From Lactobacillus gasseri ATCC 33323 = JCM 1131 (GTDB lineage: Bacteria > Bacillota > Bacilli > Lactobacillales > Lactobacillaceae), in the NCBI RefSeq assembly GCF_000014425.1, contig NC_008530.1, positions 682,001-746,000 on the forward strand: 64,000 bases of DNA. Direction: 5' to 3'. The notes beneath the pieces are model-generated. The model ran no database searches, was not told where the DNA came from, and saw only the letters and a program-made list of their open reading frames with translations. How positions within the stretch are numbered: position 1 is the first letter of the stretch; each line of letters opens with the position of its first letter. This document shows positions 1-64,000 of the stretch, one piece after another. The position numbers and the translations under genes were made by a program.

Positions 1-2
1 AG

Positions 3-353
3 CCACTTGATGTAGTTGATTTTCATAATTTAGCTAAAAGAAGTTACTTTATTATGACTGATTCAGGTGGTGTGCAAGAAGAAGCCCCTTCTCTTGGCAA
101 ACCGGTATTAGTTTTACGTGATACGACTGAACGCCCAGAGGGTGTTGAAGCAGGAACCCTGAAGCTTGTAGGTACTGAGGTAGATAAGGTTCATGATGAA
201 ATGATTCGTTTACTTGAAGATAAGAAAGCCTATGATGAAATGGCCAATGCTAAAAATCCTTACGGAGATGGTAAGGCTTCAGATCGAATTATGAATGCAA
301 TTGCTTATTATTTTGATAAAGAACATAATCAAAAGCCAGCAGATTTTAGATAA
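3..353 (+). CDS. wecB: UDP-N-acetylglucosamine 2-epimerase, C-terminal part (5' end outside window)
   Basis: The open frame runs in from the window edge; the first full codon is at base 3, and the stop is TAA at 351-353. The translation has the family signature TDSGGVQEEAPSLGKP followed by RDTTERPEGVEAG, which in non-hydrolysing UDP-GlcNAc 2-epimerases forms the UDP-binding C-terminal half. The enzyme interconverts UDP-GlcNAc and UDP-ManNAc in the cytoplasm for cell-wall teichoic acid or polysaccharide linkage units. About 116 codons are present out of a usual 370-380. A strong hairpin terminator follows directly. The symbol mnaA is used for the same gene in other Firmicutes. Confidence 0.9.
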   Translation, partial: PLDVVDFHNLAKRSYFIMTDSGGVQEEAPSLGKPVLVLRDTTERPEGVEAGTLKLVGTEVDKVHDEMIRLLEDKKAYDEMANAKNPYGDGKASDRIMNAIAYYFDKEHNQKPADFR

Positions 354-354
354 A

Positions 355-387
355 AAAAAGCTCCAGAAGTTAATCTGGAGCTTTTTT
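355..387. terminator. Bidirectional terminator between wecB and the gtrA-like gene
   Basis: The arms AGCTCCAGA (359-367) and TCTGGAGCT (374-382) pair around a six-base loop. There is a T run on the plus side and an A run before it, so it can end transcription from both converging genes. The T run touches the stop codon of the minus-strand gene. Confidence 0.85.
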
Positions 388-899
388 CAGTATTTCTTAT
401 TAAAATGATCTTTAAACCTTTTAGCAAACTTACTACTAGTATTAAGAAAAATTGATTTAGTAGTTAAGTAGTTAAAAATACCTACTAAAATTTGATCGAC
501 AATTTTTACAAAAAGAGCATTCCAGTGAAGCCAGGAAATACCAACTAACATAATCAAGTTATCAGGAATCAAACTGATAATTCGGTAAATAAAGAATAAA
601 CATAGTTGGTAGACAACGCCGTGCTGCTTATCAACATTTTGGATAAATACGCTATGTTTATTAAAAGAAAAAGAGGCTAAATTAGAAATAATGAAGGCGA
701 TCGTGTTAGCATAAATTACTGGAATTTTCCAAACATTATGAAATAAAAGAAAGCAGACAATATTAATGACTGCTGCAAGAAAACAAAAGATAACATAAAC
801 ATAAAAGTTTCGGTGTCTGGCAACAAGTCTACCTCCAAGCTCTCTTAATTGCTCTTGGGTAATTTTTTGCCCCTTTCTTTTATGATGCCTTTTAGTCAT
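387..899 (-). CDS. GtrA-like membrane protein
   Basis: A small integral membrane protein of about 170 residues with a basic N-terminus (MTKRHHKRKGQK) and four hydrophobic segments, the usual size and topology of the GtrA family (PF04138). In known cases these proteins help move lipid-linked sugars across the membrane for cell-surface glycosylation. I place the start at ATG 899 because GAGG lies six bases upstream and the ATG overlaps the flavodoxin stop, suggesting translational coupling. An in-frame TTG at 911 would add four residues. The substrate cannot be read from the sequence; the neighbouring UDP-GlcNAc 2-epimerase gene fits a cell-wall polysaccharide context but proves nothing. Confidence 0.8.
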   Translation of the reverse strand: MTKRHHKRKGQKITQEQLRELGGRLVARHRNFYVYVIFCFLAAVINIVCFLLFHNVWKIPVIYANTIAFIISNLASFSFNKHSVFIQNVDKQHGVVYQLCLFFIYRIISLIPDNLIMLVGISWLHWNALFVKIVDQILVGIFNYLTTKSIFLNTSSKFAKRFKDHFNKKY

Positions 900-1338
900 T
901 AAATGCCTCAACTATTTCTTCAGTAGCTTGATCGATTAAGTCGATATCCTCATCGTCAACAGCATTTTCAATTTTAACTGGTTTAGCTACTTCAACTGCA
1001 CCGCATTTAATAAATGCTTTTTCGAAATCATCTACATTTTCGCAATAGTGATCTTTATATGTTTTGTCTCCTGAACCCATAACAGCAAATTTTTTGCCAG
1101 AAAGGTCAAGCGTAATTAGTTGATCATAAAAGTCTTTTAATTCATCAGTCATAACGCCTTCGCCGTATGTATAAGTAACCATTACGCAAAGGTCAGCATC
1201 AAGATAAGAAGTAGCATCTGCAAAGCTGACGTCGATATTTTTAACGTCAAAACCTGCATCTTGTAAATTCTCTTCTAAAATCTCCGCCATATCTTCATCA
1301 TTACCAGTCATACTGGCAAAGACAATCTGTGCTTTCAT
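892..1338 (-). CDS. Flavodoxin
   Basis: A 148-residue acidic protein with the flavodoxin fold pattern. The FMN phosphate-binding loop ASMTGNDEDMA is near residues 8-18, TYTYGEG near 55-61, and the GSGDKTYKDHYCE loop near 88-100 would contact the isoalloxazine ring. Flavodoxins are cytoplasmic one-electron carriers using FMN. Length matches the short-chain class. It is the first gene of a two-gene unit with the gtrA-like gene. A purine-rich AGAAAGAAG precedes the ATG, and a promoter lies about 35 bases upstream. The partner reductase is not in this window. Confidence 0.9.
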   Translation of the reverse strand: MKAQIVFASMTGNDEDMAEILEENLQDAGFDVKNIDVSFADATSYLDADLCVMVTYTYGEGVMTDELKDFYDQLITLDLSGKKFAVMGSGDKTYKDHYCENVDDFEKAFIKCGAVEVAKPVKIENAVDDEDIDLIDQATEEIVEAFND

Positions 1339-1370
1339 GCAAAAAACTTCTTTCTATAACGTTTTCTTTT

Positions 1371-1376
1371 ATTATA
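1371..1376 (-). promoter_or_regulatory. Probable -10 of the flavodoxin promoter
   Basis: Reading the minus strand, TATAAT is preceded by TTTACA with a long 19-base spacer. The -10 is perfect and the -35 is weak. Confidence 0.5.
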
Positions 1377-1522
1377 CTAAAGAAGTATAGAAGTTTGTAA
1401 ATCTTAAGAGAAATTATTTAAGAAAAGCTTTATAATGAATATCTGGAATTTTCTCAATAACTACTAAATTATACTTATTTAAGGTATGCTAGGAGTATAT
1501 AAATTAAAAAGGAGATTTTTTA

Positions 1523-2347
1523 ATGATAACAATTAAGTCAAAACGCGAATTGCAAGGAATGCAAAAATCTGGTCGCGTTTTAGCAGCAATGTTTGAAGGT
1601 TTACGTGACGTGATTAAACCTGGAATTTCTACTTGGGAAATTGAAGAATTTGCACAGGATTTTATGAAAAAACATGGTGGTCGTCTTTCAGAACAAGGCT
1701 TTGAAGGATATAAGTATGGTACTTGTATTAGTGTCAATGACGAAATTGCGCATGCAATTCCTCGAAAAGATAAGATCTTAAAAGAAGGCGACTTAGTTAG
1801 TGTTGACGTAACTTGTAACGTCGATGGCTATGAAACTGACTCATGCACTACTTATGGTGTTGGCGAAATTTCTGCTGAAGATCAAAAATTAATGGATGTT
1901 ACTAAAAAAGCAATGTACATGGGAATTGACCAAGCTGTTGTGGGTAATCGTATTGGTGACATTGGTAGCGTTATTCAAAATTACGTTGAGAATGAAAATG
2001 GTTATGGTGATGTACGAGAACTTGTAGGCCACGGAATTCAACCATCTATTCACGAAGATCCAGAAGTTCCTCACTGGGGTAAGGCAGGTCACGGTTTACG
2101 TTTGCGTGAAGGAATGACTATTACAGTTGAACCAATGGTTGAAGCAGGTGGGGACTGGAGAATTGAACAAAAGACTGTTTCAGATCCAAACGATGACTGG
2201 GTATACTACGCAACTCCAGATGGATCAAAAGCAGCACAATTTGAGCATACTTTTGCTATCACTCCAGATGGTCCAAAGATCTTAACTTTACAAAAGCCAT
2301 ATGATGGTTATGAAAAGTATCTTCCTCACTTTTTAGATGAAGATTAA
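1523..2347 (+). CDS. map: Methionine aminopeptidase type I
   Basis: Removes the initiator methionine from new proteins in the cytoplasm. The 274-residue protein shows the five metal ligands of the M24A family: D95 and D106 in SVDVTCNVDGYETDS, H170 in LVGHGIQP, E203 in TVEPM and E241 in FEHTF; H77 is the substrate-binding histidine. An acidic insert near residues 221-240 (DPNDDWVYYATPDGS) makes it somewhat longer than the 250-residue B. subtilis enzyme. The start ATG follows AAAGGAG at about eight bases. The yihY-like gene begins 15 bases after the stop, so the two are probably cotranscribed. Confidence 0.95.
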   Translation: MITIKSKRELQGMQKSGRVLAAMFEGLRDVIKPGISTWEIEEFAQDFMKKHGGRLSEQGFEGYKYGTCISVNDEIAHAIPRKDKILKEGDLVSVDVTCNVDGYETDSCTTYGVGEISAEDQKLMDVTKKAMYMGIDQAVVGNRIGDIGSVIQNYVENENGYGDVRELVGHGIQPSIHEDPEVPHWGKAGHGLRLREGMTITVEPMVEAGGDWRIEQKTVSDPNDDWVYYATPDGSKAAQFEHTFAITPDGPKILTLQKPYDGYEKYLPHFLDED

Positions 2348-2362
2348 TAAGTAGTAAAGTTT

Positions 2363-3286
2363 ATGAAATCTTTTCTCAATCAGACTAAAAACCGTATAAC
2401 AGAATTTTTTCAATTATTATCTAAATATATTAGCCAAGGCGAGATAAATCAGACTTCGATTATTATCGCTTATTATGTACTGCTTAGTATTTTCCCAATT
2501 ATCATTATTATTGGAAATGTCTTGCCCTTATTTAGTATTGATACAAAACCGATTGCTCGCTACCTTGAATTAATTTTTCCATCACAAGTTTCAAGTTTGA
2601 TTATGCCCATTATTAATGCTTTATTGAAAAAGCATTCAAGTGGCTTTATTTCTTTGGGTATTGTGATTGCAATTTGGTCTTTAAGTTGTTTAGTGAACTC
2701 AGTTCGTTTAGCTGCAAATAAAATTTATGGCGTTGATAAAAAAGAAAAAGGAAAGTCATGGTGGAACTATTTACTTGCTAGGACCTTCACCTTTGCACTT
2801 TCTGTAATTTTAGTGGCTGGCTTTTCCATCATAATCTTTGTATTTACCTTTGGTAGACAGATTATGGAATTTCTAGCTCCAATTTTTAATCTATCGTTAT
2901 GGTGGGTATATAAATTGGAAAATTATCGCTGGCCAATTATCATTTTAATGACAGTTATTATCAACTTGTATATTAACTATGTTATTCCAAATATCAGCGT
3001 TCAAAAGCGGGTAGTATGGCCCGGGGTTTGTTTCACTGTAGCTAGCTGGGGTGCCTTGTCTTATTTCTTTGGTTTGTATTTAAGACAGTTTGGAACGCGC
3101 TGGCAAAATTATGGAATTGTCGGTTCATTTATAATTTTTATGTTATGGCTTAATATAGGTTCATTCTTACTTTTGTTAGGTATTTGTATTAATGCTACAG
3201 GGGATGAACTAAAAGATAGAAAAATTGAATACAGTCGTAGCCCGATTTTGAGAATTTTTAGAAAAAATAAGAAATTACCTAAATAA
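2363..3286 (+). CDS. YihY/BrkB-family membrane protein
   Basis: A 307-residue polytopic protein with about six hydrophobic segments and the family pattern IIIAYYVLLSIFPI near residue 34 and WPGVCFTVASWG near residue 220. The family was once annotated as ribonuclease BN, which has been withdrawn; its molecular role is unknown. The C-terminal 30 residues are basic and cytoplasmic. It follows map by 15 bases with no terminator between, so the two are read as one unit. Confidence 0.85.
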   Translation: MKSFLNQTKNRITEFFQLLSKYISQGEINQTSIIIAYYVLLSIFPIIIIIGNVLPLFSIDTKPIARYLELIFPSQVSSLIMPIINALLKKHSSGFISLGIVIAIWSLSCLVNSVRLAANKIYGVDKKEKGKSWWNYLLARTFTFALSVILVAGFSIIIFVFTFGRQIMEFLAPIFNLSLWWVYKLENYRWPIIILMTVIINLYINYVIPNISVQKRVVWPGVCFTVASWGALSYFFGLYLRQFGTRWQNYGIVGSFIIFMLWLNIGSFLLLLGICINATGDELKDRKIEYSRSPILRIFRKNKKLPK

Positions 3287-3344
3287 GTTATCTTAAGTTT
3301 GGTAAAATACATTATGGAAAGCTTATTTTTGTGAGGAGAATAAA

Positions 3345-4253
3345 ATGAAAGTAAGAAAAGCAGTTATTCCAGCAGCTGGATTAGGTACTAGATTTTTACC
3401 TGCAACTAAGGCTATGCCTAAGGAAATGGTACCAATTGTTGATAAACCAACAATTCAATTTATCGTAGAAGAAGCTAAAAAATCAGGAATTGAAGATATC
3501 TTGATTGTTACTGGTAAGAACAAGCGCTCAATTGAAGATCACTTTGACGCTAACCCAGAACTAGAACAAGATTTGGAAGAAAAGGGTAAGACTGAACTTT
3601 TACACTTGACCCAATCAATTACTAATTTAGGTGTTAACCTTTACTACACTCGTCAACCACATCCAGCTGGTTTAGGAGATGCGATTTTAAGAGCTCGCAG
3701 CTTCGTTGGGGATGAACCATTTGCTGTTATGCTTGGTGACGACTTAATGGACGACAAGGTTCCACTAACTAAGCAATTAATTGATCGCTACGATAAGACA
3801 CATGCATCAACTATTGCTGTTATGCCTGTACCACATGAAGAAGTTTCTAAGTACGGTGTTATCGATCCAGATAACGAAATTGAACCAGGCTTGATTAACG
3901 TTAAAGCCTTTGTTGAAAAGCCAGATGTTGATAAAGCTCCTAGTGATTACGCAATCATTGGTCGTTACTTATTAACTCCAGAAATTTTTGATATTTTAGC
4001 ACATCAAAAACCTGGTCGTGGTGGCGAAATTCAATTAACTGACGCTATTGATACTATGAACAAGACTCAACGAGTATTTGCTCATGTATTTAACGGTGAA
4101 CGTCACGATGTTGGTAACAAGGAAGGTTACCTTGAAACCTCAATTGAATATGGTTTATCTCACCCACAAATTAAAGATGATTTACGTAAGTACATCATTG
4201 CAATGGGGCAAAAATTACAAAATGAAGATAAAAAGACTAATAAGAAAAAATAA
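3345..4253 (+). CDS. galU: UTP-glucose-1-phosphate uridylyltransferase
   Basis: Makes UDP-glucose from UTP and glucose-1-phosphate for teichoic acid glycosylation, glycolipid and exopolysaccharide synthesis. The nucleotide-binding signature [19 protein letters not shown] is at residues 10-28, with VEKP near 188 and [12 protein letters not shown] near 224. Length 302 is typical. GTGAGGAG lies just before the ATG. An AT-rich stretch with TAAAAT before the gene could be a -10, but I see no convincing -35. The C-terminus is lysine-rich (KKTNKKK). A strong terminator follows, so the gene ends its transcription unit. Confidence 0.95.
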
Positions 4254-4274
4254 TAATTTTTATTAGCATTTTAG

Positions 4275-4306
4275 AAAGAAACTATCGATCGATAGTTTCT
4301 TTTTTT
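4275..4306 (+). terminator. Terminator after galU
   Basis: The arms AAAGAAACTATC and GATAGTTTCTTT pair around the loop GATC, followed by a T run. The whole element is an almost perfect palindrome and could work on both strands. Confidence 0.9.
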
Positions 4307-4372
4307 GATAAAAAATATTTTTCGTTTTTGCGTAATAGTAATTAGAAACTTTTCATAAAAAGGGAAACGCTT

Positions 4373-5206
4373 ATGCGCAAAAATGAAAACGAGTTAGTAG
4401 CTAAAATCATTGATGATCCTGTATTCAGCTGGGTGATGGAACAAGATGATAATTGTTGCAAATTATTGCAAGCAATTTTACCAGAGCTGAATATTACTCG
4501 AGTCGAATTTGAAACGCAAAAGAGATTAAAGTTTCATCCAGAAAAACGGGGAACGATTCTAGATATTTTAGCTTATGATCAAAAAGGACGAGTCTATGAT
4601 ATTGAACTACAGGTATTACAGAATAAGTTTCTTGCTCAACGAATTCGATATTATTTTTCAATGATTGATCAGAATTTGTTGATGAGTGGTGGTAAGTATC
4701 GAGATTTACCAGAGACTTATGTGATTTTTATTTTGCCAAATGATCCATATGATCAAGATGAAAAATACTATGAATTTGCTTTTCAGCAGTTGAAACGAAA
4801 AAATCCATTGGTGCTTGATACTAAGCAACACGCAATTATCTTAAATGCGAGTGGGAGTATCGGTGAGGTTACACCGCGTCTACAAGGCTTTTTTGACTTG
4901 ATTCATGATAAAATAAGTACAAAAGATGAGTTTATTGAAAAATTGAATCGAGAAGTTAAAAAGTTCGGTACTGATCCGGGAAGGAGAAAAGAACTTATGG
5001 ATTATCAGATGAGATTAGATGATGAAAGAGAATTTGGTAAGGAACTAGGTCGAGAACAAGAAGAGATTAATGCAATTCAGAAGTTAATAAAAATTACCCG
5101 ACAATTAAAAGCAAGCGATGACTTTATCTTGAAGCAATTAATTGCTAATTATGGCGATGATTTTTCGAAAGAAGAGTTGCAAGAATTTATTAAAAAGAAT
5201 AAATAA
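4373..5206 (+). CDS. Rpn-family PD-(D/E)XK nuclease-like protein
   Basis: A 277-residue protein of the Rpn/PDDEXK family transposase-like group (PF12784 type), known in E. coli as recombination-promoting nucleases. The active-site pattern is visible: D64 in TILDILAYD and E78-x-Q80 in YDIELQV. R90 and the RYY following are also characteristic. The C-terminal region from about 200 is charged and helical, with DEREFGKELGREQEE. The start ATG has AAAGGGAAA upstream. It stands alone between two terminators. Such genes occur in many near copies in lactobacilli. The role in vivo (DNA cleavage, recombination or defence) cannot be told from the sequence. Confidence 0.85.
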   Translation: MRKNENELVAKIIDDPVFSWVMEQDDNCCKLLQAILPELNITRVEFETQKRLKFHPEKRGTILDILAYDQKGRVYDIELQVLQNKFLAQRIRYYFSMIDQNLLMSGGKYRDLPETYVIFILPNDPYDQDEKYYEFAFQQLKRKNPLVLDTKQHAIILNASGSIGEVTPRLQGFFDLIHDKISTKDEFIEKLNREVKKFGTDPGRRKELMDYQMRLDDEREFGKELGREQEEINAIQKLIKITRQLKASDDFILKQLIANYGDDFSKEELQEFIKKNK

Positions 5207-5211
5207 AATTG

Positions 5212-5251
5212 AAATAAGGATTATGTAAAAAAACATAATTCTTATTTTTTT
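5212..5251 (+). terminator. Terminator after the rpn-like gene
   Basis: The arms AATAAGGATTATGT and ACATAATTCTTATT pair around an A-rich loop and are followed by a T run. Confidence 0.85.
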
Positions 5252-5255
5252 AGTC

Positions 5256-5317
5256 AAAAAGTGTAATCTTTTTGCCAACTTCTTGTAAGTAGTGAGAAAA
5301 TATAAGTGACACTTTTT
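5256..5317 (+). promoter_or_regulatory. Inverted repeat in the leader of the opu-type operon
   Basis: AAAAAGTGT at 5256-5264 is mirrored by ACACTTTTT at 5309-5317, directly before the operon's ribosome-binding site. A -10-like TATAAG lies between. This may be an operator or leader structure for osmotic control, but the sequence alone does not show which protein would bind. Confidence 0.35.
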
Positions 5318-5332
5318 TATAAGGATTAAATG

Positions 5333-6292
5333 ATGATTGAATACAAAAATATTTCGAAGAAATATCAGGATCAAACGATTCTAAAGGATGTTTCTTTTAC
5401 AGTGAAAAAAGGAGATATCTTCGTTTTAGTTGGACCTAGTGGCAGTGGCAAGACTACGCTGTTAAAAATGTTCAATAGACTGATTGAACCGACCAAAGGC
5501 GAGATATTGTTAGATGATAAATCAATAAAGGAATATGATCTACGTAAATTAAGAGAAAAAACTGGTTACGTTTTGCAGACTGCCAGTTTGTTTCCAAATT
5601 TGACTGTTGGTGAAAATATCACAATTGTTCTAGAGCAAGAAGGCGTTAGTCGAACAGAACGTCGTAAGAGGCAGAAAGAATTATTAAAGTCAGTTGACCT
5701 AGATCCCAAATTATATTGTGATCGGATGCCAAATGAACTTTCAGGTGGCGAGCAACAAAGAGTAGGAATTATTCGTGCCCTAGCTGCAAATCCTGAGGTA
5801 GTTCTAATGGATGAGCCTTTTTCCGCTCTTGATCCAGTAGTGAGAAAACAATTACAAGACTTACTACTTAATCTTCATGATGAGCTTAATAAAACGGTGA
5901 TATTTGTAACGCACGACATGCAAGAAGCAATTCGATTAGGAAACACAATTGGTGTCTTGCATGAAGGTATTTTAGAGCAAGTTGGTAAACCCAGAGAAAT
6001 TTTACGTCATCCTGCAACTAAGTTTGTTCGAGAATTTTTTGCCGGAAATCGAATTAATCAAAAATTGGACCTGGAAACACTGCTCAAAAGTGAGTTAGGA
6101 GTAGATCCTAGATTTTATCCAAAGGTAGATACTTTAGTTCGCTATCATGTTTACAGCGTGCAAGATTTAATCAAGGATTGTTCTAATTATCCTGATAGTC
6201 TATTTATTGCAGAAACAGAGTTTGGTGAATTTCTAATTGAACCAAAACGAGTTTGGAATTTCTTCTTAAAGTGGGTGGCTGGAAATGATTAA
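5333..6292 (+). CDS. Quaternary-amine (glycine betaine/carnitine/choline) ABC transporter ATPase
   Basis: The ATP-hydrolysing subunit of an osmoprotectant importer, related to OpuCA/ProV. Walker A GPSGSGKTT is near residues 34-42, the Q loop near 82, the signature LSGGEQQR near 138-145 and Walker B VVLMDEP near 157. The C-terminal ~80 residues sit where OpuCA has tandem CBS domains, but only a short, poorly matching remnant is visible. Two ATGs (5330 and 5333) are possible; the second has the better distance to AAGGA. It overlaps the permease gene by eight bases, so translation is likely coupled. Confidence 0.88.
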   Translation: MIEYKNISKKYQDQTILKDVSFTVKKGDIFVLVGPSGSGKTTLLKMFNRLIEPTKGEILLDDKSIKEYDLRKLREKTGYVLQTASLFPNLTVGENITIVLEQEGVSRTERRKRQKELLKSVDLDPKLYCDRMPNELSGGEQQRVGIIRALAANPEVVLMDEPFSALDPVVRKQLQDLLLNLHDELNKTVIFVTHDMQEAIRLGNTIGVLHEGILEQVGKPREILRHPATKFVREFFAGNRINQKLDLETLLKSELGVDPRFYPKVDTLVRYHVYSVQDLIKDCSNYPDSLFIAETEFGEFLIEPKRVWNFFLKWVAGND

Positions 6293-7835
6293 ATCTTTAT
6301 GGCAAATGCTTTTAACAGAACACGATCAAATTTGGGCTACGACGCTTGTTCATATTAAAATTTCACTAATTGCTCTCCTTATCGCAATGGTAATTGCAAT
6401 TCCGCTAGCTTTTATTTTAAAGGGACATAAAAAAGTAGCTGAATTCACACTGCAAATTGCTGGTATTATTCAAACTATTCCAAGCTTAGCAATTCTAGGT
6501 TTGTTATTACCTTTTGTCGGAATTGGGACTACACCTGCGATTATTGCCTTAGTTTTATATGCAATAATGCCTATTTTTCAGAATACTTATTCAGGTTTAA
6601 CAGATATTCCTGATAATTTAGAAGAAGCAGCAACTGCCTTTGGTCTGACAAAATGGAAGAAATTACAGCGATTAGAAATCCCAATGGCCATGCCGATGAT
6701 TTTTGCTGGAGTTCGAATTGCTTTAGTAATGATTATTGGTACAGCAACACTTGCAGCCTTAATTGGTGGTGGTGGACTAGGTACTTACATTTATGTCGGC
6801 ATTAATTCAAATAACAATACTGAAGTTTTAATGGGTGCGATTTTATCCGCACTGCTTGCCTTAGTATTTAGTGGCGTTTTAAAATTTATTGCTAAAAATA
6901 ATAAGCGACTCAAGTGGGGAAGTATTATTATCGCTGTAATTTTGCTCATTTGGGGCGGAAGCAGTTTATATACTCACTTCACTAGCACTTCAAAGAATAA
7001 TATTGCTGAACCAAAACAAACAATTACAATTGCCGGGAAAATGGGCTCTGAGCCAGCTATTTTAATTAATATGTATAAAGACCTGATTGAAAAGAATGAT
7101 CCAAATACCAAGGTAGTCTTAAAGCCTAATTTTGGTGGAACAACATTTTTATTTAAGGCTCTTCAGACAGATAAAGTTGATATTTATCCTGAATTCACTG
7201 GAACAGTCTTGCAAACCTTAGTTAAAACAGGTAAAAAGACTGGCAATGATCCAAATCAAGTTTATGTTGAAGCTAGAAGCGATTTAAAGAAACAATTTGA
7301 TATGGAATACTTAAAGCCAATGGCTTATCAAAACGGTTATGCTTTGGCAACAACGCAGAAATTTGCAAAAGACAACCATTTGACTAAAATGAGTGATTTA
7401 AACCGCGTTAATAAAAAAGTTCACGCAGCTTTTGATCCAGACTTTACTTCTTTAAAAGATGGGTATCCTGGATTAAAGAAAATTTATAAGTTGGATTTTG
7501 CATCAATTAAAAGTACTGAATCAAGTATTCGTTATCATGCTATTGCGAATAATCAAGCTAATATTGTTGATGGCTACACTACTGATGCCGAGATTAAAAA
7601 GTATAACTTAGTAATGCTTGATGATGATAAAAAATTCTTCCCACCTTATCAAGGTGCTCCGTTGATGAAGGCAAAATTTGCAGAGAGAAATCCTCAAATT
7701 GTAAAAGCATTAAACAAACTAGCTGGTAAAATTACAACTCAAGAAATGCAGGAAATGAATTATCAGGTTAATGTTAAGCACGAAAAGCCAGCTAAAGTGG
7801 CTCATGATTATTTGGTAAAACATGGATTAATTTAG
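6285..7835 (+). CDS. Quaternary-amine ABC transporter permease fused to substrate-binding protein
   Basis: A 516-residue fusion. Residues 1-210 are a BPD-type permease with about five membrane spans and the EAA loop EEAATAFGLTKWKKLQ near 117-132. A further span near 217-230 (IIIAVILLIWGG) links it to an extracytoplasmic OpuAC-type binding domain (about 245-516), beginning TITIAGKMGSEPAILI. The fusion tethers the binding protein to the membrane, as known for OpuA and OpuBC/ChoQ-like systems. Betaine, carnitine and choline are all possible substrates. The ATG lies in the preceding gene's end, and an osmC-like gene follows by 13 bases. Confidence 0.9.
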   Translation: MIKSLWQMLLTEHDQIWATTLVHIKISLIALLIAMVIAIPLAFILKGHKKVAEFTLQIAGIIQTIPSLAILGLLLPFVGIGTTPAIIALVLYAIMPIFQNTYSGLTDIPDNLEEAATAFGLTKWKKLQRLEIPMAMPMIFAGVRIALVMIIGTATLAALIGGGGLGTYIYVGINSNNNTEVLMGAILSALLALVFSGVLKFIAKNNKRLKWGSIIIAVILLIWGGSSLYTHFTSTSKNNIAEPKQTITIAGKMGSEPAILINMYKDLIEKNDPNTKVVLKPNFGGTTFLFKALQTDKVDIYPEFTGTVLQTLVKTGKKTGNDPNQVYVEARSDLKKQFDMEYLKPMAYQNGYALATTQKFAKDNHLTKMSDLNRVNKKVHAAFDPDFTSLKDGYPGLKKIYKLDFASIKSTESSIRYHAIANNQANIVDGYTTDAEIKKYNLVMLDDDKKFFPPYQGAPLMKAKFAERNPQIVKALNKLAGKITTQEMQEMNYQVNVKHEKPAKVAHDYLVKHGLI

Positions 7836-7848
7836 AAAAGAGATAGAA

Positions 7849-8259
7849 ATGACAAAGTATACAGTAAAAAGCAAGCTAACTGATACTCCTTGGCAAATTG
7901 AAAATAGAACCAAGAAGCATAAATTTATGGCTGATGAATCAGCAAGCGGCAAAAATGTTGCTCCTAATCCAGTAGAGTATTTAGCTGGTGCAGTAAATTC
8001 TTGTATTTCGATTTCTGCAGGAATGATTGCTAACGTTCATCATTTAGATGTAAAAAACTTCAAAGTTACAACACAAGCAATTACTACTAAGTTAGGACAT
8101 GGGAAGTCAGTTGTCAGTGAAATGTTAATTACAGTTTCTTTTGACAGCTCCATGTCTCAAGAAGAAAAGCAGGACTTTTTAGCACATACCCTGCATGTTT
8201 CAACTGTTTATCAAACAGTATCTCAAAGTGTTAAAACTTATGTAGAATTGGAAGATTAA
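7849..8259 (+). CDS. OsmC-like protein lacking the second cysteine
   Basis: A 136-residue member of the OsmC/Ohr superfamily, which reduces organic hydroperoxides with two cysteines. Here C52 in NSCISIS is the usual first cysteine. At the place of the second (the CP motif) the protein reads HVSTVYQT, with S118 where the cysteine should be. This suggests loss or change of peroxidase chemistry, or a one-cysteine mechanism. It follows the osmoprotectant transporter by 13 bases with AGAGATAG before the ATG, and a terminator follows, so the three genes probably form one operon. Confidence 0.85.
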   Translation: MTKYTVKSKLTDTPWQIENRTKKHKFMADESASGKNVAPNPVEYLAGAVNSCISISAGMIANVHHLDVKNFKVTTQAITTKLGHGKSVVSEMLITVSFDSSMSQEEKQDFLAHTLHVSTVYQTVSQSVKTYVELED

Positions 8260-8265
8260 TTTATA

Positions 8266-8300
8266 AAATACTCTTAGTTACTCGGACTAAGAGTATTTTT
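8266..8300 (+). terminator. Terminator after the osmC-like gene
   Basis: AAATACTCTTAGT pairs with ACTAAGAGTATTT around a short loop, followed by T-rich sequence. Confidence 0.85.
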
Positions 8301-8359
8301 GCTTTTTTTAGGAAAGATAGGGCAAGATATAGATTAATTAAGTTTTAGGGGGATTTAAG

Positions 8360-9096
8360 TTGAAAAAAATAATTGCTAAACTAGTTGGAATGTTTGAATT
8401 ATTCTATGATCTAGTTTTTGTCTATGCAATTTCTAGCATTACAGCAATGATTCATCATCCTGTCAATGGTAGCATTCCTTTAATTACATTTTTGCAGTTC
8501 TTATTAGTTGTCATTGTAGTAATGCAAATTTAGCTTTACCAAGTTATTTATTTTAATCGCTATAGTAAAAATAGTTTCTGGGATCTTAGCGGCCTAGTTT
8601 TAAATATGTTTGTTGCAGTGTATTTAGCTAATAATATCAATACTGAATGGCGAATTACATTTCATTATTTTAATATCGCAATGGCAGTGATGATCGTAAC
8701 GCTATTTTGTCAGATAAGTTAATTAATCATCATCAAATTAGTAAGGGCTTTGTATTAATGTACAGTCATATTGCCATTGTAGTTTCTATTTTGTTAATGA
8801 CAGTATCTTTCCTTTATTTACAAATAAAAAATGTAAATAGATCATTCTTATTTTTCTTAATCATTGGCTCACTAGGTTTGTACTACTTTTCTTTAAGTAT
8901 TAATCAAATATATAACAAAAATAAGTGCAAATTTGCTATTCGTGATTTTCTGGTATTAATAATTACCTTTTCGTTGGGAATAGTTTATTTATGGTTTGTA
9001 ATAAGATCTGAATTAGGTATTGCAATCTGCTTGTTAATTTGGAACTTGGCATTTTTCTTAATTTTTCTAATGAAAAGCAAGAATTCTTTAAATTAG
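8360..9096 (+). pseudogene. Broken low-temperature-requirement A (LtrA)-like membrane protein gene
   Basis: Starting at TTG 8360 behind AGGGGGA, the frame reads MKKIIAKLVGMFELFYDLVF, a clear LtrA-family opening (ELFYDLVFVYAIS). It meets TAG at 8531-8533, where the family has a conserved tryptophan before LYQVIYFNRY, then continues open to TAA at 8720-8722. From about 8700 the rest of the membrane protein continues in the next frame to the stop at 9094-9096, so there is also a frameshift between roughly 8670 and 8722. The parts together would be about 245 residues. The last fragment (TTG 8707 onward, 129 codons) alone has no good ribosome-binding site. LtrA proteins are polytopic and of unknown biochemical role. 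Confidence 0.8.
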
Positions 9097-9163
9097 TGTA
9101 AGTATGATTATTAAAAAATTGTTGACTGCTATAATATTAGTAAATCAATAAAGAAGGTTTAAT

Positions 9164-9775
9164 ATGGACATTTATGGTGGCTATACCCCAGTTCTAAATA
9201 AATTACTTAATCAGATGCTGGAATATTTTAGAAAAGAAAATAAAATTCACCAAGAACAAACCGGTGACAGTCTTTATGAACATTTAATTGGTCGAGTTAA
9301 GAGACCAGAAAGCATGATTGAAAAATGTCAGCGAAAAGAATTACCAGTAACTCCAGAATCAGCAATGAAAAAAATTCGAGACAGCGTTGGAATTCGGGTT
9401 GTCTGTAATTTCATTGATGATATTTATACTTGTATTAATTTGATTCAAAATTGGGATGATGTAGCAATTGTTAAACAAAAAGACTACATTACTAATGCTA
9501 AGCCTAATGGTTACCGTTCTTATCATATGATTTTAGATGTTGAAAGACCTGAAAAAGATATTGAAGGTAATATTCCTGGTCACTACTATGTTGAAGTGCA
9601 ACTTAGAACGATTGCAATGGACACTTGGGCAAGTTTAGAGCATGAAATGAAGTATAAGCATAAAATAAAGAATCCTGAAATGATTGGTAAAGAGCTAAAG
9701 CGAGTGGCAGATGAATTAGCTTCTTGCGATGTAAGCATGCAGACTTTGCGTCATTTGATTAGAGAGGAAGACTAA
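9164..9775 (+). CDS. relP: Small alarmone synthetase, RelP-like
   Basis: A 203-residue GTP pyrophosphokinase with only the RelA/SpoT synthetase domain, no hydrolase domain. Diagnostic motifs are YEHLIGRVKRPESM near 38-51, VGIRVVCNFIDDIY near 75-88, KPNGYRSYHM near 112-121 and VEVQLRTIAMDTWASLEHE near 142-160. The KPNGYRS and AMDxWASLEH forms resemble RelP (YwaC) more than RelQ. Such enzymes make (p)ppGpp from GTP/GDP and ATP under envelope or oxidative stress. Five bases separate it from a response regulator and histidine kinase, matching the relP-relRS organisation of streptococci. Spacing suggests one operon. AGAAGG precedes the ATG. Confidence 0.85.
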   Translation: MDIYGGYTPVLNKLLNQMLEYFRKENKIHQEQTGDSLYEHLIGRVKRPESMIEKCQRKELPVTPESAMKKIRDSVGIRVVCNFIDDIYTCINLIQNWDDVAIVKQKDYITNAKPNGYRSYHMILDVERPEKDIEGNIPGHYYVEVQLRTIAMDTWASLEHEMKYKHKIKNPEMIGKELKRVADELASCDVSMQTLRHLIREED

Positions 9776-9779
9776 CTTA

Positions 9780-10445
9780 ATGAAAATTTTACTGGCAGAA
9801 GATGAAGAGCAACTGTCCCGTGTTTTGGTAGCGGCGATGCAAAGCGTTAATTACGATGTCGACGCTGTTTTTAATGGCCGGGATGCTGTAGAACTTGCTA
9901 AAAAGAATTCATATGATGTTATTATCCTAGATATCATGATGCCGATTATGGATGGAATCACCGCCTTGAAACAAATTCGAAAAAGCGGCGATAAGACTTA
10001 TGTATTAATGCTTACTGCAAAAGCAGAAATTGATGATCGTGTAACTGGTTTAGATAGTGGAGCAGATGATTACTTAACTAAGCCTTTTTCATTAAAAGAG
10101 TTACTCGCTCGTTTACGGTCAAAGGAAAGACGGGATGATCAATATACTCCTAATGAAGTTGAAGTTGGTGATCTGGCCTTGAATGTATCTGAGCAAGAGC
10201 TAGTAAGTCATAATTCAATTCGCTTAGGAAGTAAAGAAACGCAACTTTTAAACTATCTGATGCTCAATGAAGGTAAAGAGTTTTCAACTTCAGACTTATT
10301 AGCGCATGTTTGGAAAGATGAAGACGATGCTAATGAAGAGGTAGTTTGGATTTATATTTCCTATTTAAGACAAAAACTCCAATCTATTCAAAGCTCAGTC
10401 CAGATTGTAGGTGAAAAGGGCGGTAGTTTTTCATTAATTAGGTAG
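9780..10445 (+). CDS. OmpR-family response regulator
   Basis: A 221-residue two-domain regulator. The receiver domain has the acidic pair E7/D8, the phosphorylation site D51 in VIILDIMMP, T79 in MLTAKAE and K101 in YLTKPF. A winged-helix DNA-binding domain fills residues 125-221, ending with VGEKGGSFSLIR; in many relatives this place reads RGxGY. Its histidine kinase follows immediately and the RelP-like synthetase lies five bases before. It probably controls its own operon, but I found no clear repeat to name as a binding site. Confidence 0.92.
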   Translation: MKILLAEDEEQLSRVLVAAMQSVNYDVDAVFNGRDAVELAKKNSYDVIILDIMMPIMDGITALKQIRKSGDKTYVLMLTAKAEIDDRVTGLDSGADDYLTKPFSLKELLARLRSKERRDDQYTPNEVEVGDLALNVSEQELVSHNSIRLGSKETQLLNYLMLNEGKEFSTSDLLAHVWKDEDDANEEVVWIYISYLRQKLQSIQSSVQIVGEKGGSFSLIR

Positions 10446-10454
10446 GTGAGATTA

Positions 10455-11729
10455 ATGATTCAAAAATTTCGCTGGAAGTTTATTGGAATGTCGATTACGG
10501 CTTTGTTTATTGTTTTAGTGATTACATTAGGTACATTACTTGGGATTAGCTATACTCAGAGCCATAATGAAGTGGACCGAGTATTGACAACCTTAGTCAA
10601 TAATCAAGGTCAATTAACGCCACGTAACGCTAAACCAGTTTTTGGTAATCAAAAAGATCCAATTAATAAAAATTTTTTAGCTGGTGAATATAATCCAGAA
10701 GCTATTTTTCAATATCGCTATTTTACGGTTGCAAGTACCAAGAATAATACACCAAAAATAATAAATGATGATAATGTGTATGATGTAGCGCGAAAGCAAA
10801 TTATTGGTACAAGCAAACAGGTTTTTAAGGATAAAGTAACTAGTGGCTCAGTCAATATCGGCAGTAATCAGTATGCTTATCGAGTAGGTAAGGATTCAAA
10901 AGGTAATCAATTTATTGTCTATTTGAACGAATCCCTAATCTATCATCGATTTTCCCTTTTATTTAGAGTTTCAATTTTACTGGGATTAATTGCTTTAATT
11001 GTTTTTGCCCTAATCTTAATCTTGGTATCAAAAAAGGCAATTGGTCCGATAATTACTACTTATCATAAACAACGTGAATTTATTACTAATGCGGGGCATG
11101 AATTAAAGACACCTTTAGCAATTATTTCAGCCAATACTGAAATGGAAGAAATGCTAGGGAATAATTCAGAATGGAATAAGAGTACAAAAGAGCAAGTTGA
11201 TCGCTTAACTAGGTTGATTAACAGATTAATTGCTTTGGCAAGAACCGGTGAAACTGGAGAAGTCGTTTTAAATAAAGTTAACTTTTCTGAAATTGTTAAA
11301 AAGAATGTTACTAGTTTTAAGTCTGTAATGCAGAAGAATGACTTGAAATATAATGCGATGATTATGCCAGATTTATATGTAAAAGCCGAAAGGAATATTT
11401 TGAGTGAATTGACTAATATTTTATTAGATAATGCACGTAAATATTGTGATCGAGATGGTGAAGTTAGGGTAAGTTTGACTAAGGGAAAGCTTGGCACTAA
11501 TGCAATTTTACGAGTAGCTAACACTTATAAAGAAGGCAAAGGGAAGGACTATTCTCACTTCTTTGAAAGATTTTATCGTGAAGATGAGTCTCATAATTCA
11601 AAGAAGTCTGGCTTTGGTATTGGTTTAGCCATGGCTCAAGAGATTGTACAAACCTTCCATGGTAAAATTCATGTTAGTCATAAAGATGACATGATCGTGT
11701 TCACGGTAATTTTAAAATTAGCAAAATAA
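10455..11729 (+). CDS. Sensor histidine kinase
   Basis: A membrane sensor of 424 residues. One membrane span is near residues 10-33 and a second near 168-192, enclosing an extracytoplasmic domain of about 135 residues with no domain I recognise. Unlike many relatives there is no clear HAMP signature before the dimerisation box NAGHELKTPLAI, with H215 as the phosphate acceptor. The N box is LLDNARKYC and the G box GFGIGLAMA. I chose ATG 10455, with GGTGAG upstream; a GTG at 10446 would add three residues and would abut the regulator's stop. It is the partner of the preceding response regulator. Confidence 0.9.
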   Translation: MIQKFRWKFIGMSITALFIVLVITLGTLLGISYTQSHNEVDRVLTTLVNNQGQLTPRNAKPVFGNQKDPINKNFLAGEYNPEAIFQYRYFTVASTKNNTPKIINDDNVYDVARKQIIGTSKQVFKDKVTSGSVNIGSNQYAYRVGKDSKGNQFIVYLNESLIYHRFSLLFRVSILLGLIALIVFALILILVSKKAIGPIITTYHKQREFITNAGHELKTPLAIISANTEMEEMLGNNSEWNKSTKEQVDRLTRLINRLIALARTGETGEVVLNKVNFSEIVKKNVTSFKSVMQKNDLKYNAMIMPDLYVKAERNILSELTNILLDNARKYCDRDGEVRVSLTKGKLGTNAILRVANTYKEGKGKDYSHFFERFYREDESHNSKKSGFGIGLAMAQEIVQTFHGKIHVSHKDDMIVFTVILKLAK

Positions 11730-11766
11730 AAGCAGTTAGTTTTCAATTTTGAAGACTAGCTGCTTT
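11730..11766. terminator. Bidirectional terminator between the histidine kinase gene and pepX
   Basis: AAAGCAGTTAGTTTTC pairs with GAAGACTAGCTGCTTT. The U-rich tail is better on the minus strand (GCTTTTATTTT), so it mainly serves pepX. Confidence 0.75.
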
Positions 11767-11787
11767 CTGCATATACTGTTTTTTTAT

Positions 11788-14172
11788 TTACATTTCATGA
11801 AAAGTCAATTGAGTCTTATCTAAGTCAATTGTATAAGTCTCATCTTCAAGTGGACGTTTAGTCATCCCTTGATCGGTTGAATAGATAATCAAGCCTAATC
11901 TTGCACCAGCTGGTAAGCGATAGAAGGTAGGTTGCAATTCGAATTCTAAGTCATAGAATTTACCTGCTTCAATCTTTTCTGCGTGTTTCATATCAGCATA
12001 GTTTTGGACATTCATATGAGCCTTAGTGATCAACTTAGCCTTTGTTTCTTTATCAGGAACAAATTCTTTCATTACTTCTGTACCAAAGCGATAGCCTAAT
12101 TCTTGGATTTGATCATTGAATGATTTAGGAACAGGGGTCAGACGTTTTCTTGATCCTAAATCAACTAAGGCTACTGAAATCTGTCCCTTCGGAAGAGAGC
12201 TAGCAACACTAATTTTAATCTTAGGACGGCCAACTAAAGTTACAGTATGAATGAACTCATCAGTTACAAAGCGTAATTGTTGGTCAAGCCACTTTTCTTC
12301 ACCAGAGATAAAGTCATATTGCCATTTGCTTTCGGAAATTTTAGCTTCTTTGAAGACTTTACCACCTTGATCTGTGAACGAAAGTTTATCATTATCTTCG
12401 CCACCATCTTTTAAGAGATTACCTTTTTTATCAGGGAAGTAAATTTCTTTTCTACCTAATTCATTGTTCCAAGTTGGTTCTTCATGCCATACATCTGGTT
12501 GTAAGTTATCTTGGATCATAACATCTTCCCATTGCTTGTAGGCATTATTCTTGATGCCTAATAATTCATGACAGAACCATAAGTTCATTAAGTCTGAGAA
12601 GTCAATTGAAAGTAAGTTATTCATGTTGTAGTGCGGACCCTGGTGCAAGAATAATTTATGAGCAATTGGTAATTTAGATACCTTTTGCCAAACTTTATAA
12701 ACATTCTTTGGCTTAACGTTCCAGTCATTTAAACCGTGAACTGAGATCCAAGAGCATTTAATATTGTCGGTGTGGTGGCGGTAATTTCTAGCTTCCCAGA
12801 AATCAGAATATTGACCAGTTTCACGATCTGATTTTTCTAAAAGACGTTTTTGCATAGCATCAAACTTCGGCTTAATCTTGAGATAGTCGCCTGCATCCCA
12901 AAGGTTAGACTGACAAGTTTCAGCAAGCATATCTAAATCTTCGCCTTGGCAAGCTTCTGGAGCAATAACTAATCCATGTTCACGATAGTAATCATACCAA
13001 GAAGAAATGGCGGCTTCTGAAACGACAGTTTTAAGACCGGCTACACCAGTAGTGGCGATAGCAATTTGAAGTGTACCTAAGTATGAACGACCAGTCATTC
13101 CAATATTGCCATTGCACCAAGAAGCTTTTGTTTCGTGCTTTCTCGTACGGTCAGTATAAGCAATTCTGTCGCCATGAAGCCATTCGATAATTTCTTTAGC
13201 AGATTCAGTTTCTTCAGGTGCTCCCGTAATTCTTAAACCATCTGAACCACGAGTCCCGATTGCGCCTGCGTAAACATTTGCAAATCCACGTGCAAGCAAG
13301 TATTCATTTAAAGAGTAGGCAGCTTTATGAACTGCTTCTTCAGTTGCTGCTTGATCTTCGCTAGCTGGCTTTTTAGCCTTAGCGGTCGGCATTGCTTCAT
13401 ATTTAGGGTAAGTACTCTTAGTAGCATCTTCTAAGTTAACATCTACATTGTGGTTACGTTTTTCATTAGCAATGATCCCACCAAAGTAAGGATCAGCAGT
13501 GTAGAGTGCAGGAAACTTAAAGTTATTTGATTGGTATGGGCGAAAGACTGTTACTTGCAATAAATCAGGTTTACCGTCTTCATCAGTATCAAGATCACTT
13601 TCAACGTAAACAACTTCACGAATAACCTTACTCATGTCAAAAACAGGTAATGATTTACCATTAAAGTACATAAATTTATTGTTACCGTAGAATTGTGTGA
13701 AATAGCCCTTGCCCGCCATATTATCAATGAAAGTTTGACCATTTTTGGTACGAGTATTAAGAAGACGATAGAAGACCTTAATTAATTCATCACGGTCAAT
13801 CTTTTCTTGGTCAGTATAAGGAAGAGCATTTGCCTTCATGCGAACTAGGGGATCTTTTAAATCATAGTCATATCCTACATGATAGCCAAGCAGTTGTAAG
13901 GCAATATTATAGAAACTATTGCGTGAAATTGAGGCTGGATTTTTAGCTAAAAAATCTTTTAGATTTTCATTTGCGCTAACTGCAAACTCTGCAAGTTTAG
14001 CTTCTTTTGCACCATAAGTTTTTGCTTCCGCAATTGAATTTTCGACTAAAGTAGCTAAAAGATCAGAAAAGCTGTTTTCTTTCCAATTACCAGGTAAGAA
14101 ATTGATGGATTCTAATTCTTTAACCATTTGGTCAAAATCAGTTTGAAGATAACCATATTGATTGTATTTCAT
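11788..14172 (-). CDS. pepX: Xaa-Pro dipeptidyl-peptidase
   Basis: A cytoplasmic serine peptidase (family S15) that releases X-Pro dipeptides from peptides, important for using proline-rich casein fragments. The 794-residue length is typical of lactobacilli. The catalytic triad is visible: S363 in [10 protein letters not shown]483 in GLNDWNVK and H514 in HQGPHYNMN. The N-terminal helical domain, alpha/beta-hydrolase core and C-terminal beta domain are all present. The gene stands alone between terminators. GGGAG lies on its own strand before the ATG. Confidence 0.96.
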
Positions 14173-14246
14173 TAAATATACGCTCCCTTTTATATAATCT
14201 CTTACTCATAATTTTACTAGTTTTACTTCAATAAAAGAAGAAATAA

Positions 14247-14275
14247 AAATGCCGCAAATTTTGCGACATTTTTTG
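14247..14275. terminator. Hairpin between pepX and the interrupted Tim44-like gene
   Basis: AAAATGCCGCAAA and TTTGCGACATTTT pair, with one mismatch, and there are T and A runs on both sides. On the minus strand it ends the broken gene upstream of pepX. Confidence 0.75.
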
Positions 14276-14296
14276 ATAGATTTAAGTGTCCTTCAA

Positions 14297-15208
14297 TTAA
14301 TTAATTTTGTTTTCAGTATAATCATTTCCAGATTGATAATCATTGAAATCTTCACCATTAAGATGGAAATGTTCGCCATAAACTAAGTTAATGATTTTTG
14401 GATTTCGATTATCTTCTAGACCAAAGAGGACATAATCCGTCCATTTATTTCTGCTAAAACTTGTGTCAAAATCTTGATTAAATTGGATTTCTTTATCTTT
14501 GCCTAATACAGTTAATTTAGCAAGGAGTAAGCTTTTATCAAGATGAGTTACTTCTTCAAAAATCATAGAATCGATAACTGTTTCGTCAACTGTTCCAGAG
14601 TTTCTCTTAAGTTCAATTTCTTTGACCATGGCTTTGTAGTAGTTTCGATCAAGATACTGCTTTAGACTTTTAACTCGGTACTTAGAGTTAACATACTTTT
14701 CCCTTAACAACTGGCTATATAGGAACTATGCGTGAATATAGACTTCTTTATAAGCCGTGAAGTCATCTTTAGGATTAGGTTTAATGAATTTGATATTGAG
14801 ACGATGTAATAGTTTTTGGTATTTATCGAGTCTTTGGTTAGGATAGAAAAGTTTATAATTATTATCGCCAGAATTTTTAATGAGATAATTAGAATGATAT
14901 TCAAAACGTAGCCGTATTTTAAATATGAAATCATAAAGAGCAGCAATAATATAAGAACCGAAAAAGATAAATACTAAGATAGCGCAGCCACCTAATATCC
15001 CTCCAATAGAAGAATTGCTACCATCACTACTATCAGATGAAGTGTAACTAGTTCCTCCGCCACCTGAAGAACCACCAGTACTGTGACCGCCACCGGTTGA
15101 TCCCATTGAAGCAAAAGCTGGTTGAGAAAAATGAGGATTAGTTGTAGTAACGCTTATACCTAAGAATAGAAGACAAACTAAAATAATTATTTTAACTTTC
15201 TTTTTCAT
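14297..15208 (-). pseudogene. Secreted or anchored Ser/Gly-rich protein with Tim44-like domain, split by an amber codon
   Basis: The ATG at 15208 opens MKKKVKIIILVCLLFLGISV, a signal or membrane anchor. A Gly/Ser-rich linker follows (GGGHSTGGSSGGGG), then a membrane span near residue 75 and a soluble part. TAG at 14726-14728 ends this after KEVYIHA. The same frame stays open on the far side, reading FLYSQLLREKYVNSKY and continuing 140 codons to TAA at 14297. The combined protein of about 304 residues would have a C-terminal domain resembling Tim44-like (NTF2-fold) domains. One base change would restore it, so it is a recent pseudogene or, less likely, a readthrough gene. The C-terminal piece has no clear ribosome-binding site. 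Confidence 0.7.
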
Positions 15209-15359
15209 AAAATCGCCCAATAAATAAAATGCGTTATTTATATTTTAACTAAATAAGAAGAAAAAAAGCAAATTAAGATTTAAAGATATTTTTTAGATTT
15301 TGATGAATATAACTAAATTATTTTTAATTCAAAAGCTGGTAAGTAAGATTTTTATTTCT

Positions 15360-15365
15360 TATAAT
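15360..15365 (+). promoter_or_regulatory. Probable -10 of the pepN promoter
   Basis: TATAAT, with TGGTAA 17 bases upstream as a weak -35. The pepN ATG lies about 37 bases downstream behind GGAGGT. Confidence 0.5.
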
Positions 15366-15402
15366 AAATACTTGAGAAGCTATAAATATTGGAGGTCAAA
15401 AT

Positions 15403-17937
15403 ATGGCAGAAGTTAAACGTTTTTATGAAACTTTTCACCCAGATCATTATGATATCTATTTAGATATTAGCCGTGAAAAAAAGAGCTTCCACGGTAAAAC
15501 TATTGTGGTTGGGGATGCTCAAGAAGAATTAGTTAAATTAAATCAAAAGTACTTAAAGATTACCTCAGTTAGAGTCGATCAAAAGAAGGCTGATTTTGAT
15601 TATAACGATAAAGAAGAAGTCGTTAATATTAAGGCTGGTAAAGTTGGTGAGATGAAAATTGAGGTTGACTTTGAAGGTAAGTTAACTGATTCAATGATGG
15701 GTATTTATCCTTCTTACTATGAAGTTGATGGCGAAAAGAAGCAACTAGTTGGTACTCAATTTGAAACTACTTTTGCTCGTCAAGCCTTCCCATGTGTTGA
15801 TGAACCAGAAGCTAAAGCTACTTTTGCACTTGCAATTAAGTTTGATGAGAAGCCTGGCGAAACGATTATTTCCAATCAACCAGAAGAGAAGTTTAAAGAT
15901 GGTGTTCACTACTTTAAGCCAACTTTACGTATGTCTAGCTACTTGGTTGCTTTTGTCTTTGGCGATATGCAAAAGAAATTGACTAAGACCAAGTCTGGCG
16001 TTGAAATTGGCGTTTTTGCAACAAAAGCACATAAAGCAAAAGAATTGGACTTCGCTTTAGATATTGCTAAACGCTCAATTGAATTTTATGAAGATTTCTA
16101 TGAAACACCATATCCATTGGAGCATTCATATCAAGTTGCACTTCCTGACTTTTCAGCAGGTGCAATGGAAAACTGGGGTTGTGTAACTTACCGAGAAGCT
16201 TACTTATTACTTGATCCTGACAATACTTCATTAGACATGAAGCAATTAGTTGCAACTGTTATTGCTCATGAATTAGCTCACCAATGGTTCGGTGATTTAG
16301 TAACCATGAAGTGGTGGGACAACTTATGGCTTAACGAAAGTTTTGCTAATATGATGGAATATGTAGCAGTTGATGCCTTAGAGCCAAATTGGAAGATTTG
16401 GGAGATGTTCCAAACTTCAGAAGTTCCAGCTGCCCTTCAAAGAGATGCAACTGATGGTGTGCAATCAGTTCACGTAATGGTTAATGATCCAGCAGAAATT
16501 GATGCCTTGTTTGATTCTGCAATTGTTTATGCAAAAGGTTCAAGAATGCTAGTAATGGTACGTGCATTACTTGGCGATAAGGCTCTTCGTGAGGGATTAA
16601 AGAATTACTTTGCAGCTCATCAATATAGTAATGCCACAGGTGACGACTTATGGAAGGCACTTGGTGAAGCAAGTGGCCTTGATATTGGTGCAATTATGCA
16701 TTCTTGGTTAGAGCAACCAGGTTATCCAGTAGTTAATGCTAAAGTTGAAGATGGTAAATTAGTCTTAACTCAAAAACAATTCTTCATTGGTGAAGGTAAA
16801 GATGTTGGTCGTAAGTGGCAAATTCCATTGAATGCTAATTATGCAGCTGTACCTAAGATCATGAAGGATGAAAAACTAGTTGTTGGTGACTACAAAGATT
16901 TACTTGCTAATAACGGCACACCTTTCCGCTTAAATGTTGGTAATAATTCTGACTTTATTGTTAAGTATGATCAAACTTTACTTGATGATATTTTAAGTCA
17001 TGTTGATGAATTAGATGCAGTTGATAAATTACAATTGCTTCAAGACTTTAGATTACTAGCAGAAGGCGGTCAAATGTCTTACGCAGATATTGTGCCACTT
17101 CTTCCTAAATTTGCAGATTCAACTTCACCAATTGTTAATAATGCATTGTACAGAATTATGGCTACTTTGCGTAATTTTGTAACACCTGGTTCAGATGAAG
17201 AAAAGCAATTGAAGAGACTTTATGATTTGCTTTCTGAAAGACAAGTTAAACGTTTAGGCTTAATTCCTAAGGCTGGCGAATCTAACGATGATAATTTAAC
17301 TAGACCGTATGTAGTTTCAGCTTCTCTATATGCTGAAAATGATGATACGATTAATGGTCTTCACGCTATCTATTCAGAAAATTCTGATAACTTAGAAGGT
17401 ATTTCAGCTGATATCAGAAGTGCTGTTTTAGCTAACGAAGTTAAGAACTTTGGTAATATGACCTTGTTTGACAAGTTAATTAAAAAGTACCAAGAAACTT
17501 CTGATGCAAGCTTGAAGCAAGACTTATGTGCCGGTATTACTTCGACTAAGATGCCTGAAATTATTGACGCAATTGTTGATGATTTTGAAAATGCACAAGT
17601 TGTTAAACCTCAAGATTTGCGTGCATGGTACCGCAACGTATTAGCTAATCCATTTGGTCAAGAACAGGCTTGGAATTGGATTAGATTAGAATGGCCATGG
17701 CTTGAAGCAACTGTTGGTGGTGATATGGAATTTGCTACTTTCATTACGGTAACAGCGAATATTTTCCATACTGAGGAAAGATTGAACCAATTCAAAGACT
17801 TCTTCGAACCAAAGATTAATACTCCAGGATTAACCCGTGAAATTAAGATGGATACTAAAGTAATCGAAACTAAGGTAAACTTAGTTAAGAAGGAGCAAGC
17901 TGCTGTAAATGCAGCAATTGCCAAAGCAGTTGACTAA
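15403..17937 (+). CDS. pepN: Aminopeptidase N (lysyl aminopeptidase)
   Basis: A cytoplasmic M1-family zinc aminopeptidase of 844 residues, the general aminopeptidase of lactobacilli. GAMEN at residues 253-257 binds the substrate N-terminus. The zinc site is HELAH (H289, E290, H293) with E312 in NESFANMMEY. The C-terminal ERAP1-like helical domain is complete. GGAGGTC lies seven bases before the ATG. The gene is monocistronic, with a hairpin terminator after it. Confidence 0.97.
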   Translation: MAEVKRFYETFHPDHYDIYLDISREKKSFHGKTIVVGDAQEELVKLNQKYLKITSVRVDQKKADFDYNDKEEVVNIKAGKVGEMKIEVDFEGKLTDSMMGIYPSYYEVDGEKKQLVGTQFETTFARQAFPCVDEPEAKATFALAIKFDEKPGETIISNQPEEKFKDGVHYFKPTLRMSSYLVAFVFGDMQKKLTKTKSGVEIGVFATKAHKAKELDFALDIAKRSIEFYEDFYETPYPLEHSYQVALPDFSAGAMENWGCVTYREAYLLLDPDNTSLDMKQLVATVIAHELAHQWFGDLVTMKWWDNLWLNESFANMMEYVAVDALEPNWKIWEMFQTSEVPAALQRDATDGVQSVHVMVNDPAEIDALFDSAIVYAKGSRMLVMVRALLGDKALREGLKNYFAAHQYSNATGDDLWKALGEASGLDIGAIMHSWLEQPGYPVVNAKVEDGKLVLTQKQFFIGEGKDVGRKWQIPLNANYAAVPKIMKDEKLVVGDYKDLLANNGTPFRLNVGNNSDFIVKYDQTLLDDILSHVDELDAVDKLQLLQDFRLLAEGGQMSYADIVPLLPKFADSTSPIVNNALYRIMATLRNFVTPGSDEEKQLKRLYDLLSERQVKRLGLIPKAGESNDDNLTRPYVVSASLYAENDDTINGLHAIYSENSDNLEGISADIRSAVLANEVKNFGNMTLFDKLIKKYQETSDASLKQDLCAGITSTKMPEIIDAIVDDFENAQVVKPQDLRAWYRNVLANPFGQEQAWNWIRLEWPWLEATVGGDMEFATFITVTANIFHTEERLNQFKDFFEPKINTPGLTREIKMDTKVIETKVNLVKKEQAAVNAAIAKAVD

Positions 17938-17961
17938 AAATAAAGATTAAGTAAGTTAAAA

Positions 17962-17994
17962 AAGATGCGCTTTCAGTTTTGAAAGCGCATTTTT
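17962..17994 (+). terminator. Terminator after pepN
   Basis: ATGCGCTTTCA pairs with TGAAAGCGCAT around a short loop, followed by a T run. Confidence 0.88.
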
Positions 17995-18025
17995 GATATA
18001 ATTTATAAAATAGGGGTGACTTAAT

Positions 18026-18796
18026 TTGATAAAAACAATCTTTTTTGATGTTGACGGAACATTAGTTTCACATAAAACAGATAGTGTGCCTAAAAGTACT
18101 AGAGAGGCACTTGAACTTTTACGTAAAAATGGCATCAAACTAGTGTTAGCTACTGGGCGTGATATGAGCCAACTAAAGAAATTACCGGTTAAAGATATAA
18201 AATTTGATGGTTATTTGACGATGAATGGACAACTTTGTCTAGATGAAAATGATAATGAACTTTTTGGTAATCCTATTAATGAACAAGATACTAAAAAATT
18301 GGTTAAACTAATTAAAGAGAAGACTGTCCCGATTACTACTATCGGTAAAGAAGGACCGTACATTAATTTTGTAACAGATCAAGTAGTTGCTGCTCAAAAG
18401 GCTGTTTCTAGTAAAGTTGCGCCAGTTGGTAAATATCATGGTGAAAATGTCTATCAATTTATTACATATGGAAACCGTGATGACTTGAGAAAATTGGTTG
18501 ATGATCTTCCAAACTGTAAATTAAGTTGGTGGAATGAGTATGCAGTAGATATTATTTCAAAAGATGGTGGTAAACTAGCGGGTGTTGAGAAGTATCTTAA
18601 ATTGCAGGGTCAAACTTTAGCAGATGCCATGGCTTTTGGCGATGGTGAAAATGATTTAGAGATGCTTAAAGCTGTTCAAACGGGTGTTGCTATGGGTAAC
18701 GGGGAAGAACAAGTGAAGCAGATTGCTGATTATGTGACCAGTGATATTAATGAGGATGGAATCTATAATGCCTGCAAGCACTATAAGTTGATTTAA
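18026..18796 (+). CDS. Cof-type HAD-superfamily phosphatase
   Basis: A 256-residue HAD hydrolase of the Cof (IIB) subfamily. Motif I is DVDGT at residues 8-12 with the nucleophile and acid aspartates, motif II is TGRD near 42-45, and motif IV is FGDGENDLEML near 210-220. A cap domain lies between motifs II and III. The family dephosphorylates sugar phosphates, FMN or pyridoxal phosphate with broad specificity; the substrate here is unknown. Translation starts at TTG 18026, with GGGGTGA seven bases before. Confidence 0.9.
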   Translation: MIKTIFFDVDGTLVSHKTDSVPKSTREALELLRKNGIKLVLATGRDMSQLKKLPVKDIKFDGYLTMNGQLCLDENDNELFGNPINEQDTKKLVKLIKEKTVPITTIGKEGPYINFVTDQVVAAQKAVSSKVAPVGKYHGENVYQFITYGNRDDLRKLVDDLPNCKLSWWNEYAVDIISKDGGKLAGVEKYLKLQGQTLADAMAFGDGENDLEMLKAVQTGVAMGNGEEQVKQIADYVTSDINEDGIYNACKHYKLI

Positions 18797-18841
18797 AACA
18801 GCACTATAATAAAAGCAAAGATTAAGTTTGGGAGAAATTTG

Positions 18842-19537
18842 ATGAAAATAATTAAGTGTGTATTCAAATGGATAGGGATCGCCATTTGCCTATTTCTTAT
18901 TTTTGCTTTTATGCAAGTACCAATTTTGGAAAGTACACCTGTATATTCAATCGATAGTCAGCAACAATTTATTGAAGCTTTTAAGCATGTGAATATGTTT
19001 CATAATATATTTATGATAATTATCTTTACAATTATCACATTTATTATGGAATGGTATGTTTGTAAATGGCTAAATAATAAATTGGATTTTTCAAAAAAAT
19101 TAAGTCGAAAAAATCTGATTTTATCATTAGGAGCAGGTGTATTTTGTTTTATTCTTCAGTTATTAACAATGTTTTCTGTCTTTGTTAATGCCAAACCGGA
19201 TGTATTTACAGAAACATTGAAAACAGGATTAGCTGTACCTTTAATCTTATCCCTAGCTGTAATCGGCCCCACTTTAGAAGAATTATTATTTCAAGCTGGA
19301 ATTCAAAAAGGTATTTTCAAAAGGTTAAATCCATGGATAGCGATTATTTTGACGGCAATTATTTTTGCTGGTGCTCATAATGTAACTCTGAATTGGTCAT
19401 TTTTGAATAGATTTTTATCCGGAGTAGCTTTTGGATATGTTTACCAGAAGACGGATGATATAAAAATGGCAATTTTGAGTCATAGTATATCTAATCTTTT
19501 ACCACTGATAATCTGCTGCATGCAGGCTTGGAGTTGA
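18842..19537 (+). CDS. CPBP-family (Abi-like) intramembrane protease
   Basis: A 231-residue protein with about six hydrophobic segments and the CPBP/Abi (PF02517) pattern in its second half. EELLFQAGIQ near residue 148 matches EExxxR with Q in place of the usual arginine, FAGAHN near 180 carries the histidine of motif 2, and LSHSISNL near 214 is HxxxN. In lactic acid bacteria such proteins are linked to bacteriocin self-immunity or protein prenylation-type proteolysis; no bacteriocin gene is adjacent here. ATG 18842 sits behind GGGAGAAA; TTG 18839 is possible. Confidence 0.85.
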   Translation: MKIIKCVFKWIGIAICLFLIFAFMQVPILESTPVYSIDSQQQFIEAFKHVNMFHNIFMIIIFTIITFIMEWYVCKWLNNKLDFSKKLSRKNLILSLGAGVFCFILQLLTMFSVFVNAKPDVFTETLKTGLAVPLILSLAVIGPTLEELLFQAGIQKGIFKRLNPWIAIILTAIIFAGAHNVTLNWSFLNRFLSGVAFGYVYQKTDDIKMAILSHSISNLLPLIICCMQAWS

Positions 19538-19573
19538 AAAATATATATTTAAATAAATTTCTTCAAAAAATAA

Positions 19574-19602
19574 TTGACATCCAACTTCCTTTTCCCTATA
19601 CT
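19574..19602 (+). promoter_or_regulatory. tRNA-Arg promoter
   Basis: TTGACA at 19574-19579 and TATACT at 19597-19602 are separated by exactly 17 bases, and the tRNA begins 24 bases after the -10. Confidence 0.85.
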
Positions 19603-19625
19603 AGAATATGTTCTGTTAAGGAACT

Positions 19626-19699
19626 GGTTTGGTAGCTCAGCTGGATAGAGCAACGGTCTTCTAAACCGTGGGTCGTGAGTTCGAATCTCACCCAAATCA
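19626..19699 (+). tRNA. tRNA-Arg (anticodon UCU)
   Basis: A complete cloverleaf can be folded. The acceptor stem pairs GGTTTGG (19626-19632) with CCAAATC (19692-19698) with one G-U, the D arm starts GCTC, the anticodon loop is CTTCTAA giving UCU, and the T arm is GTGAG-TTCGAAT-CTCAC. The discriminator base is A, and CCA is not encoded. It has its own promoter and a terminator downstream. It reads the rare arginine codons AGA/AGG. Minus-strand open frames crossing it are artefacts. Confidence 0.95.
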
Positions 19700-19706
19700 C
19701 TGATAT

Positions 19707-19736
19707 GACGCTCCGCATGGGGCGTCTTTTTTTGCA
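19707..19736 (+). terminator. Terminator after tRNA-Arg
   Basis: GACGC and GCGTC close a stem with further pairs of TCC with GGG around GCAT, followed by seven T residues. Confidence 0.85.
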
Positions 19737-19745
19737 ATTTTTTAT

Positions 19746-19771
19746 TTGACCCCCCAAATGACCCCCCAAGC
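19746..19771 (-). repeat. Tandem 12-base C-rich repeat next to tRNA-Arg; possible integrase tail
   Basis: TTGACCCCCCAAA is followed by TGACCCCCCAAG, two near-identical units in otherwise AT-rich DNA. Read on the minus strand it encodes LGGHLGGQIKN, very like the glycine-rich tails of phage tyrosine integrases. No longer integrase homology is visible. Confidence 0.5.
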
Positions 19772-19847
19772 ATATTTTTACGATTGTTAAAAACAAATTT
19801 AACTTTAAAATCATTTTTTGATATAGACCAATTACAAATAAAACTTC

Positions 19848-19876
19848 TTGACCAATTTTTAATATAGGGTTATTAT
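19848..19876 (+). promoter_or_regulatory. glmS promoter
   Basis: TTGACC and TATTAT are 17 bases apart, placing the start of transcription near 19883 and leaving a leader of about 60 bases. Confidence 0.75.
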
Positions 19877-19901
19877 TGCTCATATGACAGCAAATAAAAG
19901 A

Positions 19902-19926
19902 TAGTCCATTTATTTTAAATGAACTA
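19902..19926 (+). promoter_or_regulatory. Hairpin in the glmS leader
   Basis: TAGTCCATTTA and TAAATGAACTA form an 11-pair stem with one mismatch and a three-base loop, ending just before AAAGGAG. It may affect mRNA stability or translation. It does not resemble the glmS ribozyme. Confidence 0.5.
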
Positions 19927-19945
19927 TACCAAAGGAGAAAAATGT

Positions 19946-21757
19946 ATGTGTGGAATTGTTGGTGTTGTTGGAAAACCTGCAAGAGATATTATTTTAAATG
20001 GTCTAACTAACTTGGAATATCGTGGCTATGATTCAGCAGGTATGTACTTAAATGATCTTAATGGTAATGAATATTTGACTAAGGCAGTTGGCAGAATTTC
20101 TAACTTAAAAGAAAAGCTAACTCCAGATGAACAAGGCTTAGTTGGAATTGGTCATACTCGCTGGGCGACTCACGGTAAACCAACAGTTGATAATGCTCAC
20201 CCTCATTTTGATGAAACTAAGCGTTTTTACTTAGTTCATAATGGTGTAATTGAAAATTATGTAGAATTAAAGGAAAAATACTTACAAGGTGTTAAATTCC
20301 ATTCAAATACTGATACTGAAGTGGTTGTTCAATTAATTGGTAAAATTGCTCGTGAAAAGAATTTAGACGGCTTTTCTGCATTTAAAGAAGCTTTGAAGTT
20401 AGTTAAAGGCTCATACGCTTTTCTCTTGGTTGATAATACTGAACCAGACCATGTTTTTATTGCAAAGAATAAGTCACCAATGATGCTCGGTCTTGGAGAT
20501 GGATTTAATATTATTGCTTCTGATGCAATTTCTGTTTTAGACCAAACTAAGACTTTTGTTGATTTACAAGATGGTGATGTAGGTGACATTACCAAGGATT
20601 CTTACACAATTGAAACTGTTGACGGTAAAAAAGTCGAACGTAAACCTCACGTATTAGATATTGATCCAAACGCAGCTTCCAAAGGTACTTATGAATTCTA
20701 TATGTTAAAAGAAATCGATGAGCAACCAAGCGTGATGCGTAAAATTTCTCAAACTTATTTTGATGAAAATGGTGACGTTAAGGTTGAGCCTCAAATCATT
20801 GATGCTCTTTCTAAAGCAGATCGAATTTATATTTATGCAGCAGGTACGAGTTACCATGCTGGCTTAGTCGGAAAGACACTTTTAGAACACTACACAGGTA
20901 TTCCAACAGAAGTTGGTTTAGCTTCAGAAGCTGGCTATCACTTCCCAATGATGAGTAAAAAGCCATTTTTTATTTTTCTAACTCAATCTGGAGAAACCGC
21001 TGATTCACGCGTTGTTTTAAAAGAAGTTAATAAGCGTAATATACCAAGTTTAACCATTACTAACGTAGAAGGATCAACTTTATCAAGAGAAGCAGACTAC
21101 ACGATGCTACTAGAAGCCGGTCCTGAAATTGCTGTCGCATCTACTAAAGCTTATACTGCTCAAATCGCCGTTCAAGCAGTACTTGCTAAAGCTTTGGGTG
21201 AAGCACTTAATAATCAAGATGCAAAAGATTGGAACTTAAAACATGACCTAGCTATTGCGGCTGAAGGGATGCAACAACTTGTTGATAGTAAGGAAAGCTT
21301 AAAAGAAATCGCCGACAAGTACTTAATTAAGTCACGCAATGCCTTCTATATTGGACGCGGAATTGACTATGCCGTTGCCTTAGAAGGAGCATTGAAGCTT
21401 AAAGAAGTTTCATACATTCAAACTGAAGGTTTTGCGGCAGCTGAATTAAAACATGGAACTATTTCTCTTATTGAAAAAGGTACTCCAGTTATTGCTTTAA
21501 TTAATGATCCAGCTACTGCCGACTTAACTCGTGGTAACATTCAAGAAGTTGTTTCTCGCGGAGCTAATATTATTACAATTGTTGGTAAGGATTTTGCTAA
21601 AGAGGGCGACGATATCGTATTACCAGAAATTAACTACTATATGTCTGCACTTCTAACTGTTGTACCAGCTCAACTCCTTGCTTATTATGCTTCTAAAGAT
21701 AAGGGCTTAGATGTTGATAAGCCACGTAACTTGGCTAAGAGTGTGACAGTTGAATAA
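19946..21757 (+). CDS. glmS: Glutamine-fructose-6-phosphate aminotransferase (isomerizing)
   Basis: Makes glucosamine-6-phosphate from fructose-6-phosphate and glutamine, the first step towards UDP-GlcNAc and peptidoglycan. The start is ATG 19946, so that removal of Met exposes the N-terminal nucleophile Cys (MCGIVGVVG). An upstream ATG at 19919 is excluded because it would bury this cysteine; AAAGGAG lies at the correct distance for 19946. The glutaminase domain has GHTRWATHG near 71-79 and NGVIEN near 98. Two SIS domains follow, with TSYHAG and SQSGETADS. Length is 603 residues. The C-terminus DKPRNLAKSVTVE is the conserved sugar-site tail. Confidence 0.97.
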   Translation: MCGIVGVVGKPARDIILNGLTNLEYRGYDSAGMYLNDLNGNEYLTKAVGRISNLKEKLTPDEQGLVGIGHTRWATHGKPTVDNAHPHFDETKRFYLVHNGVIENYVELKEKYLQGVKFHSNTDTEVVVQLIGKIAREKNLDGFSAFKEALKLVKGSYAFLLVDNTEPDHVFIAKNKSPMMLGLGDGFNIIASDAISVLDQTKTFVDLQDGDVGDITKDSYTIETVDGKKVERKPHVLDIDPNAASKGTYEFYMLKEIDEQPSVMRKISQTYFDENGDVKVEPQIIDALSKADRIYIYAAGTSYHAGLVGKTLLEHYTGIPTEVGLASEAGYHFPMMSKKPFFIFLTQSGETADSRVVLKEVNKRNIPSLTITNVEGSTLSREADYTMLLEAGPEIAVASTKAYTAQIAVQAVLAKALGEALNNQDAKDWNLKHDLAIAAEGMQQLVDSKESLKEIADKYLIKSRNAFYIGRGIDYAVALEGALKLKEVSYIQTEGFAAAELKHGTISLIEKGTPVIALINDPATADLTRGNIQEVVSRGANIITIVGKDFAKEGDDIVLPEINYYMSALLTVVPAQLLAYYASKDKGLDVDKPRNLAKSVTVE

Positions 21758-21775
21758 AAATTAAACCAAACTAGT

Positions 21776-21822
21776 AAAATAGCGAATTAGTGATTTTAAA
21801 AGTGACTAATTCGCTATTTTTA
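21776..21822 (+). terminator. Terminator after glmS
   Basis: AAAATAGCGAATTAGT pairs perfectly with ACTAATTCGCTATTTT, followed by T residues. Confidence 0.92.
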
Positions 21823-21895
21823 ATTAAATGTTTTTGATCGAAAATATGAGTATTTGATTTAAAATAAGGATAGTTAATAATTAATGAGGATAATT

Positions 21896-22315
21896 ATGCT
21901 ATCAAAAATATCAATTTTACTTACAAATCACCAACTTACATTAAAAGATATTTCTCAAAATCAGCACTTGGCAGAACAAGATTTAAAAAAAGAACTTAAT
22001 GAAAATCCTGATAATTGGTCAAGCTCAGTTTTATCAGCTTTGTCGTCATCTTTGAACATGCGGCCTGGAGACTTATTAGAATTACTTGATCCAGTTTATT
22101 CTTTGAAGATTAATGATCATCATCAAATGATTCAAGGAATCTATATTGAAGATCCTGAAGTTTATGAACAAATTCGCTTTGTGGTAGAAAGTGAGCATTT
22201 AGAAGGTTGGCAACCTGACGAAGAGGATATTTTAAGATTGCTTGATGAAGCAATTAATCCATCTCCTAAGTTCCAAACTGAAATAAGTCGGATTTGGGGT
22301 GAGAAAGATGAGTGA
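21896..22315 (+). CDS. Fic-associated antitoxin with VbhA-like C-terminal domain
   Basis: A 139-residue acidic protein. The N-terminal half (about 1-65) looks helical, with an HTH-like segment around LSSSLNMRPGDLLEL, as in XRE-type regulators. The C-terminal part (about 95-135) reads SEHLEGWQPDEEDILRLLDE. S99-xxx-E103-G104 matches the class I Fic-inhibitory motif [S/T]xxxE[G/N], and the following P-x-E-E spacing is also like VbhA/FicA antitoxins. The fic gene overlaps its stop by eight bases. It is therefore probably the antitoxin, inserting the glutamate into the Fic active site, and may also repress the operon. ATG 21896 is chosen for GAGGATAATT upstream; ATG 21884 would add four residues. 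Confidence 0.7.
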   Translation: MLSKISILLTNHQLTLKDISQNQHLAEQDLKKELNENPDNWSSSVLSALSSSLNMRPGDLLELLDPVYSLKINDHHQMIQGIYIEDPEVYEQIRFVVESEHLEGWQPDEEDILRLLDEAINPSPKFQTEISRIWGEKDE

Positions 22316-22898
22316 GGAGCCAAAAGATACAGAATGGTATCGCAGAAAGTTTCTTTATCCTAATGGAACGCTTAAAAATAAACTCAATATTAAGGATGCG
22401 GCAGAATTAGCGCAAAAAGAATACTTAGGTTCAGCTGTGCGCGCATTAGCTTTTTTGAGGAAGAATAAAAAGATTACTAGCGTTGAAGATTTGAAGAAAA
22501 TTCATAAGATTATGTTTGGCTGGCTTTATGATTGGGCAGGACAAATTCGAGATTATGAGTTGATTAAGGGAGATACTGAGTTTCTAGAATATACTCGGAT
22601 TAAGTTTGGGATCGAAGAAATAGATGAGAAAATGAGACAATTAGCGAGTCGAAAAGAAATTGCTAATACTGATTATGCTTTTTTGCTTGATCGTTTGAAT
22701 TATCTTCATCCCTTTAGAGAAGGAAATGGTAGGAGTAGCAAGTTGTTTTTACAAGCTTTTGCTGCGAATCACGGACAAGTTATTGATTATCCGCGATCAA
22801 ATAAAGAATTAATTATTGCTCAAAATAATGCAGATATTAACCAAATTGCTAAGTTAATTAAGATTAAGCCAAAAGCTAAGAAAATGAATGCTAGATAA
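22308..22898 (+). CDS. Fic-domain protein (AMP-transferase-type toxin)
   Basis: A 196-residue single-domain Fic protein, the size of FicT/VbhT-core toxins. The active-site loop is HPFREGNGRSSK at residues 134-145. H134 is the catalytic base, E138 holds the metal, and R142 binds phosphate; the last arginine of HxFx(D/E)GNGRxxR is K here. No [S/T]xxxE[G/N] motif is visible inside the protein, consistent with inhibition in trans by the preceding protein. ATG 22308 overlaps the upstream stop and has GGGGTGAG before it. Known relatives AMPylate targets such as DNA gyrase and topoisomerase IV; the target here is unknown. Confidence 0.9.
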   Translation: MSEEPKDTEWYRRKFLYPNGTLKNKLNIKDAAELAQKEYLGSAVRALAFLRKNKKITSVEDLKKIHKIMFGWLYDWAGQIRDYELIKGDTEFLEYTRIKFGIEEIDEKMRQLASRKEIANTDYAFLLDRLNYLHPFREGNGRSSKLFLQAFAANHGQVIDYPRSNKELIIAQNNADINQIAKLIKIKPKAKKMNAR

Positions 22899-22943
22899 AA
22901 AAAGTATCCCAATGATAATTTTTCGTCATTAGGATGCTTTTTT
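22896..22943. terminator. Bidirectional terminator between fic and the acyltransferase gene
   Basis: AAAAAGTATCCCAATGA pairs with TCATTAGGATGCTTTTT, with two mismatches and T/A runs on both sides. Confidence 0.85.
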
Positions 22944-24072
22944 AATTGAACAGAAAACTAATTTTGACCAATTTATTTTCTTTAAACCAAGTCCAGCAAA
23001 GATGTAATAAATAAGCAGAAGCAAAAGATAAACACCAAGTAAAAATCCATGTCCCAAAGAAAGTTAAAAAGGGATGATAGTGAGCGTGAAATGACATATT
23101 TAGGCCGCGCCAAACTAATTGGTTCCAGAATACATTAGAAAGATATGCACGATAGGCATAAATAGCCAAAAAATGAAAAATTTTTAGACTAGTTTGAGAA
23201 TTTTTCTTTACTTGATGCAAGCAAAATGCAGCAATTAGAGCAATAACTGCTAAAGAGTATAGTGTCATGGAAGGTTTATAATACGGAGCATTATTAAAAT
23301 TAATGGGGTGGCCAAAACTTTGTAGTTCAAGATTGGTCCAAATGAAACAAATGATAAAAATAATACTAAGCAGCCACCAAAATTTAGTAAAAAATGCGTT
23401 AACATAATCGCGTAATTGCCAGGCCAAAACACCATAGACGCCATAGATAAAGAAAGAGATAAAAGCTCTATCCAGTAAATACCAATCGTTTTGATGGATG
23501 CCATGAAAGACATAGGTGTCGTAAAACCAAAGCCAGGTGAAATAAAGGATAAACGTAACGATTGCAATTATGATTCCACGTTTAATATTAGTTCCCACAT
23601 AGCGACTAATCGCCCAAAAGAGTGGCATTAGGATGATAAATTGTAGCATCATCGTGTTATACCAAAGATGAGGAGCAGCATTTCCGTTAATGAATTGCCA
23701 GCAAAAAGTTGGAAAATTATAGTATTTGTTTACTTGCTGTTCCCAGGGCATTCCTAGTAAATAAATTAAAGTCCACCAGATAGTCGGTACGAATAAGTTA
23801 GACCAATTATTACGAAGGTATTTATTATATAAAAAGTGATTTTCTAAATCATAGGTTCTAGTAGTTGTATATAAGATTCCAAAAATAAAAGCAGGGGCAG
23901 TATATTTTACTAGATTATATAGGAGACCAAAAATATCTTGAGTATGAGCTGGTTGCCTGATGTCCATAACTAAGGACATAATTGGTTGCGACATGACGGC
24001 AGTACATGCAAAGACTTTAAGGTAGTCGCCAATATCAGCTGTTTTAAATGATAAAAATTGATATTTTTTCAT
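22942..24072 (-). CDS. Acyltransferase-3 family membrane protein
   Basis: A 376-residue protein with about ten hydrophobic segments, typical of membrane O-acyltransferases (PF01757) that acetylate cell-wall polymers, exopolysaccharide or lipids. The N-terminal GDYLKVFACTAVMSQPIMSL matches the family's first span, where a histidine or arginine is often present. PHLWYNTMMLQ near residue 134 matches the family LWFL-type motif. It carries a single long domain without a C-terminal SGNH domain. The gene stands alone on the minus strand, so the substrate cannot be inferred from neighbours. Confidence 0.85.
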   Translation of the reverse strand: MKKYQFLSFKTADIGDYLKVFACTAVMSQPIMSLVMDIRQPAHTQDIFGLLYNLVKYTAPAFIFGILYTTTRTYDLENHFLYNKYLRNNWSNLFVPTIWWTLIYLLGMPWEQQVNKYYNFPTFCWQFINGNAAPHLWYNTMMLQFIILMPLFWAISRYVGTNIKRGIIIAIVTFILYFTWLWFYDTYVFHGIHQNDWYLLDRAFISFFIYGVYGVLAWQLRDYVNAFFTKFWWLLSIIFIICFIWTNLELQSFGHPINFNNAPYYKPSMTLYSLAVIALIAAFCLHQVKKNSQTSLKIFHFLAIYAYRAYLSNVFWNQLVWRGLNMSFHAHYHPFLTFFGTWIFTWCLSFASAYLLHLCWTWFKENKLVKISFLFN

Positions 24073-24265
24073 AAATTAGTTCCTTCATTAGTAGAGAAAA
24101 GGTCTACAAACTCACTCTTAATATATTCATCTTTTTGAAAAAAGACAAGTTGTCTGTAATTAGGCGCTTAACAATTATTAAAATTTGAACTAGGATATAA
24201 ATGACTGATCGAAACTTCTCCTCCTAAGAAGTGTAACAATTTATTTTTCTTCATTAGATCATGTT

Positions 24266-24297
24266 AAGCTGCAGTCAGAAATGGTTGCAGCTTTTTA
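24266..24297 (+). terminator. Orphan terminator-like hairpin upstream of the nitroreductase gene
   Basis: AAGCTGCA pairs with TGCAGCTT around a 12-base loop, followed by TTT-rich sequence. No coding gene ends here. A second small hairpin (ACTTCT/AGAAGT, near 24213-24231) lies before it. Together they may mark a small RNA or a leader attenuator. Confidence 0.55.
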
Positions 24298-24364
24298 TTT
24301 ATAGTCATAAAAGGATTAAAATTAAGATATTAATACAATAAAGAATTTAAAGAAGGTATATATG

Positions 24365-25027
24365 ATGAACGTAGAAGAAGCAATTTTAACCCGGCATGCA
24401 GTTCGTTTATTTAATCCAGACGATAAGATTTCAAAAGGGAGTCTAGAAAAAATTGTTGAACTAGCTCAACACGCTCCTTCATGGGTAGATTCACAACCTT
24501 GGAAGGTATATATTGCAACGGGTAACACACTAGCAGCAATTAAAAAACGTCATGCTGAAAATGTTAAGAACGGTGTTAAAGCAAATCCTGACTGGCCAAC
24601 CACTCACAGAGAAGATTGGGCTAAGTTTCCAAGAGAAAATATGCTAAAGCATAATGAAGCAACCGCTCATTTTTGGGAAAATCCAGAGTTGTCTGACATG
24701 ACACGTCAGGATCTACAGACACGTCTTTATGATGCACCAGCAATTTGCTACTTAACTATTCCTAAAGATTCAAATCAATGGTCAGATTACGATTTAGGTG
24801 CTTTTGGTCAAACTTTGATGTTGGCAGCTAGAGGAATGGGAATTGATTCAATGCCAGCTTATGAAATTGTGAAATTTCCAGAATCTGTTAAACAAATTAT
24901 GAATATTCCTGACTCTGAATGGCTTGCAATGGGAATAGCTTTAGGATATGCAGATATGGCAACTAGAGTTAACGAATATCGCGCTCCGCGTGTGCCATTA
25001 GATGAAATGCTAAAAATAAAGGATTAA
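24365..25027 (+). CDS. Nitroreductase family protein
   Basis: A 220-residue FMN-dependent NAD(P)H oxidoreductase. The N-terminal RHAVRLFNPDDKIS holds the FMN-phosphate arginines, and APSWVDSQPWKVYIA near 37-52 corresponds to the conserved APSxxNxQPW motif with D for N. GMGIDSMPAYE near 158 and MGIALGYAD near 195-203 complete the fold. The physiological substrate is unknown. Two adjacent ATGs (24362, 24365) are possible behind GAAGG. The gene is followed by a terminator. Confidence 0.9.
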   Translation: MNVEEAILTRHAVRLFNPDDKISKGSLEKIVELAQHAPSWVDSQPWKVYIATGNTLAAIKKRHAENVKNGVKANPDWPTTHREDWAKFPRENMLKHNEATAHFWENPELSDMTRQDLQTRLYDAPAICYLTIPKDSNQWSDYDLGAFGQTLMLAARGMGIDSMPAYEIVKFPESVKQIMNIPDSEWLAMGIALGYADMATRVNEYRAPRVPLDEMLKIKD

Positions 25028-25053
25028 AAAAGACGCCGCTGAGGACGTCTTTT
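25026..25053. terminator. Bidirectional terminator between the nitroreductase and DUF4811 genes
   Basis: AAAAGACG pairs with CGTCTTTT around a ten-base loop. On the minus strand it is followed by a T run and so ends the MFS/DUF4811 operon. Confidence 0.8.
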
Positions 25054-25068
25054 CTGAAGAAAATATAA

Positions 25069-25629
25069 TTAATGAAGAGATGCAGCCTTTTGGGCATGCA
25101 TTTTTTCTTGCATTTGTTTTTGTAATTTTTGCATATCTTTAGTTGAGATAATTTTCCAGTTTGAGGGAAGAGTAAAAGTATACTCTCTATGTTTTAATTC
25201 ATTATTATGATTAAAGATATTAAACATCATACGACTAAAATTATCTTTGTAAACATACCGAGTGGTTCTTATTTTGAGACTTGGCTGTTTGCCGTGATTA
25301 ATTTTAGTTGAAACCTTATCTAATTTAATTGCTCTAGGCTTCTTCTGATTGTTATTAGTCTTATATAAATATACTTTTTCTGTCCCATTACCTAGAGGTT
25401 GATAAAGTAGAAGTGGAAGGTTAGGACTAGCACTTGAAACTAAATGTTGTGTCTTAGTCTGTGTTTCAGTCTTCATCCCCCAGTGATTGTAGTCATGTGC
25501 GACGATACCCAGCACGCAAAGTAAAGTAATGATTAAAGAAATCCATGAAACTAGAGTATGGCCTTTACCAGGGATGACATTAAAATATATAAATAAAATT
25601 GCTGCCAAAATTAGAATTACAATTATCAT
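25069..25629 (-). CDS. DUF4811-type membrane protein
   Basis: A 186-residue protein with two N-terminal hydrophobic segments (about residues 1-20 and 28-45) and a basic soluble remainder that ends in a Lys/Gln/Met-rich helix. It resembles the DUF4811 proteins encoded next to multidrug MFS pumps in lactobacilli. Its ATG shares one base with the stop of the MFS gene, so the two are translationally coupled. The function is not known; an accessory role for the pump is an inference from position only. Confidence 0.75.
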   Translation of the reverse strand: MIIVILILAAILFIYFNVIPGKGHTLVSWISLIITLLCVLGIVAHDYNHWGMKTETQTKTQHLVSSASPNLPLLLYQPLGNGTEKVYLYKTNNNQKKPRAIKLDKVSTKINHGKQPSLKIRTTRYVYKDNFSRMMFNIFNHNNELKHREYTFTLPSNWKIISTKDMQKLQKQMQEKMHAQKAASLH

Positions 25630-27101
25630 TATCCATTCACCTCTTCTTGGTTTTCACGTGCGCGGTTGCCCTTTTTTAAGAAGAAAGCAAGAACTAAAGC
25701 AACTAAGGCAAAAAGAATACTCATTGCAAATGAAGCACGGAATCCGTCTAGAGTGGCATTAATTGCCTGATTTTTATATTGAAGTGGCAAAGTATGGAGT
25801 AAATCTTTGTTTGGCATATTATTGTTAGTTGTAGTGGTTAAAATTGAAACTAAGATAGCTGTACCAATAGAACTTAAGACCTGTCTGAACGTATTATTTA
25901 CTGCTGTTCCGTGAGCGATTTTATTTAAAGGCAATGAGTTCATTCCTGAAGTGGTAACATTCATCATAACTAAAGCGACACCAACCATTCTAATTGCGTA
26001 TAAAACAATAATCATAGTATATGAGCTTTCTGCAGTTAAGAATACAAATGGAATAGTACCAAGCGTTAAAAGAGTCATTCCAGTAATTGCCATTTTTCGT
26101 GCACCATATTTATCGAATAAACGCCCCGTAATTGGTGACATGATTCCGATCATTAAGGCACCAGGTAATAGTATCAATCCTGAGTGAAATGCCGACACAC
26201 CACGTAGGTTTTGAATATATAATGGTAATACCATTTCAATACCCACCATTGCTAAATTGGTAATACCACTTAAAGCAGCTGCTAAAGAAAATTCGAAATG
26301 TTTGAAGACAGTGATATCCAAAAATGGATCTGCCATTTTTAATTGGCGAATACCAAAAAGAATAACAAATACAATTCCTACGCCAATAAATCCTAAAATT
26401 TCGGGGTTAGTCCATCCTTTATTACCAGCTTCTGAAAAACCATAAAGTAAACTACCAAAACCCACAGTTGAAGTTGTCACTGACCAAACATCAATTTTTT
26501 CTTTCTTAGTTGGAAGAACGTCTTTAATTAAGAAAAAAGCTAAAATAATAACTATTCCAGCAATTGGAGCAATAATACTGAATAAGTAGCGCCAAGAAAG
26601 ATTATCAACAATCCAGCCAGATAAGGTTGGACCAATAGCTGGTGCGAGGCCAATAACAATCCCAACTGTTCCCATCGCAGCGCCGCGCTTATTAGCGGGA
26701 AAGATTGAAAGCATGATGGTTTGAAGCAATGGCATAGTAACACCAACACCCAACCCTTGAATAATTCTTCCAGTTAATAAAGTGCCGAAATTTGGCGCAA
26801 GTGCAGCTGTCACTGTCCCGATAAAGAAAACAGACATTGCTGTCAAATACATTTTCCTTGAGCCAAAACGATTAATTAACCAAGCTGAGACTGGAATCAT
26901 AACCCCATTAACTAACAAAAATGCAGTTGAAAGCCATTCAGCAGTGGCAGTACTGATATGAAAGGAACGCATAATTGAAGGAAGAGCTGTTGCAAGCAAG
27001 GTCCCGTTTAAAACAGTACAGAAAGATCCAATAATTAAAACTAAAACAAGCAAGTTTCGATTATAGGCTTTTCCGTGAATATCGGTTGGTTGTTGATCCA
27101 T
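25629..27101 (-). CDS. MDR-type MFS efflux transporter (DHA2, EmrB/QacA family)
   Basis: A 490-residue drug:proton antiporter-type protein with about 14 hydrophobic segments. Motif A (LINRFGSRKMYL) is near residues 69-80, motif C-like GPTLSGWIVD near 157-166, and NVTTSGMNSLP near 389. Relatives export lipophilic cations and dyes. The gene has a textbook promoter on the minus strand and a divergent MerR gene upstream with repeated palindromes between them, so pump expression is probably induced by its substrate through that regulator. ATG 27101 follows GAAAGGA. Confidence 0.9.
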   Translation of the reverse strand: MDQQPTDIHGKAYNRNLLVLVLIIGSFCTVLNGTLLATALPSIMRSFHISTATAEWLSTAFLLVNGVMIPVSAWLINRFGSRKMYLTAMSVFFIGTVTAALAPNFGTLLTGRIIQGLGVGVTMPLLQTIMLSIFPANKRGAAMGTVGIVIGLAPAIGPTLSGWIVDNLSWRYLFSIIAPIAGIVIILAFFLIKDVLPTKKEKIDVWSVTTSTVGFGSLLYGFSEAGNKGWTNPEILGFIGVGIVFVILFGIRQLKMADPFLDITVFKHFEFSLAAALSGITNLAMVGIEMVLPLYIQNLRGVSAFHSGLILLPGALMIGIMSPITGRLFDKYGARKMAITGMTLLTLGTIPFVFLTAESSYTMIIVLYAIRMVGVALVMMNVTTSGMNSLPLNKIAHGTAVNNTFRQVLSSIGTAILVSILTTTTNNNMPNKDLLHTLPLQYKNQAINATLDGFRASFAMSILFALVALVLAFFLKKGNRARENQEEVNG

Positions 27102-27130
27102 TTGAATTATCCTTTCTATTGTTAAAAAAT

Positions 27131-27145
27131 CTTACAAACTATAAG
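27131..27145. promoter_or_regulatory. Candidate MerR operator at the MFS promoter
   Basis: CTTACAAACTATAAG is an inverted repeat (CTTA-N7-TAAG) lying between the -10 and the MFS start, near the expected transcription start. Confidence 0.5.
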
Positions 27146-27146
27146 A

Positions 27147-27175
27147 ACTATATGCTTAAATCAAAGCATTGTCAA
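27147..27175 (-). promoter_or_regulatory. Promoter of the MFS operon
   Basis: On the minus strand TTGACA (27175-27170) and TATAGT (27152-27147) are separated by 17 bases. Confidence 0.8.
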
Positions 27176-27203
27176 ATTTTCTTACACAAGAGTAATAGAA
27201 TCT

Positions 27204-27240
27204 AACATATATGTTGTAAAAACTTACATAAGCTATTAAA
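27204..27240 (+). promoter_or_regulatory. merR-type gene promoter with palindromes
   Basis: AACATATATGTT (27204-27215) is a perfect palindrome overlapping the -35 TTGTAA (27214-27219). A 17-base spacer containing CTTACATAAG (27223-27232) leads to the -10-like TAAACT. Another half site CTTACA lies at 27181. The repetition of CTTACA/TAAG across the gap suggests the regulator's operators. Confidence 0.55.
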
Positions 27241-27274
27241 CTATAAATAAGATTACGAGGTAAGGAATTAAACA

Positions 27275-27712
27275 ATGGAATCAAAAAAGATCCTTCATAA
27301 TGTTTTTCAAAATATTGAAGTAGGAATTGGGGAAGTCAGCAAAGTAGTTGGCGTGTCACAAAGACAATTACGCTATTGGGAGAAAAAGGGCTATATTGAG
27401 CCCATTTCTGATGATAATAGCGGTGTTAGAAGATACAATTTATCAACTTTATATTTAATTGTTTTTATTAAAGAGCAACTTGATAATGGTTTTACTTTAG
27501 CTGCTGCTTTTGAACGATCAAAAGATATCAAGCTAAAGAGTAAAATTGTTCGAACCTTTTTTGAGCATACTTTCAGCGATGTTGAAATTACTGATGCAGA
27601 GAAGGGATATGGTGAAATAGATTTAGGTGATTTCCGTACCGAAGATGGTGAGAAGTATCACTTCAAAGGTGTCCTTGATGCGCATGGTAGGTATGTAAAA
27701 ATTGATAAATAA
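27275..27712 (+). CDS. MerR-family transcriptional regulator
   Basis: A 145-residue regulator. The winged HTH begins at about residue 16 (IGEVSKVVGVSQRQLRYWEKKGYIEP), with the second part GVRRYNLSTLYLIVFIKEQLDNGFTL. The C-terminal region (about 85-145) has no cysteine or histidine cluster, so it is not a metal sensor of the usual type and may bind organic ligands. It is divergent from the multidrug transporter operon and likely controls it and itself through the palindromes in the 173-base gap. Confidence 0.88.
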   Translation: MESKKILHNVFQNIEVGIGEVSKVVGVSQRQLRYWEKKGYIEPISDDNSGVRRYNLSTLYLIVFIKEQLDNGFTLAAAFERSKDIKLKSKIVRTFFEHTFSDVEITDAEKGYGEIDLGDFRTEDGEKYHFKGVLDAHGRYVKIDK

Positions 27713-27747
27713 AGAAGGAAGCATCTGGAATGTGATGCTTCCTTCTT
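27712..27747. terminator. Bidirectional terminator between merR and the oppA-like gene
   Basis: AAGAAGGAAGCATC pairs perfectly with GATGCTTCCTTCTT around an eight-base loop. The minus-strand side has TTTATTT after it. Confidence 0.85.
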
Positions 27748-27795
27748 AGGACAAGTCGATATTGTTTTTTCTATAATTTATGTTGATTAAACTTA

Positions 27796-29550
27796 TTATT
27801 TAGTAAAGCCCGCTTCATACCAAACATTAGCAGAAGGTTTTAATGACCAACCAGAGACTTTACTATTTACAGCTGTTACTGAATAGGCACCACTAGTTGG
27901 GACTACATACGCTTTGTTGTACATCCATTTTTGCCATTCATGAAATTTTTGCACCCGATATTTTTTATCAAAAGATTTGGCAGAATCGATTTCATTCAAT
28001 AATTTAGTGTTTGTCGGAGAAACAAAACGGGCAAAATTATAAGGCATTTTTTCACCATAAAAGACGCTTGGAGAAGGATCACCTGCTGCGCCCCAAGCTC
28101 CTTCAAGAACATCAATCTTAGGATCACTGGCTTTAACAGCTGCTACCCAGCGATTAAATTCCATTGGCCGCCCGCCTAGGAACTTAACGTTTAAGCCGGC
28201 TTTTTTCCATTGTTGAATGTAGTTACGCCAGATAGCTTCGCTATTTTCACCAGAACCACGTACTGCTAGATTGATAACTAATGGTTTACCATTTGGCTGA
28301 CTTCGATAGAGTGCACCAGGAGCTTTTTTATAGCCCGCTTTATCTAGTAGTTTATTGGCTTTATCTAGATTATAAGAATAGACAGGAATATTTTTATCAT
28401 AATATGGAGTAAATTGTGAAGGAATCAAAGAATTAATCCTGAATTCTAAACCATGGTAGAAACGTTTATTAATGACATCAACATTCATTGCATAAGCCAT
28501 TGCTTTTCGTAAAGCAGGATTATTCATCTTAGCATGAGGATTTTCAACGTTTTTACCAAGTTTTGCATCCCATTTTCCGACCTTAAAGGCTAAGTAGTCG
28601 TAACTAAGTGTTTTTTTGCCGACAAAATTGACGCCTTTAGTATTTTTTACCTGTTCCCATTGCGAGCTAAGAACATTTGCAACGTCGAATTTTTTGCTCT
28701 TAATTGCTTGTGAAACATTAGAATTAGTAATATTTGACATGTAAATATGTTCAAAATTAGGTTTACCGCGCCAGTAATATGGATTTCTTGACCAACTAGT
28801 AGATTGGCCTTGTACAGTTTTGTCCATTTTATATGGACCAAAGTAGAGTGGGTGCTTTCTTATTTGCGGACTAGAAACAAGTTTTTCAAAGGGAACGCTT
28901 TTCAAATAATGGTAAGGAGCAGCATGTTCCCAGAAAAAACCATTAGCTGAGTTCATCATTGCTGGTTTTAATTCCTTAAAGTGAAGAATTAATGTTTTTC
29001 CATTTGGTCCGTCTGGCATTTCAAGACCTGAAATATTGTTGGCTTTTCCCCGATGGTATTCAGCCATTCCCTTAATATTTTCAAGCGAAGAAGTATATTG
29101 AGTAGTTTGAACTTTAGGATTAGCTAAAATTTCGTATGCATACTCTAAATCCTTGGCTGTTACTGGTTTTCCATCAGACCAACGAACCTTCTTTTTTACT
29201 TTGATTTCAGCAGTATTGTTACTATGATTTAACTTTAAACTAGCAGCACCCTTATTGGTAAATTGATAATGATCATTAATATCAAAAAGCGCTTCATCTC
29301 CTGGAGCAGCTGCTTCAGAATCGGGACTAGTATCAGCAATTTCAGCTGAAAAAATTCCAGTAAATGGTGATTCATTTTCTAAAGCATAGGTTAAGGTTCC
29401 TCCCTTTTTAATGGGTTTATGGGGAACAGCCTGAGAAAACTTGATGGGTTGATTACTCGAATCAGTTTTCTTAGCACCACAAGCAGTTGATAAAATCGCT
29501 AGTGAGCTCGCTAGTGTTACATACAGCAGTTTGGACTTTGACATCTTCAT
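27796..29550 (-). CDS. Oligopeptide ABC transporter substrate-binding lipoprotein (OppA family)
   Basis: A 584-residue SBP family 5 protein. The N-terminus MKMSKSKLLYVTLASSLAIL ends at STAC with C24 as the probable lipidation site; the -3 residue is S rather than the usual L. The binding-protein body contains VRWSDGKPVTAKDLEYAYE, typical for peptide-binding proteins. ATG 29550 is chosen for AAAGGAG eight bases upstream, over TTG 29571. No permease or ATPase genes adjoin, so it probably feeds a complete Opp system elsewhere. Its expression is governed by a T-box leader, linking it to amino-acid starvation. Confidence 0.9.
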   Translation of the reverse strand: MKMSKSKLLYVTLASSLAILSTACGAKKTDSSNQPIKFSQAVPHKPIKKGGTLTYALENESPFTGIFSAEIADTSPDSEAAAPGDEALFDINDHYQFTNKGAASLKLNHSNNTAEIKVKKKVRWSDGKPVTAKDLEYAYEILANPKVQTTQYTSSLENIKGMAEYHRGKANNISGLEMPDGPNGKTLILHFKELKPAMMNSANGFFWEHAAPYHYLKSVPFEKLVSSPQIRKHPLYFGPYKMDKTVQGQSTSWSRNPYYWRGKPNFEHIYMSNITNSNVSQAIKSKKFDVANVLSSQWEQVKNTKGVNFVGKKTLSYDYLAFKVGKWDAKLGKNVENPHAKMNNPALRKAMAYAMNVDVINKRFYHGLEFRINSLIPSQFTPYYDKNIPVYSYNLDKANKLLDKAGYKKAPGALYRSQPNGKPLVINLAVRGSGENSEAIWRNYIQQWKKAGLNVKFLGGRPMEFNRWVAAVKASDPKIDVLEGAWGAAGDPSPSVFYGEKMPYNFARFVSPTNTKLLNEIDSAKSFDKKYRVQKFHEWQKWMYNKAYVVPTSGAYSVTAVNSKVSGWSLKPSANVWYEAGFTK

Positions 29551-29598
29551 ATAAAATTCTCCTTTCGTCAAAAATCCAATAACAGCATGATTAAGAAA

Positions 29599-29644
29599 AC
29601 AAAAAGACGCCCTATCAGATCACAATGATCTAATAGGGCGTCTT
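29599..29644 (-). terminator. T-box leader terminator
   Basis: On the minus strand the long arms AAGACGCCCTATTAGATCA and TGATCTGATAGGGCGTCTT pair around TTG and are followed by a T run. This is the regulated terminator of the T-box leader. Confidence 0.9.
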
Positions 29645-29880
29645 GTCGCTGTACCACCTATTTTTACTAGAAAAACTAGTCTTTAATAACGTACGGTTCA
29701 ATACAAGAGATCGCTATAAAGGGCTGTCCCTTAAACTACTTTAAATCGTAGTTTACGCTCAAAGGTGATTTTCATTAAGACTCTATCTATTTCTTCACAC
29801 CAACCAGAAATTCTCTGAGAGACGAGCACTTAATTACTTTTCCTTATCAAAGCTGTTTGATAATAATGTTTGTGCTCATA
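29599..29880 (-). ncRNA. T-box riboswitch leader of the oppA-like gene
   Basis: Reading the minus strand, the conserved T-box AGGTGGTACAGCG lies at 29659-29647 just before a strong terminator. Upstream are the Stem I landmarks AAAAGTAATTAAG (near 29840) and the distal CAGAGA...CTGGTTGGTGTGAAG (29816-29794). The likely specifier region is AATGAAAATCACCTTTGAG (29775-29757). By the usual GAA-n-NNN-ACC layout the codon is ATC (29769-29767), Ile; ATG (Met) and AAT (Asn) just upstream are alternatives. The UGGU bulge predicts a tRNA with discriminator A. Uncharged tRNA would stabilise the antiterminator and switch on the gene. Confidence 0.88.
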
Positions 29881-29908
29881 ATAATACACTGATTTGAAAA
29901 TATGTCAA
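29881..29908 (-). promoter_or_regulatory. Promoter of the T-box leader
   Basis: On the minus strand TTGACA (29908-29903) and TATTAT (29886-29881) are 16 bases apart, directly before the T-box leader. Confidence 0.75.
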
Positions 29909-30235
29909 CATGAAATTATAGCTTTCTTATTTTTATTATAAATTTATTTTTATAATTATATGATGTGTTTCAGTATGAATTTAATACAAAAAATTGCAAA
30001 CAATATTTAATACATAGGTAAATTTAAAGTTACAGATTTAAAGCAAATGTTATTGATTAAAAATATGAATGAGAGGGTAAAGCTAATACTTGACATATTT
30101 ATTGACTGAAATAAAGCTGTCGATTTGTTATTTAATATAATAAAAATATTATAAAAACTTGAGCAAAAAAGAAGATTTTTTCTCTTAAGAGGCCTATACT
30201 TGTAATTGATAAGTGATAGAAAGGAATTGTATACT
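29909..30235. other. AT-rich spacer between the T-box promoter and the PPOX gene
   Basis: A very AT-rich divergent intergenic stretch. It contains a TATACT (30195-30200) that may be the -10 of the following gene, without a convincing -35. Minus-strand open frames here are low-complexity and have no ribosome-binding site. I see no RNA gene or repeat in it. Confidence 0.5.
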
Positions 30236-30601
30236 ATGAAGAAATTAGATACAAACAAATTAACTGACAAACAAGCAGATCTTTTTAAGAATAACTTGGT
30301 TTACATTGCTACTGTTGACGAAAATGGTAACCCACAAGTTGGTCCTAAAGGTTCAATGACTGTATTAGATCCAAGTCATATGCAATATCTTGAAAAGACT
30401 AAGGGTGCAGCTTATGAAAACATTAAGCGTGGCTCTAAAGTTGCATTAGTTGCAGCAGACGTTCCTTCTCATACTGCTGTTCAAGTTTTAGCAACTGCAC
30501 ATGTTCATGAAGATGATGAATATGCAAAGAAAGTTGTATCTGGTACTGATACTCCTAATGCATTTGTTGTAGTACTTGATATTGATGAAATTTTTGAATA
30601 A
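30236..30601 (+). CDS. Pyridoxamine 5'-phosphate oxidase-like FMN-binding protein
   Basis: A 121-residue split-barrel flavin-binding protein of the PNPOx-like family. NNLVYIATVDENGNPQVGPKG near residues 20-40 is the family signature strand pair, and GSKVALVAADVP near 64-75 the core. It lacks the C-terminal extension of true PdxH, so enzymatic PLP synthesis is unlikely; relatives are general flavin reductases or F420/FMN-binding proteins of unknown role. ATG 30236 has AAAGGAA upstream; in-frame codons back to 30206 are not preceded by a ribosome-binding site. It is monocistronic. Confidence 0.8.
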   Translation: MKKLDTNKLTDKQADLFKNNLVYIATVDENGNPQVGPKGSMTVLDPSHMQYLEKTKGAAYENIKRGSKVALVAADVPSHTAVQVLATAHVHEDDEYAKKVVSGTDTPNAFVVVLDIDEIFE

Positions 30602-30651
30602 TTTATATAGATCCAAAGATTTTATTCTGCCTGCATTTTAATATAGTTTAA

Positions 30652-30688
30652 GAAAGACTAAGTATTGCAAAAATACTTGGTCTTTTTT
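30652..30688 (+). terminator. Terminator after the PNPOx-like gene
   Basis: AAAGACTAAGTATT pairs with AATACTTGGTCTTT around a short loop, followed by T residues. Confidence 0.85.
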
Positions 30689-30772
30689 GCTAGATAACTT
30701 GCTTATTTTTTATATTAATGTAAGATTAAAACTAATTAAACAAATCTAATAAAGTTAAAAGGAGAAATGAAA

Positions 30773-32089
30773 ATGGGTGCTTTATCAGAACAAGAACTAG
30801 CAGCTTTTTCTGCAGATTTTAATAAAAATGATAAAAATAAAGTAGCATCTCGTGCTGCTCGTCGAAATGGATTATTTGAAGCATCATTTAATGATGAAGT
30901 TTCAAAACGTTTAAATCATACTTTTTCTACCGAACTTGATATTGGTGGAGTAACTGACCAAAAGCATTCTGGTCGTTGCTGGGAATTTGCAACTTTGAAT
31001 GTTTTGCGTCATCATTTTGGCAAAAAATATCATGTTAAGGACTTTACTTTTTCACAAGCTTATAATTTCTTCTGGGATAAGATTGAAAGAGCTAACGCTT
31101 TTTATGATAGTATGATTCGTTTAGCTGATAAGCCAGTTGATGATCGTGAAGTTGAAACTTGGTTGTATTTTGCAGGTCAAGATGGTGGCTTATGGCAAAT
31201 GGCAATTAATTTGGTAAAAAAATATGGAGTAGTTCCATCATACGCAATGCCAGAAAATGCTACGTCAAACAACACTACAGCTTTAATTGATTCTTTAGCT
31301 CGTAAGGAAAGAAAAGATGCCCTAGTATTACGTAAATTAGTTCAAGAAGGCAAGCTTGAAGAAGCTGAAAAGGCTAAAAAGGAATTCTTAAATGAAGTTT
31401 ACCGTATGGCTGCAGTAGCTTTGGGTGAACCACCAAAGAAGTTTGATTTAGAGTATCGTGATGATGATAAAAAGTATCATTTAGAAAAAGATTTAACCCC
31501 ACGTCAATTTGCAGAAAAGTATTTGAAAGATTTTAATTGGGACGATTATGTTGTCTTATTAAACTCACCTAATTATGATTACAACAAACGCTACCACCAA
31601 GGTTTATATGACAATGTTGCTGGTGGCCAACCAATTACTGGCTTAAATGTGCCGATTGAAGTTTTGGCACGAGCAGCTGCAGCTCAATTGAAAGATGGAA
31701 AAGCAGTTATTTTTGGAAATGATGTCTTAAAACAAATGGAACGTAAAACTGGCTTCCTTGATACTGATCTATACAAGACTGATGACTTGTTTAGTGTTGA
31801 TACTCAAATGAGTAAAGCTGATCGATTAGCTACTGGTGAAGGTTCTGCAACCCATGATATGACTTTAGTCGGCGTTGATGAAGACAATGGTGAAATTCGT
31901 AAATGGAAAGTAGAAAATTCTTGGGGCGATAAATATGGTCACAAGGGTTTCTACGAAATGAGCCAGAAGTGGTTTGAAGAATATGTTTATGATGTAGTTG
32001 TTGATAAGAAATATTTACCTGAAGATTTGGTTAAGCTTTGGGAAGAACCAGCTGTTGATTTGAAACCCTGGGAACATATCGGCTTATAA
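30773..32089 (+). CDS. C1B cysteine peptidase (PepC/PepE/PepG group)
   Basis: A 438-residue cytoplasmic peptidase of the bleomycin hydrolase family. The catalytic residues are C69 in HSGRCWEFATL, H361 in THDMTLVGVD and N382 in VENSWGDKYG. GRCWEF, instead of the GRCWMF of classical PepC, and the 438-residue length point to the PepE/PepG endopeptidase branch of lactobacilli, but the exact branch needs a tree. ATG 30773 is preferred: AAAGGAG is eight bases away, while ATG 30767 is only two bases from it. The gene has its own terminator. Confidence 0.88.
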   Translation: MGALSEQELAAFSADFNKNDKNKVASRAARRNGLFEASFNDEVSKRLNHTFSTELDIGGVTDQKHSGRCWEFATLNVLRHHFGKKYHVKDFTFSQAYNFFWDKIERANAFYDSMIRLADKPVDDREVETWLYFAGQDGGLWQMAINLVKKYGVVPSYAMPENATSNNTTALIDSLARKERKDALVLRKLVQEGKLEEAEKAKKEFLNEVYRMAAVALGEPPKKFDLEYRDDDKKYHLEKDLTPRQFAEKYLKDFNWDDYVVLLNSPNYDYNKRYHQGLYDNVAGGQPITGLNVPIEVLARAAAAQLKDGKAVIFGNDVLKQMERKTGFLDTDLYKTDDLFSVDTQMSKADRLATGEGSATHDMTLVGVDEDNGEIRKWKVENSWGDKYGHKGFYEMSQKWFEEYVYDVVVDKKYLPEDLVKLWEEPAVDLKPWEHIGL

Positions 32090-32093
32090 AGAT

Positions 32094-32117
32094 AAAAGAG
32101 ATCGAAAGATCTCTTTT
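32094..32117 (+). terminator. Terminator after the C1B peptidase gene
   Basis: AAAAGAGATC pairs with GATCTCTTTT around a GAAA tetraloop, followed by a T run. Confidence 0.92.
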
Positions 32118-32158
32118 TTTAATATCAATTTTTAAACTAAAGAATGTCAATATGTAAC

Positions 32159-32206
32159 TTGTTTTGAAAGCCAATCCACCATAAAATATCTTTTGTAAGC
32201 GCTAAA
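32159..32206 (+). promoter_or_regulatory. Promoter with cre-like site for the ROK/AraC/esterase/MFS operon
   Basis: TTGTTT (32159-32164) and TAAAAT (32182-32187) are 17 bases apart. Directly downstream, TTGTAAGCGCTAAAC (32193-32207) matches the CcpA catabolite-responsive element except at its last two bases. It covers the expected transcription start, a position usual for CcpA repression. Confidence 0.6.
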
Positions 32207-32226
32207 CATTAGAAGAGGAGATAATG

Positions 32227-33132
32227 ATGAAAAAGAATTATTTAAGCATTGATATTGGGGGAACAAACGTAAAATATGCTGAACTTAATAATGCGGGGAA
32301 TATTATTGAACAAGGCAAAATTAAAACATCGCATGATAAAGAACAATTTTTAAAAAATATTGATCGAATTGTAGCGAAATATGTAAAAAAAGGGATTAAA
32401 GGGATCGCTTTTTGTGCACCAGGAAAAATTGCGCATACTAAAATTCACTTTGGCGGAGCACTACCTTTTCTTGATGGCATCGATTTTGCAGTAAGATATA
32501 AAAAATATGATATTCCAGTTACTGTGATTAATGATGGTAAAGCTAGCGTTTTAGCTGAAAACTGGCTTGGTAGTCTAAAAGATATGCGAAATTGTGCTGC
32601 GATTACTTTAGGTACTGGTGTTGGCGGAGGAATAATTGTTAATGGAAAGCTGTTAAATGGGGCACATTTTCAAGCCGGTGAATTAAGTTTCTTGCAGCTT
32701 AATATGAAAGAACCTGGATTTGATGGTTTTGCCGGTGGTTATGCTTCTGCTGTTCAAATGATCAAGAATGTTAACGAAGCCATCGAAAATGATGATGAGA
32801 CTGACGGCTTAGCTGCTTTTGAAGCAATTAATAATGGAAATGAAAAGGCAAAGAAAATTTTTGATGAGTATTGTAAGCGAATTGCCGCTATTATTATCGA
32901 TATTCAAGCCGTAGTGGACTTAGATGCAATTGCAATTGGTGGTGGCATTTCTGCGCAGCCAATTGTGATTCAAGGAATTAATCAAGCTTATGATCAAGTT
33001 TTAGCTGATAATGAATTGATTAGAAAGACTTTCACTCGTCCAAAGATAGTTGAGGCTAAATTTAAGAATGGTGCGAACCTCTACGGGGCTTTGTACAATC
33101 TCTTTATTCATGTAAATGGTGAAAAACTATAA
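32227..33132 (+). CDS. ROK-family sugar kinase
   Basis: A 301-residue actin-fold protein. The phosphate-1 motif is SIDIGGTNVKYAEL at residues 6-19, the catalytic-region motif VINDGKASVLAE is near 101-112, and the glycine-rich ITLGTGVGGGIIVNG near 125-139. It lacks the N-terminal DNA-binding domain of ROK repressors, so it is a kinase. It also lacks the CxCGxxGC zinc cluster of glucokinase/NagC types, replaced near residue 157 by FLQLNMKEPG. The substrate is unknown; beta-glucoside-kinase-like members share this layout. It is first in a four-gene operon and shares one base with the AraC gene. ATG 32227 is better spaced from AGGAG than 32224. Confidence 0.85.
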   Translation: MKKNYLSIDIGGTNVKYAELNNAGNIIEQGKIKTSHDKEQFLKNIDRIVAKYVKKGIKGIAFCAPGKIAHTKIHFGGALPFLDGIDFAVRYKKYDIPVTVINDGKASVLAENWLGSLKDMRNCAAITLGTGVGGGIIVNGKLLNGAHFQAGELSFLQLNMKEPGFDGFAGGYASAVQMIKNVNEAIENDDETDGLAAFEAINNGNEKAKKIFDEYCKRIAAIIIDIQAVVDLDAIAIGGGISAQPIVIQGINQAYDQVLADNELIRKTFTRPKIVEAKFKNGANLYGALYNLFIHVNGEKL

Positions 33133-34010
33133 TGACATATGGCAAAAAAATCAAGCAGCATGAAATAGTGATTCCTACTGATCCGCTACCTGTTTGGTAT
33201 TTTGTTTTTCATGATCATAATTCTGAAAAATATATTGCTCCGCACTGGCATCGAGGAATTGAATTGAGCTATGTTGAAAATGGGAGAATAGATGATTTTT
33301 TGATCAATAAAAAGCACTATTCTTCTCAATCAGGAACAATTTTGGTAGTAAATACGCAAGAAATTCATAGTATTCATGATTTTAGGAATACTGATTCGCT
33401 TGCATTATCAATAATTTTTCCATATGACTATATTGCTAATTTATACCCTGATATTGCTCATCAAGTCATTAAAATTAATGACCCTACTATGTTTTCCAAT
33501 AAGCAGAAACTTGCCTATCTTCACTTGCAGGGGTTACTTAGTCAGTTTATTAAAGTGTATTTTCTTAAAATTCCAACTAAACACTTAGAACAGCAACGCT
33601 TAATTGATGAAATTTTATGTCTGTTATTAGCTAATTTTACTGAAGATAAGAAGGATCAGGAACAGGTTAGTGAGCGTAAAGTATATATTATTAATCGTTT
33701 ACAATACATTACACAATATGTAAATAACCATTATCAAGAAGAGTTGAATTTAGCCTTTCTTGCCGAAAAGTGTAATATTTCAAAAGAATATTTAGCACGC
33801 TTCTTTAAGAAAGAAATGGAACTTACGGTTGAAACATATATTAATAATGTCCGAGCTGAACATGCTTATGGCGAATTAAAGAAATCCAAAAAGAATTTAA
33901 CTCAAATTGCCATTAGCTGTGGCTTTTCTAGTATTAGAACGATGAATCGAGCTTTTAAAAAACTATATGGCAAAAGTGCATCTGAAATGAAGAAGAAATT
34001 AACAAAATAG
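33132..34010 (+). CDS. AraC-family transcriptional regulator
   Basis: A 292-residue regulator. Residues 15-130 form a cupin-like ligand domain (APHWHRGIELSYVENG, QEIHSI), and residues 190-290 hold two HTH motifs, NLAFLAEKCNISKEYLARFF and LTQIAISCGFSSIRTMNRAF. The ATG shares one base with the kinase stop. The N-terminal histidines resemble sugar-binding AraC members. It most likely senses the sugar handled by this operon and activates it. A hairpin overlapping its stop may limit readthrough to the esterase and transporter. Confidence 0.9.
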   Translation: MTYGKKIKQHEIVIPTDPLPVWYFVFHDHNSEKYIAPHWHRGIELSYVENGRIDDFLINKKHYSSQSGTILVVNTQEIHSIHDFRNTDSLALSIIFPYDYIANLYPDIAHQVIKINDPTMFSNKQKLAYLHLQGLLSQFIKVYFLKIPTKHLEQQRLIDEILCLLLANFTEDKKDQEQVSERKVYIINRLQYITQYVNNHYQEELNLAFLAEKCNISKEYLARFFKKEMELTVETYINNVRAEHAYGELKKSKKNLTQIAISCGFSSIRTMNRAFKKLYGKSASEMKKKLTK

Positions 34011-34052
34011 GTCAATTTGCGCCAATAATTGGTTAAGATTGGCCTATTTTTT
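34004..34052 (+). terminator. Possible intra-operon terminator after the AraC gene
   Basis: AAAATAGGTCAAT pairs with ATTGGCCTATTTT around a 21-base loop, followed by T residues. The next gene begins 50 bases on, so it may only attenuate transcription. Confidence 0.65.
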
Positions 34053-34104
34053 AGATCCATTTTTAGTTATTATGAAAGCGAATTCAATGAGAGAGGGAAA
34101 TATT

Positions 34105-35004
34105 ATGAAAGAGCAAAAGATTCTAAATGCAGTTAAAGAAATGCGGATTAGCTGGAAAGAAAATGATGATAAGAGAGACAGTGGGTTGCCACACGATATC
34201 CCAGAAGTAACACGTGTAGATGATCTTCAATATGGTGAGGATCCTAAATGGAATTTATTAGACTTATATTTGCCTAAGAATGTTAAAGGCAAGATTCCAG
34301 TTATTATTAATATTCATGGTGGTGGCTGGGTTTATGGAACAAAAGAAACTTATCAATTTTATGGTTTAGGGATGGCGAAGAGAGGATTTGCATTTGTTAA
34401 TCCAAACTATAAATTAGGTCCAGAAGTTAAATTTCCTAAGGAACTTGATCAAGTAAATGAATATATCCATTGGGTAGCCGACCATGCTGATGAATACAAT
34501 CTTGATAAAAATAATGTCTTCTTAATTGGAGATTCAGCTGGTGGTCAGATGGCTGAACAATATACAGCTATTTTGACTAATCCAAAATACCGTGAGAAAT
34601 TTGGTTATACACTAACAGATTTAAAATTTAGAGCGGTTGCTTTAAACTCACCGGCAACTTTTATTAAAGATCCAGGCATGATTGGAAATGGTACTTTAGC
34701 ATATTTTGACCCAGAAGTGATGAAGAGTGCGAAGAATCAAGATCTAATTGATGTTGAAAAATATATTACTGAAGATTTTCTGCCAACCTTTATTTCGACT
34801 GCTAATGAAGATTTTATTCATGACTGCGCTGTTAGATTAGATGGTTTTTTAAGAGCTAAAGGAATTGAAGTTATTCAAAAGTCTTGGGGCGATGAAAAGC
34901 ATCCTGAACCACATGTTTTCTTGATTAATCAAAAAGATGAGTTAGCAAAAGAAGCTAATGACGAAGAAGCTGAATTCTTTAGAAAGCATCTTGTCAAAGA
35001 TTAA
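34105..35004 (+). CDS. Alpha/beta-hydrolase (esterase/acetyl-hydrolase, HSL-type)
   Basis: A 299-residue cytoplasmic hydrolase. HGGGWVYGT near residues 72-80 is the oxyanion-hole motif, GDSAGGQ near 146-152 holds the nucleophile serine, and the C-terminal PHVFLIN supplies the histidine. This is the hormone-sensitive-lipase-like pattern of carboxylesterases and acetyl-xylan or acetyl-sugar esterases. I chose ATG 34105, with GAGAGGGAAA upstream; earlier in-frame codons at 34039 and 34087 lack a site. Its place between a sugar kinase/AraC pair and an MFS transporter suggests it removes an acyl group from an imported sugar or glycoside. Confidence 0.85.
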   Translation: MKEQKILNAVKEMRISWKENDDKRDSGLPHDIPEVTRVDDLQYGEDPKWNLLDLYLPKNVKGKIPVIINIHGGGWVYGTKETYQFYGLGMAKRGFAFVNPNYKLGPEVKFPKELDQVNEYIHWVADHADEYNLDKNNVFLIGDSAGGQMAEQYTAILTNPKYREKFGYTLTDLKFRAVALNSPATFIKDPGMIGNGTLAYFDPEVMKSAKNQDLIDVEKYITEDFLPTFISTANEDFIHDCAVRLDGFLRAKGIEVIQKSWGDEKHPEPHVFLINQKDELAKEANDEEAEFFRKHLVKD

Positions 35005-35030
35005 CAGAAATGAAGTGGGAGGAAAATAAA

Positions 35031-36215
35031 ATGAACGAAAAGAATCCACAAGATCATGTGATCTTTAAAATATCATTATTATCGATTTCAATCTTTTTAA
35101 TGATGGCACCAGCTATTGCACCTGCTTTACCGCTAATGTATCATGCCTTTCCAGGCATAGATAAGGCCGGGGTTGAAATGCTATCAACGATTCCTAATAT
35201 CGGAATTGTAATTGGTTTATTAATTAGTCCATTTTTAATTAAGTTAATGGGAGAAAAGCCAACTACTATTACTGGTTTGGTAATAACTTTGTTAGCTGGT
35301 ACTTTTCCAATGTATGCAACTGCTTATACACCTATTTTAATTTCTAGATTTTTGATCGGTGCAGGAATTGGTTTATTCAACTCACTTGCTGTTAGTTTAA
35401 TTCCGCAATTCTATAGTAGTAATGAAGAAAAATTAGCCACAATGGTGGGCTATCAAAATGTAATGGGTAGTTTGGGAGCAGCGCTTGCATCATTTCTGAT
35501 TAGTTGGCTTTTAACTATTTCATGGCATGCAGCATTTGCAATTTATTTCTTAGTAATTCCAGTTTTGATCTTGTTTATTTTATTTGTTCCACTTCCTTCT
35601 TCAAGACAAAAGAAGGCTGACAAAGCAAAAAAGGCAAAAGAAAAACAGACTATTAATGGTAAAGTAATTTTAATCTCGGTTTTAATGTTCTTTATTTTTC
35701 TATTTTATATGCCAATGAGTTTTAAGATTCCTGCTTTAGTTGTTCAAGAAAAGTTAGGAACAGTTAGTGAGGTTTCAGCTTTAACTGGAGTTTTGAACTT
35801 AGTTGGTATTCCAGTAGGAGCATCATTTGGGTTCTTCTTTAAGAAATTACACGATAAGATCTTTCCACTAGGATTTGCTTTAGTAGCAATCGGTTTCTTT
35901 ATAATTGCGTTAGCAGGTAATTTCATTATGTTGAGTATTGGTTGCTTAATTTTAGGAATTGGTTTTGGCTTAGGTGTGCCATATATGTACAATTGGCTGG
36001 ACTGGTCAGCTCCAGCAAATTCAGTTAATTTAGCAACAACCATTGTTTTGGTACTAGTTAATGTAGGATGCGCAATTTCACCAATGATTATCAATGCAGT
36101 TACGCCAAGTGCTAAAATGGGATTATTGATTTCGGCTATTTTCTTTGCTTGCTTTTTAGTATATGCGATTATTCACTATCTAAGAGTTCACAAAAAGCAA
36201 AGCGCTACTGCTTAA
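35031..36215 (+). CDS. MFS transporter
   Basis: A 394-residue protein with 12 hydrophobic segments in two halves, split by a long basic loop (residues 188-215, SRQKKADKAKKAKEKQ). Motif A-like LIKLMGEKPTT is near 71 and SRFLIGAGIGLFNSLAV near 104. It resembles CynX/NimT-like and sugar or organic-anion uptake MFS members more than drug exporters. ATG 35031 has GGGAGG upstream; ATG 35010 has none. It is the last gene of the ROK/AraC/esterase operon, and is the likely importer of its substrate. Confidence 0.85.
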   Translation: MNEKNPQDHVIFKISLLSISIFLMMAPAIAPALPLMYHAFPGIDKAGVEMLSTIPNIGIVIGLLISPFLIKLMGEKPTTITGLVITLLAGTFPMYATAYTPILISRFLIGAGIGLFNSLAVSLIPQFYSSNEEKLATMVGYQNVMGSLGAALASFLISWLLTISWHAAFAIYFLVIPVLILFILFVPLPSSRQKKADKAKKAKEKQTINGKVILISVLMFFIFLFYMPMSFKIPALVVQEKLGTVSEVSALTGVLNLVGIPVGASFGFFFKKLHDKIFPLGFALVAIGFFIIALAGNFIMLSIGCLILGIGFGLGVPYMYNWLDWSAPANSVNLATTIVLVLVNVGCAISPMIINAVTPSAKMGLLISAIFFACFLVYAIIHYLRVHKKQSATA

Positions 36216-36236
36216 AACTAAATATATTCACTAATT

Positions 36237-36267
36237 AAGCGTTAGAATATTATCTAGCGCTTTTTTT
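36237..36267 (+). terminator. Terminator after the MFS gene
   Basis: AAGCGTTAGA pairs with TCTAGCGCTT around a short AT loop, followed by seven T residues. Confidence 0.88.
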
Positions 36268-36318
36268 GCGTATTAAGTTATAATTAAGCCAAAACTCACT
36301 TTTTCTCACGGGGGACCT

Positions 36319-38115
36319 ATGAAAAAATTTTTTCACCTAATAATTGGAATGATAATGCTTGTAACTTTAACCATTATCTTTACAAAACCTGCATCAGCTG
36401 ATGTAGATTATGATATTACTAATGTTGATGTTACTGCTCATGTAAATATAAATGGATCATTGTTGATGGAGAGAAGAATCACTTATAAATTTGACGATGA
36501 TGCTCATGGTGTTTTTTATCAACAAAATCTTACTAATAATCAAGAACTAAAAAATCAGCAGGTTAGAATAATATCTGGCAAGAATTCACAGCCTGTCGTG
36601 CAAAGTGATAGTCACGCTAATAATACTTATGAATTGAGTCATAGCGACCATGGCTATCGCTTTAAGGTATGGCATAACGTAACTGATGGTGATAAATTTA
36701 CGGTAATTTATACTTATGAAATTACGAATGCCATCATTAACTGGAAAGATACAGCCGAACTAAATTTTAAAATTATTGGTGATGGCTGGGATACAGATCT
36801 TGATAATGTTCGAGTAGGAATCTTTTTCCCGGGTCCAGTTAAGGATCTGAAAGCTTGGGCTCATGGTGACTTGTCGGGACAAATTACAGTTAATCCTGAA
36901 AAAGGCAATATTATTATGACAGCTGCAAATGTAAGTGGAAATGAAGGAATCGAGGTTCACAGTCTTTTTCCTACAGCGGTAACAAGTCAAAATAAAAATA
37001 TTAGAGATCAAAATCATAAAAAATATGTCTTGAATCAAGAAGCAAAATTTGCTCGGGAAGCTAATGAACGTCGTCAAAGGAGTAGAATATTTGGCTTAGG
37101 TGCTTTGGCACTATCAGGCTTATTTTCTCTATTCATAATAATTAAAAGTTTTACTTTGAAGAAATCTGGAGTAAAGCCTAAAAAAGAAAAGCAATTACCC
37201 AGAAATTATGATCTTCCTAGAGTCTCACCAGTAATGGCTGAAATTTTGGATATAGATAATAAGCCAAGTTCTAGATCATTAACTGCTTATTTAATGGAAT
37301 TAGCTGTACAAAAGAGGATAGAAATTGATCCAGTTAAGGTAAGAAGAAAAACATACTATAAAATTTCTTTAACCGACAAGGACTTGAAAGATGAAGTTCC
37401 TTTAATAAGATACCTATTTAATAAGGTTGGCGATGGAAAAAGTTTTACAACCTATGAACTAAAAAAACATCGATCTTCTAAGTTAAGTAAAATCTTCGCA
37501 AGTTGGCAGAAACAGAAAAAGCAAGAAGCAGTTAGTGCTGGATTTTTGGATAAACAGATTGAGAGTAAGAAAGATACTAATTTAGTTTTAATGATCATCT
37601 TGTTAGTATTAAGTGGCGCTGGAATAATTGCTGCTTTCTTTTCTAGTGAGGGAGCAGCAGGCTTATTTATAGCGGCTGTAATTCTGATAGGAGTCGCAAT
37701 TCTAGCAACTATTTATAGTAATAAAAAGCTATCGCCATATACTGATAAGGGAGCAGAGGCGACTAATCAAGTACGTGGTTTTAAGAAAATGCTAGATGAG
37801 ATTGGTAATTTTAAGATGCGTGAAGTCGGAGAATTGCCTTTGTGGGAAAAAATTATGCCATATGCAGTTGCTTTAGGTGTATCTAAAAAGGTATTGAAGC
37901 AACTTAAAATAGAATTTGCAGATGAAATTGATGATGCAAACATTTTGTTCTGGGGTCCATTTTATAGCTCAGGACAGGATGGATTTGCAAGTAATTTTAA
38001 TTCAAGCTTTAATTCAGGGGCAAACTTAAACTCATCAGCTTCTGGTGGATCGGGTGGTTTTTCCGGTGGTTCATCAGGCGGCTTTGGTGGTGGCAGCGGA
38101 GGAGGCGCCTTTTAA
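36319..38115 (+). CDS. DUF2207 membrane protein with Gly/Ser-rich tail
   Basis: A 598-residue surface-type membrane protein. A signal peptide (residues 1-27) ends near PASADVDY. The extracytoplasmic DUF2207 domain (about 28-225) has HGVFYQQNL and LNFKIIGDGWD. A membrane span is near 255-275, and two spans near 420-465 (LVLMIILLVLSGAGII). The cytoplasmic C-terminal segment ends in a low-complexity GGSGGFSGGSSGG tail that resembles the TPM/DUF2207 group. The function is unknown; an envelope role is likely. GGGGGACCT precedes the ATG, with TATAAT about 45 bases upstream. Confidence 0.85.
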   Translation: MKKFFHLIIGMIMLVTLTIIFTKPASADVDYDITNVDVTAHVNINGSLLMERRITYKFDDDAHGVFYQQNLTNNQELKNQQVRIISGKNSQPVVQSDSHANNTYELSHSDHGYRFKVWHNVTDGDKFTVIYTYEITNAIINWKDTAELNFKIIGDGWDTDLDNVRVGIFFPGPVKDLKAWAHGDLSGQITVNPEKGNIIMTAANVSGNEGIEVHSLFPTAVTSQNKNIRDQNHKKYVLNQEAKFAREANERRQRSRIFGLGALALSGLFSLFIIIKSFTLKKSGVKPKKEKQLPRNYDLPRVSPVMAEILDIDNKPSSRSLTAYLMELAVQKRIEIDPVKVRRKTYYKISLTDKDLKDEVPLIRYLFNKVGDGKSFTTYELKKHRSSKLSKIFASWQKQKKQEAVSAGFLDKQIESKKDTNLVLMIILLVLSGAGIIAAFFSSEGAAGLFIAAVILIGVAILATIYSNKKLSPYTDKGAEATNQVRGFKKMLDEIGNFKMREVGELPLWEKIMPYAVALGVSKKVLKQLKIEFADEIDDANILFWGPFYSSGQDGFASNFNSSFNSGANLNSSASGGSGGFSGGSSGGFGGGSGGGAF

Positions 38116-38120
38116 ACATT

Positions 38121-38558
38121 ATGAATAAAATCTAAATTAGAAAATTTCAAGAAACTGACTTTGATGATTTATGTGTAATACACGATCAAGCAAGGAAGCA
38201 AGAATTAAAAGCAGCCTTCAAACCGTTGAAGATTGCAGCAATTGAAGAAGACTTATTTTCATATAATATTTATGTAGCAGCAATAGATGAAAAGATTGTT
38301 GCTTTTGTTGCCTTTAGCGATGATGAACTCGCCTGGCTTTATGTGGATCCTAGTTTTCAAAAGCAAGGAATTGGCAGTAAATTGATTGAATTTTCATTAA
38401 CTAAGATGAAACGTCCAACTTATTTAGAAGTGTTAACTGGTAATCCTGCAAAAAGTTTGTATTTACATAAAGGCTTTAAATTTCTGCAGCATGAATCAGG
38501 AAAAATGCCTGGAAATGAGACATTTCACGTTGAAGTTGACTTATTGATTTATAAGTAG
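38121..38558 (+). pseudogene. GNAT-family acetyltransferase gene with a stop at codon 5
   Basis: From ATG 38121 the frame reads MNKI, TAA (38133-38135), then IRKFQETDFDDLCVIHDQ and a complete acetyltransferase to TAG 38556-38558. The acetyl-CoA loop QKQGIGSKLIEF near codon 90 and the motif VLTGNPAKSLYLHKGF are intact. A single base change (for example GAA to TAA) would restore it. The only start codon after the stop in this frame is TTG at 38226, which removes the first beta strand and lacks a ribosome-binding site. The gene is probably non-functional unless translation restarts. Confidence 0.75.
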
Positions 38559-38599
38559 CAAAAATCGATAGTTTTAGTTAATAAAAAGTTGGGGAAAAT

Positions 38600-39082
38600 T
38601 TGCGAAAAAGACAAGAATATATTTGGTGTTTAATTGCGCTACCAGACGGTAATAAAGAGTGGTATTGCTTAAGTAAGGTACTAAGACGGGCGCTTTTTAT
38701 TGAAAAGAAAAACAATCAATTTTGGAAACAAACCATGATTGGCAATTATATTACTGTTGCAAGAAGCAAGTACATTAAAGGGCGAGCAAGACTAACAGTT
38801 GGTCGAATTGAGAAAATTAGAATTCGTAAAAATGGTGCTGCTGATTGGCACTGGAGCCGTAATCAATTCATTACAGCAGAGCATCTGCTCAACCTTAAGG
38901 ATTCATATAATTATTTGAGGCATGACTATTGTTGGTATAATCGTTTAGCGATCAAAATGGCCTTAATTTATTGGCATAACAAATTGCTACAAATTAAACT
39001 GAATTCTATAAGATATGCAGTTAAAAAGAAACGATTAAAATTAGAAAGAACATTAAAAAATGGAAGAAAAGATTTTAGTTAG
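38600..39082 (+). CDS. Hypothetical basic protein
   Basis: A 160-residue, very basic protein rich in Arg, Lys, Trp and Tyr, starting at TTG 38600 behind GGGGAAAA. I do not recognise it. It has no signal peptide, membrane span or known motif; segments such as NGAADWHWSRNQFIT may form a nucleic-acid-binding surface, which is speculation. Its end overlaps the pdxK-like gene by 23 bases in another frame, so the two are probably translated together and could be linked in function. Confidence 0.65.
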   Translation: MRKRQEYIWCLIALPDGNKEWYCLSKVLRRALFIEKKNNQFWKQTMIGNYITVARSKYIKGRARLTVGRIEKIRIRKNGAADWHWSRNQFITAEHLLNLKDSYNYLRHDYCWYNRLAIKMALIYWHNKLLQIKLNSIRYAVKKKRLKLERTLKNGRKDFS

Positions 39083-39887
39083 TCAAGATCTCTCCTGCCT
39101 GGGTCAGGTTTCACTTAGTGTTGCCTTACCAATTTTAGGAGCATGTGGCTATCAGCCAGATGTATTGCCGACAGCGATTTTGTCTACTCATACTGGTGGA
39201 TTTGGCGATAATACTTTCTTAAATTTAAATAGCGAAATGAGTAAAATTATTGCTCATTGGCGGGACCAAAAGATTGATTTTAAAAATTTATACTTAGGCT
39301 ATTTAGGTAAAGAAGCTATTGATTTTTGGCTGAGTCATATTTCTGATTTTAAAGACAGTAACGTACTGCTTGATCCAGCTATGGCAGATTCAGGTAAACT
39401 ATATCACGGATTAGACACAGACTATGTGACAAAAATGCGTATACTTGCTAAGTCTGCAACAATCTTAACCCCTAATTTAACTGAAGCTTGCCTATTACTT
39501 GGGAAAAATTATCGTGATTTTTCAATTAATGAAATTAAAAAGCTTGCTTTAGAATTAAAAGAAAGATTCAAATTAAAAGAGGTAGTAATTACTGGTATTC
39601 TAATGAAAGAAAAAATTAAGATGGTAGGAGTATCAGCTAATGATCAAGTATTTGTAATCGAAAATGAAAAAGTAGGACGTTCATTTTTTGGTACAGGAGA
39701 TATGTTTGCAAGTAGCTTATTAGTAGCAATTTTAGCAGGTTATTCCTTAAAAGAAGGCGTAGAAATAGCTGCTACTTTTATTAAAATGGCAATTGAAGTA
39801 ACAGATTTAACTCAGGATAAGCGTTTAGGACCTAATTATGCAGGTGCTTTGCCTTGGTTAATGAATAAAAGTAGAGAAAGAGGATAG
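39060..39887 (+). CDS. Pyridoxamine/pyridoxal kinase
   Basis: A 275-residue ribokinase-fold kinase. GACGYQPDVLPTAILSTHTG near residues 28-47 is the PdxY/PdxK substrate loop, LTPNLTEACLL near 137 carries the conserved acidic residue, and FFGTGDMFASSLL near 210-222 is the anion hole with catalytic aspartate D216 of the GTGD motif. It phosphorylates vitamin B6 vitamers in salvage. The next gene, three bases on, is an ECF-transporter S component, as often seen for B6 uptake. The ATG overlaps the preceding gene by 23 bases. Confidence 0.85.
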   Translation: MEEKILVSQDLSCLGQVSLSVALPILGACGYQPDVLPTAILSTHTGGFGDNTFLNLNSEMSKIIAHWRDQKIDFKNLYLGYLGKEAIDFWLSHISDFKDSNVLLDPAMADSGKLYHGLDTDYVTKMRILAKSATILTPNLTEACLLLGKNYRDFSINEIKKLALELKERFKLKEVVITGILMKEKIKMVGVSANDQVFVIENEKVGRSFFGTGDMFASSLLVAILAGYSLKEGVEIAATFIKMAIEVTDLTQDKRLGPNYAGALPWLMNKSRERG

Positions 39888-39890
39888 AAA

Positions 39891-40448
39891 ATGCGGACAA
39901 AAGAAAATTCACTGGTTTCAATAATTATGACTGGCTTATTTGCTGCGATAATTTATTTAGGTGTCTGGGTCTTACGAATCCCAGTTCCAGCTTTAGTTGG
40001 TCGACCATTCATTCATTTTGGTAATACCTTAACTGCTGTTGCAATTTTGTATCTAGGATATCGAAATGGAATGTTAGCGGGAATTATTGGCTTAGGCGGT
40101 TTTGACTTACTTAATGGTTATGCAGCCACCTCTTGGTTAACAATGCTTGAAGTGGTGATAGTTGCCAGTGTCTTAACGGCAGTATACAAAGGGATGCACT
40201 ATCAAGATAGTAAAAGAAATATTATTATTTTAGGAATTATCGCGGGGATAACTAAAATTTTTACAACTTACTGTGTTTCAATTGTAGAAGCATTGATGGT
40301 TGGAACTAGTTTAAATGTAGCTTTAGTTAGCTCTTTTGTGAGTTTACCGGCAACGGTTATTAATTCAATTTCAACTGCAATTTGCACGCCAATTTTGTAT
40401 TTTGCAGTGCGCGATGGTGCAAAAAGAGTTTTAAGAAAGAGTGTATAG
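39891..40448 (+). CDS. ECF transporter S component (probably vitamin B6)
   Basis: A 185-residue protein with six hydrophobic segments and the N-terminal FAAIIYLGVWVLRIPVPALV pattern, typical of ECF S components. GRPFIHFGNTLTAVAILYLG near 37-56 fits the conserved second span. It binds the vitamin and docks to a shared EcfAA'T module encoded elsewhere. The adjacent pyridoxal kinase gene implies pyridoxine or pyridoxamine as substrate (PdxU-like); that is an inference from position. AGAGAAAGAGGA precedes the ATG. Confidence 0.82.
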   Translation: MRTKENSLVSIIMTGLFAAIIYLGVWVLRIPVPALVGRPFIHFGNTLTAVAILYLGYRNGMLAGIIGLGGFDLLNGYAATSWLTMLEVVIVASVLTAVYKGMHYQDSKRNIIILGIIAGITKIFTTYCVSIVEALMVGTSLNVALVSSFVSLPATVINSISTAICTPILYFAVRDGAKRVLRKSV

Positions 40449-40463
40449 CTTAAATAAGTCTGC

Positions 40464-40469
40464 TATAAT
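40464..40469 (+). promoter_or_regulatory. Extended -10 promoter of the tautomerase gene
   Basis: TGCTATAAT is a perfect extended -10. No good -35 is visible. The ATG follows 26 bases later behind AAGGAGG. Confidence 0.6.
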
Positions 40470-40495
40470 TTTGGTTAAAAAAGGAGGAATTTTAA

Positions 40496-40675
40496 ATGCC
40501 ATTTGTACATGTAGAATTAATTAAGGGTAGAAGTGATGAGCAATTAACTCAAATGATGAAGGATATTACTGAAGCTGTGCATAAGAATACTGGTGCGCCA
40601 AAAGAACACATTCACGTAATTATTAATGAACTTGATAAGCATACCTATGGTCAAGGCGGCGAATGGAGAGCTTAA
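40496..40675 (+). CDS. 4-oxalocrotonate tautomerase family enzyme
   Basis: A 59-residue protein beginning [12 protein letters not shown]. Removal of Met leaves the catalytic N-terminal proline (P1) of the 4-OT family, and R11 (R12 with Met) in KGRSDEQ is a conserved active-site arginine. These small hexameric enzymes tautomerise or dehalogenate small acids; the natural substrate is often unknown, as here. AAGGAGG gives a strong ribosome-binding site. A terminator follows. Confidence 0.9.
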
Positions 40676-40679
40676 AACA

Positions 40680-40718
40680 AAAACTCGTGATTAGTAAAAT
40701 AAACTAATCACGAGTTTT
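40680..40718. terminator. Bidirectional terminator after the tautomerase gene
   Basis: AAAACTCGTGATTAGT pairs perfectly with ACTAATCACGAGTTTT, with T residues after it on the plus strand and before it on the minus. Confidence 0.92.
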
Positions 40719-40740
40719 ATTTTGTAAAAATAGCTAAAGA

Positions 40741-40854
40741 TTAATCTTCTTTTTTAGCTTCGTCTAAAGCCTTCATAATTGAAGGGTTCTTTGAGTGACA
40801 ATCTTTTAACATTTGGTAATCTTCTTCAGATAATTTAACAGTGTACTTAGTCAT
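40741..40854 (-). CDS. Small 37-residue acidic protein
   Basis: An ATG at 40854 with GAGGGAAA six bases upstream opens MTKYTVKLSEEDYQMLKDCH and ends with KKEDTAA-type stop at 40741 after KALDEAKKED. The first strand-helix pattern (YTVKLSEEDYQML) looks like the start of ribbon-helix-helix or antitoxin-type folds but is too short to assign. No partner toxin gene is adjacent. The good ribosome-binding site and normal codon use support a real gene. It faces the tautomerase gene across a shared terminator. Confidence 0.7.
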   Translation of the reverse strand: MTKYTVKLSEEDYQMLKDCHSKNPSIMKALDEAKKED

Positions 40855-40920
40855 AATTTTCCCTCACTTTTTATGTTTACCTTTAATATATCACTTTCTT
40901 GAGAGATTGATATAGAAATT

Positions 40921-40950
40921 TTGAATTGAACTAGATTAAATCGATATAAT
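40921..40950 (+). promoter_or_regulatory. Promoter of the DUF2325 gene
   Basis: TTGAAT (40921-40926) and TATAAT (40945-40950) are 18 bases apart. Confidence 0.65.
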
Positions 40951-40980
40951 AGATAAAAAGTAAGTAAAAGAGTGATTAAA

Positions 40981-42303
40981 ATGTTTGATTATCGAAATAA
41001 CTTAAAAAGAATTTTAAATAATACTGCAGGCGATGAAAAAAGTCTTCAAAATAGTTTAAACGCAATTAAAGTGGTATTAGGTATGACAGGTGAAGGAGAG
41101 TCTACACCGTCAAGTAATAAAATGGATGCAAAAGTTGTTGCCCAAATAAATACTTTTCTTCAGGGAATAACTAAATTAATTGAACGCCCAGGTGATAAAA
41201 ATGCAAAAAGTACTGCCTTAGGAGCGCTTCATAAGTTAACTTTTGATCATGATATTGCTGCAAACTTTGGAAAGCAATTGGGATTATTAGATCAAGCAAT
41301 TCAAAATTCAGAAGAAACGAGTACTACAGTTAATCGAAAAATCTTTGAAGCTGCATTAAAGCCTAAAAAAGCGAAAGCACGTGATTATCGAAAGGGTAGA
41401 CGATATACTGTTATCCGTGCATTGAAGGGTGCAGATTTGATCAATGATAATGGGGAAGTTGTCTTTGAAGTAAATGAAGGACAAATCCATGATTTAAATT
41501 TAAAAAGCGGCGATATTGTTGAAGCATTACCTTTAGCAAATAGCTTAAATGAAGCTGAAGTTTTACGAGTAGTTGGATATCGAAAATTACGGAGCCGTGA
41601 TTATGACAAGATAGATGATTTTAAGTATGGAGTAGTACAAGGAAGTCCAGGCAATCTAAGTGTTTCACGGAATATCCATGGAGAAAAACTGATTATCAAC
41701 CGTAAGCCAGTAATCGTTGCGCTTGATTCTAGTTACTATCAGAATAGAAATATTCATTTAGAAGACGGTGCAATTGTTGACTTAGCTTGGTATACAGGCG
41801 ATGTTAGACTAAAAAAAGATCCAGCGAGTGCAGTTCAGGTTCGCTGGATCTATGAAACTGAGCAACCTAGGCGAGTTTCTAAGACTAAGAAAGAAAAGAC
41901 AAAGGCAGCGGTAAGTACCCAAGAATTAGCTAAGTTAGATATGAATTTACATTATCAACGAGTAGGTATTGCTGTTGGCGATAATCAAAATGAAGCGATT
42001 TTAGAAGGGATTGTTAACCGCTATAATGGTATTCCAATTCCGATTGATGCATTTGAAGGTAAGAAAAAAGTAATTGAAAATCAAATTAAAGATTTAGACA
42101 TTGTAATTTTGGTTACTGCATTTGCCGCTCATGATAGTACTTGGAATATTAGCGAGTTCGCAAGTAAGTATAATGTTAAATTTGCTGTTAGTTCTAGCAA
42201 GGGATATCAAGCATTTGAGCGTGCATTATATCGAGCAGAAAATGGAATGCCAGCTTATGAAGGAAGCCAACAACTAGAATATAAAATGTTAAAAAACAAT
42301 TAG
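40981..42303 (+). CDS. DUF2325 domain protein
   Basis: A 440-residue cytoplasmic protein. The C-terminal ~100 residues are DUF2325 (RVGIAVGDNQNEAILEGIVN, ILVTAFAAHDSTWNI, KFAVSSSKGYQAFERAL), a small Rossmann-like domain of unknown function. Residues 130-280 contain two repeats of a beta-rich module; the N-terminal 100 residues are helical. ATG 40981 is chosen, with AAGAGTGA upstream; GTG 40972 would add three residues. The gene is alone, with the yitT-like gene having its own promoter. I do not know its role. Confidence 0.8.
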   Translation: MFDYRNNLKRILNNTAGDEKSLQNSLNAIKVVLGMTGEGESTPSSNKMDAKVVAQINTFLQGITKLIERPGDKNAKSTALGALHKLTFDHDIAANFGKQLGLLDQAIQNSEETSTTVNRKIFEAALKPKKAKARDYRKGRRYTVIRALKGADLINDNGEVVFEVNEGQIHDLNLKSGDIVEALPLANSLNEAEVLRVVGYRKLRSRDYDKIDDFKYGVVQGSPGNLSVSRNIHGEKLIINRKPVIVALDSSYYQNRNIHLEDGAIVDLAWYTGDVRLKKDPASAVQVRWIYETEQPRRVSKTKKEKTKAAVSTQELAKLDMNLHYQRVGIAVGDNQNEAILEGIVNRYNGIPIPIDAFEGKKKVIENQIKDLDIVILVTAFAAHDSTWNISEFASKYNVKFAVSSSKGYQAFERALYRAENGMPAYEGSQQLEYKMLKNN

Positions 42304-42318
42304 GAGTAAGCAGTGTAG

Positions 42319-42348
42319 CTGACAAGATGCATGAAAATTAGATAAAAT
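42319..42348 (+). promoter_or_regulatory. Promoter of the yitT-like gene
   Basis: CTGACA and TAAAAT are 18 bases apart. Confidence 0.55.
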
Positions 42349-42380
42349 ATTAATAACTTATTTTTAGGAAGGATGATGAA

Positions 42381-43220
42381 ATGACAAAAAACATCAAAAA
42401 GAAATCTTGGATGAGTTGGCTAGTTTTTTTAGCTGGCTTAGAAATTATCGCCATTTCTATTAATTTCTTCTATGGTCCAATTAATATTGCAGCTGGTGGC
42501 TCAACGGGTATCTCGATCTTAGTTGATGCAGTATGGGGTATTAATCGATCAATTACTGTTTTAATTGTTAATATTTTAATGCTCATTTTGGCAGCAATCT
42601 TTTTAGGAAAAAAGACAACGAAAAACGTTGTCTTAGGTAGTTTATTGCTTCCAATATTAATGGAAATTACGCCTAGTTTTAAAATTACTAATAATCAGTT
42701 ACTAGCGGTAATTTATGGTGGGGCCTTAATGGGATTAGGCGTTTCTCTACTTTACCGCGTTAATGCATCAAGTGGTGGTACAACAATTCCACCAATGATT
42801 TTAAAGAAATATTTTTATATTAATCCAGCAATTGGACTACTTGCGATTGATATGATCATTATTTTTCTTAATATCTTTGTTGACGGCTGGAGTGCATTCT
42901 TATTAGCTGCTTTGTCGCAAGTAGTGACAGCCATGACTATGAATTATGCGGAAGCTGGTTTTGATCGTAAATATCAGGTGCGTGTGATGAGTAACGAGCA
43001 TTTTGAAGAACTAAAGACAATGCTGCTTGATAACTACAACGGTTTAACAATTTATGATGTTGTTGGAGGTTATAGTGATGATGACAAAAAGCAGCTGTTA
43101 TTAGTAGTTGATACTCGTGAATATGGTCCTTTAATCAATAAAATTCACGAGATTGATTCTGATGCTTTTATTATCACTGACACAGTTGCGCGTGTTCATG
43201 GCGGCCAATGGGGATTATAA
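42381..43220 (+). CDS. YitT-family membrane protein
   Basis: A 279-residue membrane protein with about five spans in residues 10-190, including the conserved GPINIAAGGSTGISIL near 30-45, and a soluble C-terminal DUF2179 domain (about 200-279; GYSDDDKKQLLLVVDT, ITDTVARVHGGQWGL). The family is widespread in Firmicutes; its transported substance is unknown. It converges with the spx/arsC-like gene, whose last six bases overlap its end. No terminator is visible between them. Confidence 0.88.
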   Translation: MTKNIKKKSWMSWLVFLAGLEIIAISINFFYGPINIAAGGSTGISILVDAVWGINRSITVLIVNILMLILAAIFLGKKTTKNVVLGSLLLPILMEITPSFKITNNQLLAVIYGGALMGLGVSLLYRVNASSGGTTIPPMILKKYFYINPAIGLLAIDMIIIFLNIFVDGWSAFLLAALSQVVTAMTMNYAEAGFDRKYQVRVMSNEHFEELKTMLLDNYNGLTIYDVVGGYSDDDKKQLLLVVDTREYGPLINKIHEIDSDAFIITDTVARVHGGQWGL

Positions 43221-43571
43221 CCAAGTCTTTTCGTATATGTCTTCTTTAAAGCCGCAAGCTAATTTTTTACCATCGGTAACTAAAGGTCTTTTGATTAATT
43301 TACCGTTTTGTGAAAGTAATTTGGCTGCTTCTTCAAGCGTCATCTTGTTTATTTGGTCTTTTAAGTGCATTTGGCGGTAAACTTGACCAGACGTATTAAA
43401 AAAATATCTTAATCCGCGATCTTGAAAATCAGTTAACCACTTAAGCAGTTCCTCTTGCTTAGGTGGTTTTTCTACTAAGTCTTGATACTGATAAGCAATT
43501 TGGTGATCATCAAGCCAATTTTGAGCTTTCTTAGAAGTTGAACAACGTTTATAGCCATAAAATTTAAGCAT
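43215..43571 (-). CDS. Spx/ArsC-family protein with CxxS site
   Basis: A 118-residue thioredoxin-fold protein. GYKRCSTSKKA at residues 6-16 has C10 and S13, so the redox site is CxxS, not the CxxC of canonical Spx. The arginine-containing KRPLVTDGKKLACGF near 93-107 is the arsenate-reductase-like loop. It resembles YffB/YusI-type ArsC relatives. True Spx contacts RNA polymerase; here the Gly/Arg pattern for that is not evident, so a reductase or regulator role is open. Confidence 0.82.
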   Translation of the reverse strand: MLKFYGYKRCSTSKKAQNWLDDHQIAYQYQDLVEKPPKQEELLKWLTDFQDRGLRYFFNTSGQVYRQMHLKDQINKMTLEEAAKLLSQNGKLIKRPLVTDGKKLACGFKEDIYEKTWL

Positions 43572-43639
43572 ATTTTTTCTCCTTGTTATAAATAATTGTA
43601 AATTTATTTTAGTATTTTTTTAGAAATTTTGATATTGAA

Positions 43640-43668
43640 TTGCTTTAAAAGAGGGATGAGAGTATACT
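43640..43668 (+). promoter_or_regulatory. Promoter of the rplU leader
   Basis: TTGCTT (43640-43645) and TATACT (43663-43668) are 17 bases apart. Confidence 0.7.
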
Positions 43669-43787
43669 GTAAGAGTTGTATTTGTGGAAACCTCACATCT
43701 GCAACCGCACGTTTATGGGGTAAGAAGAGAATTAACGTTAATTCCACCTCATACGGCGAGTCTAAGTATTTTTTCGGAGGTGTACAA
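43669..43787 (+). ncRNA. Ribosomal protein L21 leader
   Basis: A 110-base GC-richer leader precedes rplU. It has several short complementary stretches (AACCTCAC, CCACCTCA, GGTAAGAAGAG). Its place and size match the L21 leader of Firmicutes, through which ribosomal protein synthesis is thought to be autoregulated. I could not draw a full fold by eye. A longer in-frame reading of rplU through this region is not real. Confidence 0.7.
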
Positions 43788-44099
43788 ATGTACGCAGTTA
43801 TTAAAACCGGTGGTAAGCAATACAAGGTTGCTAAGGGCGACAGCGTTTTTGTTGAAAAACTTGAAGTTAAGCCTGGCGACGAAGTAACTTTTGATGAAGT
43901 TATTCTTGTAAATGATGGTAAGTCAACTAAAATTGGTACTCCAGTAGTTGAAGGTGCTAAAGTTGTTGCTAAAGTTGAAAAGCAAGGCAAAGAAAAGAAA
44001 GTTGTTACTTTCAAATACAAGCCTAAGAAGCACTCACACACTAAGTACGGTCACCGTCAACCTTACACTAAGGTAACTATCGAAAGCATTGAAGCTTAA
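43788..44099 (+). CDS. rplU: 50S ribosomal protein L21
   Basis: A 103-residue ribosomal protein with [14 protein letters not shown] at the start, [12 protein letters not shown] near 34-45 and the C-terminal [16 protein letters not shown] that contacts 23S rRNA. The ATG follows TCGGAGGTG. It is the first gene of rplU-rpmA. The prp gene that usually lies between L21 and L27 in Firmicutes is absent; only 19 bases separate the two genes. Confidence 0.97.
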
Positions 44100-44118
44100 T
44101 TAAGGGGTGAAACAAATT

Positions 44119-44418
44119 ATGATGATTAACAATCTTGAAGCACTTAAATTATTTGCCCACCACAAGGGTGGTGGTTCAACTGCTAACGGTCGTAACTCAG
44201 CTGGTCGTCGTTTAGGCGCAAAGCGTGCTGATGGTCAAAAGATCAACGCAGGTTCAATCATTTTCCGTCAACGCGGTACTAAGATCCACCCAGGTAAGAA
44301 CGTTGGTATCGGTGGCGACGACACTTTGTTTGCTTTAACTAGTGGCGTTGTTAAATTCGAACGTTTGGGCAGAGATCGTAAACAAGTTTCTGTTTACCCA
44401 GTTGAAGAAGCAAAATAA
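44119..44418 (+). CDS. rpmA: 50S ribosomal protein L27 with cleavable N-terminus
   Basis: A 99-residue L27. The N-terminal [19 protein letters not shown] carries the short extension known from Firmicutes (LxxFAHKKG-type), which the protease Prp removes so that the tail reaches the peptidyl-transferase centre. ATG 44119 lies behind GGGGTGA; a GTG at 44107 is too near it. The rest ([20 protein letters not shown]) is highly conserved. The terminator after it ends the unit. Confidence 0.95.
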
Positions 44419-44431
44419 TTATTTCTTTTGC

Positions 44432-44469
44432 AGACTGGACGTCCCTAAGGAACGTTCGGTCTTTTTTTA
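44432..44469 (+). terminator. Terminator after rpmA
   Basis: AGACTGGACGTCC and GGAACGTTCGGTCT pair with wobbles around CTAA, followed by a T run. Confidence 0.88.
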
Positions 44470-44490
44470 TCTACTCAGGAGGTAGGTTAC

Positions 44491-45588
44491 ATGTCTTCAG
44501 ATCAAGAGTTGCTAACTTTAATTAATAATCGAATTGATAAAACTACTAAATTGATTAAAGAAGAACAAGCAGATGCCTTAATTATTTTTAATCAAGCAAA
44601 TTATCGTTTCTTAACTAATTTTTCTGGTGAAGAAGCTGAGCTTATTCTAACTGCTAATGGAGATCGAGTGTTATTGTCTGATTCCCGCTTTAAAGATCAA
44701 ATTCGCCATCAAGCTCCTGGTGAAATGAAGGTCGTAATGCAGACAATGGATGTGGTTAAAGAGATTGCTAAGCAATTAAAACAATTAGATGTAAAGAATG
44801 TTTTAGTTGAAGGAGAGTTTATTTCTGCAACTCAATTTGAAGCTTTAAAAGAGGCCTGTCCTGATCTTAATTTTGTCTTAAGTGCTGAATTAGTTGAGAA
44901 AGTTCGCAATGTAAAAGACGACTTAGAGTTGGCTACTTTACAAAAAGCGATTGATATTTCTGCTCAAAGTTTTAAAGAGATCTTGCCTTTAATTAAACCA
45001 GGAGTTAGTGAAAGAACTATCGGGGCTAAATTAGACTATTTATTTAAAATGAATGGCGGCGATGGCCCTTCTTTTGAAACAATTGTTGCTTCTGGATATC
45101 GTGGTAGTTGGGCACATGGCGTTGCTAGCGATAAGAAAATTCAACAAGGCGAATTGATTGTAATTGACTTTGGTAGTTTTTATCATGGATATACTGCGGA
45201 TATCACTAGAACAGTAGCTTTAGGACAAGTAGAACCAGAATTAGAAAAAATATACTATATTGTATTAGAAGCTCAAAAGCGCGGAATTGCTGGAAATACT
45301 GGAAAAGATATCGATCAAGCTGCTAGAAACTATATTAAAGAACAAGGATATGGGGAATACTTTGGTCATGGGATTGGCCATGGAATCGGACTAGAAGTAC
45401 ATGAACTTTGTACGCCAGCAATGCCATATGGAAAAGAAGTTATGAAGAATAATATGGCAATTACAGTTGAGCCTGGTATTTATTTGCCGGATCGCGGCGG
45501 TGTTAGAATTGAAGATGACGTGTTAATTAAGGACGATCATCCTTATGTAATGTCACAATTGCCAAAAGATGAGCTTTTAATTCTATAA
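44491..45588 (+). CDS. Xaa-Pro aminopeptidase (M24B, YqhT-like)
   Basis: A 365-residue metallopeptidase with an N-terminal creatinase-type domain (about 1-130) and a C-terminal pita-bread domain. The metal ligands are the two aspartates in VIDFGSFYHGYTADITRT, the histidine in YFGHGIGHGIG, and the glutamates in TVEPGIY and VRIEDD. It releases N-terminal residues before proline, helping peptide use together with PepX. AGGAGGT lies before the ATG. Its place upstream of efp is the same as yqhT in B. subtilis; PepP and PepQ are both possible names. Confidence 0.92.
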   Translation: MSSDQELLTLINNRIDKTTKLIKEEQADALIIFNQANYRFLTNFSGEEAELILTANGDRVLLSDSRFKDQIRHQAPGEMKVVMQTMDVVKEIAKQLKQLDVKNVLVEGEFISATQFEALKEACPDLNFVLSAELVEKVRNVKDDLELATLQKAIDISAQSFKEILPLIKPGVSERTIGAKLDYLFKMNGGDGPSFETIVASGYRGSWAHGVASDKKIQQGELIVIDFGSFYHGYTADITRTVALGQVEPELEKIYYIVLEAQKRGIAGNTGKDIDQAARNYIKEQGYGEYFGHGIGHGIGLEVHELCTPAMPYGKEVMKNNMAITVEPGIYLPDRGGVRIEDDVLIKDDHPYVMSQLPKDELLIL

Positions 45589-45672
45589 TTTTATCTAATT
45601 ATGCGGTTAATGTTGCGAAACAATGGATAAGATTGGTAAGATAAGTAAGTGTAGAAATGAGGTAATTTTACT

Positions 45673-46242
45673 ATGACAATGATCTCAGTTAATGAATTTA
45701 AAAATGGATTAACTATTGAATATAACAACGATTTATGGCGTATTGTTGAATTCCAACACGTTAAGCCAGGTAAAGGTAGTGCCTTTGTTCGTTCAAAGCT
45801 TAAGAGTTTAAGAACTGGTGCAGTACAAGAATATACTTTCCGTTCAACTGCTAAGGTTAATACTGCTGATATTCAAACCAAAGCTATGCAATACTTATAC
45901 AACGATGGTACAAGTTTTGTATTTATGGATACTACTACTTATGAACAACTTGAAATTCCAGAAGCTCAAGTTGAAAGAGAATCTAAGTTCTTAAAAGAAA
46001 ACATGGTAGTTAATGTCATTATGCACGATGGTGAAACTTTAGGTGTTGACTTACCTAACACGGTTGACCTTGAAGTTGCTGAAACTGAACCTAACATTAA
46101 AGGTGATACTTCCTCTGGTGGTGGTAAGCCTGCAACTATGGAAACAGGTTTAGTAGTTAATGTACCATTCTTTATTAATCAAGGTGATGTATTAACTATT
46201 AATACTGCTGATGGTACTTACGTTTCTCGTGCAAATAAATAA
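45673..46242 (+). CDS. efp: Elongation factor P
   Basis: A 189-residue translation factor that relieves ribosome stalling at polyproline. The three beta-barrel domains are present. The tip of the first carries [11 protein letters not shown], with K34 (K32 from the second ATG) as the residue that is modified in other bacteria. No EpmA/EpmB or YmfI-type gene is seen near it. Translation could begin at ATG 45673 or 45679. It is followed by an Asp23 gene, as in other Firmicutes. Confidence 0.96.
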
Positions 46243-46258
46243 TTTTTGAGGTAAAAAT

Positions 46259-46705
46259 ATGGCTGATAATTCAACGATTCTTTTATCAAGCAATGACAAA
46301 GGCGATGAAACCCGAGTTGATCTTGGTGTTTTAGAAGTTATTCTAGGAATTGCTGCCAGAAAAGTCGATGGCGTCAGCGAAATGCGTGGGACGCTGAAGA
46401 CTGGCATTAATACTCTTTTTGGTCGTTCTAACCAAGGTAAAGGCGTTTCCTTAAGTGTTGAAGATGATAAGTTAACTGCTGATGTTTATGCTTATCTTGA
46501 CTATGGTGTAAATGTGCCAAAAGTATGCGTCGAACTGCAAAAAAACTTGACTTTGCAATTGAAGCAAATGACAGATTTAGATTTAACTCAAATTAATGTT
46601 CATGTGGTTGGTCTAGTTTCAGAAACAGAAGAAACTGAATCTGAAGTAAAGGCTGACACAGAAGCACTTTTCCCAGACGATAAAGAGGACGAGGCTAAAG
46701 ACTAA
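46259..46705 (+). CDS. Asp23/Gls24 family protein (YqhY-like)
   Basis: A 148-residue acidic protein with the Asp23 domain (about 15-125; LGVLEVILGIAARKVDGVSEMRG) and a very acidic tail (SEVKADTEALFPDDKEDEAKD). The family is envelope-stress associated; YqhY is linked to fatty-acid synthesis control in B. subtilis, though accBC is not adjacent here. It directly precedes nusB with no gap, so the two are translated together. Confidence 0.88.
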   Translation: MADNSTILLSSNDKGDETRVDLGVLEVILGIAARKVDGVSEMRGTLKTGINTLFGRSNQGKGVSLSVEDDKLTADVYAYLDYGVNVPKVCVELQKNLTLQLKQMTDLDLTQINVHVVGLVSETEETESEVKADTEALFPDDKEDEAKD

Positions 46706-47107
46706 ATGACACAGCATGAGATGAGAAGAATTGCAATGCAAGCAATTTATTTGGCTAACCAAGGAAACTTGACTAATGCGGAAGAAGTTTGTCAAAAAGC
46801 ACTAAAAGCTTTAGAGCTCAAGAGCTTTCCAGATTATTCTACAGAAATAGTAAATGGTGTCTTGGCTAACAAAAAAGCGCTTGATGAGCAATTAAGTAAA
46901 TACTTAAAAAAGGGTTGGCGTCTAAATAGAATTAACGAAATTGACTTGGCAATCCTTGAAGTGGCTCTTTACGAAATGCAAAATAGTAAAGTGATTGAAC
47001 CAGTAGCTGCTTTAAATGAAGCGTTAAATTTATGTGATGAATTTAGCTCTAAAGAATCCAAAAAGTTTGTTAATGGTCTCTTGGCCAATTTCATTAAGAA
47101 AGACTAA
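46706..47107 (+). CDS. nusB: Transcription antitermination factor NusB
   Basis: A 133-residue all-helical protein with the start MTQHEMRRIAMQAIYLANQ and the C-terminal EALNLCDEFSSKESKKFVNGLL signature (the same fold as RsmB's N-terminal domain). With NusE it binds boxA RNA and promotes rRNA transcription. It is the last gene of the pepP-efp-asp23-nusB unit; a strong terminator follows. Confidence 0.95.
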   Translation: MTQHEMRRIAMQAIYLANQGNLTNAEEVCQKALKALELKSFPDYSTEIVNGVLANKKALDEQLSKYLKKGWRLNRINEIDLAILEVALYEMQNSKVIEPVAALNEALNLCDEFSSKESKKFVNGLLANFIKKD

Positions 47108-47113
47108 CTAATG

Positions 47114-47140
47114 AGTCGGCTCGTTGAGCCGACTTTTTTT
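47114..47140 (+). terminator. Terminator after nusB
   Basis: AGTCGGCTC pairs perfectly with GAGCCGACT around GTT, followed by seven T residues. Confidence 0.95.
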
Positions 47141-47154
47141 GATGAGGTGATTAG

Positions 47155-48003
47155 GTGAAAAAATTACTAGAAGGAAAAACTCCTGCAAATGAGATTACAG
47201 AAAATTTGAAAAAAGAAATAAAAAATTTGAAAAATGACGGAATAAATCCAACTTTATGCGTAATAGAAGTTGGAGACGATCCTGCAAGTAAAATTTATTT
47301 GCGAGTTAAAAGAAATTTAGCTAAAAAAGTAGGTATCAATGAAGTTGGATTGCATTTTCCAGCTGATACTTCTCAAGCTGAACTTCTAGGAAAGATTAAG
47401 GAACTTAATCAAGATCCAAATATTAATGGTATTATGGTTCAATTACCAGTTCCACCTCAAATTGATCCGAGAGCTATTTTTGAAACTATTGCTCCTGAAA
47501 AAGATGCTGATGGATTTTCTCCACTTAATTTAGGCCGTCTTTGGGAAGGACAAAGTGATATTATTCCAGCAACAGTTCGTAGTATTCTAACATTGATTGA
47601 TTATTATGGAATTAAGATGGCCGGAAAGAATACAGTGATTATTGGTCGGAGCGTAATTGTTGGTAAGCCACTAGCTGCTGTTTTACTTGAACGAGATGCA
47701 ACTGTAACTATTGCTCATTCAAAGACTAAGAATCTGGCAGATTTGACAAGAAATGCTGATGTAATCATTTCTGACGTGGGTAAAGCTCATTTAGTAACTG
47801 AAGATATGGTAAAAGATGGAGCAGTTTTGATTGATGTTGGAATGAACCGTGAAAACGGTAAATTAATGGGTGATGTAGATTTTGATACAGTAGCTCCCAA
47901 GGCTAATGCAATTACACCAGTTCCAGGAGGAGTTGGCCCATTGACAGTTGCTAGTTTAATGAAACAAGCAGTGATTTTAACGAGGAAACAGCATGGCAGA
48001 TAA
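47155..48003 (+). CDS. folD: Bifunctional methylenetetrahydrofolate dehydrogenase/cyclohydrolase
   Basis: A 282-residue folate enzyme interconverting 5,10-methylene- and 10-formyl-THF, feeding purine synthesis and fMet-tRNA. GDDPASKIYLRVK near residues 41-53 has the substrate lysine, and IMVQLPVPPQI near 95, DGFSPLN near 121, VIIGRSVIVGKP near 160-171 (NADP loop) and PVPGGVGPLT near 259 follow. It starts at GTG 47155 with GAGGTGATTAG before it. Its 3' end overlaps xseA by 11 bases, starting the folD-to-recN operon. Confidence 0.96.
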   Translation: MKKLLEGKTPANEITENLKKEIKNLKNDGINPTLCVIEVGDDPASKIYLRVKRNLAKKVGINEVGLHFPADTSQAELLGKIKELNQDPNINGIMVQLPVPPQIDPRAIFETIAPEKDADGFSPLNLGRLWEGQSDIIPATVRSILTLIDYYGIKMAGKNTVIIGRSVIVGKPLAAVLLERDATVTIAHSKTKNLADLTRNADVIISDVGKAHLVTEDMVKDGAVLIDVGMNRENGKLMGDVDFDTVAPKANAITPVPGGVGPLTVASLMKQAVILTRKQHGR

Positions 48004-49363
48004 TCCAGTTTACCTTTCTGTTAGTGATTTAAATTTTTATATTTCACAAAAATTTAAAAACGATCCTTATCTACATAAGGTTTTTTTACAGGGAGAGTTA
48101 TCTAATTTTAGATTCAGAATGCATTCCCATCAATATTTTTCATTAAAGGACGATAAATCTAAAATTAATGTAGTTATGTTCCGCTCTTTTTTTGAAAAGT
48201 TAAAGTTCAAGCCTGAAGAGGGAATGAAAGTTTATGTAAGTGGTTATGTAGATGTTTATGGACCACAAGGCTCATACCAGTTTTATGCGCAAACAATGGA
48301 GCCAGCTGGATTGGGAGCTCTTTATGAACAATTAAGACAGCTACAAGAAAAACTTGCAAAAGAGGGTTTGTTTAACGAAGATCATAAAAAGCGGTTGCCA
48401 CTGTTTCCAGATCGTATTGCAGTTGTAACTAGTGCTTCTGGTGCGGTTATTCACGATATTATGGTTACAGCTAACCGACGATTTCCGCATGCTGAAATTG
48501 ATCTCTATCCAGCTAAAGTTCAAGGAGATGAAGCAGCCGATACTATTGTTGCTTCTCTAAAGCAGATTCAAGCGCAAGGTGATAAGTATGATGTAGTTAT
48601 TATTGGGCGTGGTGGAGGATCATTAGAAGATTTGTGGCCTTTTAATGAAGAAAAGGTTGTGCGTCAAATTTATGCAATGCAAATGCCAGTTATTAGTTCT
48701 GTGGGTCATGAAACTGATACTACTTTAGCTGACTTAGTTGCCGATGCTCGTGCGGCAACACCAACAGCTGCTGCAGAATATGCAACTCCTAATTTAGCTG
48801 ATGTATTAACTAAGATTGTTCAATTACGTGCTCGTCTTTATGCGGCAATGCAGGCTAATATTCGAGCTAAACGGCAGATATTAGACCGTTTGAGGAAAGC
48901 CCCAGTTCTACAAGAGCCAACTAGAATTTACGATCAACAAATTCAACAGGTTGATATGCTTAGTCATCGACTTAATCAAGCAATATCTAACCAACTTCAG
49001 CATGATCGTTCAAGTGTACGCTTGCTTCAAGAACGGTTAAAGGCGCTTAATCCTGGTCGAAGACTAGAACAACTAGAACGTGAGCGAACTTTTATAGTTG
49101 CTAATTTATTTTCAACAATGACAGCTTATCTAAAGGATCAGAGAAATAAACTAAATCGAACGATGCAGCAGCTAGATGACATTAGCCCTTTGAAGACAAT
49201 TGGTCGGGGCTACGTTTATACAACGGATCAGGAAGGAAATACAGTTACTTCTGTTGATAAGTTAGAAATTGATGAAAAATTAAAGTTGCATTTCAAAGAT
49301 GGTCAAGTACAAGTAAATGTAGAAAATATTCGGAGAGAAAAAGATGGCAACCAAGAAAAATAA
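47993..49363 (+). CDS. xseA: Exodeoxyribonuclease VII large subunit
   Basis: A 456-residue subunit with an N-terminal OB fold (about 1-105, VFLQGELSNFRF) and catalytic core with VVTSASGAVIHDI near 142-154, IGRGGGSLEDLWPFNEE near 203 and SVGHETDTTLAD near 232. With XseB it degrades single-stranded DNA. It overlaps folD and xseB at its two ends, so the three genes are translationally coupled. Confidence 0.95.
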   Translation: MADNPVYLSVSDLNFYISQKFKNDPYLHKVFLQGELSNFRFRMHSHQYFSLKDDKSKINVVMFRSFFEKLKFKPEEGMKVYVSGYVDVYGPQGSYQFYAQTMEPAGLGALYEQLRQLQEKLAKEGLFNEDHKKRLPLFPDRIAVVTSASGAVIHDIMVTANRRFPHAEIDLYPAKVQGDEAADTIVASLKQIQAQGDKYDVVIIGRGGGSLEDLWPFNEEKVVRQIYAMQMPVISSVGHETDTTLADLVADARAATPTAAAEYATPNLADVLTKIVQLRARLYAAMQANIRAKRQILDRLRKAPVLQEPTRIYDQQIQQVDMLSHRLNQAISNQLQHDRSSVRLLQERLKALNPGRRLEQLERERTFIVANLFSTMTAYLKDQRNKLNRTMQQLDDISPLKTIGRGYVYTTDQEGNTVTSVDKLEIDEKLKLHFKDGQVQVNVENIRREKDGNQEK

Positions 49364-49589
49364 TTTTGAAGAACAATTAAATGAATTACAAGAAATTGTT
49401 AATAAGCTTGAAAGTGGTAATGTTCCTCTTGAAGATGCTTTAAACGAATTTCAAGCTGGAGTTAAGTTGAGTCGTGAACTGGAAAAGAAACTTAATGATG
49501 CCGAACAAACAGTTGCTAAATTGGTTGATAAAGATGGAAATGAAAAGACGCTCGATCCCCAAAATGCGTCAGCTCCTGAGGAAGAATAA
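49344..49589 (+). CDS. xseB: Exodeoxyribonuclease VII small subunit
   Basis: An 81-residue acidic helical protein with the conserved FEEQLNELQEIVNKLESGN and PLEDALNEFQAGVKLS. It wraps the large subunit. The ATG lies 20 bases inside the end of xseA with GGAGAGAAAA before it, and the next gene starts right after its stop. Confidence 0.95.
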   Translation: MATKKNNFEEQLNELQEIVNKLESGNVPLEDALNEFQAGVKLSRELEKKLNDAEQTVAKLVDKDGNEKTLDPQNASAPEEE

Positions 49590-50456
49590 ATGAATTTAAA
49601 AGATTTTCAAAAGAAATATACACCTCAAATTGATAAATTTTTAGAGGATCACTTAGCAAGTGAAGTTGATAATCCAATTTTTAGTAAAATTATGTCATAT
49701 TCAGTTATGGCTGGTGGTAAGAGATTACGACCGCTCCTTTTCTTAGCAACACTTGAGACATTGAACTATAAAATTAGTGAATCAGAATTAAGAATCGCAT
49801 GCGGAATTGAATTAATCCATACTTATTCACTGATTCATGATGATTTGCCAGCAATGGACAATGATGATTACCGTCGCGGAAAGCTTACCTCTCATAAGAA
49901 ATGGGGAGAAGCTGAAGCTATTTTAGCTGGGGATGCCTTGCTTCCATTAGGAATTCAATGGATTACAGAAGGTAGTAATTCAGCAGCTTTAGCTATTATA
50001 ATCTCACAAGCAGTTGGTCCAAACGGAATGGTAGGTGGTCAATATCTTGATATTGATTCGACTAATAATGATTTAGTTAAAGAAAATGCTAAAGTTATTG
50101 ATCAGATGGAGTGGTTAAAGACAGGCTGCTTAATTGAAGCAAGTGTTAAAATGGCAGCTGTTTATGCTGGTGCTAGCACTGATGAAGTTGATCGTCTAGA
50201 TAATTTTAGTAAGCAATTTGGCAGATCTTATCAAATTTATGATGATTTAGTTGATGTAGTTGAAACAGAACAAGAAGCAGGTAAGGCTACACATAAAGAT
50301 GCTGATGAAGGTAAAAACAATACCTTAACTTTACTTGGAATTGAAGCTAGCCGTAAGCAGCTTTTAAAGATGATTGAAGCGGGAAGAGCAGCTGTTAAAA
50401 TCTTTAAGCAGCCTTTATTAGGGGAATTTTTTAATTTATATCAGAAGGTATTATAG
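49590..50456 (+). CDS. ispA: Farnesyl/geranylgeranyl diphosphate synthase-type polyprenyl synthetase
   Basis: A 288-residue prenyltransferase. The first aspartate-rich motif is DDLPAMDND near 85-93 and the second DDLVDVVE near 216-223; GGKRLRP near 42-48 is also conserved. It condenses IPP with allylic diphosphates to short chains for undecaprenyl-phosphate synthesis. The dxs gene that follows ispA in B. subtilis is absent, which fits the mevalonate pathway of lactobacilli. There is no space between it and xseB. Confidence 0.92.
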   Translation: MNLKDFQKKYTPQIDKFLEDHLASEVDNPIFSKIMSYSVMAGGKRLRPLLFLATLETLNYKISESELRIACGIELIHTYSLIHDDLPAMDNDDYRRGKLTSHKKWGEAEAILAGDALLPLGIQWITEGSNSAALAIIISQAVGPNGMVGGQYLDIDSTNNDLVKENAKVIDQMEWLKTGCLIEASVKMAAVYAGASTDEVDRLDNFSKQFGRSYQIYDDLVDVVETEQEAGKATHKDADEGKNNTLTLLGIEASRKQLLKMIEAGRAAVKIFKQPLLGEFFNLYQKVL

Positions 50457-50459
50457 TAA

Positions 50460-51272
50460 ATGGTTAAAAAACGTGCAGATGTTTTATTATTTGAACAAGG
50501 CCTTTTTAATTCTCGCAGTCAAGCACAGAGAGCTATTATGGCGGGTTTAGTTAATGACCATAATCATCAAAGAATCGACAAGAGCGGTGAAAAGTTTCCT
50601 GAAGATGAGACTTTTCATATTAAAGATGATGGGAAAAAATATGTTTCTCGTGGTGGATTTAAATTAGAAAAGGCTTTGCAAGTATTTAATATTAACTTGA
50701 AAGATAAAATTTGCCTTGATATTGGTGCCTCAACAGGTGGATTTACCGATGTTGCCTTGCAAAATGGTGCTAAGTTAGTTTATGCCCTTGATGTTGGTTA
50801 TAACCAGCTTGCATGGAAATTACGTGATAACCCGCAAGTTGTAGTTATGGAAAAACAAAATTTCCGCTATAGTAAGCCTGCTGACTTTACCGACGGACTT
50901 CCTGATTTTGCAATGACAGATGTGTCATTCATATCGTTAGATTTAATCATGCCGCCAATGTATGAGATTCTAAAAGATCATTGTGATGCTGTTTGCTTAA
51001 TTAAGCCTCAATTTGAAGCTGGTCCTGAAAATGTAGGCAAGCACGGAATTGTTCATGATCACGAAGTTCACGCTAATGTTATTAAACATACAATGCAAAT
51101 GGCTCAAAAGATTGGATTTAATGTTCTCGGAGTAGATTATTCACCGATTAAAGGTGGTAAAGGAAATATTGAATTTTTGATTCATTTAGGTAAAGATCTA
51201 GCAAATCCAGGACAAGATTTGTGGCAGGGAAATCCGGCTGATGTGGTTCAACGTGCAGTTAGTGGCCTTTAG
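50460..51272 (+). CDS. TlyA-type RNA 2'-O-methyltransferase
   Basis: A 270-residue protein with an N-terminal S4 RNA-binding domain (residues 3-60, RADVLLFEQGLFNSRSQAQR) and an FtsJ/RrmJ Rossmann methyltransferase domain. DIGASTGGFTDVALQNGA near 81-98 is the SAM site and VCLIKPQFE near 178-186 supplies the catalytic lysine. TlyA methylates 16S and 23S rRNA in mycobacteria; the Firmicute orthologue YqxC is less studied. It follows ispA by three bases and directly precedes recN. Confidence 0.92.
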   Translation: MVKKRADVLLFEQGLFNSRSQAQRAIMAGLVNDHNHQRIDKSGEKFPEDETFHIKDDGKKYVSRGGFKLEKALQVFNINLKDKICLDIGASTGGFTDVALQNGAKLVYALDVGYNQLAWKLRDNPQVVVMEKQNFRYSKPADFTDGLPDFAMTDVSFISLDLIMPPMYEILKDHCDAVCLIKPQFEAGPENVGKHGIVHDHEVHANVIKHTMQMAQKIGFNVLGVDYSPIKGGKGNIEFLIHLGKDLANPGQDLWQGNPADVVQRAVSGL

Positions 51273-51281
51273 GTGAGAAAA

Positions 51282-52961
51282 ATGTTAGTTGAATTAGATA
51301 TTAAAAATTTTGCAATTATTAAGACTCTTAAAGTTCGTTTTCAAGAAAAAATGACTGTCTTGATTGGAGAAACAGGTGCAGGAAAGTCGATTATTATTGA
51401 TGCAGTGTCTCTCCTATTAGGAAGTCGAGCACAAAGTGAGATGATTCGCTCTGGTGAAGAAAAAGCGGTAATCACGGGCTTATTTGTGCTGAGTGAACAA
51501 AAAGAGTTAATTGAAAAATTATATGAAAAGTATGGTCTTCCATTTGAAGATGATCAATTGATAATTAGTCGAGAACTAACGCATAAGGGAAGAAATGTAG
51601 TTAGAATTAATGGTCAGCTAACAACAATTAATGTACTACGTGAAATCGGTAAAAATTTAGTTGATATTCATGGTCAAAATGATCAACAAATCTTAATGGA
51701 TCCAGAACGGCAAATTGACTTGATTGATAATTATGCTAAACCTGAGTTTAAAGACGAGTTGCAAGATTATGCAGCTGATTTTGAAACATGGCGTCATCTT
51801 ACTTCGCAATTGCGTAAATTAAGAGAAGATGCGCAAGAAATTGCTCAGAAACAAGATATTTTAGAATTTCAAAATAATGAGCTTGAGAGTGCCGATTTAA
51901 CTGATCCAGATGAGGATGAAAAGTTAGAAGAAGAATTTAATGAATTAAATAATTATCAAAAAATTGCTGATACAGCTAATTATTTTATACAATTATATGA
52001 CGATGATGAGCATGGATTAGCTACTTTACTTGGGGATGCACAAAATGCAGCAGAAGATCTAAGTAATTATGGTAAAAAATTTGAAAATTTTGCTACTAGT
52101 TTTAATGATGGCGTTTATTCATTAAACGACGCTCGTAGTGAATTATCTTCTCTAATGGATCAGATGGATTTTGACGAAGAGCGATATCAGTATGTTTCTA
52201 ACCGTTTAGATACTCTGAATACTCTTAAAAAGAAATATGGACCAACTTTAGAAGATGTTTTTAAATTTGCCCAAAAAGTTAAGAGCGAACTTGGTGAATT
52301 TGAAACTGGAGATTTGGACGAAGAAAAAATTCAAAAAGAATTAGCTGATGTTGAGAAGAGACTCAGCAAGAAGGCTAAAAGACTACATAAGCAAAGAGAA
52401 CAAATTGCTCGCGAGCTAGAAGAAAAGATAAAAAAAGAATTAGCTGATCTTTACATGGAAAAAGCTCGTTTTTCTATTCGAATTAATGAAACCAATTCTT
52501 TTACAAAATTAGGAACAGATCAAGTAATTTTTATGATTGCGCCAAACCCTGGTGAGTCTTTAATGCCTTTAGTCAAGATTGTGTCTGGTGGGGAGCAGTC
52601 TCGTTTAATTTTAGCTTTGAAAGCGATCTTTAGTCGTGTAGAGCCGGTTGGAACAATGATTTTTGATGAAATTGATACTGGTGTTTCTGGACGTGTTTCA
52701 GCAGCTATTGGTAAAAAAATGCATGCAATTGGTCAAGAAAAACAAGTTATTACGATAACTCATTCACCCCAAGTTGCTGCTGCTGGTGATCAACGCTACT
52801 CAGTTGTAAAACAAGTTAAAGATGGAGCAACTTATACTCAAGTTGGTCCGCTTACTCAAGAAGAAGCAATTACGGCAATTGCTCAAATGATGGCTGGTTC
52901 TGATGTAACCGATGCGGCTAAAAGAAATGCTGCTGATTTGATGGAAAGTTTTAAGAAATAA
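51282..52961 (+). CDS. recN: DNA repair protein RecN
   Basis: A 559-residue SMC-like ATPase for double-strand break repair. Walker A GETGAGKS is at about residues 29-36, coiled-coil arms fill 150-385, the signature VSGGEQSRL near 424 and Walker B MIFDEIDTG near 460. I chose ATG 51282, preceded by AGGTGAG; GTG 51273 would add three residues. The argR gene found between tlyA and recN in B. subtilis is missing. It ends the operon with a terminator. Confidence 0.96.
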   Translation: MLVELDIKNFAIIKTLKVRFQEKMTVLIGETGAGKSIIIDAVSLLLGSRAQSEMIRSGEEKAVITGLFVLSEQKELIEKLYEKYGLPFEDDQLIISRELTHKGRNVVRINGQLTTINVLREIGKNLVDIHGQNDQQILMDPERQIDLIDNYAKPEFKDELQDYAADFETWRHLTSQLRKLREDAQEIAQKQDILEFQNNELESADLTDPDEDEKLEEEFNELNNYQKIADTANYFIQLYDDDEHGLATLLGDAQNAAEDLSNYGKKFENFATSFNDGVYSLNDARSELSSLMDQMDFDEERYQYVSNRLDTLNTLKKKYGPTLEDVFKFAQKVKSELGEFETGDLDEEKIQKELADVEKRLSKKAKRLHKQREQIARELEEKIKKELADLYMEKARFSIRINETNSFTKLGTDQVIFMIAPNPGESLMPLVKIVSGGEQSRLILALKAIFSRVEPVGTMIFDEIDTGVSGRVSAAIGKKMHAIGQEKQVITITHSPQVAAAGDQRYSVVKQVKDGATYTQVGPLTQEEAITAIAQMMAGSDVTDAAKRNAADLMESFKK

Positions 52962-53023
52962 AATAAAGGACTTCTCGTATGATGTTTAAAAATTACATCA
53001 CTTTAAGAAGTCCTTTATTTTTA
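52960..53023. terminator. Bidirectional terminator between recN and the small hypothetical gene
   Basis: AAATAAAGGACTTCT pairs with AGAAGTCCTTTATTT, with an inner stem GATGT/ACATC. T residues flank both sides. Confidence 0.88.
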
Positions 53024-53314
53024 TGCTGTTTCAACATTAAAGATGTCATTTAAGTCGATAATTCTAATTATATTATTATCATAGCTATCCAGTACAAAAC
53101 GTCCAGCCGATGTTCGTTTAATTAGTTGACCGATTTCTGTTTTTCCATTTTGATAAGTGAGTAAGATGTATTCTTTATGAAAGAGAGCATGCTCTAAAAT
53201 TCTGATAATTTTACCTGGATCTTGTGCAAAAGTAGTAAGCTTATTAATATTATAGGTAAAGAAATAATTGTAGATTTGTTTGCTATAATTATTAAGTGAT
53301 TTTAATAAATTCAT
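53021..53314 (-). CDS. Hypothetical 97-residue protein
   Basis: A protein I do not recognise. It has a basic, aromatic N-terminal half (NNYSKQIYNYFFTYNINKL) and a beta-rich second half, HKEYILLTYQNGKTEIGQLIKR followed by SAGRFVLDSYDNNIIRIIDL, resembling small SH3-like or YolD-like barrels. There is no signal peptide or membrane span. Its own strand has GAGGAATGAG before the ATG. It is alone, divergent from gmk, and shares the recN terminator. Confidence 0.7.
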   Translation of the reverse strand: MNLLKSLNNYSKQIYNYFFTYNINKLTTFAQDPGKIIRILEHALFHKEYILLTYQNGKTEIGQLIKRTSAGRFVLDSYDNNIIRIIDLNDIFNVETA

Positions 53315-53473
53315 ATCTCATTCCTCGTATATCCCGAACTTGCGTTTGCACTATGTATTATACGAACAAATGTTTTTAATTGCAAGCAGAATTTATATCT
53401 CTTTGCGAAACTCTTGAAATTACTCGCTTTTTAGTGCAATATATTCTTGTTACTATAATTTTTAGGAGCAAAA

Positions 53474-54088
53474 ATGGCACATCAAGGTTTATTATTAGTT
53501 CTATCTGGTCCTTCAGGTGTTGGTAAGGGGACCGTTAAAAGTGCAATGGTTAAGCAAAAAGCTTTTTCATTTGAATATTCTGTTTCAATGACGACTCGTA
53601 AGCCTCGTCCAGGTGAAGTTGATGGCAAGGATTACTATTTTGTTTCGGAAGATCGTTTTCAAGAGGCAATTAAAGATAACGAACTTTTGGAATATAATGA
53701 ATATGTAGGTAATCACTACGGCACTCCTCTTGCACCTGTTCAAAAGATGCTTAAAGAGGGCAAAGATGTTTTACTTGAAATTGATGTTAATGGAGCAAAA
53801 CAAGTGCGTAAGTTGATGCCAGATGGTGTTTTTATCTTTTTAACACCACCAGATTTGCACGAATTAAAGCATCGAATTGTTAACCGCGGAACCGATTCCG
53901 ACAAGGTAATTGCGATGAGAATGAAGCAGGCACGTAAAGAGATCTTAATGATGGAAGATTATGATTATGCTGTAGTTAATGATACTGTTGCTAATGTGGT
54001 TGATCATATTAAATCTATTGTTGAAGCAGAACACGTGCGTGTACCGCGAGTAATTAATGATTATAGAAATATGGTTAAGGAGGATTAA
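53474..54088 (+). CDS. gmk: Guanylate kinase
   Basis: A 204-residue kinase converting GMP to GDP. The P-loop GPSGVGKGT is at residues 11-19, SVSMTTRKPRPGEVDGKDY near 37-55 binds GMP, and DYDYAVVND near 155-163 closes the fold. GAGCAAAA lies before the ATG; TATAAT at 53454-53459 is a likely -10 with a weak -35. It precedes rpoZ with three bases between, the usual order. (p)ppGpp is known to inhibit this enzyme in Firmicutes, relevant to the RelP gene in this window. Confidence 0.96.
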   Translation: MAHQGLLLVLSGPSGVGKGTVKSAMVKQKAFSFEYSVSMTTRKPRPGEVDGKDYYFVSEDRFQEAIKDNELLEYNEYVGNHYGTPLAPVQKMLKEGKDVLLEIDVNGAKQVRKLMPDGVFIFLTPPDLHELKHRIVNRGTDSDKVIAMRMKQARKEILMMEDYDYAVVNDTVANVVDHIKSIVEAEHVRVPRVINDYRNMVKED

Positions 54089-54091
54089 CAG

Positions 54092-54310
54092 ATGAAAATT
54101 ACATATCCATCTATTGATAAATTGCTGTCACGAGTGAATTCTCGTTATTCTCTTTCAGTTTTAGCTGCTAAAAGAGCTCATGAAATTCAAGCAGGCGCAC
54201 CATTAGCTTTAAAGCATTATAAGTCTGACAAAGCAGTTGGCAAAGCACTTGAAGAAATTGCTGCTGGTAAAGTTACAATTGATCCTGAGCATCGTGAAGA
54301 TATTGGCTAG
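54092..54310 (+). CDS. rpoZ: RNA polymerase omega subunit
   Basis: A 72-residue subunit with [29 protein letters not shown], the conserved omega start, and [15 protein letters not shown]. It helps assemble RNA polymerase. AAGGAGGATTAACAG precedes the ATG. A terminator follows, so gmk-rpoZ is a short unit. The coaBC gene that is next in B. subtilis is not here. Confidence 0.95.
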
Positions 54311-54318
54311 AATCTTTT

Positions 54319-54347
54319 CCTTCATTGTTAAGCAATGAAGGTTTTTT
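54319..54347 (+). terminator. Terminator after rpoZ
   Basis: CCTTCATTG pairs perfectly with CAATGAAGG around TTAAG, followed by a T run. priA begins 18 bases later, so some readthrough or a promoter elsewhere must supply priA. Confidence 0.88.
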
Positions 54348-54364
54348 AGTAGGTGATAAGTTAG

Positions 54365-56761
54365 ATGATCGCACAAGTTAGTGTAGATGTGGCTGCTAAG
54401 CAAACTGACCGCGTGTTTGAATATCATATTCCTCAAGAACTAACTGATGTAGCAGTTGGCTCAAGAGTAGTCGTTCCCTTTGGGCGGCGAAAAGTACAGG
54501 GCTTCGTTGTTGGTATTAGTAAAACAACCTCTTATACAGGAAAATTAAAAGATTTACTTGTTGTAGTTGATGAATTGCCACCTCTTACTCCAGAATTAAT
54601 TACTCTGTCTAAAACTTTAGCCGATAAAATTTTTGCGTACCGAATTACAATCCTGCAATCGATGCTGCCAAGGGTAATGAGGGCAAACTATCGAAAAATT
54701 TTAGTTCCAATTACTGAAGAAGCAAAAAAACTTAAAATTTTTAAAGGTGAACCACTTGATTTAAATGAAGTTTCAAATCTTAATACTATTATAGAAATTA
54801 AAAAGCTAATTAAAAATAATCAGGCTAAGATTGAATACCTAGTTGAAAATAAAGCAAAGAAAAAGCAAATTGCAATTTATCTTTTGACTAAAACGAAAGC
54901 AGAATATCAACAGATTTTAAAAGGACTAAGGAAAACTGCTAAAAAACAGCAGGTTTTATTGGATAATATCGTAAAAAATTATCATGAGTATCCAAAATTA
55001 GGCTCAAAAATAGTGTCTGAATTAGATGTGTCAAGTTCTGTTCTAAGAGCTGCTGTAAAAAAGGGATGGCTTGTAAAAAAAGAGCAGGAAATGTATCGTG
55101 ATCCTTTAAAAGACTTTGAACCTAGAAAAAAGAAAATTCAAATTAAGTTAAATTCAGAACAAACTCATGCTTTGAATTCGATTGGAAAAAGTATTCAAAA
55201 AAGAGAAGCAAAAACTTTTCTTCTTGAGGGAATTACTGGTAGTGGTAAGACAGAAGTGTACCTTCATGCAATTAGTATTGCACTTGAACAAAAGCGGAAT
55301 GCTTTAATGCTAGTTCCAGAAATTTCTCTAACTCCGCAAATGGTTAAGCAAGTAAAAGAACGTTTTGGAGATAACGTTGCAGTTTTGCATAGTGGCTTAT
55401 CTGAAGGAGAAAAATATGATGAGTGGCGCAGAATTCGTCGTGGAGAAGCTCAAGTTGTAGTCGGAGCAAGAAGTGCGATCTTTGCACCTTTAAAAAATAT
55501 TGGCTTAATAGTAATTGATGAAGAACATGAATCTTCCTATAAACAAAATGATACTCCTCGTTACCATGCTCGAGACGTTGCATTATTAAGAAGTAAATTT
55601 CATAAATGTCCTGTTGTTTTAGGAAGTGCTACGCCTTCTTTAGCAAGTCGTGCTCGAGCTCAAAAAGGAAGATATGAATTATTACTTTTAACTAAACGTG
55701 CCAATCAAAAAGCTTTGCCAAAAGTAGATTTGATAGATTTAAAAACAGTTGAATTTGCTGGAGCTCAGTTTGATTTGTCGATTCCTTTAGTGGATGCAAT
55801 TAAAGAAAAAATAGCTAAAAAAGAGCAGGTCATTCTACTTTTAAATCGCCGAGGTTTCGCTAGTTTTATGCTTTGTCGTAATTGTGGCTTTGTCTTAAAA
55901 TGTCCAAATTGTGATATTTCATTAACGCTCCATAAAGATACACAGCAGATGCAGTGCCATTATTGCGGTCATAAAGAACCGATTCCAAGAAGATGTCCAA
56001 ATTGTCAAAGTGAAAAAATAAGGTTTTTAGGTACTGGAACGCAGAAAGTACAAGAAGAACTTGAGAATTTATTACCCGAAGCAAAAATTTTAAGAATGGA
56101 TGTTGATACAACTAGACGTAAGGGAAGTTATAAAAAGATCCTAGATAGTTTTGGAGATCATCAAGCTGATATTTTATTAGGGACACAGATGATCGCCAAA
56201 GGACTAGATTTTCCCAATGTAACATTAGTTGGCGTAATTAATGCCGACACTGCTCTCTCGCTGCCAGATTTTAATTCTTCAGAAAAAACTTTTGATTTGC
56301 TAACGCAAGTATCAGGAAGAGCAGGAAGAGCAGAAAAAACAGGTAGGGTAATGATTCAAACTTATAATCCAGATAATTATGCGATAAAATTAGCTCAAAG
56401 TCAGGATTACGAAAGTTTTTATCAAAAAGAAATGCGGGTTAGATTTCAAGGCAATTATCCACCTTTCTTCTATACCACACTAATTACAATTACATCAAAA
56501 AATGAACAATCAGCTGCTAAAGAAGCATTTGTGATAAAAAGAAAGTTGATGCGGCATCTACATGCCCCAACAATTATTTTGGGGCCGACGCCAAGCAGCG
56601 TAGCAAAAATAAAAAATCAATATTATTACCAAATCTTGGTAAAATATAAGCATGAGCCTAAATTGCATGATTTGCTTCATCAGATTCAAGATGATGCACA
56701 ATTAGCGCAAAAACGGGGTTTAAATATATATATAGATAATGAACCAGAAAGAATAATGTAA
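54365..56761 (+). CDS. priA: Primosomal protein N' (replication restart helicase)
   Basis: A 798-residue DNA helicase. Walker A GITGSGKTEVYL is near residues 295-306, VIDEEHESSYK near 380 is the DEAH-box, and the zinc-binding insert CRNCGFVLKCPNCD and CHYCGHKEPIPRRCPNC is near 500-545. The N-terminal 3'-binding domain (about 1-105) is present. It restarts stalled replication forks. AGGTGATAAGTTAG precedes the ATG. It starts the long housekeeping operon to thiN. Confidence 0.96.
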   Translation: MIAQVSVDVAAKQTDRVFEYHIPQELTDVAVGSRVVVPFGRRKVQGFVVGISKTTSYTGKLKDLLVVVDELPPLTPELITLSKTLADKIFAYRITILQSMLPRVMRANYRKILVPITEEAKKLKIFKGEPLDLNEVSNLNTIIEIKKLIKNNQAKIEYLVENKAKKKQIAIYLLTKTKAEYQQILKGLRKTAKKQQVLLDNIVKNYHEYPKLGSKIVSELDVSSSVLRAAVKKGWLVKKEQEMYRDPLKDFEPRKKKIQIKLNSEQTHALNSIGKSIQKREAKTFLLEGITGSGKTEVYLHAISIALEQKRNALMLVPEISLTPQMVKQVKERFGDNVAVLHSGLSEGEKYDEWRRIRRGEAQVVVGARSAIFAPLKNIGLIVIDEEHESSYKQNDTPRYHARDVALLRSKFHKCPVVLGSATPSLASRARAQKGRYELLLLTKRANQKALPKVDLIDLKTVEFAGAQFDLSIPLVDAIKEKIAKKEQVILLLNRRGFASFMLCRNCGFVLKCPNCDISLTLHKDTQQMQCHYCGHKEPIPRRCPNCQSEKIRFLGTGTQKVQEELENLLPEAKILRMDVDTTRRKGSYKKILDSFGDHQADILLGTQMIAKGLDFPNVTLVGVINADTALSLPDFNSSEKTFDLLTQVSGRAGRAEKTGRVMIQTYNPDNYAIKLAQSQDYESFYQKEMRVRFQGNYPPFFYTTLITITSKNEQSAAKEAFVIKRKLMRHLHAPTIILGPTPSSVAKIKNQYYYQILVKYKHEPKLHDLLHQIQDDAQLAQKRGLNIYIDNEPERIM

Positions 56762-56781
56762 TTAAGAAAGAAGTTGAATCT

Positions 56782-57726
56782 ATGTCATCAGTTATTTTTT
56801 TAGGAACACCAAATTTTGGTAGTGTTGTTTTACAGGGCTTAATTGATCAAGGATATGATGTTAAAGCGGTAGTTACTCAACCCGATAAACGAGTAGGGCG
56901 TAAGCAAGTAGTTCATCAATCTGCTGTTAAACAAACTGCACTAAAACATAATCTTCCAGTGTACCAGCCAGCTAAGTTATCTGGATCAGATGAGCTCGCA
57001 GAATTAATGAAGATTGAACCAGATTTTATTGTAACTGCAGCTTATGGACAATTTTTGCCAACTAAATTTTTGAAGTCTGCTAAGATTGCACCAGTTAATG
57101 TTCATGGTTCACTCTTGCCTAAATATCGTGGTGGTGCACCAATTCAATACTCAGTTTTAAATGGAGATAAAGAAACTGGGGTTACAATAATGGAAATGGT
57201 TAAGAAAATGGATGCAGGAGATATATTCTCTCAAAAAGCTTTACCAATTGAAGATGATGATACCAGTGGTACTTTATTTGATAAGTTAAGTATTTTAGGT
57301 AGAGATTTACTGCTAGAAACCTTGCCTAAGTTTATTGATGGAACAGTAACACGTACTCCTCAAAATGAAGATAAAGTAGTCTTTTCTCCAAATATTTCTA
57401 AAGAACAAGAGCAAATTAAGTTAACAATGACGGCTGAACAAGCTAATAATTTGATTCGCGCCCTTAATCCGGATCCAGGTGCATATGTAATGCTTGATGG
57501 CAAGAGATTTAAGATTTGGAAGGCGAAACCTTTAGCTGAGAAGACAAGTTTTCCTGCTGGAACTTTAGTTACTAATAAAAAGAAATTTGTAATTAGCATG
57601 GCTGGTGGAAGCGAATTAGAACTACTTGAAGTTCAACCAACTGGTAAGAAAAAAATGAATATTAAGGACTACTTAAACGGCCAAGGCAGTCATTTTACAA
57701 GTGGAGAAAAGATAATCGATGAGTAA
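56782..57726 (+). CDS. fmt: Methionyl-tRNA formyltransferase
   Basis: A 314-residue enzyme adding the formyl group to initiator Met-tRNA using 10-formyl-THF (from FolD). VNVHGSLLPKYRGGAPIQ near 108-125 holds the active-site N and H, and the catalytic aspartate is in KMDAGDIFSQ near 143. def, which often lies between priA and fmt, is absent. It overlaps rsmB by eight bases. Confidence 0.95.
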   Translation: MSSVIFLGTPNFGSVVLQGLIDQGYDVKAVVTQPDKRVGRKQVVHQSAVKQTALKHNLPVYQPAKLSGSDELAELMKIEPDFIVTAAYGQFLPTKFLKSAKIAPVNVHGSLLPKYRGGAPIQYSVLNGDKETGVTIMEMVKKMDAGDIFSQKALPIEDDDTSGTLFDKLSILGRDLLLETLPKFIDGTVTRTPQNEDKVVFSPNISKEQEQIKLTMTAEQANNLIRALNPDPGAYVMLDGKRFKIWKAKPLAEKTSFPAGTLVTNKKKFVISMAGGSELELLEVQPTGKKKMNIKDYLNGQGSHFTSGEKIIDE

Positions 57727-59035
57727 TGCAAGAACAGTTGCTTTAGAAACTTTGATTAAGGTTTTTAATCAAAAGAGCTATTCTAATATTGCTTTAAATA
57801 ATGAACTAGTAAAACATGAATTAAAACCAGCTGATAAAGCTTTAGCTACAAGAATTGTTTATGGAACTATTCAATATAAAATATTTTTAGAATATCAATT
57901 AAAACCACTAATTAAAACCAAATTGCGCGATAAGTTTTTAATGCCATTACTTTTAATGTCTGCATACCAATATTTTTTTCTAGAAAAAGTACCAGCAAAT
58001 GCAATTTTTGATGAAGCAAATAAATTAGCTAAAAAATTTGCTAAGAAAAATAGTGGTAGCTATAAACTAGTTAACGGAATTCTACGTGCTTTAGAGCGCC
58101 AAGGAAAAGTTTTGCCAGCGCCTGATAATTTAGTTGATTATTTGAGTATCAAAGAGAGCTTTCCTAAATGGCTGGTAGAATATTTATTAGATAACTTTGG
58201 TGAAGATCAGACTAAAGAAATATTGGTGCGAAGTAATCAGCCAGCGGCTAACTCAATCAGGATGGCTGTAGAGGAAGACAAGTTTGAAGAAATCAAAGAA
58301 GCATTGAAAAAAGATGGTTTTGATTTTAAAGAATCTTGTTTAACAGCGCATAATTTGAACCTAAATAAGGGCGGAGTAGCTCAAACTAACTTGTTTAAGG
58401 ATGGTAAAATTACTATTCAAGATGCGGCTGCCTCGCTTGCAGTAGATGCTTTTAAGTTTACTGGCGATGAACAGGTTTTAGATGCATGTAGTGCTCCAGG
58501 GGGAAAGACTGTTCAAATTGCAGAGAAATTAACAACTGGTAACGTAATTGCTTTAGATATTCATGAAAATAAACTAAGACTCGTCAAAAATGCTGCTAAA
58601 AGACTTCATGTTAGTGATAAAGTAAAGACAAAGGCTCTGGATGCTAGAAAAGCTCAAGAGTATTTTACAGCAGGGCAATTTGATAAAATCTTAGTAGATG
58701 CTCCTTGTTCTGGTCTCGGTTTAATAAGACGTAAGCCAGAGATTAGATGTGAAAAGTCATTAAATGATATTAAAAATTTAGCTAGAATTCAGCTGTCCAT
58801 TTTAGAAAACATAAGTGGACTTTTAACTGCAGGCGGAGAGCTGGTTTATTCAACTTGCACAATTAGCCTTGAAGAAGATGAAGGAGTAGTTAATCAATTT
58901 TTGAAACTGCATCCTGATTTTGAATTAGTTCCAGTTCAAGTGGGAAAGCTTCCAAAACAAAATATGGTAAGAATTTTTCCTAGTGCAGATGGCAGTGATG
59001 GATTTTTTATTGCAAAATTAAAAAAACGAGGGTAA
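57719..59035 (+). CDS. rsmB: 16S rRNA (cytosine-967 C5) methyltransferase
   Basis: A 438-residue protein with an N-terminal NusB-like RNA-binding domain (about 1-130) and a SAM methyltransferase domain. DACSAPGGKTVQIAE near 259-273 is the SAM site, DAPCSGLGLIRRKPE near 326-340 has the cleft cysteine, and STCTI near 381 the nucleophile cysteine. It overlaps fmt and is followed closely by stp. Confidence 0.95.
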   Translation: MSNARTVALETLIKVFNQKSYSNIALNNELVKHELKPADKALATRIVYGTIQYKIFLEYQLKPLIKTKLRDKFLMPLLLMSAYQYFFLEKVPANAIFDEANKLAKKFAKKNSGSYKLVNGILRALERQGKVLPAPDNLVDYLSIKESFPKWLVEYLLDNFGEDQTKEILVRSNQPAANSIRMAVEEDKFEEIKEALKKDGFDFKESCLTAHNLNLNKGGVAQTNLFKDGKITIQDAAASLAVDAFKFTGDEQVLDACSAPGGKTVQIAEKLTTGNVIALDIHENKLRLVKNAAKRLHVSDKVKTKALDARKAQEYFTAGQFDKILVDAPCSGLGLIRRKPEIRCEKSLNDIKNLARIQLSILENISGLLTAGGELVYSTCTISLEEDEGVVNQFLKLHPDFELVPVQVGKLPKQNMVRIFPSADGSDGFFIAKLKKRG

Positions 59036-59041
59036 GTAATT

Positions 59042-59794
59042 TTGATTAAAACAGCGTTTGCTTCAAGCATTGGTAGAGTCCGAGAAACTAATCAGGACTT
59101 TGTAAAAGTATTTAAAAATCAAAATAATATTATTATGGGGATCGTTTGTGATGGAATGGGTGGCCATCAGGGCGGCGATGTTGCTTCAACGATGGCTGTT
59201 AGCCACTTAGGTCACAATTTTGAAAAGACAGATTTTACTGATCCTGATTTAGCTCAAAAATGGCTAACTGTACAATTGCGGTTAGAAAACGAAACTATTT
59301 TAAGCACAGCAGATCGTTTTGCTGATTTAAATGGGATGGGCACTACGATTGTTTTGGCAATTGCTTTTACCGAAAAAATCTTAATCGCTCATTTAGGAGA
59401 TTCACGTTGCTATTTGTATGGCGGAAATGAATTTAAGCAAATCACTGAGGATCATTCGTTAGTTCACGAATTAGTTAAGATGGGACAAATAACTGAGCAA
59501 CAAGCTAGAAATCATCCTCAAAAAAACATCATTACTGAAACATTAGGTGTTTCAAGTACTGTGAATCCTGAATTTGATATACTTGAAGTACATGCAGGTG
59601 ATATTTTCCTCCTTTGTACAGATGGGTTAACAAACTCTTTAACAGATCCGCAGATTCAACAGATTCTTGCCACTAAGAATTTAAATTTAAAAGAGCGTTG
59701 CAATAAACTGATCAATGAAGCAAATCGTTTAGGCGGCGGAGATAATATCACTGTTTGTTTACTTGCCTATGTAGAAAAGGATGGTGACAAATAG
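59042..59794 (+). CDS. stp: PP2C-type Ser/Thr phosphatase
   Basis: A 250-residue metal-dependent phosphatase that counters the kinase encoded next. The metal-binding motifs are RETNQD near 14-19, DGMGGHQGGD near 38-47, LGDSRCY near 119, LCTDGLTN near 193 and GGGDNIT near 234. It starts at TTG 59042 with GAGGGTAAG before it. It is two bases from prkC; this pair is conserved in Firmicutes and controls cell-wall growth and stress responses. Confidence 0.94.
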   Translation: MIKTAFASSIGRVRETNQDFVKVFKNQNNIIMGIVCDGMGGHQGGDVASTMAVSHLGHNFEKTDFTDPDLAQKWLTVQLRLENETILSTADRFADLNGMGTTIVLAIAFTEKILIAHLGDSRCYLYGGNEFKQITEDHSLVHELVKMGQITEQQARNHPQKNIITETLGVSSTVNPEFDILEVHAGDIFLLCTDGLTNSLTDPQIQQILATKNLNLKERCNKLINEANRLGGGDNITVCLLAYVEKDGDK

Positions 59795-59796
59795 CG

Positions 59797-61785
59797 ATGG
59801 AAAAGGGCCATTTACTTGGTGGTCGCTATAAAATCATTTCTGTTCTAGGCGAAGGTGGAATGGCTAATGTTTATTTAGCTGAGGACATAATTTTGCAAAG
59901 AAAAGTTGCTGTGAAAGTATTACGGCTTAATTTGCAAAAAGATCCTCAAACTATTCAACGCTTTCAAAGAGAAGCACTTTCAACTAGTGAATTAAGTCAT
60001 CCTCATATTGTTTCTATTCTTGATGTAGGAACGGAAGGAGATTGCCATTATTTGGTAATGGATTATGTTGATGGACCTGATTTAGAGGAATACATTCAAC
60101 GCAATAATCCAATTCCTTTGCCTAAAGTGATTAATATCATGGATCAAATCTTGAGTGCTGTAGCTTTAGCACATAAACACAATGTGATCCATCGCGATCT
60201 AAAACCACAAAATATTTTAATGGATAAAAAGGGTAATATTAAGATTGTTGATTTTGGTATTGCAATTGCACTAAATCAAAGTACCATGACGCAAACTAAT
60301 ACTGCTATGGGATCAGTACATTATATGTCTCCTGAACAAGCACGCGGCAGTATGGCTACAAAACAATCTGATATCTATTCTTTGGGAATCATTTTATATA
60401 AGTTATTGACTGGAACAGTCCCTTTTACGGGAGAAAATGCGGTTGCAGTTGCCTTGAAACATTTTCAAGAAAAAACACCGTCTTTAAGAGCTAAAAATCC
60501 TTCAATTCCTCAGGCACTAGAAAACGTTGTTTTTAAAGCTACCGCTAAAGATCCGAGAGATCGATATAAAACTGTTTTAGATATGAAAGAAGATCTAGAT
60601 ACTTGTTTGGATCCCAAGCGTAAGAATGAGCCGGTCTATAAGCCTCAACACGACCCCGCAGCTGATGAAACTATCGTTATTCCTCCGTTAGAAGGAAGCG
60701 TCCATAATAAGGATCATGAAGTACAGGAAAAGTCAGAGCCAAAAGAAGAAAAAAAGAATTTCTTAGATAACCTAAAAGGCCATAAGTGGTGGTGGATAGG
60801 TGCTTTAATTGCATTTTGCGTGATTATGGTAATTCTCTTTTTTGCTCTTGGTAGAAAAGATATGGTAGATATTCCTAATCTTAATAAGATGACCCAAACA
60901 GAAGCTAAAAACACTTTGAATTCTTCAGGTTTAGAACTTGGAAAAATTAGCTATGAATATTCTGATACTGTGCCTAAAGGAAAAGTGATTAGAACTAAGC
61001 CTCCAATTGGTTCGCAAATAAAAGATGGGCAAAAAGTAAATCTAATTATTTCTAAGGGCCCTCATCTTGTCGAGATGCCTAATGTAATTGGTGAATCATA
61101 TACAGTTGCTAAAAAACAATTAGTTAAATTAGGTTTTTCGGTTGCTAAAACTGAAGAATATTCTAGCAGCCCTAAGAATCAAGTTAATGCTCAAGATGTT
61201 GAGCCTGGCCAGCAAATTAATCCTGATAAAGCAACTGTAACTTTGTTAGTTTCTAAAGGACCTTCTTCGGCGAGTAGTACCCGATCTAGAAGACATACAG
61301 TAAAGTTAAGAGATATTGTAGGCTATTCTTTAAAGGGTGCCCAAGATTACGCTCGTGAGAATCATTTAACACTTAAAGTTGAAGAAGAAGATTCAGATGA
61401 TAAGAATGATGGAACTGTCTTACGTCAATCGCCAGAATCGGGTACTGACGTAAGTTCAGGCTCTACCTTGACTGTCGTAGTAGCTAAGTCTAAAAAGGCG
61501 GATGCAAGCAGTAGCTCAAGTAGCTCTACTACAACTACGACGGTTACTAAGTCATACACCATAAATTATCCAGCAGATTCTAGTCAAGCTAACTCGCAAA
61601 AGACGCCTGATCATATTCAAGTTTATGTTTCTGATGATGACCATTCGATTAATAATATTTATCGTGATATGAATATTACTTCTGAGCAAAGTTTTACAGT
61701 TCCTTTTAAATTAACCAAGAAAAATGGACATATAAAAATATTAAGAAATGGCAACACTATTTTAGATGAGGACGTTAATAAGTAA
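59797..61785 (+). CDS. prkC: Ser/Thr protein kinase with PASTA domains
   Basis: A 662-residue membrane kinase (PrkC/StkP). The Hanks kinase domain (about 10-275) has [11 protein letters not shown], the lysine K40 in [16 protein letters not shown] with D134 and DFGIAIA with D152. One span lies at 332-352, followed by three PASTA repeats (about 355-420, 423-490, 500-570) that bind peptidoglycan fragments. A Ser/Thr-rich linker ([11 protein letters not shown]) leads to an extra C-terminal domain (about 590-662) with beta-sandwich-like composition. It senses cell-wall state and phosphorylates cytoplasmic targets; Stp reverses this. Confidence 0.95.
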
Positions 61786-62678
61786 TGAATAAAGCACAGG
61801 GAACTATTGTTAGCGCTATTTCTGGTTATTACGACGTTGAAATTGAGAACGAAGTAGTTAGAACTAGGGCACGTGGAGTTTTTAGAGATCGTAAGCAAAA
61901 GCCATTGGTAGGTGATAGAGTAGTAGTTCAATTAGATAATCAAGGGATGAATTACTTAATAGAAATACTACCTCGAACCAATGAGATTGGACGTCCTGCA
62001 GTTGCCAATGTATCAAAAGTATTATTAGTCATTTCAGCAGTCGAACCAGATTTTTCGCTTGAATTGCTAGATAGATATCTAACCTTTTTTGCTTGGAAAA
62101 ATGTGGGAGTAGTCATTTATTTATCAAAAGCTGATATTACGCCTACTGAAAAATTAAAAGCAATCAAATGTAAGTTAGATTATTATCAAAAAATTGGCTA
62201 TTCTGTTTTTGAAGATGCAGAAGAATTAGAACGTCAATTGCCTACTATGATTCAAAAAGATCAAATTTGGACTTTAGCAGGGCAATCTGGAGCAGGAAAG
62301 TCAACTTTGCTGAATAAGCTGGAAAACGAGGCAAATCAAGAGACAGGTGCAATTTCAACAGCTTTAAACCGTGGTAAGCATACAACAAGACAAGTTAAAC
62401 TTTTTAAATATTCATCTGGGTTTATTGCAGACACTCCTGGATTTTCAGCAATTGACTTATTCAAAATTAAAGTTGATGAACTAGAAAATTATTTTTATGA
62501 TTTAAAAGATGCAAGCGTTAAGTGCAAGTTTAGACGATGCCAGCATATAAAAGAGCCTGGTTGTGAGGTTAAAAAATTGATTGAAGAAGGAAAAATAGCT
62601 AAAAGTCGCTATGATTCCTATTTAAAGATTAGACAGGAAATTTCTGAAAACAGAATGCCTGAGTATTTAAAGAAATAG
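61785..62678 (+). CDS. rsgA: Ribosome small subunit-dependent GTPase A
   Basis: A 297-residue circularly permuted GTPase that helps mature the 30S subunit. An OB fold (about 1-65) is followed by G4 SKAD near 117-120, then G1 [12 protein letters not shown] near 168-179 and G3 DTPGFS near 217-222, the permuted order. The zinc region [14 protein letters not shown] is near 250-263. The ATG shares one base with the prkC stop. (p)ppGpp is a known inhibitor of RsgA. Confidence 0.95.
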
Positions 62679-62686
62679 GTGAAAAA

Positions 62687-63337
62687 ATGATAGCACCATC
62701 AATCTTAAATGCAGATAATATGCATTTAAGTCGTGATATTAAAGCAGCCATTGAGAGTGGCATTGAAAGGTTCCATATTGATATAATGGACGGCCATTTT
62801 GTTCCTAATTTATCTTATGGTCCAGAATTAGTAAAAGATTTTAAGCGTTCATTTCCTTTTACTAAGGCGGAAATCCATCTAATGAGTAATAATTTAGATA
62901 CTACATTGCCGCTTTTCGTTGAAGCTGGAGCTGATATTCTAGAGTTTCATTATGAAGCCACAAATAAGCCTGATTACTGGTTAGATTATCTAAAAGACCA
63001 TAATGTTCGTTGCGGAATGGCAATTAATCCTTCGACACCAGTTAATAAATTAAAGCCCTTTTTAAACAAATTAGACCAAGTTCTACTAATGACTGTGAAA
63101 CCAGGTTTTGGTGGTCAGAAGTTTGAAGAAGCAGCAGTTGAACGTTTGGCTGAACTTCAAGATATGATTAAAGATGAAAATCTGGATTTACCAATTGAGG
63201 TAGATGGCGGACTAGATCGTGAAACTTTAAAATTAACGCGCGATGCTGGGGCTAAAATTTTTGTCGCTGGATCTTATATTTTTAAAAATGGCAGTATTGA
63301 AGATCAAGTAATCAAGTTGAAAAAAGAAGATAAATGA
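62687..63337 (+). CDS. rpe: Ribulose-phosphate 3-epimerase
   Basis: A 216-residue TIM-barrel enzyme of the pentose phosphate pathway. FHIDIMDGHFVPN near 31-43 has the metal ligands and catalytic aspartate, HLMSNN near 65, MTVKPGFGGQ near 138-147 and VDGGLD near 173-178. It overlaps thiN by four bases (ATGA), so the two are translationally coupled. Confidence 0.95.
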   Translation: MIAPSILNADNMHLSRDIKAAIESGIERFHIDIMDGHFVPNLSYGPELVKDFKRSFPFTKAEIHLMSNNLDTTLPLFVEAGADILEFHYEATNKPDYWLDYLKDHNVRCGMAINPSTPVNKLKPFLNKLDQVLLMTVKPGFGGQKFEEAAVERLAELQDMIKDENLDLPIEVDGGLDRETLKLTRDAGAKIFVAGSYIFKNGSIEDQVIKLKKEDK

Positions 63338-64000
63338 AAGCAATTGCATTATTAGGTGGCCCAAAAGAAGAATGGCCGCAAAATTTAGCCAATAAAATAA
63401 AATTAGCACAAAAAAAAGGCGCCCTAATTATGGCTAGTGACCGGGGCAGCCTTTTTTTGTTAGAACTAGGGATAGTTCCTGATGTTGCATTAGGAGATTA
63501 TGATTCATTAACTAATCATGAAAGACAATTAGTGGAGAGTAAAGTAAAAGATATGCGCTACTCAAATCCTGTTAAGGATTTTACAGACTCAGAAATGCTG
63601 TATTATGCCGCATTTATTGATTATCGGGTCGATGATCTAATTGTATATGGTGCTACAGGTGGAAGATTAGATCATTTTTTAGTTAATATGTATGCTGTGT
63701 TAAAAGCTCCTTTTGACCAATTTAAGGAACAAATTAAGTTTGTTGATAAACAAAATATTGTGCGCTTTTTTGGTAAAGGAAGACATCTAATTTCTTATAA
63801 TTCTGACTACAAATATTTGGGAATCGGGACTTTAACAGAGGTAAAAGATTTTAGTATTAGAGATGCTAAGTATGATTTAGCTCCGGTTGATTTGAAGGTG
63901 CCAACTATGTATTCTTCAAATGAATATTTACGTCAGCAAGCAGTAACAGTTTCTTGTAAATTGGGTGTTTTAATTGTAATTAATAGCCGAGATAAAAAAT
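63334..64000 (+). CDS. thiN: Thiamine diphosphokinase (3' end outside window)
   Basis: The ATG overlaps the rpe stop as ATGA, and the frame stays open for 222 codons to the window end. ASDRGSLFLLELGIVPDVALG near 34-54 followed by DYDSL and the conserved KDFTDSEML near 86-94 and GATGGRLDHFL near 110-120 identify thiamine pyrophosphokinase, which makes the active cofactor from thiamine. The usual length is about 220 residues, so only a few codons are missing. Confidence 0.9.
   Translation, partial: MKAIALLGGPKEEWPQNLANKIKLAQKKGALIMASDRGSLFLLELGIVPDVALGDYDSLTNHERQLVESKVKDMRYSNPVKDFTDSEMLYYAAFIDYRVDDLIVYGATGGRLDHFLVNMYAVLKAPFDQFKEQIKFVDKQNIVRFFGKGRHLISYNSDYKYLGIGTLTEVKDFSIRDAKYDLAPVDLKVPTMYSSNEYLRQQAVTVSCKLGVLIVINSRDKK

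Follow-up and report, generated by a model that had tools for sequence, protein, structure and literature searches.

A relPRS locus of the streptococcal kind in Lactobacillus gasseri, encoding a small alarmone synthetase beside a two-component system

How could a lactobacillus connect conditions outside its membrane to the alarmone (p)ppGpp? Under envelope stress, small synthetases produce (p)ppGpp in Bacillota, and in the stretch of Lactobacillus gasseri ATCC 33323 DNA analysed here (NC_008530.1, 64,000 nucleotides; hereafter the window) such an enzyme is followed by a response regulator and a membrane histidine kinase. With enzyme, regulator and sensor encoded side by side, the question of which outside cue sets the alarmone becomes testable on a single operon, with a predicted operator and a soluble domain to work on. 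The streptococcal relPRS operon has already been described (accessible text of PMC4963387), so the window locus is best read as a further relPRS of that known kind. Our literature search, thin on subscription journals, found in print no operon joining a small alarmone synthetase (SAS) to a two-component system (TCS) outside streptococci, nor any mention of the separate SAS clade, of the signatures in regulator and sensor, or of the predicted box reported below. It likewise yielded no expression or biochemical data on relPRS in Lactobacillus.

Gene layout and identity of the synthetase

The features discussed are the following, in window coordinates.

7849..8259, + strand: osmC-family gene, a recurrent relPRS neighbour in Lactobacillus (PF02566, neighbourhood)
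8265..8299, + strand: terminator-like stem-loop 3' of osmC, setting the genes upstream apart from the relP region (terminator scan)
9127..9135, + strand: predicted extended -10 promoter of the relP operon, TGCTATAAT (sequence; TGnTATAAT enrichment across loci)
9150..9157, + strand: ribosome-binding-site-like AAAGAAGG of relP (sequence)
9164..9775, + strand: relP, small alarmone synthetase, 203 aa (PF04607, ten identical site residues, trees)
9780..10445, + strand: relR, OmpR-family response regulator, 221 aa, recognition helix region VVWIYISYLRQKL (Pfam, alignment)
10455..11729, + strand: relS, membrane histidine kinase, 424 aa, alternative start GTG at 10446 (open reading frame, sequence, Pfam)
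10551..10934, + strand: predicted extracytoplasmic PDC-like sensor domain of relS, about residues 33-160 (AlphaFold2, fold matches)
53474-54088: GMP kinase gene
61785-62678: RsgA gene

The three genes of the trio lie on one strand, with 4 nt between relP and relR, a gap that the first-pass annotation had put at five bases, and 9 nt between relR and relS. RelP matches RelA_SpoT (PF04607, E 6.2e-33), RelR combines Response_reg with Trans_reg_C, and RelS carries HisKA and HATPase_c; the relS start at ATG 10455, preceded by AGGTGAG, appears better placed than GTG 10446. A scan of positions 7500-13500 detected zero terminator-like sites on the + strand from 8300 to 11729 and no promoter-like match between relP and relR. 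It returned 14 promoter-like matches in all, compared with 25.2 in shuffled sequence; relR and relS contain three of the 14 on their + strand. The scan needs a -35, and the extended -10 at 9127-9135 is absent from its list. The 4- and 9-nt gaps and the terminator-free strand fit a single relP-relR-relS transcript, as had been proposed, and osmC, with a terminator-like site in between, probably falls outside the relP transcript in the window.

The order of the trio is that of Streptococcus mutans relPRS (SMU.926-928; PMC4963387, accessible text), so the earlier comparison with streptococcal relP-relRS is borne out. The neighbours differ: rcrRPQ, tpx and cipI are reported in S. mutans, whereas transporter genes, osmC and pepX flank the window's trio. 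The same comparison had pointed to GMP kinase and RsgA as known alarmone targets in the window. Both genes are present, but they lie 42-50 kb away, which is no evidence of a link; their presence in the same 64 kb is uninformative and was rejected as support.

The window genome contains three PF04607 genes: a long Rel, a RelQ-type SAS located elsewhere, and relP. The nearest named relatives among the matches listed, a list that may omit records very close to the window, are L. johnsonii and L. taiwanensis, with 90-92% SAS identity. In a tree of 134 SAS rows, a branch with 100/99 support places 95 rows (90 TCS-labelled, 5 not) on the window's side, among them the SAS of S. sobrinus and S. equinus, which served as streptococcal anchors in place of the S. 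mutans sequence itself, and the long, divergent, TCS-linked enzymes of L087 and L105. The 39 rows opposite include RelQ, B. subtilis YwaC (RelP/SasA) and S. aureus RelP (SaRelP), and none of the 36 SAS on the YwaC/SaRelP side was scored as followed by a response regulator. RelQ, the window genome's own second SAS included, forms a separate branch with 99-100% bootstrap. Constraining the TCS clade to join YwaC was not rejected (p-AU 0.117), nor was joining it to SaRelP (0.106); a clade of all three to the exclusion of other SAS was rejected (p-AU 0.0002). Rooting on the long Rel was uninformative, with an end branch of 5.64 changes per column and a star-like base. Grouping with S. sobrinus and S. 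equinus rather than with RelQ, the window enzyme is, by tree placement, a RelP of streptococcal type, as the first reading held in preferring RelP to RelQ; the shared name hides its position outside YwaC and SaRelP.

The active-site residues compared are kept. All ten positions (10/10) to which the accessible part of PMC5794853 assigns a role in SaRelP (ATP site, catalysis or guanosine site) are identical in the window RelP. RelQ/SasB (YjbM) has the synthetase domain and catalytic residues in common with it but forms its own clade and differs at three allosteric positions. Seven pppGpp-site residues of RelQ (K21, K25, R28, E41, F42, T44 and N148) are listed in the available text of PMC6793942. 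The last three were assessed: F42, T44 and N148 of B. subtilis RelQ (BsRelQ) correspond to H40, I42 and D153 in the window RelP. The window genome's own RelQ retains F and N at the F42 and N148 positions, whereas YwaC and SaRelP, synthetase-only like the window enzyme, have H and D there. With these three tested pppGpp-activation residues changed, RelP output is expected to depend on how much enzyme is made and not on that allosteric switch.

The G-loop position H111 of BsRelQ was also considered as a marker separating RelP from RelQ, and was dropped. According to the accessible text of PMC5794853, H111P makes BsRelQ behave like SaRelP. In our alignment this position is A112 in the window RelP and P in the RelP fragments from both B. 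subtilis and S. aureus. Across 85 aligned rows, with the window counted twice, A occurs 62 times and P five times. The position does not separate the groups, because the window genome's own RelQ also has A and three of the five P rows are Lachnospiraceae of the window's clade.

Conservation of the trio, its regulator and its sensor

The SAS-regulator-kinase arrangement recurs far beyond chance. From 131 relatives the best 80 were taken as named loci, and in 76 of these 80 a response regulator and a kinase come after the SAS on the same strand, counting one (L048) in which the SAS frame is interrupted. Three of the exceptions (L079, L081, L082) are without regulator or kinase in the fetched DNA, which for L081 and L082 covers only 2-3.4 kb downstream, and the fourth (L083) has its kinase on the opposite strand. 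The median SAS-regulator gap is 4 nt over 75 loci. In an even sample of the order, 18 of 246 genomes encode the enzyme at 236.8 bits or more, the next best score being 131.6, and in 18/18 a regulator and kinase adjoin it and the RelS sensor is present. A sample of the phylum (199 genomes) contains three that reach 249 bits, the window's own included; the rest score 150 or less.

The trio occurs in lactobacilli, streptococci, Acidaminococcaceae, Veillonellaceae and Lachnospiraceae, and its members have been inherited together. Pairwise distances of SAS, regulator and kinase correlate with r 0.87-0.88 over 75 loci, related loci not being independent. Ligilactobacillus apodemi groups with streptococci in both the SAS and the kinase trees, and its regulator is about equally close to one streptococcal and one Lactobacillus regulator; its SAS and kinase placement is as expected if relPRS moved as a whole unit. 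Retention of the trio across Bacillota is hard to explain without functional coupling.

The regulator carries a signature of its own. Its recognition-helix region, VWIYISYLRQKL, is well kept over 78 SAS-linked regulators, with L196 and K199 in all 78, R197 in 75, W190 and Y195 in 74 each and Y192 in 60. A G-E-K-G-G wing accompanies it (G211 in 77, G215 in 71 and K213 in 62 of the 78). Sister regulators that lack a SAS have helices of the WVHLSNLRKKL or WVNISSLRKKL kind and an RGxGY-type wing, the pattern that OmpR-type regulators usually resemble.

The sensor domain had been described as unassigned, and this stands as far as families go: the window's domain has no Pfam family at E 0.1. A profile built on the sensor gave nothing usable against PDB or Pfam; no Pfam family matched above 4 of the 65 members, and ArlS_N was reached by a single one, at 7.5e-4. 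A fold can now be proposed. The AlphaFold2 model of the RelS sensor (mean pLDDT 83) has helices at 2-49, 113-126 and 160-199 and strands at 89-93, 101-104, 130-135, 138-146 and 152-158, an order that resembles PDC/Cache domains, with a helix, two strands, a helix and three strands between two membrane helices. Foldseek searches with the model gave no match at E 0.001 or better, a WalK model ranking first. The structural comparison VIA put two integrative models on top, WalK (WalK-YycH) at Z 9.6 and YvaQ-McpB at Z 8.9, followed by chemoreceptor, CzcS and LuxQ domains at Z 7.0-7.5 and YycG/WalK crystal domains at Z 6.5-6.6, values that VIA rates as middling. The RelS sensor is thus predicted to be PDC-like and to resemble WalK-type domains, its best fold match, at 9-10% identity and with chemoreceptor, CzcS and LuxQ domains scoring as well as the WalK crystals. 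Across 65 aligned sensor regions R88 and P198 are invariant and F9, G52, Y89, F90, G131, Y142 and S192 nearly so; R88, Y89, F90, G131 and Y142 form a conserved set of its own in RelS, a point of difference from WalK-type sensors.

In the sample of 246 genomes the same sensor family occurs in 12 further kinases without this SAS; two are second copies, their genomes also carrying relPRS. In the kinase tree the window RelS lies with those of S. sobrinus and S. equinus among 78 rows of SAS-linked kinases, which a 98/97 branch parts from these 12; the regulators of the sister systems differ in helix and wing as described. Six of the 12 sister kinases adjoin VTC and DUF4956 genes. VTC is present in 84 of the 246 genomes. 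Of the 30 sensor hits, 7 have a VTC gene no more than about 5 kb away, though a single family supplies five of these seven; the window genome has no VTC match. One SAS-bearing genome (G426, locus L173) has Cthe_2159, VTC and DUF4956 genes upstream of relPRS, the latter two 0.8-1.5 kb away. DUF4956 and a polyphosphate-polymerase-like gene are reported beside Pel polysaccharide genes in streptococci and clostridia (accessible text of PMC7112168). Near the sister kinase of L171 are Ohr-like and thiol peroxidase genes.

The relP promoter and candidate targets of RelR

Promoters of relP are of the extended -10 type. Matches to TGnTATAAT of at least 7/8 occur 15-75 nt before the relP start in 54 of 84 regions, compared with 4.1 expected from resampling, and the -35 is weak, at most 4/6. 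A direct repeat of period 11 precedes the -10 in 25 of 71 regions, against 3-8 for any other period in the range 7 to 15. Near-identical regions (for instance L009/L120, L062/L073) somewhat inflate the counts given here and for the motif that follows. A motif fit, seeded with the repeat already noticed by eye, converged on TTCAAA-N5-TTCAAA, located exactly at -23 from TGn in 19 of the best-scoring 40 of the 71 regions. Its mean score was 4.55, versus 3.49 (maximum 3.94) in 30 shuffled sets given the same treatment. The form TTCAnA-N5-TTCAnA at -23 extends to Lachnospiraceae and Acidaminococcus, and among the 71 regions none from Limosilactobacillus or Liquorilactobacillus has a box at -23 with a positive score.

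In these relatives the TTCAnA repeat fits direct activation of relP by RelR. The window's relP promoter does carry the extended -10, but the box is not recognisable in it (score 0.3; best match 9/12, which is chance level), and the recognition helix region of RelR is nonetheless unchanged in the window's species group. The chief finding that speaks against direct autoactivation in that group is this missing box.

A full TTCATA-N5-TTCAAA lies elsewhere in the window genome, upstream of an htrA-like gene (trypsin plus PDZ). A box of at least 10/12 precedes this gene in 15/15 RelS-bearing genomes of the genus with a readable promoter, the window's included, and in 5/12 RelS-less ones; L219, L236 and L243 (unreadable promoter) and G455 (no locus) were left out of this count. 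A hypergeometric estimate by hand gives about 0.0009 with kinship ignored, for a pattern written after viewing these promoters, and one of the 15 (G472) scores 10, a value that random sequence reaches in 7%. The association is suggestive of RelR control of the htrA-like gene, but not RelR-specific, since the five RelS-less genomes imply that another regulator can own the box. A scan of ten genomes for a loose box plus -10 gave mostly noise, with counts near those of a backward-pattern control; the one hit followed from it, the htrA site, appeared in two genomes. Upstream of a prsA-like gene (PPIC-type foldase), one-mismatch repeats occur in 3/5 genomes, from L. gallinarum and relatives; with the repeats reversed and the genomes close kin, this gene is only a lead as a possible RelR target.

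A proposed route from cue to alarmone

Taken as a relPRS operon, the locus would let the cis-encoded RelS and RelR set the dose of a synthetase in which the RelQ switch residues tested are changed, and we hold this reading with good confidence. RelS would detect a cue outside the membrane through its PDC-like domain and pass phosphate to RelR, which would raise relPRS transcription in a positive feedback; this last step would be direct where the box is found, in relatives and not in the window. RelP dose would then set (p)ppGpp output, so that an envelope or redox insult could reach the alarmone independently of the ribosome-bound Rel. The wiring has precedents: the accessible portion of PMC10117726 places the B. 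subtilis RelP gene under WalKR and S. aureus RelP and RelQ under VraRS, both envelope systems. PMC7674665, citing Seaton 2011, describes in its available text an S. mutans relP activated by RelRS, which is thought to sense oxidative stressors.

Several other readings compete with this one. A synthetase of RelQ type, paired incidentally with the TCS, might be suggested by the best NCBIfam match, the YjbM (RelQ) model at 144.7 bits, though far under its cut-off of 320, by the G-loop alanine common to the window RelP and the genome's own RelQ, and by an unrooted tree without the long Rel in which the TCS clade and RelQ fall on one branch side with weak support (76/35). The well-supported separate branch of RelQ and the three changed pppGpp-site residues argue against that identity, and we give this reading hardly any weight. 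A stronger competitor is constant basal RelP made from the extended -10, with RelRS merely co-transcribed and RelR acting elsewhere, for example on the htrA-like gene. The window's species group argues for it, combining a box-less relP, a full box at the htrA-like gene and an unchanged helix region, as does the presence of the htrA box in every readable RelS-bearing genome. Yet the RelS-less genomes that keep this box allow for a different regulator, the retention of the trio across Bacillota is hard to reconcile with uncoupled parts, and S. mutans relP is reported to respond to RelRS (PMC7674665, available text); we therefore judge this possibility to be the less probable one.

Whether the cue is oxidative is a related issue. 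RelRS could respond to thiol or peroxide stress and have osmC for a functional partner, an idea that we consider tenable but somewhat unlikely. Of the 80 named loci, 16 have an OsmC gene in the fetched flanks of relPRS. Seven carry it upstream (L. johnsonii and relatives, L. colini, L. rodentium); in three it follows directly, starting 10-39 nt past the kinase stop (L. pasteurii, L. hamsteri, L. gigeriorum), and for the other six (L. gallinarum and relatives) the distance downstream is 1.2-2.0 kb. The tpx gene near S. mutans relPRS (accessible text of PMC6563777) and the Ohr-like and thiol peroxidase genes by the L171 kinase point the same way. Against it, the OsmC linkage is confined to the genus Lactobacillus, and in the window the terminator-like site separates osmC from relP.

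Beyond the dose-setting operon that we prefer, a broader and more speculative picture can be drawn, which we think doubtful as a whole. The relPRS synthetases would form a separate subfamily that evolved jointly with a private TCS, one with a DNA-binding surface specific to it and with PDC sensors of a family absent from Pfam. RelR would bind TTCAnA-N5-TTCAnA and link the alarmone with quality control of envelope proteins, through htrA and perhaps prsA, and with detoxification of the OsmC type; species groups would differ in having gained or lost autoregulation. A Pfam tally of 100 of the 145 listed neighbour proteins found only two families with more than three members, MFS_1 and OsmC, with six each.

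Enzyme models and surroundings of relPRS

The product of relP (window 9164-9775), the small alarmone synthetase (SAS) gene of the relPRS trio, matches four NCBIfam models, each below its own cut-off, and the top model, YjbM (RelQ), reaches 144.7 bits against a cut-off of 320. The trio is flanked by the following features:

4373-5206, +, gene for a transposase protein of the PD-(D/E)XK nuclease family (PF12784), 5' of the transporter genes
5330-7835, +, glycine-betaine/choline-type ABC transporter genes, 5' of relP
8707-9096, +, small membrane-type ORF with a TTG start, directly 5' of relP
11729-11767, long inverted repeat separating relS from pepX, a convergent gene, read by eye

Transporter genes of the same type also lie 5' of relP in G335, a genome from the streptococcal clade (L175:7750-9792). 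No Pfam family matched the small ORF in the window, nor the comparably sized ORF found at the same place in the related locus L004. The inverted repeat is absent from the terminator scan's list.

Three genomes of L. gallinarum relatives (L148:1501, L149:1501 and L150:1501) also have near-identical copies of the TTCAnA repeat, the 11-bp-spaced candidate RelR box of relatives, 5' of a prsA-like gene that encodes a PPIC-type foldase.

Interrupted and truncated copies, and possible contamination or transfer

Two Lactobacillus genomes carry a truncated relP, with 136 (L257, G457) and 123 (L258, G459) residues matched, and the RelS search gave no match in either genome; from these copies, relPRS seems to be undergoing decay in some lineages. 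The relS of G426 (L173:11072-12300) and the relP of Limosilactobacillus secaliphilus (L048:5998-6612) are interrupted, reflecting either sequencing error or decay. In L025, a record titled Faecalicatena absiana, relPRS groups within Lactobacillus, through either contamination or transfer.

Features elsewhere in the window

21884-22898, +, overlapping genes for an HTH_26 protein and a Fic-family protein
27796-29571, -, solute-binding-protein gene (SBP_bac_5)
29631-29859, -, T-box leader (RF00230, 123.7 bits)

The T-box leader lies upstream of the solute-binding-protein gene. The HTH_26/Fic genes may form either a toxin-antitoxin-like or a regulatory pair.
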